Assembly: GCA_030625775.1 (NCBI GenBank)
Contig: DAOUQC010000019.1
Span: 1 to 59,586, forward strand
Direction: 5' to 3'
Origin: Verrucomicrobiota bacterium
GTDB taxonomy: Bacteria > Verrucomicrobiota > Verrucomicrobiia > Verrucomicrobiales > DEV007
DNA length: 59,586 bases
Below the pieces are notes generated by a model. The model did no database searches, was not told the origin of the DNA, and saw only the letters and a program-made list of their open reading frames with translations. Positions 1-59,586 of this stretch are shown here, piece after piece. A program made the position numbers and the translations under genes. Numbering within the stretch: position 1 is the first letter of the stretch; the number at the start of each line of letters is the position of its first letter.

Positions 1-1329
1 CCAGGTTTCGTAACCACCGAATTTGTGTTGTCCGGTGGTGGGCAGGTAGCCGTACCAGCCGTTGGCGAGTTCGATGGTGAAGGTGTCGGCGAAGGGGCTG
101 ACTTCTTTCAGGTGCAGGCCGATCTCGGCGAAGGTTTCGAAGGGAAAGGTGCAGATGGCGAGGTCGCCGATTTGGATCACTTGAATGAGGGCTTTCAGGG
201 TGTCGGGGCCTTCGGCCAGTCCGATGACTCTGCGGGCGTAGTGTTTTGCCAATCGCGGCAACTCTTTCTCGTTTTCAGTGGCGAGGTATTTTTTGCTGCG
301 GGCGAGCAGGTCGGCATCGGGTTTGCGCCACTTGAGGGTGATCTCGCGCTGGACCATGGCCAGCTTCACATCAGTCCGGTGATCGGCATCGCGGTAAGCG
401 AAGTAGGCGGCGTCGGCGACTTTTCCAGCTACGATACGGATTTGCTCGAAGGGTTCGCGGGGTGGGCGGCGTTTGCCGAATGCAATGTTATTGATGTCAC
501 CGCTGGTACCATTGGACAGGATACCGAGGAAATCCTTGCCGGGTTCACGGCGTAAGCGGCTGCCAATCAGGCGGGAGAATTCGCCAAAATAATCAGCTGA
601 CATCTGACGGCCGGGAATGTTTCCTACGTAGTGAAGCGAATAGTTACCCAGCAGGCAGATTGGCTGGCTTTTTTTGTTTCGGATTGAGAGGATGGATACC
701 TCGGGATCAATGGGGCCGGCGGGAGAGATCAGTCCTTTGCTTCCGGGATTCATTTTCACAATATCCGTCGTCTCGCCGAAGGGGTTCATCGGCATGGTAT
801 TGGGTTGCAGGAACCAGCGGCGATTGTTGACTTCATCAGCGAGATTGTGGCCACCGTAACCGACCTGGGCATCCTGCATCGAGGCGTGAGCCTTGATGAT
901 TGATTGTGCAATGCCGGTGGTGAGTTGTTTGCGATAAGCTTGCGCTTCAGGGCTTCCCTTTTTGTCGGCGTGTCCGGTGGGTGCACTGTGGGTGTGGGTG
1001 GCAGACACCAGCATGTGATCAGTGGGAATACCGGTTTTTTTGGAAGCGATCTGTTTGGCTTCGTCCAGGACTTCACGTTTGATCAGGCAGTTGTCGACCA
1101 CGGCAATGGCGAGTGTCGTTTTGCCGTCACTGAGAACTACACAACGTGAGTTCAACGGGTCATGGGCGGAATCGGCCGGGCGAGGGTTGAAACTGCCGAC
1201 GAGATTGAGCGGCCAGATTTTCGGAGTGACATCAACGGCTGCCATTCCAGCTTTCAGTGGCTCAGCATGGCTTGTGGGAGCGATTACTGCCAGGGCGGCG
1301 ATGAGGAGGAGGGTGTGGGGGATACGCAT
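1..1329 (-). CDS. Neutral/alkaline ceramidase-like secreted protein (3' end cut by window edge)
   Basis: The reverse strand is open from an ATG at 1329 down to base 1 (443 codons, no stop), so the C terminus lies outside the window. The protein starts with a signal peptide (MRIPHTLLLIAALAVIAPTS, then HAEP). It then reads LKAGMAAVDVTP, the usual opening of neutral/alkaline non-lysosomal ceramidase-like proteins. Residues 109-117 read SATHTHSAP, the metal-binding His block of that family. Later blocks such as LGNYSLHYVG and ILSNGTSGDINN also fit. In Verrucomicrobiota and Planctomycetes these proteins are mostly uncharacterised secreted hydrolases, so a lipid amidase activity is only a family-level guess. 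The gene diverges from the SGNH-like gene at 1529. Confidence 0.85.
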   Translation of the reverse strand, partial: MRIPHTLLLIAALAVIAPTSHAEPLKAGMAAVDVTPKIWPLNLVGSFNPRPADSAHDPLNSRCVVLSDGKTTLAIAVVDNCLIKREVLDEAKQIASKKTGIPTDHMLVSATHTHSAPTGHADKKGSPEAQAYRKQLTTGIAQSIIKAHASMQDAQVGYGGHNLADEVNNRRWFLQPNTMPMNPFGETTDIVKMNPGSKGLISPAGPIDPEVSILSIRNKKSQPICLLGNYSLHYVGNIPGRQMSADYFGEFSRLIGSRLRREPGKDFLGILSNGTSGDINNIAFGKRRPPREPFEQIRIVAGKVADAAYFAYRDADHRTDVKLAMVQREITLKWRKPDADLLARSKKYLATENEKELPRLAKHYARRVIGLAEGPDTLKALIQVIQIGDLAICTFPFETFAEIGLHLKEVSPFADTFTIELANGWYGYLPTTGQHKFGGYETW

Positions 1330-1382
1330 AGTGACAAAATGTAGCTTTTGGGGCTTTGGGGTCAATGGGAAACGAAGAAAAT

Positions 1383-1405
1383 GGATTGGCAATCCGTTCT
1401 ACGAA
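1383..1405. repeat. Short palindrome GGATTGGCAATCC followed by CTACGAA
   Basis: The 13-base palindrome GGATTGGCAATCC (1383-1395) is followed closely by CTACGAA in the divergent intergenic region 1330-1528. A near copy (GGATGGGCAATCC, then CTACGAA) lies at 31685-31704, and a related hairpin at 31634-31654. The recurrence suggests a dispersed intergenic element rather than a gene-specific operator. Confidence 0.5.
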
Positions 1406-1528
1406 GTGTGGCTAATAAAAGTTGTAGAACACAATGCCATTGCGTTTGTGGGTGTGTAAGGTAGGGCACAGCCTCATTACGTGAGAAATCGCATTTGTTT
1501 GAGGCTGAAAATTGCGCTACAGGAATGC

Positions 1529-2557
1529 ATGCACTTGCAATGTGAAAATTGGAACCGGGGGATCGTCCATGTGGCGGTGATCGCTTTTTTAGTCTTTGCT
1601 TCGGCAAATCTGGCGAAGGCCCAGAATAAGGGTTTTCATTTTCAAAATGGAGACATGGTGGTTTCTGTCGGCAATACATTTGTCGAACGGGCGCAAAGTT
1701 TTGGTTATGTCGAAACTCTTTTGGATCTCGATGCAGGCCGTCAAGGGGCGGAGGATGTGAGATTTAGAAATCTCGGTTGGAGTGGCGATACGGTGTGGTG
1801 TGATGCGCGTTCCTATTTCGGTCCCCCGCAGGAGGGCTTCGATCGTTTGCAGAAAGGCTTGGGTGAATTGAAACCAACGGTGATTTTCTCCAACTACGGT
1901 GGGGCGGAAGCAATGGAAAAAAGGAGTGACGGAGAAAGTGAAGAGGAAGCCTTGAAGCGTTTTGTGGAGGGTTATTCGCGTTTACTGGAAATGATGGCCT
2001 CATCGGCAGGCGATGGATTGCGGGAGATTGTTTTGCTTTCGCCCACGCCCTTGGAGAACCTGGGAGCGCCCTTGCCTGATCAGATCGAGAATAACAAACG
2101 TCTCGGCCGCTATAGGGATGCTATTGCAAAATTGGAACAACTGGAAGTAGCAGGGAAAGTGAAGCTTCGTTTTGTCGACCTGTTTGCAGTGCTGGGCGGC
2201 GATGGGTTTTCGGGTGAGGTGAGCCAAGCGCCGCTGACGAATAATGGCATACACTACACTGAGGCCGGTTACCGGGTGGTGGCGGGGAAGTTGCTGAGTG
2301 CACTGGGAATGGAGTCGCTGTCGTTGCTCGAAGATGAAGCCGGGTTGGACAAATTGAGGCAAGCGGTGGTTGAGAAGAACCGCTTGTTTTTTCATCGTTG
2401 GCGCCCGGCCAATGAAACCTACTTATTTCTGTTTCGGAAACACGAGCAGGGGCAAAATGCCAAGGAAATCCCGATGTTTGATCCGCTGGTTAAAACCAAG
2501 GAGAAGGAGGTTTCCTATTTGAGGGAACAGGTATTGAATTCACTGCGTAAACGTTAA
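1529..2557 (+). CDS. SGNH/GDSL-hydrolase-like secreted protein
   Basis: 342 residues from ATG 1529. This start gives a clean signal peptide (hydrophobic VAVIAFLVFASANLAKA); a GTG 16 codons upstream at 1481 is in frame but would only lengthen the n-region. SGNH blocks are visible: VSVGNTFVERA where GDS usually stands, LGWSGDTVW (Gly block), FSNYGGAEA (Asn block) and NNGIHYTEAGY (final block). The catalytic Ser and Asp positions are therefore not canonical (GNT for GDS; N-G-I-H for D-x-x-H). The stop is followed 11 bases later by the large heme protein gene, so the two are probably cotranscribed; this pairing is common in PVC bacteria. An esterase role is uncertain. Confidence 0.8.
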   Translation: MHLQCENWNRGIVHVAVIAFLVFASANLAKAQNKGFHFQNGDMVVSVGNTFVERAQSFGYVETLLDLDAGRQGAEDVRFRNLGWSGDTVWCDARSYFGPPQEGFDRLQKGLGELKPTVIFSNYGGAEAMEKRSDGESEEEALKRFVEGYSRLLEMMASSAGDGLREIVLLSPTPLENLGAPLPDQIENNKRLGRYRDAIAKLEQLEVAGKVKLRFVDLFAVLGGDGFSGEVSQAPLTNNGIHYTEAGYRVVAGKLLSALGMESLSLLEDEAGLDKLRQAVVEKNRLFFHRWRPANETYLFLFRKHEQGQNAKEIPMFDPLVKTKEKEVSYLREQVLNSLRKR

Positions 2558-2568
2558 TTTTTTTTGTG

Positions 2569-5500
2569 ATGATGATTCGTAAACTACTCGGTATTTTAAG
2601 TTGCCTCTCGCTGAGCGGGGTTTTGGTTTTTGGCCAGGGAGGATTAAAGGAAATTCCAGACACCGGGCTTGAGGCAGCCTTGAAGGGATTCAAATTGCCC
2701 GATGGAGCCAAGATTGAAATTTTTGCCTCTGATCCGATGATCTCAAAACCGATTCAAATGAATTGGGACAAAGAGGGACGGCTTTGGGTGGTGGGCAGTT
2801 CGATGTATCCACAGATCAAACCGGGCCAGGAGGAGGGTGACAAGCTGTATGTGATCGAGGATACCACGGGAGATGGTCGAGCCGACAAAGTGGTGGCTTT
2901 TGCCGATGATCTTTATATTCCCACAGCCGTCGCACCGGGCGATGGCGGGGTGTATGTGGCCAACTCGACCGAGGTGTTGTTTCTGAAAGATACCAATGGT
3001 GATGGTAAAGCGGATTTCCGGGAAGTGGTGTTGTCCGGTTTTGGTACGGAAGATACCCACCATCTGTTGCATACGTTCCAGTTTGGGCCGGAGGGTATGC
3101 TGTGGTTCAACCAGTCAATCTATATTCACAGTCATGTTGAAACTCCCTGGGGAGTGAGGCGTTTATTGGGTGGTGGGATCTGGCACTACCGCACCGAGAC
3201 CCGCAAGCTCGAGGTTTACAGCAAAGGCCTGGTCAATCCCTGGGGACATGTTTTTGATAAGTGGGGGCAGGATTATGCCACTGATGGGGCGGGCGGTGAA
3301 GGCATCAATTACCTGTTTCCCCGTTCTGTTTTTAAAACATCGCCGGGTGCTTCACGAGTGTTGAAAGGAATGAATCCCGGTCAACCTAAACATTGTGGCC
3401 TGGAAGTATTGAGCGGCCGTCATGTGCCTGAATCCTGGGTGGGAACAATGATTGCACCGGACTTTCGTGGACACCGGGTGAATCGTTTTGCCCTGACGGA
3501 AAACGGTAGCAATTATGTGTCCACCCAGCAGGAGGATCTGGTGGCATCGAAGCACCGGGCCTTCCGTCCGATTGATGCAAAAATGGGGCCGGACGGTGCA
3601 ATTTATATTGCTGACTGGTATAACCCCATCATTCAGCACGGTGAAGTGGATTGGCGCGACTCCCGACGCGATCACAGTCACGGCAGAATCTGGCGGATTA
3701 CTTTCGAAGGTAGGGACCTGGTGAAAAAACCAAAGATCGTTGGTCAGTCAGTGGAGAAACTGTTGGAAATGCTGCATGCTCCTGAGGGGTGGACTCGTCA
3801 TTTTGCCAAACAGGAATTGCGGGATCGTGGTCGTGAAGCGGTGATGCCTGCACTGGACAAATGGGTGGCGGCTTTGACTGCTGAAAATGAACACGCTTTA
3901 CTGGAGGCTGTGTGGACGGCTCAAGGCCTGAATGTGTTGCGCGAGGACTGGGCCAAACGGCTGCTGGAATCAAAGGATCATCACGCTCGGGTAGCGGGTC
4001 TGAGGGTTTTGTATTATCGGGCGGGAGAAATAAAGGACAGTGTGAAAACAGCGGCAAAGTTTGTGTTGGATCCCCATCAACAGGTTCGCTTGTGGGCAGT
4101 CAGTGTGCTGGCGCAAACGCCGAATCTCGAAGCCGTCCAGGCGGCGATGAAGGCGGTGGATCTGGAGAAGGATGACGCGCTGGATTTTGCCTTGTGGTCG
4201 ATCGCGCGTGAGCACCGGCGTTTTTGGTTGCCGCTGGCCGAGAAGGGGGAGAACCCGTTTGTCAATGACGCTCAGTTGTTGTTTGCGGCGAGAGCAACGG
4301 GGGAGGCCGTGGCGGTGGATAAGATTTTGACGACTTTGGAGAAGGGGGGCTTTAACGAACAACAGGTGAAGGATGTGAGTGATTGGTTGGCCGCGGTGGG
4401 AAATGCCAGGGTGCTTTCCCGCTTGTTTGTCAAAGCCCGCGAAGACAAGGTATCTGCGACGGAGAAGCATATCATTTTACAAGCATTGCTTGATGCCGCC
4501 AAATTACGCAAATTACATCCTGCGGAAGGGGCTGACGAGGTGAAGGTGTTTTTTGCCGGAGATGATGTGAAAGCCTTCTCATTGGCAGCTTCGCTGGCAG
4601 GTTATTGGAAAGTGGAAGCTTCACGACCGGAATTGGAGAAGGCTTTTCTGGCGGCTGAACAGAATGAAGGACGTGCGCGGGCAGCGATGGAGGGTTTGCG
4701 TTATCTGGGAGGTGGCAAAACGGTGAACTTATTCAAGAAGACGGCGCTCGACAAAAAACTGTCCTACCAAATGCGCTCATTGGGGGTGATTGGTCTGGCT
4801 CAAATGTCACCCAGGCAGGGGGCGGAACTGGCCGTGCTGGTTTTGCCTGATGCGCCTGAAGGTAAGGATCCGTTTGGTATTTACGGAGCCTTTCTAGCGA
4901 CCAAGCAGGGGCCGAATGTATTGGCTGGGGTGATTCGCGAGAAGAAGGTGAAATTACCTCAGGCGATTGCTCTGACCGGTGTGCAGCAAGCGGGAAGCAC
5001 AGCAACCAAGCCGGTAGGTCTGATCAAAGCTTTGCAGCAAGCCGCTGATCTCAAGCCGATGAAAACCGCGCTGACCGCACAGGAAATGGAGACCATGATG
5101 GCAAAGGTGGCAAAGGAAGGTAAACCACATCGGGGCGAAACGATTTATCGACGAGCTGCGATGCAGTGTGTCGTTTGTCACGCCATCGGAGGTGCAGGTG
5201 GAATCATTGGCCCTGATCTGTTGAGTATCGGCGCCAGCGCTCCGGTGGACTATTTGATCGACTCCATGCTTCAGCCGAGCAGTAAGATCAAGGAAGGCTA
5301 CCACACCACTCTGGTTACCACTAAAAGTGGTCAGGCTTATGCGGGAGCTATTGCACGGGAAAGTTCAGACGAGATTGTGATTCGTGACGCGGCGGGCCAG
5401 GAAAACAGGATTCCAAAATCCGAGGTGGCTTCAAATGCGGTCAGTCCGGTGTCCTTGATGCCTCCGGGATTGACCGCCTCATTGAGAGAAGATGAATTTG

Positions 5501-6042
5501 TCGATCTAGTGCGTTTTCTTTCTGAGCTTGGCAAGGAGGGTGAGTTCAAGGTGTCGGCCAAGCGTTATGTCCGGCATTGGGAGGCGCTGATGCCGCACGA
5601 ACGCACTCGTGATGCGATTGGTCATTATGGCCCGCGGATTTTTGCCGACAATTTCAAGACTTATGCCTGGATGCCGCAATACAGTCAGGTGAACGGGGCC
5701 TTGCCTCTGAGTGAATTGCCGCCGGTGAAGGGGCGGGGTTCAAACCGTTGGTCGGTGGCACGCTTTTATATGGATCTGTCGAAAGGCGGCAAGATTGCCC
5801 TGGGCTTGAATGAGGTCAAGGAGCTGCATTTGTTTGTTGGTGAAGAAGAGATCAAATTGGATACTGAATCCGGTGCGGTGGTGGTGGAGTTGGAACTAAA
5901 AAAAGGCCTTCAGGAAATAACCCTTGCAGCCAAACGAGGTTGGACCTTGAAGAGTTATCAAGTCGAGTTGCTTGATGTAAAAGATTCAAATGCGCAGGTG
6001 CGATTGTTGACCCAGGCCGAGTGGATGGGACTGAAGAAGTAG
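2569..6042 (+). CDS. PVC-type heme-binding protein: β-propeller, HEAT repeats, cytochrome c domain
   Basis: About 1157 residues with a signal peptide (LLGILSCLSLSGVLVFG). GTG 2566, ATG 2569 and ATG 2572 are adjacent possible starts. After the signal comes a propeller-like dehydrogenase region (about residues 45-385) with repeated DxxGDG-type loops (DTTGDGRADK, DTNGDGKAD). A long α-helical HEAT-like region follows (about 390-830). A class I cytochrome c domain has CVVCH at residues 867-871 and a likely distal Met in SLMPPG. The last 150 residues form a β-rich module. The family is abundant in Planctomycetes and Verrucomicrobiota and is thought to pass electrons from a periplasmic sugar or alcohol oxidation; substrates are unknown. 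It sits directly behind the SGNH-like gene. Confidence 0.9.
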   Translation: MMIRKLLGILSCLSLSGVLVFGQGGLKEIPDTGLEAALKGFKLPDGAKIEIFASDPMISKPIQMNWDKEGRLWVVGSSMYPQIKPGQEEGDKLYVIEDTTGDGRADKVVAFADDLYIPTAVAPGDGGVYVANSTEVLFLKDTNGDGKADFREVVLSGFGTEDTHHLLHTFQFGPEGMLWFNQSIYIHSHVETPWGVRRLLGGGIWHYRTETRKLEVYSKGLVNPWGHVFDKWGQDYATDGAGGEGINYLFPRSVFKTSPGASRVLKGMNPGQPKHCGLEVLSGRHVPESWVGTMIAPDFRGHRVNRFALTENGSNYVSTQQEDLVASKHRAFRPIDAKMGPDGAIYIADWYNPIIQHGEVDWRDSRRDHSHGRIWRITFEGRDLVKKPKIVGQSVEKLLEMLHAPEGWTRHFAKQELRDRGREAVMPALDKWVAALTAENEHALLEAVWTAQGLNVLREDWAKRLLESKDHHARVAGLRVLYYRAGEIKDSVKTAAKFVLDPHQQVRLWAVSVLAQTPNLEAVQAAMKAVDLEKDDALDFALWSIAREHRRFWLPLAEKGENPFVNDAQLLFAARATGEAVAVDKILTTLEKGGFNEQQVKDVSDWLAAVGNARVLSRLFVKAREDKVSATEKHIILQALLDAAKLRKLHPAEGADEVKVFFAGDDVKAFSLAASLAGYWKVEASRPELEKAFLAAEQNEGRARAAMEGLRYLGGGKTVNLFKKTALDKKLSYQMRSLGVIGLAQMSPRQGAELAVLVLPDAPEGKDPFGIYGAFLATKQGPNVLAGVIREKKVKLPQAIALTGVQQAGSTATKPVGLIKALQQAADLKPMKTALTAQEMETMMAKVAKEGKPHRGETIYRRAAMQCVVCHAIGGAGGIIGPDLLSIGASAPVDYLIDSMLQPSSKIKEGYHTTLVTTKSGQAYAGAIARESSDEIVIRDAAGQENRIPKSEVASNAVSPVSLMPPGLTASLREDEFVDLVRFLSELGKEGEFKVSAKRYVRHWEALMPHERTRDAIGHYGPRIFADNFKTYAWMPQYSQVNGALPLSELPPVKGRGSNRWSVARFYMDLSKGGKIALGLNEVKELHLFVGEEEIKLDTESGAVVVELELKKGLQEITLAAKRGWTLKSYQVELLDVKDSNAQVRLLTQAEWMGLKK

Positions 6043-6050
6043 GGGGAAGG

Positions 6051-6155
6051 GTTCTCACAGAGACGCAGAGGAACAGAGGTGAGAAATAAACTTAGTGAGT
6101 TCTGTTTTTTATCATGAATTTATTCTCTATGTCTTCGTGGCTCCGTGAGAAAAAT
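6051..6155. repeat. Inverted intergenic repeat (TTCTCAC..GAG / CTC..GTGAGAA)
   Basis: The left arm starts with TTCTCACAGAGACGCAGAGG at 6052. The right arm, CTTCGTGGCTCCGTGAGAA ending near 6152, reads as TTCTCACGGAGCCACGAAG on the other strand. The arms match at roughly two thirds of positions and enclose an AT-rich centre. Similar 'cacagagacacagag' palindromes are common between genes in many environmental bacteria. It fills the gap between the heme protein gene and queE and may work as an mRNA hairpin. Confidence 0.55.
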
Positions 6156-6186
6156 ATAGATTGAGCTTAGCCCGTTTTAGTGAGTG

Positions 6187-6843
6187 ATGGCAGGTAGTGG
6201 TAACATAACTGTAAACGAGATTTACGAATCAATTCAGGGTGAAAGCACTTGGGCGGGGCTTCCCTGCATTTTTGTTCGAACGACTTTTTGTGATCTGAGA
6301 TGTTCTTACTGTGATACCGAATATGCTTTTTATGAAGGCGATAAGATGGATCTCGATGAAATCGAAGCCCGGGTGCTGGCCTTCGATGTTCCTTTGGTAG
6401 AGATCACCGGAGGGGAGCCTTTGTTGCAGAAAGCCGTGCCGCCTTTGATGAAGCGACTGTGTGATCGTGGCAAAACGGTAATGATCGAAACCAGTGGTGC
6501 CCATGATATTTCGTTGATCGATGACCGGGTTCACCGCATCATGGATTTGAAAACTCCGGGCAGTGGAGAGTGCAAGCGTAACCGTTACGAAAATATCGAA
6601 ATGTTGACGCAGAGGGATGAGGTGAAATTTGTGCTCTCATCGGAAGAGGATTATCAATGGGCCCGGGAGCAGATCATTAAATATGGGCTCAGCGGGCGTT
6701 GTGGAGCGGTGTTGTTATCGCCGGTGTTTGGCAAAATCGATCCGCGTAAAATTGTTGAGTGGATGTTGCGTGACAAACTGGAAGCTCGTTTTCAGTTGCA
6801 GATGCACAAATTCATCTGGGATCCGGCTAAAAAATCCGTTTGA
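6187..6843 (+). CDS. queE: 7-carboxy-7-deazaguanine synthase QueE
   Basis: 218 residues; ATG 6187 is preferred over an overlapping GTG at 6184. It is a radical SAM enzyme converting 6-carboxy-5,6,7,8-tetrahydropterin to 7-carboxy-7-deazaguanine in the preQ0/queuosine pathway. The opening NEIYESIQGESTWAGLPCIF is the characteristic QueE start. The cluster-binding motif CDLRCSYC places Cys at residues 35, 39 and 42 (CxxxCxxC), and EITGGEPLLQ is the radical SAM GGEP block. queD follows within 50 bases, so the two pathway genes are probably cotranscribed. No queC or queF is in the window, and no preQ1 riboswitch-like structure was recognised in the 144-base upstream gap. Confidence 0.95.
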   Translation: MAGSGNITVNEIYESIQGESTWAGLPCIFVRTTFCDLRCSYCDTEYAFYEGDKMDLDEIEARVLAFDVPLVEITGGEPLLQKAVPPLMKRLCDRGKTVMIETSGAHDISLIDDRVHRIMDLKTPGSGECKRNRYENIEMLTQRDEVKFVLSSEEDYQWAREQIIKYGLSGRCGAVLLSPVFGKIDPRKIVEWMLRDKLEARFQLQMHKFIWDPAKKSV

Positions 6844-6889
6844 TATCCTTTTGCCAATGCTGTGTAGCTGGTGTAGGAGCCTAGCTATT

Positions 6890-7258
6890 GTGAGAGCCCA
6901 ATTGAAAAAAAGTTTTACTTTTGAAGCCGCGCAGACTTTGCCTAATGCTCCGGAGGGGCACAAGTGCCGATTGATGCATGGTCACAGCTTTAAACTGGAG
7001 ATCACGGTGGAGGGCGAAGTCGATCCGGTAAGTGGCTGGGTTTACGATCATGCTAAAATCTCTGCAGCTGTCAAACCGCTGCTCGAATTGCTGGATCACA
7101 GCTATGTCAACGAGATTGAGGGCTTGGAGAATCCAACTATTGAAAACATGTGTGCCTGGTTCTGGCGCAGGATCGAAAGCCCGTGCCCGGGGTTATATGA
7201 AATTGTGCTGCACGAGACTCCTACAGCCAGTTGTGTGTTTCGTGGTTTTGGCGATTAG
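6890..7258 (+). CDS. queD: 6-carboxytetrahydropterin synthase QueD
   Basis: 122 residues from GTG 6890, which has AGGAG 11-12 bases upstream and gives the usual family length. An in-frame ATG at 6857 would add 11 residues. The enzyme makes 6-carboxytetrahydropterin from dihydroneopterin triphosphate, the step before QueE. It matches QueD along its length: FEAAQTLPNAPEGHKC, then MHGHSF, GWVYDHAKI, LLDHSYVNEIEGLENPTIEN and VLHETPTASC. The catalytic Cys (GHKC) and the HGH zinc ligands are present. The first zinc ligand, normally His in FEAAH, is Gln here (FEAAQ), which is unusual compared with E. coli QueD. The pairing with queE supports the assignment. Confidence 0.9.
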   Translation: MRAQLKKSFTFEAAQTLPNAPEGHKCRLMHGHSFKLEITVEGEVDPVSGWVYDHAKISAAVKPLLELLDHSYVNEIEGLENPTIENMCAWFWRRIESPCPGLYEIVLHETPTASCVFRGFGD

Positions 7259-7302
7259 TTTTGCTTGCGGCTTGGCCGAATCATGGTAGGGAAAAGACGG
7301 AT

Positions 7303-7659
7303 ATGAAAAGACAAATTGTTCTCGGAATCACAGCTGCCTTGTTTGTCGGGGTAGGATTATTCATGGGTGCTTGCAATAAGCATAGTTTTGATGACACCGA
7401 GTTCGATACGGGGATTAAAAAGCTCTACGAAAAACATCACGAAGGTGGTGGGCATGACGATCACGCTGAAGGGGATCACAAAGAGCACTCCGAAGGGGGG
7501 CATGATGAGCACACCAAGGATGACCATAAGGAACATGCCAAGGATGATCACGACAAAAAGGGGCACGACGAGGTGAAAAAAACTGACAAACATGGTGCCG
7601 AGAAAGGCCACAAGGAAGCTACTGCCAAACCGGCAAAATCACTGTTTCCGAAAAAGTAG
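7303..7659 (+). CDS. Small histidine-rich putative lipoprotein
   Basis: 118 residues from ATG 7303. The N terminus MKRQIVLGITAALFVGVGLF is a lipoprotein-type signal with a likely lipidated Cys24 (MGAC). The mature part is strongly charged and low in complexity, with 15 His residues in repeated DDHKEH, GGHDEH and GDHKEH units, then Lys/Ala-rich sequence to the C terminus. Such compositions can bind Zn, Ni or Cu ions, but this is inferred from composition only. The gene is about 45 bases after queD and ends before a strong terminator hairpin. No family is recognised. Confidence 0.8.
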   Translation: MKRQIVLGITAALFVGVGLFMGACNKHSFDDTEFDTGIKKLYEKHHEGGGHDDHAEGDHKEHSEGGHDEHTKDDHKEHAKDDHDKKGHDEVKKTDKHGAEKGHKEATAKPAKSLFPKK

Positions 7660-7676
7660 GGAAGCTTGTTTGATAC

Positions 7677-7705
7677 GCCAGTCCTTGAGAGGGCTGGCTT
7701 TTTTT
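7677..7705 (+). terminator. Intrinsic terminator after the His-rich lipoprotein gene
   Basis: The stem GCCAGTCC (7677-7684) pairs with GGGCTGGC (7691-7698), with one G-T pair and a six-base loop. Seven T follow on the plus strand, so it should end the queE-queD-lipoprotein transcript. Confidence 0.85.
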
Positions 7706-7752
7706 GTGTCCCTTCCTCCGGATCCCCGCTAGTTTTTTTGTCAGCTTGTGGT

Positions 7753-8976
7753 TTAGCCAACCCAGGCGAGGAATTTCTGGATGACGAAGGCGTTGGCGAG
7801 GTCGATGAAAAAAGCACCGACGAGAGGGACGATGAGAAAGGCCTGCGGGGAGGGGCCGTATTTGGTGGTGACGGCGGTCATGTTGGCGATGGCAGTAGGC
7901 GTGGCCCCCAGTCCGAGACCGGCATAACCGGAGGCGATGATGGCTGCATCGTAGCTGCGCCCCATGGCTGGGAAAATGACAAACATCACCCAGACAGTGA
8001 TCACAATAACCTGGGCGACCAGCAGCAACATGATCGGGCCGGCCAGATCGAGCAGGGTCCAGAGTTGCAGGCTCATCAATGACATAGCGAGAAAAAGGCC
8101 GAGACTGAGATCGGAGATGAGGGCAAGGGAATTGGAGCCGGAAGGCCAGGGCATTTTTTTGAAAAGAAGGGGTAGGAAGTTGGTGAGCAGGATGCCGGCA
8201 AAAAGACAGGTAACAAAATTAGGCAGTTGAAGCCCGAAAGCAACAGCGGCTTCGTTGAGAACGAGGCCCAGACCGACAGCAATGCTGATTACGAGAAGGC
8301 AGGATAGAACCGTATCGACATTGATGATGCGAAATTTTTCTTCGTGAATGCTGGGTTCGGAATCCTTGTCGGGGAGGCCTACCAGATGTTCATCGTTGGG
8401 GTGCTCAGGGGTGAGTTGATGTTTTTTGATCAGTCGGTTGGCGATGGGGCCACCGATGAGGCCGCCGAGGATGAGGCCAAAGGTGGCACAGGCTATGCCG
8501 ATTTCGGAAGCTTTGCCGATGCCGTAATTTTCAGCGAGAGAGGGAGCCCAGGCGATGGCGGTGCCATGGCCGCCACTGAGAGCGATCGAGCCTCCCAGAA
8601 TGCCGGTAGCAAGAGGTTCGCCTGTCAGGCTCATGACAGCGAGTCCGACGAGATTTTGGAGGATTAGATAAACAACCGCGGCGACAAGCAGGATGAGCAA
8701 TGGGCGTCCTCCGGTCAGCAGAGTCGAAAATTTGGCGTTGAGACCGATCGTAGTAAAAAAAACGATCAAAAGGCTATCGCGGGTGATAAGATCGAAGCTG
8801 GTTTCGGTATTAAAGAAAAAATACAGGGCTCCGAAGATGAGAGAGACGAGTACTCCGCCGGTGACGGGCTCGGGCAGGTTGTACTTACGGAAAAAAGTGA
8901 CCTTGCGGTTGAGCAATTTACCCAGAAAGAGGGTAAGAATGGCAATGATCAGTGTTTGGCGTCCATCGAAATCCAT
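7753..8976 (-). CDS. gltS: Sodium/glutamate symporter GltS
   Basis: 407 residues, a polytopic inner-membrane protein of the GltS family that imports glutamate with Na+. Recognisable blocks are LLNRKVTFFRKYNLPEPVTG near the N terminus, FFTTIGLNAKF, LSGGHGTAIAWAP and, in the second half, IIASGYAGLGLGATPTAIAN. These are the two inverted GltS halves with their re-entrant loops. Length matches the family (about 400). The gene is on the minus strand 88 bases after sdhB. The gap contains a perfect palindrome at 9014-9025, so it may have its own promoter as well as read-through from sdhCAB. Confidence 0.93.
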   Translation of the reverse strand: MDFDGRQTLIIAILTLFLGKLLNRKVTFFRKYNLPEPVTGGVLVSLIFGALYFFFNTETSFDLITRDSLLIVFFTTIGLNAKFSTLLTGGRPLLILLVAAVVYLILQNLVGLAVMSLTGEPLATGILGGSIALSGGHGTAIAWAPSLAENYGIGKASEIGIACATFGLILGGLIGGPIANRLIKKHQLTPEHPNDEHLVGLPDKDSEPSIHEEKFRIINVDTVLSCLLVISIAVGLGLVLNEAAVAFGLQLPNFVTCLFAGILLTNFLPLLFKKMPWPSGSNSLALISDLSLGLFLAMSLMSLQLWTLLDLAGPIMLLLVAQVIVITVWVMFVIFPAMGRSYDAAIIASGYAGLGLGATPTAIANMTAVTTKYGPSPQAFLIVPLVGAFFIDLANAFVIQKFLAWVG

Positions 8977-9013
8977 GCTTTCTATTAGTAAGAGTTATTT
9001 ACTCTAAGTGCTT

Positions 9014-9025
9014 CAGATTAATCTG
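9014..9025. promoter_or_regulatory. Perfect palindrome CAGATTAATCTG upstream of gltS
   Basis: A 12-base perfect palindrome lies 38 bases upstream of the gltS start codon in the sdhB-gltS gap. Its size and place suit a dimeric repressor operator. No protein is assigned to it. Confidence 0.35.
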
Positions 9026-9064
9026 GATAAGCTCTAATTTACACAAAATAAAGTAAATGAAATT

Positions 9065-9826
9065 TCAACTTACCGCTTCCTTGATACTCGACAGGGCATA
9101 ATCGCGGTTCAGTTTGGCAATGTTGTCCGCACTGATTTCTTTGGGGCAGACGGCTTCACATTCGTATTGATTGGTGCAGTTGCCAAAACCCTCCTCATCC
9201 ATTTGCCTGACCATGGAGAGAGTTCGTTTTTGTTTCTCAGGGGCACCCTGCGGCAGGTAGTTGAGATGGGCGGCTTTGGCAGAGACAAAGAGCATCGCAC
9301 TGGAGTTTTTACAGGAGGCGACACAGGCTCCGCAGCCAATACAGGCAGCAGCTTCAAAAGCAGCTTCTGCTTTGTCCTTTTCAACCGGCAGATTGTTGGC
9401 ATCCTGGGCGGCCCCAGTTCTGATATCGATATACCCCCCGGCGGCAACGATTCGATCCAAAGCTGTGCGGTCAACCATCAGGTCGCGCAAAATAGGAAAT
9501 GCCCGTGAGCGGAAGGGTTCGATCCAGATGATGTCGCCGTCCTTGAATGTGCGCATGTGCAGCTGACAGACGGTGATTCCCCTGTCCTTGCCATGCGGAA
9601 TGCCGTTGATGGTGAGGGAACACATACCGCAGATTCCTTCGCGACAGTCATGATCGAAATGAATCGGTTCACCGCCATCTTCGAGGATGCGTTCATTGAC
9701 GATGTCGAGCATTTCCAGGAAGGAGGCTTCATCAGAGATGTCTCTGGCCTCGTATGTTTCGATGCGGCCGTGGTCTTCGGCATTGAGTTGCCGCCAGACT
9801 TTCAGGGTGAGATTTAGATTAGCCAT
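9065..9826 (-). CDS. sdhB: Succinate dehydrogenase/fumarate reductase iron-sulfur subunit SdhB
   Basis: 253 residues. It carries electrons from the flavoprotein to the quinone site. The 2Fe-2S motif begins at Cys61 (CREGICGMC). The C-terminal ferredoxin domain has [11 protein letters not shown], a second Cys further on, and [12 protein letters not shown], supplying the ligands of the 4Fe-4S and 3Fe-4S clusters. It is the last sdh gene in the minus-strand order sdhC-sdhA-sdhB, 53 bases after sdhA. This order with a single membrane subunit is the Bacillus-type (type B) complex. Direction (succinate oxidation or fumarate reduction) cannot be told from sequence; an oxidative role is likely if the cell is aerobic. 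Confidence 0.95.
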
Positions 9827-9879
9827 AACAGATACGGGTGGTAAAATGTAGAGTGTGCTGGATTGTTGCAGAGCTGGGT

Positions 9880-11829
9880 TCAGGCGTAACTGCGAATTGT
9901 TTGTTTCACGGCTTCATACTCCAGCGGTTCTTTGTGGAGTTTGGGTTTTTTACCCACGCCCTTGAATTCCCAGGCAGCGACATAAGAGAAGTTTTTGTCA
10001 TCGCGTTTGGCTTCGCCCGGTTGGGTTTTGCCGGCTTTGACTTCCGGAGATTTTTCGGTGAATTGGTATTCTGTGCGAAAATGGCCCCCACAGGATTCTT
10101 TCCGGTCATGCGCATCGTGGCACAGCAGCTCGGCAAACTCGAGGAAATCAGCGACGCGTCCGGCTTTTTCCAGTTCGGCGTTGACGTTGTTTCCGGATCC
10201 TGGAATACGTACGTTTTCCCAGAATTCCTCTCGGATGCCAGGGATACGGTCGAGCGCTTCTTCCAGTCCGGCTTTGTCGCGGGCCATGCCACATTTGTCC
10301 CACAGCAGGTGGCCGAGTTCCCGGTGGAAACTATCCACGGTGCGTTTGCCATTGATATTGATCAAACGGCCGACACGTTCACGCACCTCTTCTTCAACTT
10401 TTTTGAACTCTGCGTGCTCCGTGGTGACCGAGCCCGGTGTCTGGCTGGCGAGGTAGGGGGCGATGGTGGCTGGAATTACAAAATAACCGTCAGCGAGCCC
10501 CTGCATGAGGGCTGACGCACCGAGACGGTTGGCGCCATGATCCGAGAAGTTGGCTTCACCAAGCACATGCAGGCCTGGCACGTTGGACATCAGGTTGTAG
10601 TCTACCCAGAGTCCGCCCATGGTGTAATGAACGGCGGGGTAAATACGCATCGGGGTCTGGTAGGGATCTTCCCCGGTGATTTTGCCATACATCTGGAAAA
10701 GATTTCCGTAGCGTGCGCTAATGGTTTCTTGTCCGAGTCGCTGGGTGGCATCGTGGAAATCCAGATATACACCGAGTCCGGACGGGCCGACGCCGCGGCC
10801 GTCATCACAGGCTTCTTTGGCGGCTCGTGATGCGATGTCGCGTGGAGCAAGATTGCCGAAAGAAGGGTATTTGCGTTCGAGGTAGTAGTCGCGGTCTGCT
10901 TCGGGGATATCCGACGGATTCTTTTTACAGTCATCGGCATTTTTTGGCACCCAAATCCGTCCGTCATTGCGCAGGGACTCTGACATCAAGGTGAGCTTTG
11001 ACTGGTAATCACCGCTGACCGGTATGCAGGTGGGGTGGATCTGGGTGTAACAAGGATTGGCAAAACAGGCCCCGCGCTTGTGGGCGCGGTAGGCGGCCAT
11101 GACGTTGCAGCCCATGGCATTGGTGGAGAGAAAAAAGGCATTGCCATAACCGCCGGTGGCGAGAATGACAGCATCGGCAGCGTGAGAGGTGATTTCACCC
11201 GTCACCATGTCGCGCACGATGATGCCCTTGGCGTGACCTTCGACGGTCACCAGGTCGAGCATTTCACTGCGGGTGTGCATGGTGACACCACCGCGACCAA
11301 TTTCTTTTTCAAGAGCCTGGTAAACACCGATGAGTAGCTGTTGTCCGGTCTGGCCACGGGCGTAAAAGGTTCGTGATACCTGGGCACCGCCGAAGGAGCG
11401 GTTGTCGAGTAAACCGCCGTATTCGCGGGCAAAGGGTACACCTTGGGCCGTAGCCTGGTCGATGATGGCGTTGGAGACTTCTGCGAGGCGGTAAACATTT
11501 GCTTCCCGTGAACGGAAATCGCCGCCTTTGACCGTGTCGTAGAACAGCCGTTGGATGGAGTCACCGTCGTTGCGGTAATTTTTAGCGGCATTGATCCCTC
11601 CCTGTGCAGCGATGGAGTGGGCCCGCCGAGGACTGTCCTGATAACAGAAGCAGCTGACTTGATAACCCAGCTCGGCCAGAGTAGAGGCGGCCGCCCCGCC
11701 GGCAAGACCGGATCCGACGACGATTACTTTGAATTTCCGTTTATTCGCCGGATTGATGAGCTTGGAATCGAACTTGTGATTCGTCCATTTTTGCTCAATG
11801 GGACCAGAGGGAATGTTGCTGTTCAGCAT
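9880..11829 (-). CDS. sdhA: Succinate dehydrogenase/fumarate reductase flavoprotein subunit SdhA
   Basis: 649 residues. The dinucleotide-binding motif is G39-S-G41-L-A-G44, and the block [13 protein letters not shown] holds the His (residue 71) expected to bind FAD covalently. Substrate-site blocks include [38 protein letters not shown] and [20 protein letters not shown]. The length and sequence style match the long SdhA of type B complexes (about 640) rather than the shorter proteobacterial form. It is the middle gene of the sdhCAB operon, 86 bases after sdhC. Confidence 0.95.
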
Positions 11830-11915
11830 GGGTGGAAAATTTGAGGTTTGAAATTTGGTGAAGGAAGGTGGAAGCGCGAATGGATGTTAATGAACGCGGA
11901 TTATAAGAAGATGAT

Positions 11916-12611
11916 TTATTTGCCGAATCCAAAAATCATGATGGCGATGGGGATGGAGATGAAACCGATCCAGATGAACAGAGCGAATGCTCTGGAGAAG
12001 ATGTCGATGGGTATGGCCGTTTTGTGAGAGCGCATACCCAGAGTTTGAAAGATCGAAGCAATCCCGTGGCTAAGATGTGAGCAGAGCAAGGTCATGGCGA
12101 TGAGATAAAAGAGGCTGACCAGGATGTTGCTGAAGCCTGCGATGACCATGGCATGGGGATTTTCCGCACCGAGCTCGGCCAGCGTGGGGCTCACCCGGAC
12201 GGTGTAGTGAAAGACGTGGAAAACCAGAAAGGCCAGAACCGTCGATCCACTCCAGATCATCATGCGAGAGGAAGCGGAGGCGGTGACTGTGGCCGGATGC
12301 TGGTATTGAACATCACGTGCCGCTTTGTTGGCAAGAGTGAGCTGGATGGTGGCGATGACGTGCAGGACGAAAGTGATCAGAAGAACTATCCGGGCCAGCC
12401 AGACTCCGTAACCGTGAAGCATGGTTTGGAGGAAATGAGCGTAGTCATTAAAAGCGTGCTCTCCCTGGAAAATCAGCAAGTTGCCAATCAGGTGACCGGT
12501 GAGGAATCCAACCAGAATGATGCCGGTGAGAGCAACAATGATTTTTTTCCCGATGGATGAGTTCCAGAATCGACAGGGTGTAGAATGAATACAGCAGGAC
12601 AAGGCGCTCAT
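11916..12611 (-). CDS. sdhC: Succinate dehydrogenase cytochrome b subunit SdhC (type B)
   Basis: 231 residues with five predicted membrane helices. It anchors the complex and carries heme b and the quinone site. Likely heme His residues stand in GFLTGHLIGNLL, DYAHFLQ, FVLHVIATI, LVFHVFHYTVR and CSHLSHGI. This fits the single-anchor, two-heme Bacillus-type cytochrome b558. It is the first gene of the sdhCAB operon; the 180 bases upstream (12612-12791) should hold the operon promoter, but no convincing -35/-10 pair was picked. The early start could be a few codons downstream (SIGKKIIVALTG is the first conserved block). Confidence 0.9.
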   Translation of the reverse strand: MSALSCCIHSTPCRFWNSSIGKKIIVALTGIILVGFLTGHLIGNLLIFQGEHAFNDYAHFLQTMLHGYGVWLARIVLLITFVLHVIATIQLTLANKAARDVQYQHPATVTASASSRMMIWSGSTVLAFLVFHVFHYTVRVSPTLAELGAENPHAMVIAGFSNILVSLFYLIAMTLLCSHLSHGIASIFQTLGMRSHKTAIPIDIFSRAFALFIWIGFISIPIAIMIFGFGK

Positions 12612-12791
12612 GGTGGATGGAGTAAAAAATTGGGATGAAATTCAGGAAATACCGATGCAAAAGGATCAATGGATCGTATCCTCCTTTTTTGCAACGAATA
12701 GTACGTATTTTGTTACGTCTGTCAGCTGCCTGGGGTTGCAGGAATCCCAATAGGTAATATGAGTGCTGATCACGATGCTGTGGCCGTCAAA

Positions 12792-14189
12792 TCACTTGTG
12801 CTCAAACTCATTATTTTTTAATTTTTCAAAATACTCGGAAGTGGCTCGCGCCAGTGTGGGCATGAGTAGGATCACGGCGATCAAGTTGGGGAAAATCATG
12901 ATGCCCAGCATCATTTCGGAGAAGGAAATGACGGCACCGGAATTCCAGATGGCTCCGACATAAGCGACAACGCAGAAGACTAGTTTGTAAACCAGCCTTC
13001 CCTTGCCTTTAAACAGGTAGTCGACAGATCTTTCACCATAGTAGGACCAGGAGATGAGCGTTGAGTAGGCAAAGAAAAATACGGCGATAGGAATGAAATA
13101 ATTCCCGAAATTCGGAATAGTATGATTAAAAGCCTTTGCGGTGACGAGAGCACCCTGGAGCCAGTCACCGGGAGCACCTTCCTGCCACTGGCCGGTGATG
13201 AGGATGACAAAGGCTGTCATGGTGCAGATAACTACTGTATCGACAAAGGGTTCGAGGATGGCGACTGCTCCTTCACGTACAGGCTCAGTGGTGGCGGCAG
13301 CAGAATGGGCAAAGGGGGCGGAGCCGACACCGGCTTCATTGGAGAAACAAGCACGCTTGACTCCCTGTACCATCACAACCTTGAAAGTAGCTCCCAGAAA
13401 TCCCCCGCCCGCGGCAGTACCGGAAAAAGCATCGTTTAGAATCATGCTGACCACTTCGGGCAGCTGCGAGAAGTTGGCAAGAATAATGATTAAAGCTCCG
13501 ATCACATAAATACCCCCCATGAAAGGAACAATGAAAGAAGCCACTTTACCGATCCGCTTGATCCCGCCGATGATAACGATGGCGGTCAGGATGGCGAGCA
13601 CAACACCTGTGACATGCTTGTTGATTCCCATGGTGGCCTCGACCACGCCTGCGGCCTGGTTGGTTTGGAACATGTTGGCAGCTCCAAAACTCGCAAAAAT
13701 ACAGGCAAGGGCGAAAAATGCCGCCACACTTTTGCCTAATAATTTAGTGCCAAGGGCCGCTTCTATATAATACATCGGCCCACCGTGCACGACGCCTTTG
13801 TCATCGACCCGGCGATACATGTGGCCAAGGGTGCATTCACTGAATTTGGTGCACATGCCAAGCACACCTATCAGGATCATCCAGAATACAGCGCCGGGAC
13901 CGCCAATGCCGATGGCAATAGCCACACCGGCAATATTACCGAGCCCAACGGTGGCAGAAAGTGCGGCACACAAAGCCTGGAAATGGCTTACTTCCCCAGG
14001 ATCATCCGGATGGTCGAATTTCCCCCGAACTACTTGAATGGCATGAAAAAACCCTCTGAACTGGATTCCTTTCAGAAGGATGGTAAGGACAATGCCGGTG
14101 CCGCAGAGGAGAAAGACGGTGGGAAGCCCCCAGACAAAACCGTTGGCGGTTCCAATGGCGTTATTGATCCATTCTTGAAGGTTTTCCAT
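12792..14189 (-). CDS. Alanine/glycine:cation symporter (AGCS family)
   Basis: 465 residues, about eleven membrane helices. It imports alanine or glycine with Na+ or H+. Family blocks are GIQFRGFFHAIQVVRGKF, ALSATVGLGNIAGVAIAIG, GGPGAVFWM, LGHMYRRVD, GGPMYYIEAAL, CFSNEAGVGSAPFAHSAAAT and YYGERSVDYLF, in the expected order. It lies just upstream of sdhC in the same orientation but with a 180-base gap, so it is probably a separate transcript. It diverges from the helicase gene at 14277 across an AT-rich 87-base gap. No glycine riboswitch would fit in that space. Confidence 0.92.
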   Translation of the reverse strand: MENLQEWINNAIGTANGFVWGLPTVFLLCGTGIVLTILLKGIQFRGFFHAIQVVRGKFDHPDDPGEVSHFQALCAALSATVGLGNIAGVAIAIGIGGPGAVFWMILIGVLGMCTKFSECTLGHMYRRVDDKGVVHGGPMYYIEAALGTKLLGKSVAAFFALACIFASFGAANMFQTNQAAGVVEATMGINKHVTGVVLAILTAIVIIGGIKRIGKVASFIVPFMGGIYVIGALIIILANFSQLPEVVSMILNDAFSGTAAGGGFLGATFKVVMVQGVKRACFSNEAGVGSAPFAHSAAATTEPVREGAVAILEPFVDTVVICTMTAFVILITGQWQEGAPGDWLQGALVTAKAFNHTIPNFGNYFIPIAVFFFAYSTLISWSYYGERSVDYLFKGKGRLVYKLVFCVVAYVGAIWNSGAVISFSEMMLGIMIFPNLIAVILLMPTLARATSEYFEKLKNNEFEHK

Positions 14190-14276
14190 AATGATTGACT
14201 TGCAAACTCAGGGCGGAGATTACCATTATTGTCATTTCATTAAACTCTAAAATTTATTTTTTTCTAAAACAAGGTG

Positions 14277-16310
14277 ATGGCCCGAATCTATAATTTAAAT
14301 TCAGTCGGTGGTGAAGGCGGCTCTCCTGCGATTGATTTCGACGCAGAGCTGAACCCTCAGCAACTGGCAGCTGTCAAAGCACCTCCCGGTCCGGCGCTGG
14401 TGATTGCCGGTGCCGGCAGCGGCAAGACACGTACTTTAACCTATCGAGTGGCCTATTTGCTACAGAATGGAATCCAGGCCCAGAACATCCTGTTACTGAC
14501 CTTTACCAACAAAGCGGCGCGCGAAATGATTGAGAGGGTGGCTGCCCTGGTACCGGTTGATACCAGTACATTGTGGAGTGGGACTTTCCACTCGATTGGC
14601 AACCGCATTCTGCGCCGTCATGCAGATCGCCTGGGAATGGCTCGGCAGTTTTCAATCATGGATCGGGAGGATCAGAAGGAGTTGATGAATTCGGTGGTTA
14701 AAGACAGTGGTTTGGATGTGAAAGCTTTGAAATTCCCCAAAGCACAGTTGCTCAGTGACATGTTCAGTATGGCGCGGAATACAGGAGTGAATTTGCGTGA
14801 CTACATCGCGGACAATTATTCTTATTTCGAGCAGTTCTCGGATGAAATTGTAAAAATGCGGGATGCCTATCAGGATAAAAAACTGACCACCAATTGCATG
14901 GATTTCGATGATCTTTTGATCAAGACCTTGTCACTTTTACGTGAGCATGACGATTTGCGTGATTTGTATCAGCATCAATTTGAGTTTGTTTTGGTCGATG
15001 AGTATCAGGATACCAATATGATTCAATCCGACATGATCGACTTGCTGGCGGGGAAACACGGTAATCTTATGGTGGTGGGTGACGATGCGCAGTCAATCTA
15101 TTCCTGGCGAGGGGCGGACTTCCGCAATATCCTGAATTTCCCCGAGCAATACCCCGGGACCAATGTTTATAAAATCGAAACCAATTATCGCTCTGTACCG
15201 GAAATTCTGACACTGGCAAATTCGGCGATCCGCAGCAATACCGAACAGTTCAGCAAAGAGTTGGCTCCTTTTCGATCAGACCAGGAAACCTTGCCGGCTC
15301 TGGTGATGCTGAGCAATACCAATACCCAGGCGGCGTTTGTGGTGCAACGTATCCAGGAGCTTCAGGAGGAGGGCGTGGAGCCGCAGGAGATCGCGGTATT
15401 GTACCGTGCGCACTACCAGGCGATGGAGGTGCAGATGGAATTAACCAGGCAGGGAGTGGATTTCAACATTACCAGCGGGCTTAGGTTTTTTGAACAGGCT
15501 CATGTCAAAGATGTGGCAACCTTCATGAAGTTTGTGGCGAACCGTGCGGATGAGGTGGCTTTCAAGCGAATGGTGCGCATGTTGCCGGGGATTGGAGATA
15601 AAAGTGCAGACAAGCTCTGGATGCAGTGGTTGTCCTGTGAGGGCAGTCAAAAGGAAAAGTCGGATGGCTTTTCCAAATATATGCTGGATTTTGTGGTGCC
15701 CCCGAAGGGGAAAAAGGATTGGATGCAGTTGGCTTACACTCTGGATGAGTTGATTGACGTGGACGGGGAACTGCAGCCGCCTTCGATGATGATCACCTCG
15801 ATAGTGGAGGGGATGTATGCGGATTATATGCGGGCTCAATTTTCCAATTATGAGAACCGTAAAATGGATATCGAGCAGCTGGATAACTTCAGTTCTGGTT
15901 TTGAAAATGTGGAAGAATTTTTGACCCAGCTGTCTCTTCTGGCGGGAACGGATACCGACATCAAAGGCGGGCGGCAAAAAAAAGAGCAAGACAGTAATGT
16001 GGTGTGTTTGTCATCGGTGCACCAAGCCAAGGGTTTGGAGTGGAAAGTAGTTTTTGTGATCTGGATGGCGGAGGGCATGTTTCCCAACGGGCGGGTCCTG
16101 GAAGAGGACCTGGATGACAGTGGTCTGGAGGAAGAGCGGCGCTTGTTTTATGTGGCAGTGACCAGAGCCATGGATGAGCTGTATTTGACTTATCCCCTGA
16201 TCTGGCAGAATGCACATTCCGGGCAGGTCTTGCAGCAACCCTCTCGCTTCCTGGATGAAATCCCCAGTGAACAGATGGAGGAGTGGCAGGTGGGGAGTGG
16301 TTGGGATTGA
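14277..16310 (+). CDS. UvrD/Rep/PcrA-type ATP-dependent DNA helicase
   Basis: 677 residues from ATG 14277 (GTG 14274 is adjacent). It is a superfamily 1A 3'-5' DNA helicase for repair and replication restart. Motifs in order: LNPQQLAAVKA (Q motif), AGAGSGKTRTL (Walker A), LTFTNKAAREM, SGTFHSIGNRILR, VLVDEYQDTN (Walker B), VVGDDAQSIYSWRGAD, ETNYRS, VAVLYR-like IAVLYRAHYQ, SSVHQAKGLEWKVVFV, and RRLFYVAVTRAMDELYLTYP. Length is slightly short of E. coli UvrD (720) and close to Rep (673). Which of UvrD, Rep or PcrA it corresponds to is not settled. Confidence 0.93.
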   Translation: MARIYNLNSVGGEGGSPAIDFDAELNPQQLAAVKAPPGPALVIAGAGSGKTRTLTYRVAYLLQNGIQAQNILLLTFTNKAAREMIERVAALVPVDTSTLWSGTFHSIGNRILRRHADRLGMARQFSIMDREDQKELMNSVVKDSGLDVKALKFPKAQLLSDMFSMARNTGVNLRDYIADNYSYFEQFSDEIVKMRDAYQDKKLTTNCMDFDDLLIKTLSLLREHDDLRDLYQHQFEFVLVDEYQDTNMIQSDMIDLLAGKHGNLMVVGDDAQSIYSWRGADFRNILNFPEQYPGTNVYKIETNYRSVPEILTLANSAIRSNTEQFSKELAPFRSDQETLPALVMLSNTNTQAAFVVQRIQELQEEGVEPQEIAVLYRAHYQAMEVQMELTRQGVDFNITSGLRFFEQAHVKDVATFMKFVANRADEVAFKRMVRMLPGIGDKSADKLWMQWLSCEGSQKEKSDGFSKYMLDFVVPPKGKKDWMQLAYTLDELIDVDGELQPPSMMITSIVEGMYADYMRAQFSNYENRKMDIEQLDNFSSGFENVEEFLTQLSLLAGTDTDIKGGRQKKEQDSNVVCLSSVHQAKGLEWKVVFVIWMAEGMFPNGRVLEEDLDDSGLEEERRLFYVAVTRAMDELYLTYPLIWQNAHSGQVLQQPSRFLDEIPSEQMEEWQVGSGWD

Positions 16311-16397
16311 ATTGAAAATTAGGAATTAAGAATTAAGAATTGACGGGGGCGTGAATGCGCCGCTTGCATGTGTAGCATAACATCCTAGGGTCTGGTT

Positions 16398-17843
16398 ATG
16401 AATAATTTCTTCCTTCTTACTGCGTTTTTTATTCTATCAATCTCCACTTGCATTCAGACGGGGGAATGTGCCGGAAAAAAACCTAATATTCTTCTCATTG
16501 TATCCGATGATCAGGGTTATGCAGATTTGGGAGTGTTGAACAAGGAGATACTAACTCCAAATCTGGATCAATTGGCAGAAGACGGGGTGCGGCTGACCAA
16601 CTTTTATGTCTCCTGGCCGGCTTGCACTCCATCGCGGGGCAGCATTTTGACCGGACGTTATCCGCAGCGCAATGGTATTTATGACATGATCCGCAATGAA
16701 GCACCGGATTATGGTAAAAAATACAACTGGGAAGAATACAATGTCAGCTGGGAAAAAATCGGAGGCATGGATTTGCGTGAGGTATTGATCCCGAAAGTGC
16801 TGAAGCCGGTGGGATACAAAAGCGCAATATATGGCAAGTGGGATTTGGGGGTTCTCAAACGTTTTTTGCCGACCAACCGAGGTTTTGATGATTTCTACGG
16901 TCTGGTGAATACAGGGATCGATTATTATACCCACGAGCGTTATGGGGTTCATTCCATGTATCGGGGGACTGAGCGCAGCGAGGAAGATAAAGGGCAGTAT
17001 TGTACCTATCTGTTTGAACAAGAGGCCCTGCGTTTTTTGAAGGCGCATCATGAAGATCCGTTTTTTATCTATGTGCCCTTCAATGCGCCCCATAATTCAT
17101 CATCCCTGGATCCTAAGATCAGAGGAACAGTTCAGGCGCCGGAGAAATACAAGAAGATGTATCCACCGGTGGAACTGGAATTCAGAAAAGGGAAAAAATA
17201 TGGTGAGGAGGCCATGGTGCCCACCCGGGAGGCGAGGACGCGGGATTACCGGGCAGCGGTGACCTGTATGGATGCATCGATTGGAAATCTGCTGGCTGAA
17301 TTGGATCAACAGGGATTGCGGGAGAATACCATTGTGGTTTTTTTCTCGGACAATGGAGGCAGCGGAGGTGCGAGTAACATCCCTTTGCGCGGACACAAAG
17401 GGCAAACCTGGGAGGGAGGAATTCGTGTACCCTGCATTATCAGCTGGCCGGATGAATTGCCCAAAGGGGTGGTCAGTGATGAATTTCTGACCAGTCTGGA
17501 GTTGTTGCCTACTTTTGCAAAAGCTGCGGGAGCCAAATTGCCCGAAGGTGTTGTTTTGGATGGATTTGATATGATGCCGGTTTTGAAAGGAGAGATAAAA
17601 TCACCCCGCAAAGAGATGTTCTGGAAGCGCCGGGACCTACTCGGGGCACGGGTGGGTAAATGGAAGTGGGTGGATATGGGGGGCAAGGGCGGTGGCTTGT
17701 TCGATCTGGAAAAAGATGTCGGGGAAAAAAACGACCTTTCAAAAGAGCGACCGGAGATCCTGAAAATGGTGAAAGATCGCTTTAATCATTGGTTGAGGGA
17801 AATGGATGCAGCAGAGCCGCGGGGGCCATTCAGGGATTATTGA
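16398..17843 (+). CDS. Secreted sulfatase (FGly type)
   Basis: 481 residues with a signal peptide (FFLLTAFFILSISTCIQTGECAG). The N-terminal metal site is NILLIVSDDQGYADLG. The sulfatase signature is CTPSRGSILTGRYPQRNGIY, with Cys76 as the residue converted to formylglycine. Further conserved blocks are YGKWDLG, IYVPFNAPH and FFSDNGGSGGASNIPLRGHK. YGKWDLG has Asp where most sulfatases have His (GKWHLG). The substrate is unknown, probably a sulfated carbohydrate. The maturase (FGE or anSME) is not in the window. The 70-base upstream gap carries tandem GAATTAA units at about 16324-16342. Confidence 0.92.
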   Translation: MNNFFLLTAFFILSISTCIQTGECAGKKPNILLIVSDDQGYADLGVLNKEILTPNLDQLAEDGVRLTNFYVSWPACTPSRGSILTGRYPQRNGIYDMIRNEAPDYGKKYNWEEYNVSWEKIGGMDLREVLIPKVLKPVGYKSAIYGKWDLGVLKRFLPTNRGFDDFYGLVNTGIDYYTHERYGVHSMYRGTERSEEDKGQYCTYLFEQEALRFLKAHHEDPFFIYVPFNAPHNSSSLDPKIRGTVQAPEKYKKMYPPVELEFRKGKKYGEEAMVPTREARTRDYRAAVTCMDASIGNLLAELDQQGLRENTIVVFFSDNGGSGGASNIPLRGHKGQTWEGGIRVPCIISWPDELPKGVVSDEFLTSLELLPTFAKAAGAKLPEGVVLDGFDMMPVLKGEIKSPRKEMFWKRRDLLGARVGKWKWVDMGGKGGGLFDLEKDVGEKNDLSKERPEILKMVKDRFNHWLREMDAAEPRGPFRDY

Positions 17844-17860
17844 CCGGGTTTTAGGGCCTT

Positions 17861-17881
17861 GTCCCGAAAATACGGTATGAG
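17861..17881. repeat. Conserved upstream element, copy 1 of 2 (first array gene)
   Basis: A 21-base block containing CCCGAAAATACGGTATGAG lies 139 bases before the first array gene. It is repeated without mismatch at 19737-19757 before the second gene; weaker similarity continues for about 15 bases (..ATTCTTGG / ..ATACTTGG). It is probably a shared promoter or operator carried along by gene duplication. Confidence 0.65.
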
Positions 17882-18019
17882 ACGGTATATTCTTGGTAGA
17901 AAGCGGCAAGAATGATAGTTTTTTGCTGGAGCAGGATTTTTCCGAATTACTAGGGTTTGGAAAATTCATGCTATCGATGAATTTTTTAGCCTGAACTGTA
18001 ATACTCCCCCGATAAAACT

Positions 18020-19714
18020 ATGGCTAATTTACATGAATTAGTGGCAAACGCTGAAAACGACCCTGATAACTGGGATGTGAGATTGCAATTGTCCCAGGCT
18101 TACAAAGAGCTAGGAATGGTGGATGAAGCCTTGATTGCTTTGCGGGGGAATCCACTGGCCCCCATGACCATGTCGCAGTCGCGGCAGGTGAAGGAAATGC
18201 GCAAGGAGCTGGATCCCGAGGGAAAAGCGGATATGAGTGAGCCGGTGCATCCGGTGACGGGAATGGTGATGCAGATTGCCGAGGCCGCTTCTGGTGAAGA
18301 AGAAGTTTTGCAGGCAGTCGAGATCGTTGAAGATGGTTCCGAAAGTGCACCGATTGAGCCAGTGGACTGGAGCGGGCATGAGGGTGGGTATCACGGAGAA
18401 CGATCCATTGTATTGGCCGGGGATGTGGATCCGGATGCAATCAAGGTGCATGACAAAGACAGTGATGCCGCGCAGAAGGTCTCTGCTCTGACGGTGGCTG
18501 TTCTGGTGCATGTGGGGATCGCTTTGATGCTGGGATTGGTGGTGATGTCCCTGCCGCCGGTGAATCCACCCCAACTTGTGGCTACGGCCTATACCCCGGA
18601 AACGGACGAACAGATTGAAGAGGTTAAGATTCAGAAAAAATCGCAGGCGACTGCAGCGAGTGCCGCGTCGAAGCCAACTTTTGCGATCAGCTCAATGGCA
18701 TCATCCCCGATTGCTATTCCCGATTTTGACGAGTCGCAGAATGTGGATGTGACCCTGGGGATGACGGCTCAGAACGTGGGCATGGATATGAGTTTTGACG
18801 ATGGCAAGGGTGACACCTCACAGGTGAATTTTTTTGGAATCCGTGCCACGGGGAATCGCATTGTCTTTATTATCGAGGCTTCGCGTTACATGTTGGTCGA
18901 TGAAAAGGGGGGAATCCCTGCTTACAACAAAGTGAAGGACGAGATTGCCCAGATGTTGGCCGGGTTGAACCGGCAAACAGCCTTTAACATGATCATTTAC
19001 GATGGCAAAAGGGTGGCGACCTATCAGGATGAGCTGGTGGCGGCGACTCCCTCCAATGTTCGCCAGGCAATTGAATGGTTTGATCCGATCAACAAGGTGT
19101 TTGAGAACATTGGCCTTCAGAAGGGCTACAGCTCACAGCCGGTGCAGTCTGGAATCGAGCCGATTCCAGTGGGGGATCTGGTGAATTACATCAAGGCCTC
19201 GCAGCGGGCGTTGGAGATGGACGTGAGCACTATTTTTCTGCTCAGCAATGGTTGGGGGTGGCATCGTAAGAGCATGGAAAAGCGTGAATATGAAAAATGG
19301 ATGAAGAAGAAGAAGTGGGGAGAGAAGGAGGAAGAAAAATGGAGGGAAGCGATCAAGGTGGCTCAGGCCTGGTTGAAAAAAGAAAATGAAAACCGACTGA
19401 AAAATGGAATTCCCCGCAAAGTGGTTACGGGTTTGACTGGGATTATCAGCAAAACTTCCCCGGGAATAAGGCAAAAACCTTCACCGAGTTACACCATGGA
19501 AGATGTGGAGGATCAGTTGAAAAATGCTGTGTCGATGTATTATCGAGCAAAAGGCAAACCGCGACCAAGGTTTAATGTGGTGTGGTTTGTCGGGGAGGAT
19601 GAAAATCCAAGTGCTTCGATCGAGGCTCATTTGAAACAACAGACCAAGCGCAACCGAGGCAAATTGAAGGTTTTGAAGGGTATGGCAGGTCTTAGTAATG
19701 TGACTGGAGGTTGA
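18020..19714 (+). CDS. Array paralog 1: TPR-like, single-TM, degenerate vWA-like protein
   Basis: 564 residues. Residues 1-50 (HELVANAENDPDNWDVRLQL and the following helix) look like one tetratricopeptide unit. An acidic linker leads to a single membrane helix at about 155-178 (ALTVAVLVHVGIALMLGLVV), then PPVNPPQLVA as in TonB-like anchors, and a Ser/Ala-rich stretch. Residues from about 272 (VNFFGIRATGNRIVFII) form a vWA-like domain. Its metal site is degenerate: E286-A-S-R-Y where DxSxS is expected. A very charged segment (KREYEKWMKKKKWGEKEEEK) interrupts the domain. It ends with RNRGKLKVLKGMAGLSNVTG, conserved in all three paralogs. The TPR part should be cytoplasmic and the vWA part periplasmic. 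Function unknown. Confidence 0.85.
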   Translation: MANLHELVANAENDPDNWDVRLQLSQAYKELGMVDEALIALRGNPLAPMTMSQSRQVKEMRKELDPEGKADMSEPVHPVTGMVMQIAEAASGEEEVLQAVEIVEDGSESAPIEPVDWSGHEGGYHGERSIVLAGDVDPDAIKVHDKDSDAAQKVSALTVAVLVHVGIALMLGLVVMSLPPVNPPQLVATAYTPETDEQIEEVKIQKKSQATAASAASKPTFAISSMASSPIAIPDFDESQNVDVTLGMTAQNVGMDMSFDDGKGDTSQVNFFGIRATGNRIVFIIEASRYMLVDEKGGIPAYNKVKDEIAQMLAGLNRQTAFNMIIYDGKRVATYQDELVAATPSNVRQAIEWFDPINKVFENIGLQKGYSSQPVQSGIEPIPVGDLVNYIKASQRALEMDVSTIFLLSNGWGWHRKSMEKREYEKWMKKKKWGEKEEEKWREAIKVAQAWLKKENENRLKNGIPRKVVTGLTGIISKTSPGIRQKPSPSYTMEDVEDQLKNAVSMYYRAKGKPRPRFNVVWFVGEDENPSASIEAHLKQQTKRNRGKLKVLKGMAGLSNVTGG

Positions 19715-19736
19715 TTCCTGCTGAGCATTTCTTGCA

Positions 19737-19757
19737 GTCCCGAAAATACGGTATGAG
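19737..19757. repeat. Conserved upstream element, copy 2 of 2 (second array gene)
   Basis: Identical over 21 bases to 17861-17881 and placed 106 bases before the second array gene. In this copy TCCCGA (19738-19743) and TCGGGA (19758-19763) form an inverted repeat that is absent from copy 1. Upstream of the third array gene only a loose resemblance is seen (GTCTAAAATCGGAATAAAT, from 21684). Confidence 0.65.
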
Positions 19758-19863
19758 TCGGGAAATACTTGGAAACCTGCTATTGGAATGTTAGTCTCAC
19801 TAGCAGTTCGCTTATAGTAAATAGGGGACTCCTGATTCGTTAAAATCATAACTATTTTCAACA

Positions 19864-21603
19864 ATGGCCAATCTTCATGAACTGGTGACCCAGGCTGAGA
19901 GCAATCCTGATGACTGGGAGGTGCGATTGCAATTAGCCCAGGCTTACAAAGACCTTGGAATGACGGATGAAGCATTGAATGCATTGCGGGGGAATCCTCT
20001 GGCTCCCATGACTATGGGGCAGTCGCGATTGGTGAAGGAATTGCGCTCGGAACTGGATCCTCAGGGAAAGGCTAATATGAGTGAGCCGGTGCATCCGGTA
20101 TCGGGCAAGGTGATGGAGCGGGCTAATCCTGTTACTGGGCCTGTTACAGCCAATAAGGGAGAGGGAGAAGTTTTAAAAGCGACCGGGATGCTTGAGGATA
20201 GCACGCCCATCGCGATGATGGAGGTTGAGGAGGAGGCCGCAGCTGCGCCGGAAGCGACCGGGGCGCAAGTTGATCATCACGGGGAGCGCTCCATTGTGCT
20301 GGCTGGAGAAGTAGATCCGGATGCGATCAAAGTACATGAAAAAGACAGCGACACTGCCCAGAAAGCATCAGCTTTGACGGTAGCCGTGCTTGTCCATGTA
20401 GCGATCGCCCTGGTATTGGGGCTCGTGGTGATGTCCCTGCCTCCGGTGAATCCCCCACAGATTGTGGCCACGGCTTACACTCCTGAGACGGATGAGCAAA
20501 TCGAGGAGGTTAAGATTGTGAAGAAGTCACAGGCGACTGCATCGAGTGCAGCGTCGACACCGACTTTTGCAATCTCTTCGATGGCGTCATCACCGATTGC
20601 GATTCCTGATTTTGATGATTCACAAAATGTTGATGTGACCTTGGGGATGACTGCTCAAAATCTGGGAACCGGGATGAGCTTCACCCAAGGCGAAGGGGAT
20701 TCATCGATGGTGAATTTTTTCGGTATTCGCTCCAGTGGCAGCCGGATTGTTTTTGTCATTGAAGCGGCTCGTTTCATGCTGACTGACCGCAAGGGCGGGA
20801 TTCCTGCCTTCACTAAGGTGAAGGATGAAATTGCCCAGATGATGGCTGGCATGAATCGCCAGACAGCTTTTAATATCGTAATTTATGAAGGTAAAAAAAT
20901 AGCAACTTTCCGTGACGAGCTGGTGGCGGCGACTCCCTCAAATGTGCGGCAGGCGGTCGAATGGTTTGATCCGGTTAATAAGGAGTTTGAGAAAATCGGT
21001 ATCCGCGAGGGTTTTACTTCGAAGCCTGTGCAATCCGGGATTGAACCGATCCCGGTGAATGACCTTATGCACTACATCAAGGCCATGCAAAGGGCACTGG
21101 AAATGGATGTGAATGCGATGTTTGTATTGACCAGTGGTTGGATACATCACCACAAGCCGATGGAAAAACGAGAGTATGACAAGTGGATGCGCAAACGAGG
21201 TTGGGGGAAAAAACAAGAGGAGGAGTGGCGGGATGCCCTGGTCAAGGCGAAGGCTTGGTTGACCAAGGAAAATGCAGAGAGAAAAAAGAAAGATATCCCA
21301 CAGCGGGTGATTCGGGACTGGCATGAAATCGTGGCGGAGATCCTGCCCAATGTGCAACGCAAGCCTGGACCGGGTTATGAAATGGAGGAGGTAGAGGACC
21401 AGGTTAAAAATTCGGTATCGATGTACTACCGGGCCAAGGGCAAACCCCGGCCAAAGATCAATGTGGTATGGTTTATTGGTTCGGACGAGGAACCCAGCAC
21501 GTCAGTTGATGGTCATTTCAAAAATATCACCAAGAGAAATCGTGGAAAGCAGAAGACATTAGTAGGGATGGAAGGTCTACAAAATGTGACCGGAGGTCCC
21601 TAG
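19864..21603 (+). CDS. Array paralog 2: TPR-like, single-TM, degenerate vWA-like protein
   Basis: 579 residues, very similar to paralog 1 along the whole length (LHELV, NPDDWEVRLQLAQAYKDLG, GNPLAPMTM, SEPVHPV, HGERSIVLAG, DPDAIKVH). The membrane helix is at about 168-192 (ALTVAVLVHVAIALVLGLVV). The vWA-like domain begins near VNFFGIRSSGSRIVFVI; its metal site reads E300-A-A-R-F, even further from DxSxS than paralog 1. The charged insertion (KREYDKWMRKRGWGKKQEEE) and the C-terminal RNRGKQKTLVGMEGLQNVTG block are kept. Paralogs 1 and 2 are clearly the more recent duplicates. They share the upstream 21-base element. Function unknown. Confidence 0.85.
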   Translation: MANLHELVTQAESNPDDWEVRLQLAQAYKDLGMTDEALNALRGNPLAPMTMGQSRLVKELRSELDPQGKANMSEPVHPVSGKVMERANPVTGPVTANKGEGEVLKATGMLEDSTPIAMMEVEEEAAAAPEATGAQVDHHGERSIVLAGEVDPDAIKVHEKDSDTAQKASALTVAVLVHVAIALVLGLVVMSLPPVNPPQIVATAYTPETDEQIEEVKIVKKSQATASSAASTPTFAISSMASSPIAIPDFDDSQNVDVTLGMTAQNLGTGMSFTQGEGDSSMVNFFGIRSSGSRIVFVIEAARFMLTDRKGGIPAFTKVKDEIAQMMAGMNRQTAFNIVIYEGKKIATFRDELVAATPSNVRQAVEWFDPVNKEFEKIGIREGFTSKPVQSGIEPIPVNDLMHYIKAMQRALEMDVNAMFVLTSGWIHHHKPMEKREYDKWMRKRGWGKKQEEEWRDALVKAKAWLTKENAERKKKDIPQRVIRDWHEIVAEILPNVQRKPGPGYEMEEVEDQVKNSVSMYYRAKGKPRPKINVVWFIGSDEEPSTSVDGHFKNITKRNRGKQKTLVGMEGLQNVTGGP

Positions 21604-21798
21604 GGATACTGGTTTTTAAACTTCTCTGCTTGGTTTTTTTCTGGAATGTGGGGGGCACGTTTCAACGGATGGGTGATTCGTTTGTCTAAAATCGGAATAA
21701 ATACACTTGTATAGGCCGAATTGTGGTCAGTGCTGTGCGCTTACTGGTAAAATGGTCTTTGCGATAGATAGGAGCCAGTCTGATTAGTTGTTGATAAA

Positions 21799-23676
21799 AT
21801 GAGTCACGAAGACCTGAATAGCTTGGAAAGCATACTGGCTCTGGTTCCCTGTGATTGGGATCTCAGGTTGGCTTTGATCCAGGCTTATGTACTGCGTGAC
21901 CAGATAGACGAGGCGAAAAGATTGGTCAGGGAATCGCCTGATGCAGCAGGACCTGCTCCGCCCTATGTTCAGTTTCGTTTGCACCGTTTGCTGACGGAAG
22001 GGCGTTCTGCGGCAGAGGAATTTGCACAGGAAGATACACCGGGGGTGTCGGGGATGGCGCAGGTATATGGGGGGAATGCCATCGATGCGGCGATTACTGC
22101 AACAGTTGAGGATGTTTCGTCAGACGGCGGGCCTGTTGATTATGCCATAGAAGAGGACAATCTGGCAGGCAGCGCGGAGGGCTTGGTGGGGACAGGGGAA
22201 ACTACGATTTCTCCTGAACAAAAGCCGGTTCTTGTGGAAGAAGGTTTTGGGGCATCGAGGTTTTCTGAGCCGGGTGAACCGGAGGGAAAGGTGCTGATAA
22301 AGGTGGGTGTTTCAGAGGAAAGGCAATGGGGGCTGGATCATAGCCGTTTTGTGATAGAATCTGCCGAGGACTTCCGGCCCTTACAGCGTGAAGCGGATGC
22401 CGGTCGCAAGGTGTCGGCTTTTTCGTTTGCTCTGATGTTTCACATGATAGTGGTGCTTATTCTGGGAGCTATTGTGATTGCGATTCCGCTACCAACACCG
22501 CCCCAGATCATTGCGGTCAATGTGGCGGCGGATCGAATCCTCGATGTGCCACCCAAGCGGGTAGATAAGAACAAAACACCGGATCGCTCTGCTGCGTCGG
22601 CCCAGGCGACTATGGTGATCAGTTCGTCATCTCCCTCGCCGGTGACGGTGCCCGATTTTGAGGAAACGAACTTCACTGATGTATCTGCCTATTTAACTGA
22701 CATGAAGGCAGGATTGGGCATGAGTCTTGAAGGCGAAGCGGAAGAGTCGGATGTTAATTTTTTTGGAATCCAATCAGGGGGGCGAAAAATTGCCTTCATT
22801 GTGGATGCAAGTCCGACCATGCTGGTGGACGAAAAAGGGGGGATGTTTGCCTATGACCGGGTGAAGGATGAGGTCAGTCAGATGCTGGCCTCCCTGAATA
22901 GGGGTACATCATTCAATATCCTGCTTTACGAAGGCAAACGGCTGAAAGTTTATCAATCGGAACTGGTTCAGGCACGCCCCTCTAATGTGCGTTTGGCTAT
23001 TGAGTGGCTTGATCCTCTAAATCGGAATTATGAAAGTCTGGGGCTGGGAAGAGCGGGGGGCGATGTTGCGGTGAGTAGTGGCAATAAACCCATAGCGAGT
23101 GGTGACATAACGGGGTATGCCAAGGCAGTCCAATTGGCTTTGGAGATGGATGTGAATACGGTTTTTTGTATTGCCGGAGGGTATTTGAGGATTGCGCGAG
23201 CAGCAGCACCCATGACGACGAAGGTTGCGGGAACACCTGGCAAAGCCGATCCGAAGGAGCAGGCAGCATGGAATAAAGTAGTGAATAAAACGCGCGAATG
23301 GTTGAGGAGGGAGAATGAAGCTCGCAAGAAAAAAGGCCTGGCGCCAAAGGTGGTGACGAATTTTTCCGTACTGGTCAGGCAGGTGACCGGAGCCACTCCA
23401 CCGAGAGCACGGGGCGGTAGTGGTGGTGGGAGTGCCCGTGGTCTAGCTCCTTACACGCCCGAGGAAATCGAGGAACATGTCAAAAACCTGGTTAGCAAAT
23501 ATTACCGCGACGAAGACAAGTCCTTGCCTCAACTCAATTTGGTGTTGTTTCTTGGCAAGGGTGAGGACATCGGAGATTATAAGGATCACTTCCGTCGTCT
23601 GACCCGGCGCAACAAAGGGAAGTTGAAAATCCTCGAGGGTTTGGATGCCCTTGAGGATGTCACAGCAGGTGGTTAG
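21799..23676 (+). CDS. Array paralog 3: TPR-like, single-TM, vWA protein with a more intact metal site
   Basis: 625 residues, the diverged member of the array. The N terminus keeps the short helical repeat (LVPCDWDLRLALIQAYVLRD), followed by a longer acidic linker. The membrane helix is at about 205-230 (FSFALMFHMIVVLILGAIVI), with PLPTPPQIIAV behind it. The vWA domain starts at VNFFGIQSGGRKIAFIV and has D336-A-S-P-T, close to a working MIDAS (DxSxT). The charged insertion is replaced by a segment with NKTREWLRRENEARKKKGLA and a Gly/Arg/Ser-rich loop (ARGGSGGGSARG). The C terminus RRNKGKLKILEGLDALEDVT matches the other two. It ends 6 bases from the convergent Gfo/Idh gene. Function unknown. 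Confidence 0.85.
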   Translation: MSHEDLNSLESILALVPCDWDLRLALIQAYVLRDQIDEAKRLVRESPDAAGPAPPYVQFRLHRLLTEGRSAAEEFAQEDTPGVSGMAQVYGGNAIDAAITATVEDVSSDGGPVDYAIEEDNLAGSAEGLVGTGETTISPEQKPVLVEEGFGASRFSEPGEPEGKVLIKVGVSEERQWGLDHSRFVIESAEDFRPLQREADAGRKVSAFSFALMFHMIVVLILGAIVIAIPLPTPPQIIAVNVAADRILDVPPKRVDKNKTPDRSAASAQATMVISSSSPSPVTVPDFEETNFTDVSAYLTDMKAGLGMSLEGEAEESDVNFFGIQSGGRKIAFIVDASPTMLVDEKGGMFAYDRVKDEVSQMLASLNRGTSFNILLYEGKRLKVYQSELVQARPSNVRLAIEWLDPLNRNYESLGLGRAGGDVAVSSGNKPIASGDITGYAKAVQLALEMDVNTVFCIAGGYLRIARAAAPMTTKVAGTPGKADPKEQAAWNKVVNKTREWLRRENEARKKKGLAPKVVTNFSVLVRQVTGATPPRARGGSGGGSARGLAPYTPEEIEEHVKNLVSKYYRDEDKSLPQLNLVLFLGKGEDIGDYKDHFRRLTRRNKGKLKILEGLDALEDVTAGG

Positions 23677-23682
23677 ACGGAC

Positions 23683-24681
23683 TTACAGTGTTACCACCTG
23701 ACCGGTTCTAGCAGATTCTTCAGCAGCCAAGCAGGCTTGTACGGCGGCGCGTGATTCTTCAGGAGTGATCACACTGGGTTTATCTCCCTTGATGACGCAA
23801 TTGGCAAAATAGGCGAGTTCGTCGCGCAGGGCGCCGCTCGCTTGTCCGTGGATCTCCGGCCAATAGGTGGTATCGGGGCAGCGTGAGCCCTCTTTGTCCA
23901 CTACCATGAAGTTGGGATGAGTGTCCTGAATGGAAATGCAGCCTTCGGTGCCAACGATTTCGAGACGTTCATCGATCTGGAAGGGGGTCGAGTCTGGCAT
24001 GCACCAGATGGATTCCAGGATGCAGGACGCACCGTTTTCCAGTCGATACATCACCTGGCCAAGATCGGGGTTGGCATGATCACGAACTTGCACCGTCTGG
24101 GCGTAGGTGCTGACCACTTTGGATTCACTGAACCAGAGCATGAGGTCAGTATCGTGAACGCCATCACCGATGATGGGGCCGATTTTGTCGAGCACGGAAG
24201 CGCCGACCCAAGCAGGCAGGTTGCGCCGCGCATACATAGAAATGATTTTGCCTATTTTACCTGCGGCGATTTCTGCTTTGGCGGCAGCGTAACGTGGGTT
24301 GAAACGACAGATGTGCCCGACCATGAACATGGCGTCGGAGGCATTGGCAGCATTGACGATGGCGTTGCAGTCCTCGACGGTTGACGCCATCGGCTTCTCA
24401 AGGAAGACATGTTTGCCTGCTCCGAGTGCAGCCAGTGCCGGGTTTTTATGCTGATCCCACATGGTGGTGATACTGACCGAATCCAGTTCGGGATCAGCGA
24501 GCATTTCCTGGTAGTCCGTGTAGGTGTTCCGGACATCGAACTGCTCGGCCATTTCGGAAAGTTTCGATTCCGTGCGGGTGCAGAAGGAGTGGAGTTTTAC
24601 GTTAGGAACGGCGGATAGTGCTTTGGCGTGCATTTCGCCGAACCAACCTAGACCGATGATGCCGTGTTTGATCGTTTTCAT
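23683..24681 (-). CDS. Gfo/Idh/MocA family oxidoreductase
   Basis: 332 residues, cytoplasmic. The Rossmann N terminus IKHGIIGLGWFGEMHAKAL carries the NAD(P) GxGxxG motif. The EKPMA block (HVFLEKPMAST) and GHICRFNPRY follow, and DTDLMLWF with GDGVHD gives the usual catalytic-region pattern. It is the last gene of a minus-strand cluster behind two MFS permeases (gap 37 bases), so it probably oxidises or isomerises a sugar or polyol brought in by them. The exact substrate cannot be read from sequence. Confidence 0.9.
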   Translation of the reverse strand: MKTIKHGIIGLGWFGEMHAKALSAVPNVKLHSFCTRTESKLSEMAEQFDVRNTYTDYQEMLADPELDSVSITTMWDQHKNPALAALGAGKHVFLEKPMASTVEDCNAIVNAANASDAMFMVGHICRFNPRYAAAKAEIAAGKIGKIISMYARRNLPAWVGASVLDKIGPIIGDGVHDTDLMLWFSESKVVSTYAQTVQVRDHANPDLGQVMYRLENGASCILESIWCMPDSTPFQIDERLEIVGTEGCISIQDTHPNFMVVDKEGSRCPDTTYWPEIHGQASGALRDELAYFANCVIKGDKPSVITPEESRAAVQACLAAEESARTGQVVTL

Positions 24682-24718
24682 TGTTTGAAGGGGAATTTAA
24701 GAGGTTCTCACGATGTGT

Positions 24719-25987
24719 TTACTGAGCTTCGTGTGGAATTTCGTCTGATTTTTTATCTCGGAAGAGGATGATGAATAGAAACAGGATGACGACCAGATAA
24801 CCGACCGGAAGCATCCAGAATTGTTTCCATTCAGCAAAGCCGCCTTCGGTACCGACGATTTTGTTGAAGTAGTAACCGGATAAGAGTTTCGAACTGATGT
24901 AGAAAGCGATGCCTTGGGTGAAAACAGTCAACAGTCCTTGAGCTTGCGCACGGATTTTTTCATCCACATGCTTGTCTACGTAGAGGTAACCGGAGACAAA
25001 AACAAAGTCGTAGGAAAACCCGTGTAGAAGAACTCCTACGAGTAATAAGGTGAATACACCGTTGAGATCCGACCCTCCAGCCAACTGTCCGGCTGAAGTT
25101 GCGAATAGTAGATAACGGCAAATCCAGCAGCCGATGCCAATGACAATTGTCCACTTAATGCCAACTTTTTTCAGGAAAAAGGGCAGAGCAAAAAACAGGA
25201 CGGGCAGTTCTGCGATTTGTCCCCAAGTCAGAAAGGCAGTGGTTTTTTCCATTTTGGCCTGTCCGAGGTAGGCGCCCAGATTGGCCCAGTAGGGCATGAA
25301 AGCGATGCATACCAACAGTGAGGCAAACATGAAGACGGCAAAAGAAAATTTCTTGAAATAGGGTAAAGTGGCTGCACCAATCAAGTCTCCGAAATTAACC
25401 TTTTCACCTTTGGCAGGCGGGAAGGTTTTGGGAAGGAAGAAGGAGTAAATACCAACAATGAAAGCAGCTCCAGCGCCGACGTAACACTGGGCGGCAGAGG
25501 TGTCGAAATGAAAAACGAAGCTAATGGACAGTCCGGCAATGATCCAGCCAAGCGTGGCAAAAATTCGAACCCGGGGGTATTCTTTTTCCGGATCGGCCAG
25601 ATGTTTCAAACAGATGGTATTCGATAGGCTGAGTGTGGGCATGAAACACAGCGCATGAGCTAGCAACAGGTTGACGAATATGGTTGAAGTTTCAGGGGTG
25701 GCGTAAGACGGTGCGATGGCTAGGAAGACTCCGGAAAGTAGGAGCAGCAGCCCTTGCAGTTTCTCGGCGTTCATGAAGCGATCGGCAAAAACGCCAATAA
25801 AAAAAGGAGTGATGATAGCGGCGATCGGTGTGCAGGCATAAGCACTTCCGATGGCTTCGCCCATTCCTGCTTCAAACATGAAGCGGCCTAAGCCGGCAAA
25901 CCACGCTCCCCAGACAAAAAAGAGCAGGAACATCATTGAGCTAAGATTCGCAAGAAGGCCGAAGCTGGATTTCTGGAGGTTTGTCAT
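24719..25987 (-). CDS. MFS transporter, nucleoside/sugar permease-like (copy B)
   Basis: 422 residues with twelve predicted helices. The N terminus LSSMMFLLFFVWGAWFAGLG and the LLHGFSYDFVFVSGYLYVDK block resemble the nucleoside:H+ symporter (NupG/XapB) branch of the major facilitator superfamily. It is paralogous to the permease at 26072-27403, with the same opening (MMFL.FF.WGAWF..LG), ALCFMPTLSLSNTI against MLCYMPTLGLGNTI, and the cytosolic loop FFLPKTFPPAKGEK against FFLPHTPAPAKGQK. PVC bacteria have many copies of this branch near sugar genes, so a carbohydrate substrate is as likely as a nucleoside. It sits between copy A and the Gfo/Idh gene. Confidence 0.87.
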   Translation of the reverse strand: MTNLQKSSFGLLANLSSMMFLLFFVWGAWFAGLGRFMFEAGMGEAIGSAYACTPIAAIITPFFIGVFADRFMNAEKLQGLLLLLSGVFLAIAPSYATPETSTIFVNLLLAHALCFMPTLSLSNTICLKHLADPEKEYPRVRIFATLGWIIAGLSISFVFHFDTSAAQCYVGAGAAFIVGIYSFFLPKTFPPAKGEKVNFGDLIGAATLPYFKKFSFAVFMFASLLVCIAFMPYWANLGAYLGQAKMEKTTAFLTWGQIAELPVLFFALPFFLKKVGIKWTIVIGIGCWICRYLLFATSAGQLAGGSDLNGVFTLLLVGVLLHGFSYDFVFVSGYLYVDKHVDEKIRAQAQGLLTVFTQGIAFYISSKLLSGYYFNKIVGTEGGFAEWKQFWMLPVGYLVVILFLFIILFRDKKSDEIPHEAQ

Positions 25988-26071
25988 GGATTGGGATTTT
26001 TGATTTGTGATCGAGAGTTTTTTGCAGTTCTCACCAAAAAAGGCAAGAACGATTTCTTTGACAAAGAGGGC

Positions 26072-27403
26072 TTATTCGTCTTCAGCGACTTGGGTTTTAT
26101 CCCAGAAACCGAGGAAAAATACCAAGGTAATCACGGCTGCCATTATCGCTGGAAGGATCCAGAATTCCTTCCACTGATTCATCGTTTCGGAAATCAGATT
26201 GGGATCCAACCCCTCTGGCATATTTACTGAAAACATTTTTGCCAGTTGCTGGCCAAAAGACAAATCGCCAGCACTTCGAGCTGTGGTGATCGCTTGATCC
26301 AGATCGCCGTATTTGCTGACCCCTCCAAATTTCCCAAAGGCAACTTTGTAGCCAAAATACATGCCTACCCCCTGGGTAATGAATACCAGTAGGCTCTGGA
26401 CCTGGCTACGAATAGAACTTGGTGCCACCTTGTCAGCATACATAAAACCCGTGACGAAGAAAAAATCGTAGCAGATGCCGTGCAAGGCAATGCTGAAGAA
26501 CAACATCCATGCCACTTGATCAGGGGCTCCGAAGGCAAAAAGTAGATAACGAAGCACCCATGCCATCATGCCGACCAGGATCATCCATTTGACTCCCAGT
26601 TTCCTGAAAAAGAAGGGGATCAACAACATGAAAATGATTTCGGACATCTGGCCGATACTCATCGATGAGGCGGCTTGTTCGAAGCCTGCGTTAGTGAGAT
26701 AGTTTGAAGTTAGACCATAATAATAGGCCAGTGGGATGCAGATAAGTCCCGAGCAAAGGATGAATACAAAAAAGGCAGGTTTGGCAAGTAGCTTCCAGGC
26801 GTCCAGCATCAGCAGGGCTTTCAAGTCAATTTTTTGCCCTTTAGCCGGAGCAGGAGTGTGTGGTAGGAAGAAAGAATATACTCCCAGGATAAGTGAGCTG
26901 ATTGCGGCGAGTTTAAAGATGTCCAACTTGGTGCTCCATCCCAGGAATCCCACTACTAACCCGGCAACAATCCAGCCGATAGTGCCCCAGACACGTACTT
27001 TTGGAAATTCGATTCTGCTGAGATTGGAAAAAGCAATGGTGTTTCCCAGGCCAAGGGTTGGCATGTAACAAAGCATATGGCCGAGGAACAATTTGACCAT
27101 TAGGTCACCGTCACCTGCTACAGCTGCGTTGCCGGCAAAATACATCAAGACTCCACCGATCAGGAAGAGGACACCCATCACAATCTGTGAAGGAAAAAAT
27201 CGGTCGGCGATGATACCGAGAAAGAGTGGGGCAAAAATTGCACCGAGAGGAGCTGTGCCATATGCCGCACCGATTGAACCTGCTAGTTCATTTGATCCCA
27301 GAGCGGCACCCAAAGTAACAAACCAGGCTCCCCAGGTGAAAAACTGGAGGAACATCATGATACTCAGTCGTGGCATTGCAGAGGCGGGAGATTGATCGGA
27401 CAT
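26072..27403 (-). CDS. MFS transporter, nucleoside/sugar permease-like (copy A)
   Basis: 443 residues, twelve predicted helices, first gene of the minus-strand cluster. The opening SIMMFLQFFTWGAWFVTLGA and the block ALHGICYDFFFVTGFMYADK match the permease at 24719-25987, from which it is separated by 84 bases. It differs by an extra hydrophilic loop late in the protein (about residues 345-395, KFGGVSKYGDLDQAITTARS). Two diverged permeases in one cluster suggest related but different substrates, or a heteromeric arrangement; neither can be decided here. It diverges from the hydroxyacid dehydrogenase gene at 27481. Confidence 0.87.
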   Translation of the reverse strand: MSDQSPASAMPRLSIMMFLQFFTWGAWFVTLGAALGSNELAGSIGAAYGTAPLGAIFAPLFLGIIADRFFPSQIVMGVLFLIGGVLMYFAGNAAVAGDGDLMVKLFLGHMLCYMPTLGLGNTIAFSNLSRIEFPKVRVWGTIGWIVAGLVVGFLGWSTKLDIFKLAAISSLILGVYSFFLPHTPAPAKGQKIDLKALLMLDAWKLLAKPAFFVFILCSGLICIPLAYYYGLTSNYLTNAGFEQAASSMSIGQMSEIIFMLLIPFFFRKLGVKWMILVGMMAWVLRYLLFAFGAPDQVAWMLFFSIALHGICYDFFFVTGFMYADKVAPSSIRSQVQSLLVFITQGVGMYFGYKVAFGKFGGVSKYGDLDQAITTARSAGDLSFGQQLAKMFSVNMPEGLDPNLISETMNQWKEFWILPAIMAAVITLVFFLGFWDKTQVAEDE

Positions 27404-27480
27404 GTTAAAATTGCTGTAAGCTTACTTATTGAAGTGAATTTTGTGACTGAGTAGGTTAGGTAAGGATTCAATTTCGTAAA

Positions 27481-28464
27481 ATGAAAAAAGTCTATATTAC
27501 CGATTTCATTGGAGAGCCACTGGGCCCTGAGCGCAAGGTTCTGGATGGTCTGGCCGAGGTGGTGGCACTGGAAGCTGGTAGCGAGGAAGAGTTGCGGGGG
27601 CAGATTGAGGATGCGGACGCCCTGATGATTTATCATTTTCTCACTCTGGGAAAGGAAACAATAGAGAGGCTGAGTCAATGCAAGGTGATCGTGCGGCCGG
27701 GGGTGGGTTACGACATGGTAGATGTTGAAGCGGCGAGAGAGAAGGGGATTCCGGTATGTAATGTTCCGGATTACGGGACGGAGGAAGTGGCGGATTCGGC
27801 AATGGCCATGGCTCTGTCACTGATGAGAGGGGTTAATCTTTTGAATAGTCGGCTGCGACGTGGAGACGGGGCATGGAACGTTGAACAGGCGGCTCCCTTG
27901 CAACGCCTGCGGGGTCGGGTGTTCGGGGTTATTGGGCTGGGACGGATCGGAACGGCTGCGGCGCTACGGGCAAAAGCACATGGAATGGAGGTGGCCTTTT
28001 ATGATCCTTATGTCCCGGAGGGGAAAGACAAGGCCTTGGGAATACGGAGGGTTGATGGATTGGAGGATTTATTGAAGCAAGCTCATGTGATCAGTCTTCA
28101 CTGTCCACTGACAGATGAGACTCGTGGGATGGTGGGTTCCTCGGAAATCGATCAAATGAAAGCAGGGGCTTTTCTGGTGAATACCGCACGTGGCGGTGTA
28201 GTAGATACAAGTGCCGTTGTGGCGGCTCTTGAGTCAGGACAGTTGGCCGGAGCCGGCCTTGATGTGTTGGAGCAGGAACCGCCCAATGAGGGTGATGCGG
28301 TGATCCAAGCTTGGCGTAATTTGTCGCACCCTGCACATGACCGGTTGATTATTAATCCCCATGCTGCGTTCTACTGCGAGCAGGGTGAGGAGGAATTTCG
28401 TCGTAAGGGGGCGGAGGAAGTCAAAAGAGCACTATTAGGTGAGCCTTTGAGAAATGTGGTGTAG
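27481..28464 (+). CDS. D-2-hydroxyacid dehydrogenase, CtBP-like
   Basis: 327 residues. NAD-dependent oxidoreductase of the C-terminal-binding-protein branch. It has the NAD motif GVIGLGRIGTAAALRA and the catalytic triad in its usual places: Arg in VNTARGGVVD, Glu in LEQEPPNEGD and His in NPHAAFYCEQ. VRPGVGYDMVDVEAAREKGI and VPDYGTEEVADSA are typical of this branch. It diverges from the MFS/Gfo-Idh cluster (77-base gap), so it may act on the same sugar-acid pathway; that link is inference. The next gene starts 74 bases after its stop. Confidence 0.9.
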   Translation: MKKVYITDFIGEPLGPERKVLDGLAEVVALEAGSEEELRGQIEDADALMIYHFLTLGKETIERLSQCKVIVRPGVGYDMVDVEAAREKGIPVCNVPDYGTEEVADSAMAMALSLMRGVNLLNSRLRRGDGAWNVEQAAPLQRLRGRVFGVIGLGRIGTAAALRAKAHGMEVAFYDPYVPEGKDKALGIRRVDGLEDLLKQAHVISLHCPLTDETRGMVGSSEIDQMKAGAFLVNTARGGVVDTSAVVAALESGQLAGAGLDVLEQEPPNEGDAVIQAWRNLSHPAHDRLIINPHAAFYCEQGEEEFRRKGAEEVKRALLGEPLRNVV

Positions 28465-28538
28465 TAAATTCAGGGAAACAGACTTTGTCAATTCGAGGTG
28501 AGCTTGCGTCCTTGTCGGCTTTCGTTATCGTGTCAGTT

Positions 28539-31277
28539 ATGACCCCCCTCCGATTTACTGCATTTTTTGTCTTGCTTCATTTTTGTTCGTCTTTCAGTTT
28601 TGCCCAGAAAACAGGTTCCCTTCCGCCGGGTGCACCGTTGTTGCCACTGTCGGCGCTTCCAGCTTATGAGAAAGAGATCGATCATGCGGGATTGATCCGC
28701 TCATGGGATGGAAAATCCCTTGAACGCGGGAAACGCATTTACGGTTCGGTTTGTCAGAACTGTCACGGTGATCTCAATCTGCCGGGTTCCATCGCCCAGG
28801 CTTTGCGATTTGCCGAGGGGGAATTCCAACATGATAAGGATCCCTACACCATGTATCAAACCTTGACCCGAGGATGGCGTTTGATGATTCCCCAAGTGCA
28901 GCTCGTACCACAACAGAAGTATGATGTGATTCATTACATTCGCAGTATTTACCTGAAAAAGCATAATCCTTCACAGTGGACGGAGGTGAATGAGGATTAT
29001 CTGGAAGGATTGCCGAAGGGGGATTCCAAAGGGCCCAAACCGGTGATCCAGGAACCGTGGAAGGATCAGGACTACGGGAATTTTCAAATTTATACTTACC
29101 AGATGCAGGCGCCGGATACACTGCCTGTGCCGCTTATGAGCAAGGAGCAGCGGATTGCGTCTCGCAGCGGTCAACCTGAGCCGGATTTGTTGTCCCCGAA
29201 CGCCAACATTGCTTTCAAGACCATTGCGATTCGTCTGGATGCCGGAGCAGGTGGCGTAGGGGCAGGGCGTGCCTGGGTGGGTTTTGAACATGACACTTTG
29301 CGTTTGGCAGGAGCATGGACAGGTGAGGGTTTCATTGATTGGAATGGTATTTCTTACAATGGTAAGCACCGATTGCACCCGAAGACCGTAGGGGAATTGC
29401 AGTTTGATTTGCCTGACGGTCCCGGGTGGGCGAATCCAGCGACCGGGGATTTTGATGATTTGCGTTTGACCGGGCTTGACGGGCGGCGTTTTGGACCGCT
29501 GCCCCCATCGTGGGGGAAGTATCGAGGATTGTATTATCATGGGCAAAGGGTGGCGATTTCCTATACGATTGGAGATGCACCGATTTTAGAAAGTTATCGC
29601 TTGCAGGTGGCGGACAAGGGGATGCCTGTTTTTGTGCGGGTGTTGAATATAGGCAAGTCGTCGAAGGATTTAATTTTGCGGGCCGCCGAAAAAGGGAGAG
29701 GGGTGGCATTAGCTCCCGGAGTAAAAGCAAAAATAAGTGAAGAGGGGGCTTATGTAATTGTCCACATTGCGGCAGCCGATACGCCTTTGAATTTGGAGCT
29801 GTTGTTGGCAAAAGAAAATAATGAGGCGCTGCAAAACCTGGCAAGTAAGGCTAAAAAAGCAGAGGATTTGACTGCGCTGACTAAAGGGGGGGCGTCACAC
29901 TGGCCGGATGAATTGACGGGAGCTGTTGTTCACAGCAGCGAGGACGGCGCTTTTGCTTATGATCGCTTGACACGTCCGGTGGTGAACCCCTGGAAAAGCC
30001 GGATTCGTACCAGTGGTTTGGATTTTTTGCCGGGCGGAAATGAAGCGGTGCTGTGCTGTTGGGATGGGGATGTGTGGAAGGTGTCGGGGTTGAAGGGGGG
30101 AAACGATATCGTGACTTGGAAGCGGATTGCTTCCGGATTGTTCCAACCGCTGGGGTTGAAAATTGTGGGTACGCAGATTTTTGTGACTTGCCGGGATCAG
30201 ATTGTCCGACTGCATGATCTGAATGGGGATGGTGAGACGGATTTTTACGAAAGCTTTAACAGTGATCATCAGGTGACCGAGCATTTTCATGAATTTGCGA
30301 TGGGTTTGCAGGCTGATGAAGTGGGGAATCTGTATTATGCCAAGAGTGCTCGTCATGCAAAAGCGCCACTGGTACCACATCACGGAACGTTGATTAAAGT
30401 GAGTGCGGACGGAAACAAGAGTGAGATTCTGGCTAATGGGTTTCGTGCGGCCAATGGAGTGTGTCGTAATCCGGACGGGACTTTTATTGTCACCGACCAG
30501 GAGGGGCACTGGAATCCGATGAACCGGATCAACTGGGTGAAACGTGGCGGTTTTTATGGCAACATGTATAGCTATGGAGCATCAAAGGATTCCTCCGATG
30601 CGGCGATGGAGCAACCGCTGTGTTGGGTGGACAAACCTTTTGATCGTTCGCCTGCCGAATTGCTCTGGATCGATAGCAAGTCCTGGGGGGTGTTTGATGG
30701 CAAACTGTTGAACCTTTCTTATGGGCATGGAAGGCTTGAGATTGTGCCCTTTGAATTTTTGCAAAATGGACAACCTCAGGGCGGTATGTGCCGATTGCCG
30801 ATTCCCGACCTGCCCACGGGTATCATGCGTGGACGTTTTAATCCCGACGACGGTCAGTTGTATGTATGCGGCATGGCATCCTGGGGCACGCAGCAACTGG
30901 ATCAGGGTGGCGGTTTTTATCGCATACGATACACTGGGAAACCAGCTTACCTGCCAGTGGAATTAAAAGCGAAGAAGGGGGCGATGACGATCGTTTTCAG
31001 TGATGCTCTCGATCGGTCGACGGCAAATGCAAAAAACTTTGCGGTAAAAGTATGGGACCTGAAACGCTCGGCAAAATATGGATCGGATCATTATAATGAA
31101 CATGCTATCGAAGTCAGTGCAGTGGAATTGGGAGAGGATCGCAAAACAATTACTCTTCGTATGTCGGATTTACCCACGACATGGGGTATGGAAATCATCT
31201 GCCAACTGAAGGGGGCGGGGGGGGAAGAGGTGGAGCGGGTGATCCAGAATAGCATTCACGAATTGCCAGGGGAATAA
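28539..31277 (+). CDS. Secreted cytochrome c / DUF6797-like / β-propeller protein
   Basis: 912 residues from ATG 28539, which gives a clean signal peptide (FTAFFVLLHFCSSFSFA); the frame is open to 28485. An N-terminal cytochrome c domain has C72-Q-N-C-H76 and ends near IHYIRSIYLK. A middle β-rich region (about 200-450) fits the PVC-specific DUF6797 type as recalled. The last half is a propeller with DLNGDGETDFYESF, HEFAMGLQADEVGN and NGVCRNPDGTF, like sugar dehydrogenase-type propellers. A periplasmic electron-transferring oxidation is likely, the substrate unknown. Its stop TAA abuts the ATG of the MmcQ-like gene. Confidence 0.85.
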   Translation: MTPLRFTAFFVLLHFCSSFSFAQKTGSLPPGAPLLPLSALPAYEKEIDHAGLIRSWDGKSLERGKRIYGSVCQNCHGDLNLPGSIAQALRFAEGEFQHDKDPYTMYQTLTRGWRLMIPQVQLVPQQKYDVIHYIRSIYLKKHNPSQWTEVNEDYLEGLPKGDSKGPKPVIQEPWKDQDYGNFQIYTYQMQAPDTLPVPLMSKEQRIASRSGQPEPDLLSPNANIAFKTIAIRLDAGAGGVGAGRAWVGFEHDTLRLAGAWTGEGFIDWNGISYNGKHRLHPKTVGELQFDLPDGPGWANPATGDFDDLRLTGLDGRRFGPLPPSWGKYRGLYYHGQRVAISYTIGDAPILESYRLQVADKGMPVFVRVLNIGKSSKDLILRAAEKGRGVALAPGVKAKISEEGAYVIVHIAAADTPLNLELLLAKENNEALQNLASKAKKAEDLTALTKGGASHWPDELTGAVVHSSEDGAFAYDRLTRPVVNPWKSRIRTSGLDFLPGGNEAVLCCWDGDVWKVSGLKGGNDIVTWKRIASGLFQPLGLKIVGTQIFVTCRDQIVRLHDLNGDGETDFYESFNSDHQVTEHFHEFAMGLQADEVGNLYYAKSARHAKAPLVPHHGTLIKVSADGNKSEILANGFRAANGVCRNPDGTFIVTDQEGHWNPMNRINWVKRGGFYGNMYSYGASKDSSDAAMEQPLCWVDKPFDRSPAELLWIDSKSWGVFDGKLLNLSYGHGRLEIVPFEFLQNGQPQGGMCRLPIPDLPTGIMRGRFNPDDGQLYVCGMASWGTQQLDQGGGFYRIRYTGKPAYLPVELKAKKGAMTIVFSDALDRSTANAKNFAVKVWDLKRSAKYGSDHYNEHAIEVSAVELGEDRKTITLRMSDLPTTWGMEIICQLKGAGGEEVERVIQNSIHELPGE

Positions 31278-31628
31278 ATGTACGCTGATGATGTCAGGGA
31301 AGTATTGCTGAGTAAGGCGCATGTCTCTGAAGAGACGCCCTTTGGGCCGGGGGTATTGGTGTATAAAGTCGGAGGCAAGATGTTTGCTCTGTTGACGATT
31401 GAGGAAGTGCCGGTACGGATGAATTTAAAGTGTGATCCGGAACGGGCATTGGAGTTGAGGGATCGCTACGAGAGTATTATTCCCGGTTACCACATGAACA
31501 AAAAACATTGGAATACGCTGCTGCTGGATCAGAGTTTGGCAGAGAACCTGACCAGGGAACTGATTGATCACTCCTACGAGTTGGTATTCGCAGCCTTGCC
31601 GAAGAAGGTTAAATCCAGGCTGGGGTGA
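31278..31628 (+). CDS. MmcQ/YjbR family protein
   Basis: 116 residues. A small cytoplasmic protein of the MmcQ/YjbR fold, recognised by ETPFGPGVLVYKVGGKMFAL, then MNLKCDPERALELRDRYESI, IPGYHMNKKHWNTLLLD and LIDHSYELVFAALPKK. Length matches the family (110-120). The family has a CyaY-like DNA-binding fold but no settled function. The ATG follows the previous stop with no gap, so the two are translationally coupled. Confidence 0.92.
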   Translation: MYADDVREVLLSKAHVSEETPFGPGVLVYKVGGKMFALLTIEEVPVRMNLKCDPERALELRDRYESIIPGYHMNKKHWNTLLLDQSLAENLTRELIDHSYELVFAALPKKVKSRLG

Positions 31629-31633
31629 AGGTA

Positions 31634-31704
31634 GCTCGGATTGCCAATCCGAGCTTGAGCGTGCCAGGTTCTGCGAAGGTGGACGGATGGGCAATCCAGC
31701 CTAC
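31634..31704. repeat. Hairpin GCTCGGATT..AATCCGAGC plus GGATGGGCAATCC element
   Basis: GCTCGGATT (from 31634) and AATCCGAGC (to 31654) form a perfect nine-pair stem with a three-base loop just after the MmcQ-like stop. GGATGGGCAATCC with CTACGAA follows at 31685-31704, nearly the same as the element at 1383-1405. There is no T-run, so this is more likely a mobile intergenic repeat than a terminator. Confidence 0.5.
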
Positions 31705-31773
31705 GAATTCTTCTATAAGGCATCTATGTCCTTCATGGTAGAAATAGAATTCCCATGGCCTACAGCCTTCATG

Positions 31774-33027
31774 CTACCCCTCAAAGGCCACACTCGGATT
31801 ATCACCATAAGTAATGTTTACGGTTTTAGCTTTGTTCAAGATGGACATGCGCCCTGCTTCAACCACCAGTTCGTTGAAAAAGCTATTTTCCGGTGTGGCG
31901 TGCAGTCCGGCTTTGTCAATCGCATCGATCATTGCCTTTCTAGAGGCAAGATCACCGGCCTCGGCTACACGTGCGGCGGTGTTTACGAGTTGCTCGACGG
32001 CGCGATAACCGTAGCCAACGGGCCGCAAACCGGCACCATCGGAACGTTCGATCATTTGGAAGTAGTCAGGGTTGACGATGTGATGAGCGGTGTCGCCGGG
32101 ATCCTTGCCGTCGGCGATGGCGCAATAAGATGCTCCCCGGAAATAATCCACGTGTTCGATGAATCCACCGATGCCGCTCGCTTCGTCTTTGGTGTATAGT
32201 TTCATTCCCTGGTCATTGCCACCAATCGCCTGATTTGGGTAGGCAATGCCGTTCTGCACATTGAGCACAGCACCGTTTTCCCAAACCACACGGGCGTCGG
32301 TGTAAAGATAGCCAATGTTTCCGTTAGGGAATTTGTCTTCGATACCGTGGACGGACACCGAGGTGGGTTTCAGGCCAGTGATGAAAGAAACGAGATCGAC
32401 GTAGTGACAGCCAATGTAGACAAAAAAGTCGGTCTGGTCGGTGGTGCACCAGTTCTGGAAATTGGAATTGCGGTACCACCATTTTTCATGCAGGCGGGCT
32501 TGACCCAGTTTGAATTCACCTAGCTCACCTTTGCGGTATTTTTTGCGTGCGATCCAGTTGCGGTCATCGTAACGTTTGTGGTATTCGATACCGACAAAAA
32601 GACCGCGTTCACTGGCACGTTGTTGCACATCAATCGCTTGTTGATGAGTCAGAACGAGAGGTTTGACGCAAACAATATGGTGATTGCGGTCAAGGGTGTC
32701 GCAAATGACCTGATAATGATTTTGATCAGGAATGGCAATGTAGACCACGGATTGCCCAGGCAGTTCATCGAGAACTTTTTTGTAAAGGTCTGGGTGGGAT
32801 TCATCGCTGTCATCGGGGCCAGGTGACGGAATGAAAGAGTGCCCGGGGAAGGAATCTTTTAAATCCGCATCATCAATGAGCGGAGCAAGAGTTGATTTGC
32901 GGCGGGCGCAGACAGTGATGTCGCCAATCATGCCTTCGCGTTGCATTTGATAAAGTGAAGGTAAAACCTGGATGCGGCTGATCATTCCTCCGCCGATGAG
33001 GCAAACTTGTTTGGCTGTAGTTGTCAT
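31774..33027 (-). CDS. Gfo/Idh/MocA family oxidoreductase (long type)
   Basis: 417 residues. The N terminus VCLIGGGMISRIQVLPSL is the NAD(P)-binding strand-loop-helix. VVYIAIPDQNHYQVICDTLD and HIVCVKPLVLTHQQAID correspond to the second half of the Rossmann domain; the usual EKP is VKP here. GIEYHKRYDDRNWIARKKYR and YIGCHYVDLVSF cover the catalytic region with Lys and His. It is longer than the oxidoreductase at 23683 and belongs to a different subfamily. It is alone on its strand and diverges from the small Tat-type lipoprotein gene at 33167. Substrate unknown. Confidence 0.88.
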   Translation of the reverse strand: MTTTAKQVCLIGGGMISRIQVLPSLYQMQREGMIGDITVCARRKSTLAPLIDDADLKDSFPGHSFIPSPGPDDSDESHPDLYKKVLDELPGQSVVYIAIPDQNHYQVICDTLDRNHHIVCVKPLVLTHQQAIDVQQRASERGLFVGIEYHKRYDDRNWIARKKYRKGELGEFKLGQARLHEKWWYRNSNFQNWCTTDQTDFFVYIGCHYVDLVSFITGLKPTSVSVHGIEDKFPNGNIGYLYTDARVVWENGAVLNVQNGIAYPNQAIGGNDQGMKLYTKDEASGIGGFIEHVDYFRGASYCAIADGKDPGDTAHHIVNPDYFQMIERSDGAGLRPVGYGYRAVEQLVNTAARVAEAGDLASRKAMIDAIDKAGLHATPENSFFNELVVEAGRMSILNKAKTVNITYGDNPSVAFEG

Positions 33028-33067
33028 GGTGGGATGATCTTATGGGGCGTTTACAGTGAATCAAATA

Positions 33068-33112
33068 AAAATTGTGTCGACACTGGAAAAGGGCATCGCT
33101 AGTGTCAATTTT
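33068..33112. promoter_or_regulatory. Dyad in the divergent gap between the oxidoreductase and the small lipoprotein
   Basis: AAAATTG (33068) and ACACT (33080) are mirrored by AGTGTCAATTTT (33101-33112). A perfect palindrome GTGTCGACAC lies at 33074-33083 inside the left arm. The position between divergent starts at 33027 and 33167 suits an operator, but this is seen only once. Confidence 0.3.
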
Positions 33113-33166
33113 CTCTAAAGAGACCTAAATGCCCAATCTCCGAGCTAACGTCTAATCAGCAAACAA

Positions 33167-33346
33167 ATGAAAAAAAACGAAATTGAGAAAAATCACTCAA
33201 TTGCCCGCCGTCGCATGATCAAGGCACTGCCTTTTTTTGCCGTCGGTGGAGTGATGGCATTGTTGTCGAGCTGTACACCTGTCCATAATACCGCAAGACG
33301 AACTAGCCGTCGCACATCCAGACGCGTCTCACGCAGGCGTTACTAG
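33167..33346 (+). CDS. Small Arg-rich lipoprotein with Tat-like signal
   Basis: 59 residues (ATG 33167, TAG 33344-33346). The signal is A13-R-R-R-M-I-K19, fitting the twin-arginine pattern except for the first residue, then a hydrophobic stretch FFAVGGVMALLSSC with a good lipobox (L33-S-S-C36). The mature peptide is only 24 residues: CTPVHNTA followed by RRTSRRTSRRVSRRRY. The repeats use different codons each time (aga cga, cgt cgc, aga cgc, cgc agg), so they are not simple DNA slippage and were probably kept by selection on the protein. No family is recognised. It converges on the DUF1501 gene (7-base gap). Confidence 0.65.
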   Translation: MKKNEIEKNHSIARRRMIKALPFFAVGGVMALLSSCTPVHNTARRTSRRTSRRVSRRRY

Positions 33347-33353
33347 ACGTCTG

Positions 33354-34775
33354 CTAGACAAATAACTTCTCGAAAGGCTTGCCTTGATTGATGGTGGGTT
33401 TTTCTTCGGTGCCGTTGTGCAGGTAGGTGAGCGCCATGTGGTCAATACCCATGGCGTGGAGAATCGTGGCGTGGATATCATGCACATGCTGTTTCTGGTC
33501 AATCGCATAGAGGCCGAGTTGATCTGTGGTGCCCAGTGTCTGTCCGCCTTTGATTCCGCCACCAGCCATCCACATGGTGAAGCCCCACGGATTGTGGTCC
33601 CGGCCATCACCCTTTTCTGACATGGGGGTACGACCGAATTCACCGCCCCAAACGACGAGGGTTTCATCGAGCAGGCCACGTTGCTTCAAATCATTGATCA
33701 AAGCGGTCACAGGTTGGTCAGTTTCGGCACAGCGATCCGTATGGTTTTTTTCGATCCCCTTGTGGGCGTCCCACTTGCTGCCTGTTCCGCAGAAGAGTTG
33801 CACAAAGCGTACCCCTTTTTCAACCAGGCGTCGTGCTAGAATGCAATTTTTAGCATTGGCATCAGTCTGTTTTTGCCCGACACCATAGAGATCTTTGATG
33901 TGTTTAGGCTCATCATCAATGTTAATGACTTCAGGAATTTCCGATTGCATTTTATAGGCAAGTTCATAGGAATTGATCCTTGCTTCCAAGTCACTTTGGA
34001 AAGCACGCGGGACAGCGTGCTTGCGATTCAACTGGTTGATGAAATTGATTTTTTCAAGCTGTTGTCTGGTGCTGATACCTGCTGGAGTTCTAAGGTCGGC
34101 TACAGGGTTGTCACCAAATTTGAATGGGGTTCCCTGGTAAGTTGATGGCATGAAACCCGTGCCCCAGTTGCGGGTGCCGTTGAAGGGTTTGCTGTCGCTG
34201 TCGGTGAGAACCACAAAAGCGGGCAGGTTGTGGTTTTCGGAGCCAAGCCCGTAAAGGGTCCAGGCGCCAAGAGAGGGGCGCCCGGCGAGGATGGATCCAG
34301 TATTCATCTGACAGACTGAGCCGACGTGGTTCAGGCCATCAGCCCAACAAGATCGAACCACGGCGATGTCATCAACAATGGTTGAAGTGTGAGGCAACCA
34401 GTCGGACACCCAGGTGCCTGCTTCCCCGTGTTGTTTCCAAGTGCGCTTGCTACCGAGGATGGGAGAATCCTGTTCGCCCATGGCAGTGATCGGGCGGTTG
34501 AAACTTGGTGGCAGTGGTTTGCCTGCCAAGCGGTTCAAATCCGGTTTGGGATCAAAAAGATCAATATGGGAAGGGCCGCCTTCCATGAAAAGGAAAATCA
34601 CCGACTTGGCTTTACCGAAATAATTTGGCAACTGTGTGGTGGGCTTGGATGAACCGAGGGCATTGTCCTGGCTGAGTAAATGAGTTAAAGCCAAAGAGCC
34701 GAATCCAGCACCAGCACGCGAGAGGAATTCGCGACGGGAAGAAGCAGGACGATAATGTGGGGTATGTATTTTCAT
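33354..34775 (-). CDS. DUF1501 domain-containing secreted protein
   Basis: 473 residues from ATG 34775; an in-frame start at 34817 is less likely because the Tat signal (S13-R-R-E-F-L18, then SRAGAGFGSLALTHLL) should be near the N terminus. The body has the DUF1501 blocks KSVIFLFMEGGPSHIDLFDP, FNGTRNWGTGFMP, VQLFCGTGSKWDAHKGIEKN, LVVWGGEFGRTPMSEKGDGR and DIHATILHAMGIDH, giving an alkaline phosphatase/sulfatase-like fold. It follows the DUF1549/DUF1553 gene with a 76-base gap. This pair is one of the most repeated gene couples in Planctomycetes and Verrucomicrobiota; its role is unknown. Confidence 0.92.
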   Translation of the reverse strand: MKIHTPHYRPASSRREFLSRAGAGFGSLALTHLLSQDNALGSSKPTTQLPNYFGKAKSVIFLFMEGGPSHIDLFDPKPDLNRLAGKPLPPSFNRPITAMGEQDSPILGSKRTWKQHGEAGTWVSDWLPHTSTIVDDIAVVRSCWADGLNHVGSVCQMNTGSILAGRPSLGAWTLYGLGSENHNLPAFVVLTDSDSKPFNGTRNWGTGFMPSTYQGTPFKFGDNPVADLRTPAGISTRQQLEKINFINQLNRKHAVPRAFQSDLEARINSYELAYKMQSEIPEVINIDDEPKHIKDLYGVGQKQTDANAKNCILARRLVEKGVRFVQLFCGTGSKWDAHKGIEKNHTDRCAETDQPVTALINDLKQRGLLDETLVVWGGEFGRTPMSEKGDGRDHNPWGFTMWMAGGGIKGGQTLGTTDQLGLYAIDQKQHVHDIHATILHAMGIDHMALTYLHNGTEEKPTINQGKPFEKLFV

Positions 34776-34851
34776 GAGAGTAAAAGTTGTTGGGGGATTT
34801 TCAGGGGAATCCCTCATAGTCCCACAGGCGCGGGGCTATGGTGCGGCAAGG

Positions 34852-37791
34852 CTAATCAATATAAAGGAATTCGTTTGAGTTGAGTAGTGAGTGGCAGAGA
34901 GCCACAACTGATTGATAATAAGGATCAACTGGAGTCGTTGGTTTCTGTGGGCCGGAAGGCATCAAGCGAAGCAGATTTGAAGGCAGGGTTGGTGGTGCGA
35001 AGGTGAGATCGCTCAGGGGGGCTTTTGGCTTTGCTCCTTTAATCAATAACTCTTCAGCTTTAAGAGTGCGATCAGTCAGGGTAAGACGGGCAATGCTGCC
35101 ATCAAACATGGAACTGAGTGTTTGGTCACGCCCTCCGAGAACCAAGGCACGTTTGGGATTGCTGATGCCCCCAACTAATTTATGGGGTTTGATGACCGTC
35201 TGCAAAGGGCTGTTTTTTTTGCTTAGATCCTGGGCGTAAAAGGTCACGTTGCTGCCGCTTTTCCCAGTGTGGATAACGGCCGCCACATAATAGGGTGTCT
35301 GGGTCGGGATGCGCAGATCCGAGGCAATCACCTGGTAAAGTGGATTGCCGGCAATGTCTTCGGCGGTGAACTGCATGATCAGATTATTGGGCTGATAGGC
35401 TGATTTCTTGGAAGTGATTCCAAAGGACCAGCCAAAGGATTCAGCACTTCCACTGCTGTTGCCGTTCCAGCGTGAGGCAATCGTGCGCACAGCTGCATCG
35501 TCGTAGAGCGCATCAAGGCTCAGGATTGCTTCGATTGTGAAGCTGTCACTTTCCTGTTGTTTGAGGTTTTTCACCTCTATTTTTTGGTAGAGGGAATCCG
35601 GTTGTACATTGACGGCCTGTTTGGGAATGCCGGTCTCTTTGGCTGCAAAGGGTTTGAAGGCCGTGGTTTTGATTTTAGGAACGATCTTCGTTTTTCTTAT
35701 TTTGGCAGGGGGAGAAGCTTTGACCAGATCAGCTTGTTGCTTCAGGAATGCTGTCGCATGACTGGTCTCTTCGGATGAGGGTTGGCGTTTGAGTATTTTT
35801 TCAAAAGCCTGGTCAATCAGCGGCTCCACTGATTTGTTTTTTGATTTTGTCAAAGTGTTGGCAATGGCCCGTGCGCGTTGCATGGGAAAACGATTGTTCA
35901 ACATCATCAAAGCCTGGGGGGCGGTGGTAGTGATGTCACGGGATGAACAGGAGTTGAATCCGTCGGGGCCATCGAAGGTGTTAAGAAATAGAGTGCGGGG
36001 ATTGCGCATCAATTTCTGATAGACGGTTCTGCGTAGTTTGGATTCAGGCACACCCTCACCGCCCATGGTAGGATCGAGTTCGTTGCTGCTTGCCAGCATG
36101 GCGTCGTGAATGGATTCGGCTTCCAGTCGACGTATTTGCTGTCTCCACAGGAGGAGGTTGCCGGGGTCATTTTCTGTGGCCATGGCCGAGGGTTCGACCA
36201 GAGAGGCTTGGCGCCAGGTGGACGAAGTCAGGATGAGCTTGTGCATTTTTTTCAGACTCCACCCGTTTGCGGTGAAATTGCGTGCCATCCAGTCGAGCAA
36301 TTCTGGATGAGTGGGAAGCTGGCCTTGATTGCCGAACTCGTTGGTTGAACTGACGATGCCACGACCAAAATGATAATACCACAAACGGTTAACGATCACG
36401 CGGGTGGACAATTGGTTGTCCGGCCGGGCGAGCCAGTTGGCAAAAGCGGTTCGGCGTCCTGATGAAGGGTGGGAGGTATTTTTCGGAGGAGTCACTGCGG
36501 CATCATCAGGACTCAAAATGGTAAGGTAACCGGGAGTCATGGGTTCTTTGTTGTCACTGTCAGCAATGAAAACGACAGGGGACAGTTCGGCTGCATCGCG
36601 GATAGCATAAACCGGAGTCAGGGCCTTCGGTTTGGTTGCATCAAATTTAGCCAGCTCTTTTGTCAGCTCGGCATAACGTTTTTTCGCTTCATCTTTTAAT
36701 TTGCCGGGCACGGATTTTTGTCTGACGTCGACCTGTCTTTGGACAAACAGTTTCTGTTGGAGTTCCCAGGCATTGCAGTCCTTGTCGGTTTTGTAATAAA
36801 CTTTCTGGAAATCAGGGTGGAACATTTTCACCTGCGCCTCTTTTGCCGCGGCCATGGCTTTAGCAACGGTGGAGTCCCTTTGCTCGCGAACCTTTGCTGA
36901 ACTTACTTCCCATTTTTTCATTGCGGCAGCATATTGTTTTTTCTCTTCCGGGGTGGCAGCAACGATGTTGTCATCTGGATAGATTCCTGCAAAAAATGAC
37001 TTCATCCGGAAGTAATCGTCGTGGAGGATGGGATCGAATTTGTGGTCGTGGCATTTGGCGCATCCCATACTCATGCCCATGAAAACTGCACCAGTGATGT
37101 CTGTGATTTCATCGGTGATTCCATTCCATTGTTTGGCGACATCCCTTTGATTGGATTCGTAAGGCCACAGTCGCAGGTAACCAGTTGCGATGATGGCTGC
37201 AGGGTCGTCAGGGGCCAGTTCGTCACCGGCGAGTTGATAGCGGGTGAATTGGTCATAAGGCATGTCCGCATTGAAAGCGTCGATCACCCAGTCCCGGTAA
37301 CGCCACATATGCGGACGGTATTCGTCGGCTTTGTAACCGTTGGATTCTCCGTAGCGAACCAGATCCAGCCAGTGGCGTCCCCAGCGCTCACCGTAGTGAG
37401 GGGATTGCAACAATCGGTCGATGAGTTTTTCCATAGCAGCATCCGGATTGGTGGCATAGGCTTTTTCGAAGGCTGCAATTTCTTCCTGGTTCGGAGGAAG
37501 GCCGATCAAATCAAAGGAGGCGCGTCGAATCAGAGTGTGGGCATCGGCTTCGGCAGCGGGTTGAATATTCTGGGCTTCGAGTTTGGCGAGAATGAAGCTG
37601 TCGATTTCATTTTTCGCCCAGGTGGTATTTTTCACCTTGGGGGCGGAGGGGTTGGCCAGGGGCTGGAAAAACCAATAAGCGCGCTCTTTGTCATCAATAC
37701 GTTTCAGGCGGGCTTCCTTGTCAGCTCGAAGATTGCCAAGCCCGGCAAAAATGGTTAAAATCAAAATGAGATAGGTTTTATTGGCAGGCAT
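34852..37791 (-). CDS. DUF1549/DUF1553 domain-containing protein with C-terminal LamG-like module
   Basis: 979 residues with a signal peptide (KTYLILILTIFAGLGNLRA). DUF1549 spans about residues 55-260 (SFDLIGLPPNQEEIAAFEKA; HYGERWGRHWLDLVRYGES), ending in a CxxCH site C244-A-K-C-H248 followed by DHKFDP. DUF1553 spans about 440-690 (RTAFANWLARPDNQLSTRVI, NRLWYYHFGRGIVSSTNEFG, RRLEAESIHDAMLAS, NTFDGPDGFNSCSSRD). A concanavalin/LamG-like domain occupies about 740-930. The common N-terminal cytochrome c (PSCyt1) domain is absent. It is cotranscribed with the DUF1501 gene and divergent from the ECF sigma gene. Confidence 0.93.
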   Translation of the reverse strand: MPANKTYLILILTIFAGLGNLRADKEARLKRIDDKERAYWFFQPLANPSAPKVKNTTWAKNEIDSFILAKLEAQNIQPAAEADAHTLIRRASFDLIGLPPNQEEIAAFEKAYATNPDAAMEKLIDRLLQSPHYGERWGRHWLDLVRYGESNGYKADEYRPHMWRYRDWVIDAFNADMPYDQFTRYQLAGDELAPDDPAAIIATGYLRLWPYESNQRDVAKQWNGITDEITDITGAVFMGMSMGCAKCHDHKFDPILHDDYFRMKSFFAGIYPDDNIVAATPEEKKQYAAAMKKWEVSSAKVREQRDSTVAKAMAAAKEAQVKMFHPDFQKVYYKTDKDCNAWELQQKLFVQRQVDVRQKSVPGKLKDEAKKRYAELTKELAKFDATKPKALTPVYAIRDAAELSPVVFIADSDNKEPMTPGYLTILSPDDAAVTPPKNTSHPSSGRRTAFANWLARPDNQLSTRVIVNRLWYYHFGRGIVSSTNEFGNQGQLPTHPELLDWMARNFTANGWSLKKMHKLILTSSTWRQASLVEPSAMATENDPGNLLLWRQQIRRLEAESIHDAMLASSNELDPTMGGEGVPESKLRRTVYQKLMRNPRTLFLNTFDGPDGFNSCSSRDITTTAPQALMMLNNRFPMQRARAIANTLTKSKNKSVEPLIDQAFEKILKRQPSSEETSHATAFLKQQADLVKASPPAKIRKTKIVPKIKTTAFKPFAAKETGIPKQAVNVQPDSLYQKIEVKNLKQQESDSFTIEAILSLDALYDDAAVRTIASRWNGNSSGSAESFGWSFGITSKKSAYQPNNLIMQFTAEDIAGNPLYQVIASDLRIPTQTPYYVAAVIHTGKSGSNVTFYAQDLSKKNSPLQTVIKPHKLVGGISNPKRALVLGGRDQTLSSMFDGSIARLTLTDRTLKAEELLIKGAKPKAPLSDLTFAPPTLPSNLLRLMPSGPQKPTTPVDPYYQSVVALCHSLLNSNEFLYID

Positions 37792-37885
37792 TGCTTTGGA
37801 GGGCGTTCAAGGGGGCGTTTAATCAGAGTGGGGAACAGGCTTACTTACTTGCCTGTCTATGCATTAAGAAGGCAGGATCGGTCAT

Positions 37886-37940
37886 TTTTTGGACATTTTT
37901 TTTGAAAAAATAAAGTAAATTCAAAAATAGTGTCCAAAAA
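37886..37940. promoter_or_regulatory. Inverted repeat TTTTTGGACA..TGTCCAAAAA between divergent genes
   Basis: Ten-base perfect arms at 37886-37895 and 37931-37940 are separated by 35 AT-rich bases, between the DUF1553 start (37791) and the sigma factor start (37974). The spacing and symmetry suit a regulator bound by two subunits, or bidirectional control of both genes. Confidence 0.45.
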
Positions 37941-37973
37941 TGCGGAAAATCTGCCTCCTTTAAATATAACAAG

Positions 37974-38522
37974 ATGTCTGAACCCGAACAGCAAAATCCA
38001 CATCAAGATCGTGATGAAGGCGAAGGGTTTATTCGTTTGCTGAATGAACACGAGCGTAAAATCAGTTTGTACGTGATGAATCTTGTCCGCGACAGAGGGG
38101 ATGCGGAAGATATTCTTCAAGAAACGAAGCTGGTCATGTGGAGGCATTTTCACAAATTTGAATTGGGGACGAATTTTTTGGCCTGGGCTCGAAAAATAGC
38201 CTTTCATCAAATTTTGGCCTACCGCCGCAAATACAAAAGGCGTGCCGAGCTGAGTGAGGCATTTTTGGAAAGCGTGGCACTGGAGATATCAAAAAACGAA
38301 CAGCAATATGATCGCCGGACGGAAGCCTTGAAAGCTTGTGTGAGCAAACTATCCCGTCCGCATCGCCAAATTTTGCTGATGCGGTATACACGCGATATGA
38401 ATGTTGATGAGATTGGCTCGGAAGTGGGGCGTTCAGAGGGAGCGGTTTACCGGTTGCTGAGCCGGATACGAATGATGTTGCAGGATTGTGTGACGAAAGA
38501 AATAGGAAAGGTAGAGGTATGA
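37974..38522 (+). CDS. ECF-type RNA polymerase sigma-70 factor
   Basis: 182 residues. Region 2 is FIRLLNEHERKISLYVMNLV, DAEDILQETKLVMWRHFHKF and NFLAWARKIAFHQILAYRRK. Region 4 is LSRPHRQILLMRYTRDMNVD, then EIGSEVGRSEGAVYRLLSRI. This is the Rhodopirellula/Verrucomicrobium ECF type. Its TGA stop overlaps the ATG of the next gene (ATGA at 38519-38522), a coupling that supports a sigma/anti-sigma pair. It probably controls surface genes, perhaps including the divergent DUF1553-DUF1501 pair. Confidence 0.92.
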   Translation: MSEPEQQNPHQDRDEGEGFIRLLNEHERKISLYVMNLVRDRGDAEDILQETKLVMWRHFHKFELGTNFLAWARKIAFHQILAYRRKYKRRAELSEAFLESVALEISKNEQQYDRRTEALKACVSKLSRPHRQILLMRYTRDMNVDEIGSEVGRSEGAVYRLLSRIRMMLQDCVTKEIGKVEV

Positions 38523-40048
38523 TGAGAAAGAATATCATTTCCAAAAAAAGGTCTGATTTTCACGATGAGTTTGATCATTTTATCGAGGGCCGCTTGAATC
38601 AGGTGGAGACCGATGATCTTGAGTCCAGACTGGAGGAAGATGAAGAAGCCAAAACCTGGTTTGCCGAGTATTTGCACTTGCATGCGGTGTTGCAGGTGGA
38701 TGGCGAAAAATTGCTGGCCGAGAGGGATAAGCAGCTGATCGAGTTTCCTGTTTCTCCACGGTGGCTGGCTGGCCTGCGTTATGCGGCGGCAGTGGCATTC
38801 CTGCTTGGCTGCGTCTGGTTGTTGCGGGGGAGTTTTCCTGGAGTTGAAGCAAGTGGCCCATCAGCTGGAGTTCCCACAGTGGTGGCCGCGGATAATCCGG
38901 AGGTCAAAGCTGCGGTGGTAGAGATTGTTAAAGATCCTAGTGTGGCAACCTTGGCGGATACCCGTGAGTGCAAATGGGCGGGCAGCTCTTTGCCGACCGC
39001 CAATGGTGCACGCTTGAAACCGGGACGTCTGCATTTGTTGGAAGGTTTGGCCACAGTGGTATTTGACGGAGGAGCCCAGGTGACCATGGAAGCACCGGCT
39101 TTGATGGAGGTGGTATCGGCAGAGAAGTGTCGCTTGATCAGTGGTGGTTTGGTAGGTTTTGTGAAGAAGGGGGCTGAAGGATTTCAGGTGGAAACCGATG
39201 ACGCGGTGGTGACTGACTATGGAACCCGCTTTGGGGTGACTGTCGGCAAGTCCGGTCGCTCGGAAGTGGTTGTGCTGGAGGGGGAAGTCGGTGTAGCGCA
39301 CAGCAAGGTGAAGGGAGAAAAGCGTCTGGAGATGGGAGAGGCGGTGCGTTACGACTCGAAGTCATTCCTTTCGGGTAAAGCCCCGGGTGCCATTGGTGCA
39401 GAACCAGATCGTAATGCGGGATTAGGAAATAAAAAAAAGGCTCGCGGTTGGGAAGCTGTTACCACTGCGCTTGGAAGAGGCAAGGATACTTATGTCAGGC
39501 AGGGCAACGGAGGTGGACCTTTTGGACGTTCCCCTCTGGTGATGGCCAAGAGAAGTGCGGATCGTAAAAGCAATCAAAGAAAAACTTATCTGGGTTTTGA
39601 TTTAAGGCGCTTCAAGGGAGCAGAAATTCGTGAAGCGGAACTGGCTCTGGCGATACGCTCCAGTGGCTTGGGTTACGCTTCGGTTGTGCCTGATTCTGTG
39701 TTCACGGTTTACGGTTTGAAAGATGAAGACTTGGATGGATGGGATGAGACGAACATGACTTGGCAAAATGCTCCAGCCAACATCCTTGACCATGGCTCCC
39801 GTTTGGATGGGACGAAGGTGGTGAAGTTGGGGAGTTTTGAGATCAAACAGGGGGTGTCATCGGGATTTCGTTCGATTGAAGGAGAATTACTGAGCAAGTT
39901 TTTGAATGATGATAGCAATGAGATTGTGACTTTCATTGTGGTGCGGGAAACAGATCAATCTTCAGGTAACGGTTTGGTGCATGCTTTTGCCAGTCGGGAG
40001 CACCCCACTGCCATGGCTCCGACTTTGAGGCTTCGGGTGGTCGAGTGA
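38519..40048 (+). CDS. Anti-sigma/FecR-like membrane protein with C-terminal DNRLRE domain
   Basis: 509 residues. The N-terminal 80 residues are cytoplasmic and acidic (FDHFIEGRLNQVETDDLESR), as in anti-sigma factors of this type. One membrane helix follows at about 84-104 (GLRYAAAVAFLLGCVWLL). A FecR-type region occupies about 165-270 (LATVVFDGGAQVTMEAPALM, VTDYGTRFGVTVG, EVVVLEGEVGVAH). From about 314 to the end is a DNRLRE-like β-sandwich (GKDTYVRQ, TYLGFDLRRFKGAEIREAEL, LDGWDETNMTWQNAP). It is translationally coupled to the sigma factor. The external domain may sense or bind a surface ligand and release the sigma factor; that mechanism is inferred. Confidence 0.85.
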   Translation: MMRKNIISKKRSDFHDEFDHFIEGRLNQVETDDLESRLEEDEEAKTWFAEYLHLHAVLQVDGEKLLAERDKQLIEFPVSPRWLAGLRYAAAVAFLLGCVWLLRGSFPGVEASGPSAGVPTVVAADNPEVKAAVVEIVKDPSVATLADTRECKWAGSSLPTANGARLKPGRLHLLEGLATVVFDGGAQVTMEAPALMEVVSAEKCRLISGGLVGFVKKGAEGFQVETDDAVVTDYGTRFGVTVGKSGRSEVVVLEGEVGVAHSKVKGEKRLEMGEAVRYDSKSFLSGKAPGAIGAEPDRNAGLGNKKKARGWEAVTTALGRGKDTYVRQGNGGGPFGRSPLVMAKRSADRKSNQRKTYLGFDLRRFKGAEIREAELALAIRSSGLGYASVVPDSVFTVYGLKDEDLDGWDETNMTWQNAPANILDHGSRLDGTKVVKLGSFEIKQGVSSGFRSIEGELLSKFLNDDSNEIVTFIVVRETDQSSGNGLVHAFASREHPTAMAPTLRLRVVE

Positions 40049-40055
40049 AGTGTCG

Positions 40056-40727
40056 ATGGGCTTGGGCGAGGGGAAGGGGAAGGGGGTTGATTTGCCTGCA
40101 CTTGCATTTGTTCCGCCGAATCCCAAGGGCGAAGCGGTGTTGTATTTGCATGGAGTAAGCATGGCTGAGGATGCCAAGGTTGGGAGTGTGATCGAGAAGT
40201 TGATAAAGGAGAAAAATGCGATCATTCTCGCTGCTGAGTTAAGAGGAATTGGAGAAACAGAAACGGGGCACGACAAACGCGATTACGGACGCGGACAATT
40301 TGGCAGGGATGTGCAGGAAATATTCCTCGCTTACCTCATGGGACGTTCCTATACCGGCATGCGTACCGGCGATGTGGCTGCATGGACGGGTTTTCTTGCA
40401 GGCTATAAAAACGCGGAGGGTCAAAATGAAATCCAATTGTTTGCCTTGGGTGAAGCTGCCATCCCAGCGCTGCATGCGGCGGCACTCGATCCTGAACGTT
40501 ATTCTTCGGTGATACTCAGTGAAATGATCGCTTCGTGGGCGGAGATTGTATCGACACCGGAGAATTTCAATCAAGCCGCATCCGTGGTGCACGGTGCTCT
40601 CAAGCATTACGACCTGCCTGACTTGATCGATATGGTTGGGAAAAACAAGGTGAAGACCGAGAGGCGAGTCGATGTGATGGGTAGGCCTTGGGGGAAAGTT
40701 TCAGCGCCACAAAAATCAGAAAAATAA
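40056..40727 (+). pseudogene. α/β-hydrolase C-terminal fragment (acetylxylan-esterase-like), probable remnant
   Basis: An open frame of 223 residues from ATG 40056 (GTG 40050 is two codons earlier) lies two bases after the FecR-like gene. It begins abruptly without a signal peptide. VDLPALAFVPPNPKGEAVLY, LHGVSMAEDAK, LAAELRGIGETETG and FALGEAAIPALHAAALDPER resemble the C-terminal domain of long PVC acetylxylan-esterase-like proteins of about 700 residues. The nucleophile-elbow position reads G-E-A instead of GxSxG. The missing N-terminal half and the lack of Ser suggest a remnant left by rearrangement, although it could be expressed as a separate domain. Confidence 0.55.
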
Positions 40728-40778
40728 TTATTTATTGCTGGGTTCGCCCTATTCTGACACCTATGTTCTGACTCCTTT

Positions 40779-42359
40779 TTAACGTGCGCCAACCCTCTTC
40801 TGCCACGCTTCATAGGTAGCTTTCATTTTTTTCACCTGATCAGGTTTTTCGGAAGCCCGATTTTTCGTTTCGCCACCGTCTTGTTTTAGATTGTAGAGTT
40901 CCCACTTCGCGTCCTTGTGCTTTTTCCCTTTGGGTTTCACCAGTTTCCAGTCTCCCATGCGAATGGATCGGCCGTAACTGCAGTTCCAAGCCAGCATGGG
41001 GTGCGCCTCCCGTTGCTCTCCACGAAAAATCGGGGTCAGGCTGCGCCCTTCCATCGGTAAGGGGTGGCGTCCCAGGAATTCTTTTGGATAGTCGATATCG
41101 GCGATGTCGAGAATGGTTGCCATGAAATCCATCACGTGGCCCGGTTGATCCGTGAGCTTGCCGCCTTCCGTGATCACCTTTGGCCAACGTGCGATGAGTG
41201 GAGTGCGGATGCCTCCTTCGTATGCGGATTGTTTGTAACTGCGAAAGGGGGCGCTGCTGGTGCCGGCCCAGGCCATGCCATATCCAGCAAAAGTATCAGC
41301 GGGCCCCGGCATGTGATCGGGACCACTGCCGCCTTTGATGAGATCTCCGTCTTTCCGCCAGGTGGAGCCTTTTTTGAGAGGAAAGCCAAAACCGCTTTTT
41401 GATGGGCCTATGCCTCCGTTGCTCGCTGCTCCATTGTCGGAGAGAAAAAGTACCAGAGTGTTTTTATCAGCACCGGAATCTTTCAACACTTTGAGTAATC
41501 TTCCTATGCCTTCATCCACCTTGGTTATTTGAGCTGCGTAAACCGCCATGCGTTCGGCCTGCCAAAGTTTGTTTTTGTCTTTGCTCCAATCTGGAATGCC
41601 GTCGGCCTTTGGTGCGGGTGCCCAGGCGGCAGGAAGTAAACCTAGTTTACGCTGGCTCTGGTGTCGTTCACTGGTCCATTCGTCCCACCCTTTGTTCAGG
41701 TAACGTTCACGGTAAGGCTCGATATCTTTTACCCGTGCATGCAGTGGCCAGTGAGGGGCGATGTAGGCGGCATAGAGGAAAAAAGGTTCTTTCTGTTCAG
41801 CTGCATCCTGCAAAAACTCGACTGCGTAATCGTTGAAGGCTTCAGTCATGAAGAAGTCTTCGGTAAATTCCCACGGCTTGTCGTCGAGATAGAAATCATT
41901 GTTCTGCACTGCATTCCAGTAGCTGATTTTACCTTGGCAATTGGGACCGAAAAAACGGTCGAAACCACGTTTTACCGCAAGATCCCGACCCTGCCATTTT
42001 CCAACCATGGCGGTGTTATAACCATTGGCCTGAAGCACTTCAGAGATCATTACACATTTGGAAAAATCCTTCGGCTCGTTCCAGCGGTCACCTCGATGCC
42101 CGGTTTGCTGACAATAAAGGCCGGAGAGAAGAGAGGCTCGTGTCGCGCCGCAGACCGCGTTGTTGTAAAACGCCGTGAAGCGCAACCCGTCATTAGCGAG
42201 TGAGTCGATGTGAGGCGTATCGAGCTCGCCACCATAACAGCCGATATCAGACCAGCCCATGTCATCGACCATGATCAGTAGGACGTTGGGCTTTCTGGCG
42301 ACGCAAATGCTGGGGCAGATGCAAAAAAGCAGGGTGAGTGCGAGGATGAGGGCTTTCAT
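40779..42359 (-). CDS. Secreted sulfatase (arylsulfatase type, CGATR signature)
   Basis: 526 residues from ATG 42359, giving the signal peptide MKALILALTLLFCICPSICV; an ATG 18 codons upstream would bury it. The metal site NVLLIMVDDMGWSDIGCYGG is followed by the signature C70-G-A-T-R with ASLLSG, the variant CxAxR form of the formylglycine site. GYNTAMVGKWQGRD, LYAAYIAPHWPLHA, LVLFLSDNGAASNGG and YEGGIRTPLIARWP are the remaining conserved blocks. GKWQG differs from the usual GKWHL. An ECF sigma factor gene lies directly upstream on the same strand. Substrate unknown; export followed by FGly modification is expected. Confidence 0.92.
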   Translation of the reverse strand: MKALILALTLLFCICPSICVARKPNVLLIMVDDMGWSDIGCYGGELDTPHIDSLANDGLRFTAFYNNAVCGATRASLLSGLYCQQTGHRGDRWNEPKDFSKCVMISEVLQANGYNTAMVGKWQGRDLAVKRGFDRFFGPNCQGKISYWNAVQNNDFYLDDKPWEFTEDFFMTEAFNDYAVEFLQDAAEQKEPFFLYAAYIAPHWPLHARVKDIEPYRERYLNKGWDEWTSERHQSQRKLGLLPAAWAPAPKADGIPDWSKDKNKLWQAERMAVYAAQITKVDEGIGRLLKVLKDSGADKNTLVLFLSDNGAASNGGIGPSKSGFGFPLKKGSTWRKDGDLIKGGSGPDHMPGPADTFAGYGMAWAGTSSAPFRSYKQSAYEGGIRTPLIARWPKVITEGGKLTDQPGHVMDFMATILDIADIDYPKEFLGRHPLPMEGRSLTPIFRGEQREAHPMLAWNCSYGRSIRMGDWKLVKPKGKKHKDAKWELYNLKQDGGETKNRASEKPDQVKKMKATYEAWQKRVGAR

Positions 42360-42494
42360 GGGGGGAGCTGTGTGTGGGCTGGTAGAACTGTAGTAAGAAT
42401 GACAAGCATTCATGAGCGCATCGACCTAGCTAATCAATACCCTATCAGCAGGCCTTGTTTTTTCAAGCTACACCCCGGTGAGAGAAGTATGTGC

Positions 42495-43010
42495 TTACTT
42501 CACCAGGTAATCAGCTTCTCTCGCCAGCCGGGTGCGAAGGGCTCCAATTCCGTAGCGATAACGGGAGGCTGCGGTGTTGGGAGAGATTTCCAGGGTTTTA
42601 CCGATTTGATCAAAGGTGAGATCTCCCCAGATTTTCAAGGTGATCACCTCACGGTATTTTTCCGGGATGCATGACAGCGCGACTTGCAAAGCGCGGCTTT
42701 CGTCATCTTCGGGCAATTCGAACCATGAAACAGGATCCCCGGATTCAGCAACAAAAAACTCTTCACGCCGCACACGCCGATCCTGACTGCGACCTTGGTC
42801 GATGGCGCAGCGGCGAACATTGGTGTAGACCAGGCCGAGGATTTTATCTTCGGGTCGATCCCCGACGGTTTTCCAGGTTTTGACCAGCGCTTTTTGAAGC
42901 ACGTCTTCTGCATCCGCCTCACTGCGAGTTTGCTGACGGGAGTACAGCATCAGCCTCGGACCATGAGTCCGGATCCAATCATCCCATGAGCTGATTCTCT
43001 TTTTAGTCAT
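42495..43010 (-). CDS. ECF-type RNA polymerase sigma-70 factor (second)
   Basis: 171 residues. Region 2 contains RLMLYSRQQTRSEADAEDVL and LVYTNVRRCAIDQGRSQDRR. Region 4 contains LSCIPEKYREVITLKIWGDL, then TFDQIGKTLEISPNTAASRY. It differs clearly from the sigma factor at 37974. The next gene on the strand is the sulfatase at 42359 (135-base gap), with no anti-sigma gene between them, so regulation may be by expression level or by a distant partner. It diverges from the SHD1/DUF1080-like gene. Confidence 0.9.
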   Translation of the reverse strand: MTKKRISSWDDWIRTHGPRLMLYSRQQTRSEADAEDVLQKALVKTWKTVGDRPEDKILGLVYTNVRRCAIDQGRSQDRRVRREEFFVAESGDPVSWFELPEDDESRALQVALSCIPEKYREVITLKIWGDLTFDQIGKTLEISPNTAASRYRYGIGALRTRLAREADYLVK

Positions 43011-43174
43011 TTACGGCGATCTTCTTTTCCCCTGCCTTTCTAGTGGTAAAAGCGCAGCAGGAGAAGCTTTCTGTCTGAAAAATAACAAATTAAGCTCAAG
43101 AATTACCGTATTTCATCTAGTTTTGCCTTGAAATGTTGCTTACCTTTCCGCTCAGACTATCAACAAGCAGAGCT

Positions 43175-44077
43175 ATGAATGCATTTCCTCACAAATATAC
43201 CCTGTTAATAATAAATGCTTTAGCCGTATTTTTCACATTTGGAACATTGCTGGATGCGGCAGATGAAACCGAATACCGGACTTGGAGCAATCAGCAGGGA
43301 AAAAAAATTGAAGCAATGCTGTTGGATAGTGTTGATGGCAAGATCACTTTGGAAATGAAAAATGGACGAAAATACCAGCTCAATCTGTTCGAAGTATCCA
43401 AGGCAGACGCTGACTACGTGGTGAAGTGGGAGGAAAAACGTGCGGAATTGGAACAAATCGCAGAGCAAGCCAAGCCCTCTACCTCGCCTGTGATGGCTAA
43501 GGCAGGCAAGTTGTTGTTCAGTGATGAATTTTCAAGCATAGCAGCGGACTGGCGTCACCCAATGGGAGCTTGGGCTGCCAAGGACGGAGTGCTCAAGGGG
43601 GCTGAGCTGGTAAAGGATGATCACGGTGCTGTTTTCAAGCGAGGCTTGCCATTTAAGAATGCAATCATTGAATTTTCCTTCAAGCTCGATGGAGCGAAAG
43701 GGATCAGTCTGAGCATCGACGATGAGAAAGAACATATCTGTCGTATGAGTATGAATGCGAGTGGTTTCACCGTTCAGAAGGATGACCATGATCACGAGGG
43801 GCCGGACAAAGGTATGCAATTTGAAAGGCGATCGATGGAGCTTGAAGCGGGAGAATGGTACACCGCAAGAATCGAAATTCTTGGTAATGAGATGCTCGGT
43901 CAAATAGGAGAAGAAATTGGTTTTGGCGCACACGAGCTCATCGGCACGGATAAAGCAAAGATGGGTTTCACAGTGTCCGGGGAGTCAGCTGAGTTCAAAA
44001 ACTTGAATGTGTGGGAAGCCCTGCCGAATGAAGGATGGGAAAAAATGCGTCGCCGGTTGGAACGTAAGAAAAAATAA
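43175..44077 (+). CDS. Secreted SHD1-like plus DUF1080-like protein
   Basis: 300 residues from ATG 43175, which starts a good signal peptide (KYTLLIINALAVFFTFGTLL). Residues about 28-85 form a small β-rich SHD1-like module (RTWSNQQGKKIEAMLLDSVD, then GKITLEMKNGRKYQLNLFEV). A concanavalin-like sandwich of the DUF1080 type follows (about 110-285: LLFSDEFSSIAADWRHPMGA, AIIEFSFKLDGAKGISLSID, EWYTARIEILGNEMLGQIGE). In PVC bacteria such modules occur in sugar-hydrolase-like and carbohydrate-binding proteins. It diverges from the second sigma factor. Its stop lies inside a terminator shared with the convergent gene. Confidence 0.8.
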   Translation: MNAFPHKYTLLIINALAVFFTFGTLLDAADETEYRTWSNQQGKKIEAMLLDSVDGKITLEMKNGRKYQLNLFEVSKADADYVVKWEEKRAELEQIAEQAKPSTSPVMAKAGKLLFSDEFSSIAADWRHPMGAWAAKDGVLKGAELVKDDHGAVFKRGLPFKNAIIEFSFKLDGAKGISLSIDDEKEHICRMSMNASGFTVQKDDHDHEGPDKGMQFERRSMELEAGEWYTARIEILGNEMLGQIGEEIGFGAHELIGTDKAKMGFTVSGESAEFKNLNVWEALPNEGWEKMRRRLERKKK

Positions 44078-44106
44078 TCACGCATTGGAAATGGGTGATT
44101 ATTTTT
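44070..44106. terminator. Bidirectional terminator between convergent genes
   Basis: AAAAATAATCAC (44070-44081) pairs perfectly with GTGATTATTTTT (44095-44106) around a 13-base loop. The A and T ends work as U-runs in both directions, and each arm contains the stop codon of one convergent gene (TAA 44075-44077 plus strand; TAA 44099-44101 minus strand). Confidence 0.8.
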
Positions 44107-44827
44107 GGCGCTGTTTTTTACGAATTTTTTTGAGCCGATTTTTTTCCCAACTTTGGTAAAGCGCAATATCCTGGCACAAAAATTCCATTTTTTGCATCGA
44201 GGGGCGGGTTTCGGAAACAACGAGTCCCTGGTATTGGATTTTCGATAGTGCTGTAAATACCTTGCGGGCCAGGCGAGGGTTGAAACTGATGGGGCGATGC
44301 TCAATAGAGCCGGGCTCATAACCGGGCAGATGAACTCGGCGAACTTGCTGTCCGTGTTGCTTAAGGAATTTTTTCAGGGTGGAGAGCAGGACGGGCAGGG
44401 GGGGCTGGTTCAGGGTGTGTTTCCACAAGTGTTCGACATCCAGAGTCAGCCATTGGTGGGATTCCGCCCAATTGCGGAAGTGTTCGGGGTTGAGGCGATG
44501 GTTTTCCACGGCCAGGCAAAGTTCGGGATCGATGTCGAGCAGGTCTTGCTCGTAGCGGCGGAACATGGGCTGATGAATGACCATGGATTCGCATTTGAGG
44601 CGGCGGTAGAGTTTGGCTGCTTTTTTCAGATGTTTCCTACTGAGGGGAGCTCGATTTGGGAAATGCAGCCCATAGGACATGTCATAGCACTCTGCAATCG
44701 ATGCCACTTCCTTCCAGTTCTCCAAATGTGTGCTGGTTAGGAATATTTCCGCGTATCGAAACCCGGCATCGTAGGCATTTTCCAAACGCTTGGGTAGCGG
44801 TGCCGCTTTGGTAGCAAATCTTAGCAT
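44099..44827 (-). CDS. Sugar isomerase/epimerase-like TIM-barrel protein
   Basis: 242 residues from ATG 44827, where strand 1 of the barrel begins (LRFATKAAPLPKRLENAYDA). An ATG at 44896 would overlap the upstream gene by 20 bases. GFRYAEIFLTSTHLENWKEV, CESMVIHQPMFRRYEQ, LCLAVENHRL, WLTLDVEHLWKH, VRRVHLPGY and GLVVSETR give the alternating strands of an AP-endonuclease-2/xylose-isomerase-like barrel. The acidic and His residues at the strand ends could bind a divalent metal. It has no signal peptide. The basic C-terminal tail (KNRLKKIRKKQRQK) is unusual. It follows the coiled-coil gene on the same strand; function unknown. Confidence 0.75.
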   Translation of the reverse strand: MLRFATKAAPLPKRLENAYDAGFRYAEIFLTSTHLENWKEVASIAECYDMSYGLHFPNRAPLSRKHLKKAAKLYRRLKCESMVIHQPMFRRYEQDLLDIDPELCLAVENHRLNPEHFRNWAESHQWLTLDVEHLWKHTLNQPPLPVLLSTLKKFLKQHGQQVRRVHLPGYEPGSIEHRPISFNPRLARKVFTALSKIQYQGLVVSETRPSMQKMEFLCQDIALYQSWEKNRLKKIRKKQRQK

Positions 44828-44876
44828 GGGCAGTTGATTGTTTTTTAATCCGAAACCGAAGAGAGCATAATTGACT

Positions 44877-45854
44877 CTATTTGTCACCTGACTCATTTCG
44901 AATCAGTTCTTTTTTCCAGCCTTTTATTTGCCCTTCAGCTACTGTAATAGCAAGACTGAGCCTGTGGATTTCAGAATCGATTTTATTGAGTGCTTTATCG
45001 AGGTCTGCGGAAGAACGTTTGATGCTGCCACTACGCCGTGAAAACGTTTGTGAAGTTTTGATTCGTTCTCGTTTTAAGTTTGTGATCTGTTTTTTGGCTA
45101 ATGAGGTTTTTTTGTTTAAAGAGATGATTTTTGGCTGAATGGAGAGTTGATACTGCTTGAGTTCGCGGCGGTGTTGTTCGGCGAAGGCTTCCTCCATGGG
45201 GGAAGAATCGTTTGTTTTGGGTTTGGGGAGTGGATCTGTTTGTTGTGTATCTGGAGTTTTAGAAAGCAGGGCTTCGGATGGAACAAGAATGGTTTCAAAG
45301 AAAAAACGTTGCTGAATGGGTGATGGAAGATCGGCGTATGGGACATTCAGCCAGCCTTCTGAAAATTTGAGCCGGAGTGCCTGGTCGGTGATTCCTGTGA
45401 CTTTGGATTGGCGTAATTGGCGTCCACTTTTCAAAGTGATTGTGCCAAGATCTGTTCCTATCAATTCTTTGCGGTGAGCGGCTACGCTGGCTTGAAGCCG
45501 GGAAACGAGAGGGCTAATGGATTTTTCAAGATCAGAATAGTCCTGCTGGAGGGTTTGATACTCGTGTTGCAGATTGTTGAGCTTTATCTGAGTCTGGCTC
45601 AGTCTGTTTTCAACGTCCTTGTCGTGCATGGCGACGGAGGCCGAACCTGCTTTGAAGGCTTCGTTTTCCTGCTGCAGCTTGACCATCCGGGGTCGCAGTT
45701 CCTGAAGTTCTTTCTGGAGCTGCAAAAATCCCCGCTCTACCTGAGCCTGTTCTGCTGAGGGAAGGTCGGGAGTTTTGTCATTTCGACTACAAGCAGCAGG
45801 TATCTGCAGTAGCAGTGCTGACATGAAAGCAAAATATCGTAGTCGGGTGTTCAT
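44877..45854 (-). CDS. Exported coiled-coil protein with a short PVC β-module
   Basis: 325 residues. A hydrophobic N terminus (YFAFMSALLLQIPAACSRND) contains Cys22, which may be lipidated although Pro occupies the -3 position. Residues about 35-125 are a long heptad-rich coiled coil (RGFLQLQKELQELRPRMVKL; ENRLSQTQIKLNNLQHEYQT). A β-rich stretch follows (about 135-185: GTITLKSGRQLRQSKVTGIT, LKFSEGWLNVPYADLPSPIQ), of the kind often seen in Verrucomicrobiota exported proteins. A second coiled coil ends the protein. It is the first gene of the pair with the TIM-barrel protein. No function is known. Confidence 0.75.
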   Translation of the reverse strand: MNTRLRYFAFMSALLLQIPAACSRNDKTPDLPSAEQAQVERGFLQLQKELQELRPRMVKLQQENEAFKAGSASVAMHDKDVENRLSQTQIKLNNLQHEYQTLQQDYSDLEKSISPLVSRLQASVAAHRKELIGTDLGTITLKSGRQLRQSKVTGITDQALRLKFSEGWLNVPYADLPSPIQQRFFFETILVPSEALLSKTPDTQQTDPLPKPKTNDSSPMEEAFAEQHRRELKQYQLSIQPKIISLNKKTSLAKKQITNLKRERIKTSQTFSRRSGSIKRSSADLDKALNKIDSEIHRLSLAITVAEGQIKGWKKELIRNESGDK

Positions 45855-45914
45855 CTTTTTTTACAGGCCCTGAAATATATCTCCACTATAGATTTTTGTG
45901 CTAGTTTATTGTTG

Positions 45915-47198
45915 ATGAAAATATTGCTAAAAAATTGCGGCACTGGCATGCTGCTGATTGGATTTGCGTTTTTTGCCATTGCTTGTGGTGAATTTAAAGA
46001 GGCTGGGGGAGATTCGGCAACGGACTCGTCCCACAGTGCAGATGCCGGGGACATACAGCAGGATTGGCCGCTTTTCCGTAGAGATGCTGAAATGCAGGGA
46101 GTGTCGAATGAGGATTTGAAGGCGCCGCTCAAATTGGTGTGGGAATTTGATCCGGCTACGGAGGGGGGGGCGGTCAATACAACTAAGGAGGTGGATGCCG
46201 GTAAAAAGAAAAAACGTTCGTACCCGATCAAGGCGACGGCGGTGATTGGGGATGGTCTGGTATATCTCGGCACAGAGGAATCACGTTTTTTTTGTCTTGA
46301 TCTGCAAGATGGAAAAAAGAAGTGGGAGTATAAAGCGGAAGGGCCGGTCACAGGGCCGGCAGCGCTTGTTGGTGATCAGGTTTATTTTGGCTGTCAGTAT
46401 GGATTTCTATATGCACTGGATAAAAAAACGGGAAAAGAAAAGTGGAGATTTGAAACAGATGACAAGATTGAAGGTGGGGTGAACGCCCTGGCGGTGAAGG
46501 ATCCGGTGACGGGTAAGATGCAGACTCGCTTGTTTTTTGGCAGTTATGACAATCATTTGTATGCGGTGGATGCGGCCACCGGCAAACTGATCTGGAAGTA
46601 TGAAACGGATAATTATCTGGTGGGAACCCCCTCGGTGGTGGCGGGGGATAGCCCTTCAGTGATCGTTGGAGGATGTGACGGGTTGCTGCACGTGATCTCG
46701 GCAATGGATGGCAAAGAGATTCGGAATTTTGATGTAGGTGCGTATATTCCTAATTCCGCCGGGGTGCGTGATGGCATTGCCTATGTGGCGCATTTTGGGG
46801 GGGAAATTGGTGCCTATGATGTCAATGCCGGTGAGGAGGTTTGGGTGGTTGCTGCCGGAAGTGGGGTGGAGTTGTATGCGTCACCGGCAGTATCCCGTGA
46901 TAGGGTTTATGTAGGGGGTCGAGATAAGATATTGCGCTGTCTGGACAGGATGAGCGGCAAGGAGCTTTGGCGATTCGCGACCCGGCGTGATGTCGATAGT
47001 TCGACGGTAGTCTGTGACAGTGCACTTTATGTAGGTGGGATGGACGGCAGGCTTTACGCGGTTGACCCAGCCAGTGGAGAAGAGCTGTGGTCGTATGAAA
47101 TCGGGGCCAAGCTTTCCGCTTCACCGGCGATTTCAAGAGGGGTGCTGGTGATCAGCGGGGAAGACGGGCTGGTTTATGCGTTTAAAGAAGAAGAGTGA
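45915..47198 (+). CDS. PQQ-like β-propeller lipoprotein (BamB-like)
   Basis: 427 residues from ATG 45915; two in-frame TTG codons precede it. The signal GMLLIGFAFFAIAC makes Cys24 the likely lipidation site. The mature part has at least six propeller repeats of the PQQ type, e.g. VYLGTEESRFFCLDLQDGKK, KWEYKAEGPV, LYALDKKTGKEKWRFETDDK, LYAVDAATGKLIWKYETDN, LRCLDRMSGKELWRFATRRD and LYAVDPASGEELWSYEIGAK. No catalytic residues are visible, so a scaffold role or a BamB-like role in outer-membrane assembly is possible. It is monocistronic, divergent from the coiled-coil gene and convergent with the GAF gene. Confidence 0.88.
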   Translation: MKILLKNCGTGMLLIGFAFFAIACGEFKEAGGDSATDSSHSADAGDIQQDWPLFRRDAEMQGVSNEDLKAPLKLVWEFDPATEGGAVNTTKEVDAGKKKKRSYPIKATAVIGDGLVYLGTEESRFFCLDLQDGKKKWEYKAEGPVTGPAALVGDQVYFGCQYGFLYALDKKTGKEKWRFETDDKIEGGVNALAVKDPVTGKMQTRLFFGSYDNHLYAVDAATGKLIWKYETDNYLVGTPSVVAGDSPSVIVGGCDGLLHVISAMDGKEIRNFDVGAYIPNSAGVRDGIAYVAHFGGEIGAYDVNAGEEVWVVAAGSGVELYASPAVSRDRVYVGGRDKILRCLDRMSGKELWRFATRRDVDSSTVVCDSALYVGGMDGRLYAVDPASGEELWSYEIGAKLSASPAISRGVLVISGEDGLVYAFKEEE

Positions 47199-47215
47199 AT
47201 CCTGTATTCTTCTTC

Positions 47216-47704
47216 TTATCCTAACGCCGTGGCAATTACTCGTCCAAAATTATCCAAATCTGCGATTTCTTCTTCAGAGTAATCATGAGCGGATGGCATG
47301 GCGACTCCGAGGATGCCGAATAATTCGTCATACGGGCCTGATTGGAAAAACATAGGAGCGGCGATACAGCCCTCCATTTTAGTATCCTTCGCTGCGGGGC
47401 GGGCTTTGCCCGATTCATCCGTTTGCAAATTACACACCTGAACAGCGGCGTGACGTTTGGCGGCAAGTCCGGCCATTCCCTTACCGATGGGAATCGCTCG
47501 AACAGGTTCGATGATCGAATCCGGTATTCCACGTTGGGCTTTCAAATCCAGCAAACCGGAAACGCAGTTCAGGATATGGACGGTTCCGGTAACACAGCCG
47601 AAATGCTCAAGGATGATGTCGAGGGCTTCAGGCAGGGCGTTCTCGCCTCCTTGTTTTAAAAGGCTATCTACTTTTTGCAGAGTGGGGTCGTTTTTCGCAA
47701 TCAT
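47216..47704 (-). CDS. GAF domain protein
   Basis: 162 residues from ATG 47704; a TTG 15 bases upstream is in frame. It is almost entirely one GAF domain: LDIILEHFGCVTGTVHILN, LLDLKAQRGIPDSII, AIPIGKGMAGLAAKRHAAVQ, GCIAAPMFFQSGPYDELFG and ILGVAMPSAHDYSEEEIADL. No output domain is attached, so it could be a stand-alone sensor or a free methionine sulfoxide reductase-like protein. The three Cys of the latter family are not clearly present, which makes the enzyme reading less likely. Cytoplasmic. Confidence 0.85.
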   Translation of the reverse strand: MIAKNDPTLQKVDSLLKQGGENALPEALDIILEHFGCVTGTVHILNCVSGLLDLKAQRGIPDSIIEPVRAIPIGKGMAGLAAKRHAAVQVCNLQTDESGKARPAAKDTKMEGCIAAPMFFQSGPYDELFGILGVAMPSAHDYSEEEIADLDNFGRVIATALG

Positions 47705-47829
47705 AGGGTAATATAACAACGAAAGCGAATTGTGCTAAGAGGCAAAGAAGAAGATGCCAAATTTTGCACAATGGCGATGAATTAGTTCAGAAGCAGCGGG
47801 GAGCAAATAGCGTTTACCGTCCCGTAAAA

Positions 47830-48729
47830 CTATTTTTTACCGTTCTTCTTGTGGAGTTCCTTTTTCAGCTGGTCAATTTCCTTTTTTAGCCGTCCGACCA
47901 TTTTGTGAAGTTCGTGAACTTCCTGCTGCAACTGTTCACCATGGGGTCGGTCTGCGGCGCGCTTCCTGCGTTGATGAAATTCCTGTTCCATGCGTTCGGC
48001 GTGCTGATGGATTTTTTTTGCTTCTTCCTGCATTCCAGCTTGCTCGAGGTTTTCAGCGGCCTGGTGCAGATGATGCACGCGCCGTTCGACTTCATGCGCT
48101 TCGCCCTGTGGGCCTCCAGGTCGCTTTGCGTGATGCTCTTCCATTCTTGCCAGATGATGACGCAATTTCTCTGCATCTTCGCGTCGACCGCCTTTTTCTG
48201 CTTTCTGCAATTCATCACGCACACGTTCCATATCAGCTCCCGGCGAAGGAGGCTGGTGATCCGGACCGCGACCACCAGGGCCACGCATCCCCGGTCCGAT
48301 GCGGCGGGCAAGTTCCGCATGATCCTTGATGAACTCGCGGAGTTCGTTGGTGACATCATTAGCGGCTTCCTTGTTGCCTTCTCGATGCAGTTTTCCTATT
48401 TTTTGGTGGAAATCGCGAATGCGCTCGGAGAACTCCCTAGCTTCCTGCGGCATATCCCTGGGGCCTCGTGCTTCAGACGGACGATCTGGTCGACTTTTAC
48501 GTCCGGGATGCTCAGGGCGATCCAGACGTGGGCGGCCCCGTTCTTCGTCACGAGGAGGGCCTTTTTTTGGCGGGGAAAGTTGACAGTTTTCACAATCGGC
48601 CTTGTTGCGTTTTTTTTCCACCTTATCATCCGCTTGAGCCTGGGAAAAAGAAGCGGTGCAGGCAATACTGAGACTCAGGGCCATTATTTTATAATATTCG
48701 CCTGTCATTTTGTTCGTTTTGAGTTTCAT
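47830..48729 (-). CDS. Exported His/Arg-rich helical protein
   Basis: 299 residues. The signal peptide is IMALSLSIACTASFSQAQA; the exact start among several ATG/Met codons in the first 16 residues is uncertain. A CENC pair follows, then a Pro/Arg/Gly-rich low-complexity stretch (GRPRLDRPEHPGRKSRPDRP). From about residue 90 the protein is charged α-helix with many His (DAEKLRHHLARMEEHHAKRP, VERRVHHLHQAAENLEQAGM, IHQHAERMEQEFHQRRKRAA), broken by a second Gly/Pro linker. It ends in a heptad coiled coil (LKKEIDQLKKELHKKN). A periplasmic metal-binding or CpxP-like role is possible but unproved. No family recognised. Confidence 0.75.
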   Translation of the reverse strand: MKLKTNKMTGEYYKIMALSLSIACTASFSQAQADDKVEKKRNKADCENCQLSPPKKGPPRDEERGRPRLDRPEHPGRKSRPDRPSEARGPRDMPQEAREFSERIRDFHQKIGKLHREGNKEAANDVTNELREFIKDHAELARRIGPGMRGPGGRGPDHQPPSPGADMERVRDELQKAEKGGRREDAEKLRHHLARMEEHHAKRPGGPQGEAHEVERRVHHLHQAAENLEQAGMQEEAKKIHQHAERMEQEFHQRRKRAADRPHGEQLQQEVHELHKMVGRLKKEIDQLKKELHKKNGKK

Positions 48730-48760
48730 CGTTGTTTAAGGACTGAGGGTAAAAAAACTG

Positions 48761-50227
48761 CTATTTTTTAGCATAGTCTTTTCCGTTCAGGCTGTCGATA
48801 ACAGAATTTTGCCACACGGTGAGGGCCGACTTCATCTTTTTCGTCCGCTCGGACTCTTGCTCGATCACATCGTTTTTTTCAAACTTGTCTTTGCTGAGAT
48901 TGTAGAGTTCATAGCTCACTTTGCCTTTTTTATTAATGATGCGGTGCAGTTTCCAATCCCCGTCGATCCAGGCCGCATGCCCACCCAGGTCATCAATGGA
49001 GTATTGTTTTTTGATTTCTGCGGCATCCATTCTCAGACGAAGGGGGGTGTCATCCTTTTGCCCGGCTTTTTGTTTGGCCAGCAAATCTTCCATCCAGCCC
49101 TTGCTCGGGGTGCCTACGCCTTTGGTATTGGCGTCCCAGAATCCCATCGCTTTAGTCCGCTTGTCCTCCTTGCCGTTGATAAGTGGGAGCAGGCTGACTC
49201 CGTCCATTGGATGGGAATGATTTACCGAAGCGCCGGCAATCTCGAGCAGAGTTGGATAAATGTCGACGGTATTACAGCGTGTCATGGTGATTCGGGGTTT
49301 GGAAATTTTCGTCGGCCACTCTATGATGGCAGGCACCAAAAGCCCACCTTCATAGACCATGCCTTTCCATCCACGGAAGCCCCCGGTATCGCCGATTTTC
49401 TGAATCGCCCCGTTGTCAGAGCAATACCAGAGAACGGTGTTGTCTTTGACTTCCAGTTCATTCAGGGAATTGCGCAGTTTGCCAAAAGCACGATCCATAC
49501 CGGTGATTTCCCCATAGAGATTTTGCAGCTTTTTGGGAGCATCCTTGTAGAGCTCAGAATCTTCTTTGGCTGCGATATGCGGGTTGTGGGGCGAACCAAA
49601 CCAGACCACTGCAAAAAAGGGTTGTTCCTGCCCGGCGTTTTTACGAATGAACTTGAGTGCGGCGTCTACCGTTACCATGGAACTCTCACCTTTGAAGGCG
49701 ACCGCTTTGCCTTCATCACTGAGCACGGGATCATTGTCGAAAAAATTGGGTGCTGAAACCCAGTCATCAAACCCGTTTGCTCCGGGATTGACTGGGCTGC
49801 CGTTCAAGACAGATCCGAGATGCCATTTGCCAAAATGCCCAGTGGTGTATCCCGCTTCTTGCAATGCTTCAGCAATGGTCACTTCTTGTGGACGCAAGGT
49901 GTTGCCCCACTTGAAACAGCCAAAACGGTTGGGGTGACGACCGGTCAGCACACTGCCGCGAGTCGGCGAGCAAACCGGGGCGGCAGCATAGAAACGATCA
50001 AAACGAAGCCCGTCCCTGGCCATGGCATCGAAGTTGGGGGTTTGCAATGCAGGGTGCCCGATGTAGCCCATTTCGCCCCAGCCCTGATCATCAGCCATGA
50101 CCAGCACGATGTTCGGTTTTTTATCAGCGGCCTGGCTCTGCCTGCTTGAGACAAGGCTTAATATTAAGGTTAGTGTAATCAGGGCGAAGATCGAGGCATG
50201 GGTTTTGCGATAGATGGAAGTATTCAT
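48761..50227 (-). CDS. Secreted sulfatase (CSPTR signature)
   Basis: 488 residues, with signal peptide region SIFALITLTLILSLVSSRQS. The metal site is NIVLVMADDQGWGEMGYIGH. The signature C86-S-P-T-R followed by GSVLTGRHPNRFGCF gives the formylglycine site. GYTTGHFGKWHLGSVLNG has the canonical GKWHLG, unlike the other two sulfatases here. FFAVVWFGSPHNPHIAAKED and LWYCSDNGAIQKIGDTGGFR complete the active site. The C-terminal subdomain ends with YELYNLSKDKFEKNDVIEQE. It lies 31 bases before the His/Arg-rich helical gene on the same strand, so the two may be cotranscribed. Substrate unknown. Confidence 0.93.
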   Translation of the reverse strand: MNTSIYRKTHASIFALITLTLILSLVSSRQSQAADKKPNIVLVMADDQGWGEMGYIGHPALQTPNFDAMARDGLRFDRFYAAAPVCSPTRGSVLTGRHPNRFGCFKWGNTLRPQEVTIAEALQEAGYTTGHFGKWHLGSVLNGSPVNPGANGFDDWVSAPNFFDNDPVLSDEGKAVAFKGESSMVTVDAALKFIRKNAGQEQPFFAVVWFGSPHNPHIAAKEDSELYKDAPKKLQNLYGEITGMDRAFGKLRNSLNELEVKDNTVLWYCSDNGAIQKIGDTGGFRGWKGMVYEGGLLVPAIIEWPTKISKPRITMTRCNTVDIYPTLLEIAGASVNHSHPMDGVSLLPLINGKEDKRTKAMGFWDANTKGVGTPSKGWMEDLLAKQKAGQKDDTPLRLRMDAAEIKKQYSIDDLGGHAAWIDGDWKLHRIINKKGKVSYELYNLSKDKFEKNDVIEQESERTKKMKSALTVWQNSVIDSLNGKDYAKK

Positions 50228-50298
50228 ATGAAGAGAGGTAGAACTAAAAGCTAGCTAATGATGCGAGACACAAAAACACAAGGCCGCGATCACGCCAT

Positions 50299-52260
50299 TC
50301 AAGGTTTGAGTTGGTAAATCTGGAAGCTCCAGAATTCTTCAAGCCCTTTTAAATAGGCGGTTTTTTCAAAAATTTGTTCGTTTTCAAGCAGTTTCCATGC
50401 AGCAGGGAAGTCTCGTTGCACCCGAAGAGGACTGCATACGTAGATGGAAAGCGACTTTCCGTTGTTGCGGGCATCTTGCAGGACTTTGTCGAAGTCAGCT
50501 TGTTTTTTTACCGGGTGCACCCATGGATCGTAGCTGCGCATCTGGACGGCTCCCGACCCAATGGAGCAGGTGAGCTGCTTGGAATTGTCCACATGCAGTG
50601 CGGGGGCTTGTCCGCGAACCAACTCGACTGCTGCCCTCATCGGCTCTCGTTCGAATTGGCGAAGCCGAGTCAGGGATGGGGCCGTCAGTGCTCCATAAGC
50701 GAAGATCATTACTGCGGCACAGAGAACGGATAGCTGTTGGCGCAAAGCCTTTTGTTTGCCCGGTTTTAAAGAGCGTGCATTTCCCGCGATGAGTTCAGGG
50801 ATGAAGGCCAGGGCCGTGGCAAACAGGAGGACGGTATAGATCAAGTACCAGATGAGGAAAATAGTTTCTGAAATCGAGTTGTGTAATCCTACCAAAATAA
50901 TCGCTCCCAGTACGGAGGCGGTAAAAAGACGAAGCTCGCAGCTTTTCACCAATAAACTGATGAGACCGAGGATCAAAATGGCGGGGATGATGAAAGCCAT
51001 CACTACCAGAATAATGGGATGGTCGGCCTGATACATTTGCACACTGATGCCGTTGTGCAGCGCGGGGTCTGTCATGGTTTTCCAGGGAGCACCTATTATG
51101 AGGTGGGCCCAGAAATCCTGCAGGTGATCAAGGGTTATGGGGGCTGCAACATGGCTGTGGGTTTTTGCGTAGTCAATGGCTCTGATCGCCATGGGAATCA
51201 TGATCTGGAGGAAAAGCATTGCTCCAATCGCGGTGCTGATGCCCCATCGCCATATTTGATCCGGCTTGCGCTGTTTGAGTAAAAGTGCCAGGACAATTAG
51301 ATTCTGAGCGACGGCGAGATACACCGCCCCTGCAAAGGACAGCAGGTAGAGGCTCTGGAGCATGCCGTAGGCGATCCACCAGTGCCATTTTTTTGACTTC
51401 AGAGCAAAGAGCAGGCAGAGAAAGGTCAGCGGGATCAATAACATCAGGTCAGCGTATCCCCGGGCTTCGACACTGTAGCGCAGGTGCCAGGGATTGAGGG
51501 CGAGAAGCCAGGCGGCAGTTACTCCGGCCAAGGGGTACCCAGCAGTGCGGAGCAATAGTGCGAGAGCAGCAATTCCAAATATGCTGCTGAGAAAAGGGGG
51601 GATTCGTATCACCGATTCATTAAAAGGAGGATCCCCTTCACGGTAGAAACAACGTTGCCAGATTTCGTGTGAAATGCGTGATGCAAGGGTTTGGGTGACA
51701 TGGTTGTTGCCATTTGCTGTGTAGAAAAAAGTTCGTTTCCAGGAGACAGGTTTGAAGTCGAGCTCATCCTTATCAGTGACGTCATTTTCTCCCCAGAGGA
51801 ATTTCCGGAATGCCATTTCTTCGTCATTCCAGAAACCAAAATCAAGCCGGGGTGCGCGAATCCAGGCAGCTGTCAGCAAGGCAGCTGTCAGTCCCAGGAT
51901 AAAAAGTCGGCGCGACCAGAGCGAAGAAGGGGGGAGTGGAGTGGGGGATTTTGCAGGCAGCGAAACAGTTGCCCGGGGCCACCAGGGGGATGTCAGCAGC
52001 AAGAGAGTGGCAATCACTGTATTGATGACTGCGGCGCCCCATAACCCGAGGACAATGCCGTCCCGGCTGTTGAGATGCTCCCCGGCGAGAAATTTTGGCA
52101 GTAATTGGCGCCTCCAGGGATCGTCTCCCCAGATCAGATAGGCGATGGTGGCAAGCAGCACGGCCAGTAAAAAAAAGATTACGGCGGCATCGTTTTTTTT
52201 GTGATCATTCCACCATTGTTTGACTCGATCCGACAAGGTTTGTGCGGGGTTTGGTTTCAC
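50299..52260 (-). CDS. GT39-like polytopic membrane glycosyltransferase
   Basis: 653 residues with about a dozen membrane helices. The first periplasmic loop has LDFGFWNDEEMAFRKFLWGE, whose acidic pair fits the catalytic site of dolichyl/undecaprenyl-phosphate mannosyltransferase-like (PMT/ArnT, GT39/GT83) enzymes. AAWLLALNPWHLRYSVEARG is the strongly conserved family block. The C-terminal 110 residues are soluble (AAVELVRGQAPALHVDNSKQ) as in this family. It probably transfers a sugar from a lipid-phosphate donor at the outer face of the inner membrane. The acceptor is unknown. It is monocistronic on the minus strand. Confidence 0.82.
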   Translation of the reverse strand: MKPNPAQTLSDRVKQWWNDHKKNDAAVIFFLLAVLLATIAYLIWGDDPWRRQLLPKFLAGEHLNSRDGIVLGLWGAAVINTVIATLLLLTSPWWPRATVSLPAKSPTPLPPSSLWSRRLFILGLTAALLTAAWIRAPRLDFGFWNDEEMAFRKFLWGENDVTDKDELDFKPVSWKRTFFYTANGNNHVTQTLASRISHEIWQRCFYREGDPPFNESVIRIPPFLSSIFGIAALALLLRTAGYPLAGVTAAWLLALNPWHLRYSVEARGYADLMLLIPLTFLCLLFALKSKKWHWWIAYGMLQSLYLLSFAGAVYLAVAQNLIVLALLLKQRKPDQIWRWGISTAIGAMLFLQIMIPMAIRAIDYAKTHSHVAAPITLDHLQDFWAHLIIGAPWKTMTDPALHNGISVQMYQADHPIILVVMAFIIPAILILGLISLLVKSCELRLFTASVLGAIILVGLHNSISETIFLIWYLIYTVLLFATALAFIPELIAGNARSLKPGKQKALRQQLSVLCAAVMIFAYGALTAPSLTRLRQFEREPMRAAVELVRGQAPALHVDNSKQLTCSIGSGAVQMRSYDPWVHPVKKQADFDKVLQDARNNGKSLSIYVCSPLRVQRDFPAAWKLLENEQIFEKTAYLKGLEEFWSFQIYQLKP

Positions 52261-52442
52261 TGGCGGGATGGCAGATTCTGGATGGAGTCACAAGGCTGAA
52301 GCTGGTAACAGAGGAAAGTTTGCCAGTCATAGGACTAAATCGCAGAAAGACGGCACTTCAAGTTTTCTGACGAAATTTGAAAAAATGTCAGATGGGCGAT
52401 GGTTGACACCGCAGTATTTATGTTTACCATCAAGCTCACAAA

Positions 52443-52517
52443 GCCGGAGTAGCTCAGGGGTAGAGCAATTCATTCGTAATGAATAGGTCGTCGGTTCAAT
52501 TCCGACCTTCGGCTCCA
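52443..52517 (+). tRNA. tRNA-Thr (anticodon CGT)
   Basis: The full cloverleaf can be drawn: acceptor GCCGGAG/CTTCGGC (one G-T pair), D stem GCTC/GAGC, anticodon stem ATTCA/TGAAT with loop TTCGTAA (anticodon CGT, reading ACG), and T stem GTCGG/CCGAC with loop TTCAATT. CCA is encoded (52515-52517). Confidence 0.95.
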
Positions 52518-52535
52518 GTCCCGCGTCCGCGGGAC
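52518..52535. repeat. Perfect hairpin directly after the tRNA
   Basis: GTCCCGCG and CGCGGGAC form an eight-pair stem with a two-base loop immediately after the encoded CCA. No T-run follows, so it may be a processing or factor-dependent stop signal. A second hairpin, GGCTGGC-AA-GCCAGCC, lies at 52559-52574. Confidence 0.5.
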
Positions 52536-52558
52536 TTCGAAACTTCATTTTCAACTAC

Positions 52559-52574
52559 GGCTGGCAAGCCAGCC
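52559..52574. repeat. Hairpin GGCTGGC-AA-GCCAGCC
   Basis: A perfect seven-pair stem with a two-base loop between the tRNA and rpmE, followed by CTGCA. Its GGC-AA-GCC core and size resemble the GGATTGGCAATCC elements at 1383 and 31685, but the sequence is not the same. Bases 52575-52692 hold nothing further that I recognise. Confidence 0.4.
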
Positions 52575-52692
52575 TGCACTGCAGCAATTTCCACTTGATG
52601 ATGGGGGAATCCTGATCTAAAGTCGCATCTTCTTGTTTGAGCGGTCAAACAATCAAACTTAATTAAACAATTTTTAACGAATTTATACTCTG

Positions 52693-53034
52693 ATGAAGGC
52701 AGATTTTCATCCTGAATACAAAGAATCGGTTATCCAGTGCTCTTGTGGTGCGGTGATCCAGACGCGGTCGACTTCCCCGGATATGCGAGTGGGTATTTGC
52801 TCCTCGTGCCATCCGTTTTTTACTGGTGAACAGCGTTTTGTTGATACGGCAGGCCGTGTGGACAAGTTTACTCAACGTTACGGAAGTGCAAAAGCCAGAC
52901 GTGTTGCTCCAAAACCTTCGGCTGTAGCCGAGGAACCAGCAAAACCAGCGGAAGCGGTTGCAGAGGCTACAGAGGCTACAGAGGCTACAGAGGCTACAGA
53001 GGCTACAGAGGCCGCTGCAGAAGCTTCTTCTTAG
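52693..53034 (+). CDS. rpmE: Ribosomal protein bL31 with repetitive C-terminal tail
   Basis: 113 residues; the family is normally about 70. The core matches zinc-type L31: KADFHPEYKESVIQCSCGAV, then GICSSCHPFFTGEQRFVDTA and GRVDKFTQRYG. Zinc ligands are Cys16, Cys18, Cys36 and Cys39. After residue 65 a tail rich in Ala, Pro and Glu carries five EAT triplets. These are encoded by five identical copies of gaggctaca (52963-53007). The tail is presumably exposed on the ribosome and not needed for the core fold. It is followed by an intrinsic terminator and then prfA. Confidence 0.95.
   Translation: MKADFHPEYKESVIQCSCGAVIQTRSTSPDMRVGICSSCHPFFTGEQRFVDTAGRVDKFTQRYGSAKARRVAPKPSAVAEEPAKPAEAVAEATEATEATEATEATEAAAEASS
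52963..53007 (+). repeat. Five perfect 9-base tandem repeats (GAGGCTACA) in rpmE
   Basis: Five identical copies in frame encode Glu-Ala-Thr each. Because even the third codon positions are the same, the array is recent and probably still changes length by slippage without breaking the reading frame. Confidence 0.9.
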
Positions 53035-53048
53035 CACAGAATTTTTTT

Positions 53049-53100
53049 AAAACGGTGATGACGTCGCTCGATGCGGTCGTTTTCACCGTTTTTTCGTTTT
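53049..53100 (+). terminator. Intrinsic terminator after rpmE
   Basis: AAAACGGTGA (53049-53058) pairs perfectly with TCACCGTTTT (53083-53092), and a further T-rich stretch follows (TTCGTTTTT). It separates rpmE from prfA. Confidence 0.85.
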
Positions 53101-53163
53101 TCAGGAGAAAACTTGCTTGGTTTTTCCGGTGTTTAATTAGCAAACAACCATTGTTCTGTAGTC

Positions 53164-54246
53164 ATGGATTTTGAACCTCTAATCGAAAAAAAAAGGAGTT
53201 TGCTGGGCAGCCTTGAAGAGGCGATGTCAGCTCCGGGCTTTTATGATGATGCGGAAAAAGCAGCCACCGTCACCCGGGAATACAATCGGACCGGTAAGTT
53301 GCTGAAACTGTGGCAGGAATTCACCCAGGCGGTGACGGGGCTTGAAGAGAGCGAGGAACTGGCTCTGTCTGACGATGAGGAGATGGCCGCTCTCGCGGCA
53401 GAGGAGATTCCTGAGTTGAAGGAGAAGATCCCTCGTCTTGAACAGGAAATTACTCTGGCCCTGCTGCCACCCGATCCAGCAGAAAATCGTGCTGTGATTG
53501 TGGAAATCAGGGCCGGGACCGGAGGGGATGAGGCTTCCTTGTTTGCCGGGGATTTGTACCGGATGTATTCACGGCTGGGTGAAAAAAGAGGGTGGAATTT
53601 TGAAATGCTAGAAGCGAGTCCTTCAGATGTAGGTGGTTTTAAAGAGGTAGTATTCAAGGCGTCCGGGGAGGATGTGTATAATTTTCTCAAGTATGAAAGT
53701 GGGGTGCACCGGGTGCAACGGGTGCCGGATACAGAAACGCAGGGACGGATTCACACTTCAACAGCAACTGTGGCGATGATGCCGGAAGCTCGTGAAATTG
53801 ATGTGGAACTCAAGCCGGACGAATTGCATATTCAGGCGACACGGTCGGGAGGTCCGGGGGGACAGCATGTGAATACCACGGATTCTGCGGTACAGGTGAC
53901 TCACTTGCCGACGGGGCTGATGGTAAAATGTCAGGACGGGCGCAGCCAGGGGAAAAACAAGGAGAAAGCTTTGCAGATTTTGCGAGCCAAACTGTTGGAA
54001 CGCAAAAAACGTGAAGAGGAAGAAAAATACTCGTCGCATCGGCGAAACTTAATTGGTTCGGGTGGACGCGAGGAAAAAATCCGGACCTACAATTTCCCCC
54101 AGAATCGCCTGACGGATCATCGAGTTGGTTATACCGGCTACAATTTAGACCAGGTGATGGAAGGGAGCCTGGATGAAATTTTTGAGAAGCTTCGCGTTTC
54201 AGAAATGGAAGAGCGCTTGCACGAACTTGAAGAGGAATTGAGCTGA
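53164..54246 (+). CDS. prfA: Peptide chain release factor 1
   Basis: 360 residues, the normal length. It recognises UAA and UAG and triggers peptide release. The catalytic GGQ is at residues 232-234 in TRSGGPGGQHVNTTDSAVQV. EIRAGTGGDEASLFAGDLYR is the domain-2 start and SGVHRVQRVPDTETQGRIHT carries the family signature. RTYNFPQNRLTDHRVGYTGY is near the C terminus. The codon-recognition motif of RF1 (PxT) should lie in residues 185-200 (VPDTETQGR context). It is followed 18 bases later by prmC, which methylates the Gln of GGQ. Confidence 0.97.
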   Translation: MDFEPLIEKKRSLLGSLEEAMSAPGFYDDAEKAATVTREYNRTGKLLKLWQEFTQAVTGLEESEELALSDDEEMAALAAEEIPELKEKIPRLEQEITLALLPPDPAENRAVIVEIRAGTGGDEASLFAGDLYRMYSRLGEKRGWNFEMLEASPSDVGGFKEVVFKASGEDVYNFLKYESGVHRVQRVPDTETQGRIHTSTATVAMMPEAREIDVELKPDELHIQATRSGGPGGQHVNTTDSAVQVTHLPTGLMVKCQDGRSQGKNKEKALQILRAKLLERKKREEEEKYSSHRRNLIGSGGREEKIRTYNFPQNRLTDHRVGYTGYNLDQVMEGSLDEIFEKLRVSEMEERLHELEEELS

Positions 54247-54264
54247 TTTTCGAAGCTTCGAACC

Positions 54265-55119
54265 ATGACGACGATTCTCGATACTCTTCAGAAAGGTGAA
54301 GGCTACCTTGAGCGTCACGGGGTCGAGGAGGCGCGTTTGAATATGCAGCATCTATTGGCGCACGCCTTGAACTGCGACCGCATGCAGTTGTATCTGGATT
54401 TTGATCGTCCGATGGAAGAGGCGGTGCTGGAGGTATTGCGCGATCTGGTGAAACGCCGGGGTGAAGGGGTGCCCATGCAGCACCTGGTGGGCACTGTGGA
54501 ATTTTGTGGATACGAATTCAAATGTGATAAGCGCGCTTTGGTGCCGAGACCTGAGACGGAAGAATTGCTTGAGTTGATTGTGGCGAAAGATTGGCCAAAT
54601 GGGCTGCGTATCCTTGATATGGGAACGGGATCAGGTGTGATTGGATTGAGCCTGGCGGGAAAGCTGGGTAAAAAACTGGAGGCTCGACTTACATTGGCAG
54701 ATTTTTCTACCGAGGCACTGGCATTGGTAGAAGAAAATAGGGTGAGCTTGGGCCTTGGTGAAGAGTTGGTGGCCTTGGTGCAATCAGATTTATTCGCTTC
54801 GACCAGAGGGGATTTTGATTTGATCGTGGCAAACCTGCCTTACATCTCGCAGGGGGATATGCAAAAACTCAGCAGGGAGGTGCAATGCGATCCGGAACTT
54901 GCCCTGTTGGGTGGGGTGGCCGGGACTGAGTTGATGGAGCGTTTTTTGAATGAATGCCGAGAGTATTTGAAACCCGCGGGAATGATTGCCATGGAGTTTG
55001 GTTTTGGACAGGCAAAAGCCTTGCGATCGATGGCCTTGACCGCCGGTTTGCAGGAAGTTGAGATTGTCGAAGATGACAGTGGGCACGAACGTTTTCTTTT
55101 TGCCCGGAATGTTGAATGA
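54265..55119 (+). CDS. prmC: Release factor glutamine methyltransferase PrmC (HemK)
   Basis: 284 residues. It methylates the GGQ glutamine of release factors using S-adenosylmethionine. The N-terminal helical domain recognises the factor (LERHGVEEARLNMQHLLAHA, RGEGVPMQHLVGTVEFCGYE). The SAM site is RILDMGTGSGVIGLSLAGKL. The catalytic motif reads N190-L-P-Y193 rather than the more common NPPY; NLPY is tolerated in related N-methyltransferases. VPRPETEELLELIV is another PrmC hallmark. It sits between prfA and murA, a frequent arrangement, probably in one transcript. Confidence 0.96.
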   Translation: MTTILDTLQKGEGYLERHGVEEARLNMQHLLAHALNCDRMQLYLDFDRPMEEAVLEVLRDLVKRRGEGVPMQHLVGTVEFCGYEFKCDKRALVPRPETEELLELIVAKDWPNGLRILDMGTGSGVIGLSLAGKLGKKLEARLTLADFSTEALALVEENRVSLGLGEELVALVQSDLFASTRGDFDLIVANLPYISQGDMQKLSREVQCDPELALLGGVAGTELMERFLNECREYLKPAGMIAMEFGFGQAKALRSMALTAGLQEVEIVEDDSGHERFLFARNVE

Positions 55120-55152
55120 TTGAGTGAATTTGGTGTAAGAGAAGGGAGAAAT

Positions 55153-56421
55153 ATGGACAAACTTTTAGTGCATGGCGGGACGCAATTGGAGGGCAGTGTT
55201 GCAATCAGTGGCTCGAAAAATTCATCGCTACCCATTTTAGCGGCGACTTTGTTGACGAGAGGAACTTGTGTGATACGCCGGGTTCCCGATGTCAGCGATA
55301 CCAACTACATGATTCAGATCCTACAGAATCTGGGTGCTGAAGTTGAACGCGCGAGCGGTACGGTGACGGTGAAGGCTGAGAATATCAAATCTGAAGCCCC
55401 CTATGAACTGGTGCGTAAGATGCGGGCCTCGATTTGTGTAATGGGTCCCTTATTGGCTCGATTGAAAGAAGCCAGCGTATCAATGCCGGGAGGCTGCGTG
55501 ATTGGAGATCGTCCGGTGGATTTGCACTTGAAGGGGCTCGAAGGACTCGGGGCCATGGTGCATATGGAAGGTGGTGATATTCTGGTTAAGATTGACGGGA
55601 ATTTGCAGGGGGATGAAATTCCCTTGCGGGGGCGACACGGTTCGACGGTGTTGGGAACAGATAATCTGATGATGGCGGCGACCCTGGCTGAGGGAACAAC
55701 CGTTATTGAAGGGGCTGCCTGCGAACCTGAAGTGACCGATTTAGCGGATTTTCTGAATAAAATGGGGGCAAAAATTGAAGGAGCCGGGACTCGACGGATT
55801 GTTATCGAGGGGGTTGATGAGTTGCATGGCACGGAGCACAGGGTGATCCCTGACCGTATCGAAGCGGGAACCTTTCTGGTCGCTGCAGCGATGGCTGGAG
55901 GGCCGAAGGGAGTGACTTTGAAAAGGGTCAATGGAGAGCATCTCACTGCAGTGATTGAGGCCTTGCAACAGTGTGGTTTTACTCTTGAAATCACTGCGGA
56001 TACGATTCATATCAGCAATGGTGGAGAAAAAATGGGCTGCAATGTGACGACGGAACCCTACCCGGGTTTTCCAACCGACATGCAGGCACAGTTTTGTGCG
56101 ATGTTTGCGACCATGAAGGGCTTGAGTGTGGTGACTGAGACCATCTTCCCTCAGCGCTTTATGCATGTGCCGGAATTAAAGCGCATGGGGGCGGATATTG
56201 AGCTCGAGGGAGCAACGGCAATCATCAAGGGGGTCGAGCAATTGAGTGCCGCTCCGGTGATGGCGAGTGATCTGCGTGCTTCAGCAGCCTTGGTTTTGGC
56301 TGGCTTGACAGCTGAGGGGGTGACTGAGATCAACCGAGTGTATCATATCGACCGGGGGTATGAGAATATCGATGAAAAGCTGATTGATTTGGGTGCACGT
56401 ATCGATCGGGTAAAGGAATGA
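55153..56421 (+). CDS. murA: UDP-N-acetylglucosamine 1-carboxyvinyltransferase MurA
   Basis: 422 residues from ATG 55153, preceded by GAAGGGAG; a TTG at 55120 is in frame but would add an atypical N terminus. It performs the first committed step of peptidoglycan synthesis, moving enolpyruvate from PEP to UDP-GlcNAc. [20 protein letters not shown] holds the conserved Lys-Asn. The active-site Cys is residue 115 in [20 protein letters not shown], the same number as in E. coli, so fosfomycin sensitivity is expected. GMTA-type blocks appear as [15 protein letters not shown] and [31 protein letters not shown] and [14 protein letters not shown] close the protein. Confidence 0.96.
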
Positions 56422-56485
56422 TCCAATTTAGCATGGATCAATTCTAAGTTTTACTGTAAATATCATAAATATTAGAGTAAAATGA

Positions 56486-57139
56486 ATGATGAAGATTTGG
56501 GTGAGGGTTTTGAGTCGTTGGGTGGGTAGGGTGTCTTTCGCTTTTTGTTTGTGGTCAGTGTCTGGCCTTGCCCTGGGTCAAAATTCAAATAGTGGAGGAG
56601 GAGGGGCATCGATGACTCCGGTGATGGCGGCAGCCTTGGGGCCTGATTTTTCCCACATGTCGCGGATAGATGAGTTGCGCTGGCGTTGTCATGCCTTGGC
56701 TGCGCAGAAATTAAGCTATCGGTTTGGTGGGGCGGATCCATCAAGAGGGGGACTGGATTGCTCGGCAACCGTTCAGCATATTTTGAAATCCATGGGAGTG
56801 AGTGATGTGCCTCGTACTTCGTATACTCAATACCAGTGGTTGGAGAAAAGAGGGCAGCTCAAAAAAATGCGTTTCTGGAGTTCTCCACAAAAGGCCTACG
56901 CGAAGATGAAACCCGGTGATCTGGTATTCTGGGGCAAAACTTATCGTTCGGGTCACAAGGTGACGCATGTGATGATTTATCTAGGCAAAAATCCCCAAAG
57001 CGGGCGGCAATATATGTTCGGGGCGAGAGGTTCGGGGGTGGAAGGTTTTCATGGAGCGGGGGTTGATGTGTTCGAGATGGATCCCAATAGCAAGAGCAAG
57101 TTGGTGGCTTACGGGCCGATTCCAGGGATTCGCCAATAA
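56486..57139 (+). CDS. NlpC/P60 family cell-wall peptidase
   Basis: 217 residues (ATG 56486 or 56489). The signal peptide is FAFCLWSVSGLALGQ after a basic n-region. The papain-like catalytic core has C92 in GGLDCSATVQHIL and H161 in KVTHVMIYLGKN; the third polar residue is probably in the strand that follows. YRFGGADPSRGGLDC and MKPGDLVFWG are standard family blocks. It likely cuts peptidoglycan stem peptides in the periplasm. It lies behind murA with a 64-base gap, which holds a weak inverted repeat (TGATCC..GGATCA, 56419-56440). Confidence 0.9.
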   Translation: MMKIWVRVLSRWVGRVSFAFCLWSVSGLALGQNSNSGGGGASMTPVMAAALGPDFSHMSRIDELRWRCHALAAQKLSYRFGGADPSRGGLDCSATVQHILKSMGVSDVPRTSYTQYQWLEKRGQLKKMRFWSSPQKAYAKMKPGDLVFWGKTYRSGHKVTHVMIYLGKNPQSGRQYMFGARGSGVEGFHGAGVDVFEMDPNSKSKLVAYGPIPGIRQ

Positions 57140-57190
57140 CATTTGTTTTCGGTTGGAGCGGGAGTGTGCTGGGCCTATCTTATACTGGAA

Positions 57191-59586
57191 ATGCCAAGAA
57201 GAGTTACAGTTTTGTTAGTGCTTGTTTGTGCTTCGGCAGTGATGGGGGGATGGCGCGCAGGTGTCTGGGCGGCGCCTTCGGACGATCACTTGCCTGCTCA
57301 AGTGCGGGAGGGCTTGCAGCGTTTTTGTATTGAATGCCACGGTGATAAAAAGGCGAAGAAGGATCTGCGTCTGAACCAGTTTGTGACCATTGAGTCGGTT
57401 TTACGGGAGAGGCGGGTTTGGAACCGGGTGTTGGCTCATGTGATGGATGGGCAAATGCCCCCCGAGGAGGCTGATCTTGTGCCTGACAAGGAAGAGCGTG
57501 AGGCTTTGGCGTTTAGTATTAAAGGTGTTCTAAATGAGGTGGATTGGGAACGCTACCGGCGTCCGGGAAGGGAAGTGTCGGCCCGGCTGACTCGCCAGCA
57601 ATATAAGAATACGATGTCTGACCTACTGGGGATTGATTTGCACCCGGAGGAAGATTTTGTTGCCGATGGTGAGGGTGAGAGTGGATTCCACAATGAGCGG
57701 GCGAGTTTGACCGCAGGCGGGGCACAGGTAGAGAAGTATTTTGAGGCGGCTGAGCGGGCCGTAGAGGGGGTGATGGCACTGGTTTTTCCGTCGGCTCCAA
57801 TAAAGGAGCAAGTCGCGGCCGAACTGATGGAGCGCAGTATGCCGGGCAAAATGCAGTCGCATCGGGGAGGGATGTCACTGGCAAATCCCGGGCAGGAACT
57901 GACCAGGGAAGTCGATTTTCCGGCGGACGGTTATTATCAAATCAGCTTGAGAGCTTCGGTGATGGGCAAACCTACAACAGCTCTACTTAGGATAGATGGG
58001 CGGGTGGCGGCAGAGATTCCAGTGTCGGGGGCGGAAACGGACAAGCGGGTATGGCCGGGGGTGGTATTTTCAAGAAAGGGGCGTCACCTTTTGTCGATTG
58101 AGAATAAAAACATGTTCCCGCAGCGACGGGTTTTGCCGCCCAACGCAGCCGGCCTGACCGTGCAGGAGGGGAAGCACAATCATCCACGTCTGGCGGCTTT
58201 TGCCAAGGAGGATAAAACGCTCAAATTTGAACGGCAGGCTTACAATCAACGCTCAGCGGGAGTTCAGGAAGCTTATGAGTGGCTGCGCTTGCTTGGCGTT
58301 GAAGGGGATTCGCGTGAGATTGATCGTTTTCGCAATTATGCCTGGCAGCGGGAAAAAGGCCTGACGAAGGCACGTCATAAATTGGCTTCTCTGGCGGCTA
58401 TGAAGGAAGGCGATATTGACACGGTTTGGAAAAAGCAGAACCAAGCCAGGCTGGCGGATAATAAACAGCTATTGGATCGGGTGAAGGGGGTTCAGTGGGC
58501 GGATTGGATGGGCTATCAGGGAAAAATTTTCCTGAGTTCGATGGAGATTAAAGGGCCTGTGTATGTGGATAAAAATCATCATATACCTGAGAAAGGTGGA
58601 ATTTCTGCCGCCGCTTCGACATTATTGGGTTTATTGAAAAATTGGGATCAAGGTGATGCGGGTTCACTTGAATTGCTTGAGCAGTTTCTGCCTTTGGCTT
58701 TTCGTCGCAACTTAGATGAGGGGGAGTATGAACGTTATGCTGAATTGTATGCTTCGCTTAAGAGCAAGACAACGAGCTCTGCAAAGGCGATGTCCCTGAG
58801 CTTGACAGCAATTCTGACATCGCCGGAGTTTTCATTTCGAGACGAACACAGTGTTGCCACGGGTGAAGACGGGATCGAGCGCTTGGATGACTGGGCGATG
58901 GCTTCGCGGGTGTCTTATTTTTTGTGGTCAACGATGCCTGATGAGAAATTGTTTCGTTTGGCTGGGGCGGGAGAGTTGAAAAAAGAGGTGGTGCTACGGC
59001 AAGAGGTGGACCGATTGCTGGACGATGAACGTTCGAAGGTGTTTTTCCGATCCTTTGCCGGGCAGTGGTTGGGAATTGATTCGCTGGGGAAAACGGTTGT
59101 TCCGGATGCCCGGGAGTTTCCTGAATTTACGCCCGATCTGGCGGAATTGATGAAGGAGGAAACGATGAGATACTTTGAATCGGTTTTTACAGAGAATCGG
59201 CCTCTGACTGAATTGCTGGATTCGAATTGGAGTTTTTTGAATGGGCGCCTGGCGCAGCATTATGGTATTGACGGGGTGAGAGGCGCTACCCTGCACAAGG
59301 TTGATTTCGATGATCGCAGACGGGGTGGATTGCTGGGGATGGGCAGTGTGTTGACAGTCACTTCATCACCGGCCAGAACAAATCCCATGCGCCGGGGGTT
59401 CTGGGTGCTGGAGGGTTTGTTAGGAGATTATCTTGGCGAGCCACCTGGTGATGCAGGAGAACTGCCGGGTGATGCGGGGGGTAAGCGTGGAAAAACCCTG
59501 CGTGAGGAAATCGAGCTGCACCGAACCCAAAAGAGCTGCATGTCATGTCATGTGAAGCTAGATCCCATAGGCTTTGGGCTGCAGAA
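57191..59586 (+). CDS. DUF1587/1592/1588/1585 cytochrome-type secreted protein (3' end cut by window edge)
   Basis: The frame is open from ATG 57191 to the window edge (798 codons). A signal peptide (VTVLLVLVCASAVMGGWRAG) is followed by an N-terminal heme-type site C46-I-E-C-H50 with the planctomycete cytochrome pattern (CHGDKKAKKDLRL). DUF1587 follows (VSARLTRQQYKNTMSDLLGI). A carbohydrate-binding-like insert lies at about 235-320 (FPADGYYQISLRASVMGKPT). DUF1592 and DUF1588 come next (SYFLWSTMPDEKLFRLAGAG; LLGMGSVLTVTSSPARTNPM). A second CxxCH is C783-M-S-C-H787 in front of KLDPIGFGL, where the window ends. It is a periplasmic protein of unknown substrate. Confidence 0.9.
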   Translation, partial: MPRRVTVLLVLVCASAVMGGWRAGVWAAPSDDHLPAQVREGLQRFCIECHGDKKAKKDLRLNQFVTIESVLRERRVWNRVLAHVMDGQMPPEEADLVPDKEEREALAFSIKGVLNEVDWERYRRPGREVSARLTRQQYKNTMSDLLGIDLHPEEDFVADGEGESGFHNERASLTAGGAQVEKYFEAAERAVEGVMALVFPSAPIKEQVAAELMERSMPGKMQSHRGGMSLANPGQELTREVDFPADGYYQISLRASVMGKPTTALLRIDGRVAAEIPVSGAETDKRVWPGVVFSRKGRHLLSIENKNMFPQRRVLPPNAAGLTVQEGKHNHPRLAAFAKEDKTLKFERQAYNQRSAGVQEAYEWLRLLGVEGDSREIDRFRNYAWQREKGLTKARHKLASLAAMKEGDIDTVWKKQNQARLADNKQLLDRVKGVQWADWMGYQGKIFLSSMEIKGPVYVDKNHHIPEKGGISAAASTLLGLLKNWDQGDAGSLELLEQFLPLAFRRNLDEGEYERYAELYASLKSKTTSSAKAMSLSLTAILTSPEFSFRDEHSVATGEDGIERLDDWAMASRVSYFLWSTMPDEKLFRLAGAGELKKEVVLRQEVDRLLDDERSKVFFRSFAGQWLGIDSLGKTVVPDAREFPEFTPDLAELMKEETMRYFESVFTENRPLTELLDSNWSFLNGRLAQHYGIDGVRGATLHKVDFDDRRRGGLLGMGSVLTVTSSPARTNPMRRGFWVLEGLLGDYLGEPPGDAGELPGDAGGKRGKTLREEIELHRTQKSCMSCHVKLDPIGFGLQ

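Follow-up and report, generated by a model that had tools for sequence, protein, structure and literature searches.

Three adjacent genes in the window (the whole stretch of 59,586 nucleotides that was analysed, from a Verrucomicrobiota genome) encode proteins that, by homology, belong to the class of vWA force transducers, and sequence comparison marks the array as a derived branch of it without motor genes, with a fused TPR domain and a dismantled metal site. The array proteins are probably, though by no means certainly, TonB/TolA-like vWA force transducers powered in trans by a motor whose genes lie elsewhere in the genome, most likely those on contig C150. The class, membrane-tethered proteins of the PVC group (Tichowtungia family), was proposed in 2025 in a paper which itself states that deletion phenotypes have yet to be reported (PMC12204202). 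It is so far only a predicted class, and the array extends it. While the earlier note knew of no named system with this order in triplicate, a name for the transducers therefore exists; what stands of that claim is that the available text describes them as neighbors of motor genes and mentions neither tandem arrays nor a fused cytoplasmic TPR domain (PMC12204202).

The array lies on the plus strand of contig C7 of the source genome, a draft of 4.88 Mb in 158 contigs, and the ORF listing places its three genes exactly where, and at the lengths, the earlier note had them (Table 1). The intergenic gaps are 149 bp and then 195 bp, and in an alignment over the whole length gene 2 is 71% and gene 3 is 36% identical to gene 1. 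Values of dN/dS against orthologs or paralogs are 0.05-0.09 where computable, pointing to purifying selection, and the congener locus L012, which seems to be one and the same contig as G443:C399, has four tandem members, the first without TPR, preceded by the three genes that also lie upstream of the array. Because dN/dS is low and gene order, for which a synteny check had been proposed, is kept in the congener, the ORFs are real genes. Promoter-like sites across the array are no commoner than chance, terminator-like sites are modestly above it, and scanning identity along genes 1 and 2 gave no clear converted stretch. Further along the window (24719-27403) two adjacent minus-strand genes for MFS-type transporters (422 and 443 aa) resemble tandem duplicates.

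Table 1. Array genes and their predicted domains, in window coordinates.
Feature	Position	Strand	Basis
Gene 1, 564 aa, clade A TPR-TM-vWA protein	18020..19714	+	ORF, family alignment, tree, AlphaFold2 model
Gene 1 N-terminal TPR-like four-helix domain, residues 2-64, putatively cytoplasmic	18023..18211	+	pLDDT about 78-93; weak Pfam TPR_19
Gene 1 membrane helix, residues 150-177, His164 at 18509-18511, A-x3-H-x6-L	18467..18550	+	Alignment, AlphaFold2
Gene 1 vWA domain, residues 265-563, metal site degenerate	18812..19708	+	AlphaFold2, structure search, alignment
Gene 2, 579 aa, clade A paralog	19864..21603	+	ORF, alignment, tree, metal-site reading
Gene 2 membrane helix, His178 at 20395-20397	20353..20436	+	Alignment
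Gene 3, 625 aa, clade B paralog	21799..23676	+	ORF, alignment, tree, metal-site reading, AlphaFold2 model
Gene 3 membrane helix, residues 201-228, His215 at 22441-22443	22399..22482	+	Alignment, AlphaFold2
Gene 3 vWA domain, residues 317-613	22747..23637	+	AlphaFold2, structure search

The term triplet fits the three tandem genes but not the paralog set, which is bigger: genome search located a fourth copy on C35, 78% identical to gene 1, and there are distant paralogs, a pair on C57 and one on C9. The C35 copy adjoins an ORF that by eye resembles a REP-associated tyrosine transposase (L009:5624-6655, minus strand), and may have been moved. In a tree made by a quick method clade A comprises genes 1 and 2 and the C35 copy, and most single-copy members join gene 3 in clade B; L026, L029 and L030 group with clade A at weak support, that of the wider A clade being 81. 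Pairs of A and B genes persist in L014-L017 and in L136, the first gene of which is not firmly placed. On this tree genes 1 and 2 arose inside clade A before the congeners split, and the array is amplified from an older A/B gene pair. As that old duplication is kept as a pair in several genomes, the earlier suggestion that the paralogs could form a hetero-oligomer is reasonable.

The AlphaFold2 model of gene 1, built with 31 aligned sequences, consists in order of a four-helix domain, a disordered acidic linker, the membrane helix, a second disordered linker and a confidently modeled C-terminal domain, and the model of gene 3 has the same architecture. A single central membrane helix is predicted in each of the three proteins, and the C-terminal domains of genes 1 and 3 are predicted to fold as vWA (Z 16-18), so that both elements of the earlier description are present in the predicted models. 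In VIA-align the gene 1 domain matches inter-alpha-inhibitor heavy chain 1 with Z 17.8 and rmsd 2.2 over 165 residues, and that of gene 3 gives Z 16.7-16.8; the top Foldseek row, 9c4f_I, labeled ‘B19V capsid’, scores like the inter-alpha-inhibitor vWA domain. Most of the blocks named as common to the three paralogs are invariant or near-invariant alignment columns. The C-terminal RN(R/K)GK block lines up with the final helix/strand of ordinary vWA domains and is the end of that domain rather than a separate module. Likewise the N-terminal helical repeat is present, but amounts to only about two TPR units, four helices in the predicted fold, with Pfam scores of 18-21 bits against a cut-off of 25. 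These sub-threshold TPR matches are all that Pfam gives, with no vWA match; no Pfam, NCBIfam or PADLOC family scores above cut-off for any of the three proteins, and a PDB sequence search with them returned weak TPR-type matches only. The order of the TonB-type motif suggests that the N-terminus is cytoplasmic and the vWA domain periplasmic, in support of the layout first proposed.

It is at the metal site that the array departs from the ‘adhesion-type’ domain of the earlier note, at least in the metal-dependent sense, as most of the site's residues are replaced in all three proteins. The motif reads EASRY in gene 1, EAARF in gene 2 and DASPT in gene 3, with loop 3 being SNG, TSG and AGG, respectively; position 1 is E or D, the second Ser is lost, and so are the loop 2 Thr and loop 3 Asp, and none of the three aligned proteins has an intact DxSxS...T...D site. 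Transducers in motor operons at L034, L128 and L143 retain the site (DxSxS, Thr, SDG/ADG). The nearest non-TPR relatives (L057, L058 and L060) have S-x3-H and share most of the degeneration, and, because they are motor-adjacent yet degenerate, decay of the metal site probably started while the genes were still in the motor operon.

One histidine of the membrane helix is shared by each of the 40 homologs in the first alignment, as the only helix residue that never varies, and its spacing fits the A/S-x3-H-x6-L frame of TonB and TolA; the TonB motif itself is Ser-x3-His-x6-Leu (PMC12215075). Two features of the helix count against a motor-driven reading: the motif Ser four residues before the His is Ala in the array branch, and the His is absent from 4 of 32 non-TPR homologs and from L165 and L166, members from another family of the order. 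The linker that follows, of 92-93 aa and low confidence in the model, comes close to the roughly 100 aa given for vWA transducers (PMC12204202). After the helix the segment LVATAYTP resembles the TonB D-box ISVTMVT, with no strand predicted there. For annotators, a helix with A/S-x3-H-x6-L is diagnostic in proteins that Pfam and NCBIfam leave unnamed.

Genome search placed 25 of 29 remote homologs directly behind ExbD, mostly in a full ExbB-ExbD-ExbD arrangement, where the 29 include L034 and L056, probably from one genome, and L065, cut by its contig end. The C9 relative in the source genome itself sits right after ExbB-ExbD-ExbD. At eight loci of the same family (L128, L143, L144, L145, L146, L148, L149 and L152) a TPR-fused vWA protein directly follows ExbB-ExbD-ExbD, two of them ending at a contig edge before the vWA domain is complete, and the TPR chassis itself therefore occurs in motor operons; the metal site is intact in those whose site was read. 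Shorter non-TPR vWA proteins occupy the same post-motor slot in L151 and L153-L158, and at L154:4392-6634 two short vWA transducers stand in tandem after a single ExbB-ExbD-ExbD motor. No motor gene was found on the window contig, nor one directly adjacent to the TPR-fused loci with a degenerate metal site (L012-L033), which also counts against a motor-driven reading; a weak ExbB-like fragment lies 2.7-5.7 kb off on the opposite strand at L018/L019. According to the source, adjacent tolQ/tolR-like genes occur ‘often’ with vWA transducers, i.e. they are typical and not obligatory, and TonB genes are likewise often away from their motor genes (PMC12204202).

The source genome has nine ExbB-type matches above cut-off, some of them partial. 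The C9 motor is accompanied by its own vWA transducer, that on C57 by a TonB-like gene and those on C70 and C13 by candidate TonB-like genes, while the C150 and C21 motors have no adjacent transducer gene. In all five genomes checked (L088 and L159-L162) the C150-type operon is without a transducer; its conserved order there is ABC, ExbB, ExbD, ExbD and a TPR protein of ~1000 aa, with an extra ExbD in L160 and L162. The C150 ExbB is 36-38% identical to the motors of TPR-vWA loci and 43% to one short-vWA motor, against 20-29% for other motors of the source genome. By elimination and similarity only, C150 ExbB-ExbD-ExbD is the best candidate motor for the array; that C21 likewise has no adjacent transducer counts against the link. 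Relatives of the C150 ExbB occur in 72 of 75 family genomes, and, being nearly universal, their presence is uninformative on the array and does not separate genomes with it from those without.

In the mechanism envisaged, the membrane helix would dock through its conserved His on the side of the ExbB pentamer, ExbD may be bound by the strand that immediately follows, and ion flow through the inner-membrane motor would move the transducer. Its periplasmic vWA domain would thereby exert a pull on, or remodel, some partner located in the outer membrane or the cell wall. With the metal site lost, that domain would be a metal-independent protein-binding module. A probable role of the cytoplasmic TPR domain is to recruit a partner in the cytoplasm or to link transducers together, and a clade A protein (gene 1 or 2) may pair with a clade B protein (gene 3) on a single motor. 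Since the window contig carries no motor gene, the proteins would be expected to work in trans with one from elsewhere, most likely C150.

The absence of an adjacent motor from every degenerate TPR-fused locus, the change of the motif Ser to Ala and the loss of the metal site are also what would be seen if the proteins, though of motor-driven ancestry, were now passive scaffolds that join a cytoplasmic TPR partner to a periplasmic one and leave the motor unused. We consider this unlikely, since a membrane His present in every one of the 40 aligned sequences, alone among the helix residues, is unexpected if motor binding has been lost, and the separation from motor genes is paralleled by TonB (PMC12204202). 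The vWA fold would also suit a metal-dependent adhesin, with the periplasmic domain binding its ligand through a MIDAS metal, but the MIDAS residues are largely replaced, though kept in the motor-operon relatives, making such a role very improbable.

A combination of TPR and vWA domains with membrane anchoring is typical of BatABC, and the array could on that account be taken for a Bat-like (MoxR-associated) complex for envelope stress or protein assembly. Among the ORFs around the array and its relatives, however, no MoxR-type or bat neighbor was seen by eye, and a TonB-type His motif and relatives with ExbBD neighbors are not Bat features; of all the readings it has the slightest probability.

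As putative force transducers, the array proteins share with those of PMC12204202 the TonB-type His helix, a linker of similar length and, at the C-terminus, a vWA domain, and their relatives share its gene order of tolQ-like, two tolR-like and vWA genes; the fused TPR on the cytoplasmic side, the dismantled metal site, the tandem genes and the lack of an adjacent motor set the array apart. With TonB and TolA they have in common a single helix with A/S-x3-H-x6-L, a linker and a globular periplasmic domain, but they have a large N-terminal domain before the helix, and vWA replaces the TonB/TolA C-terminal domain. GltG of Myxococcus gliding has a cytoplasmic FHA domain, one membrane helix and a periplasmic part, and interacts with the TolQ/R-like motor AglRQS (PMC3169522). 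The likeness to GltG/GltJ is one of layout, and the cytoplasmic and periplasmic domains differ; the one GltJ match, weak and below cut-off, came from the C9 relative and not from the window genes.

Many genomes of the family have proteins that share only the TPR-linker-helix half and continue into squalene-cyclase-like or other domains, and one of the C57 pair in the source genome is of this type. To our knowledge, outputs other than Ton, Tol and gliding are established for only a few ion-driven envelope motors. The array branch points to an output side that, within one bacterial order, was duplicated, gained a cytoplasmic domain and received a variety of periplasmic heads, and a conserved motor without a transducer of its own alongside varied outputs is a testable case of one motor with several outputs. 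A broader and distinctly tentative idea, to which we give rather little weight, is that Verrucomicrobiales have a chassis of TPR, linker and His helix with swappable periplasmic domains (vWA, metal-free vWA or a squalene-cyclase-like toroid), several of which would take turns on a single ExbB-ExbD-ExbD motor lacking a transducer of its own, their cytoplasmic TPR partners choosing the envelope task. A literature search on squalene-cyclase or TPR-fused motor transducers found only PMC12204202.

Other combinations of these domains were seen in passing. At L010:5956-9776 is a pair of TPR-helix proteins, one squalene-cyclase-like and the other a vWA protein with intact MIDAS, and the pair is kept in L123, L124 and L125. 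The roughly 3-Mb genomes of L163 and L164, which belong to another family of the order, have tandem triplets of a membrane helix and a squalene-cyclase-like domain (500-514 aa) with no TPR, no motor nearby and no His at the TonB-type position of the helix. At L130:3887-11366 there is a further tandem triplet, of 788-820 aa proteins that combine TPR, a His helix, a vWA-like motif (DVSGSM) and a domain unrecognised by Pfam.
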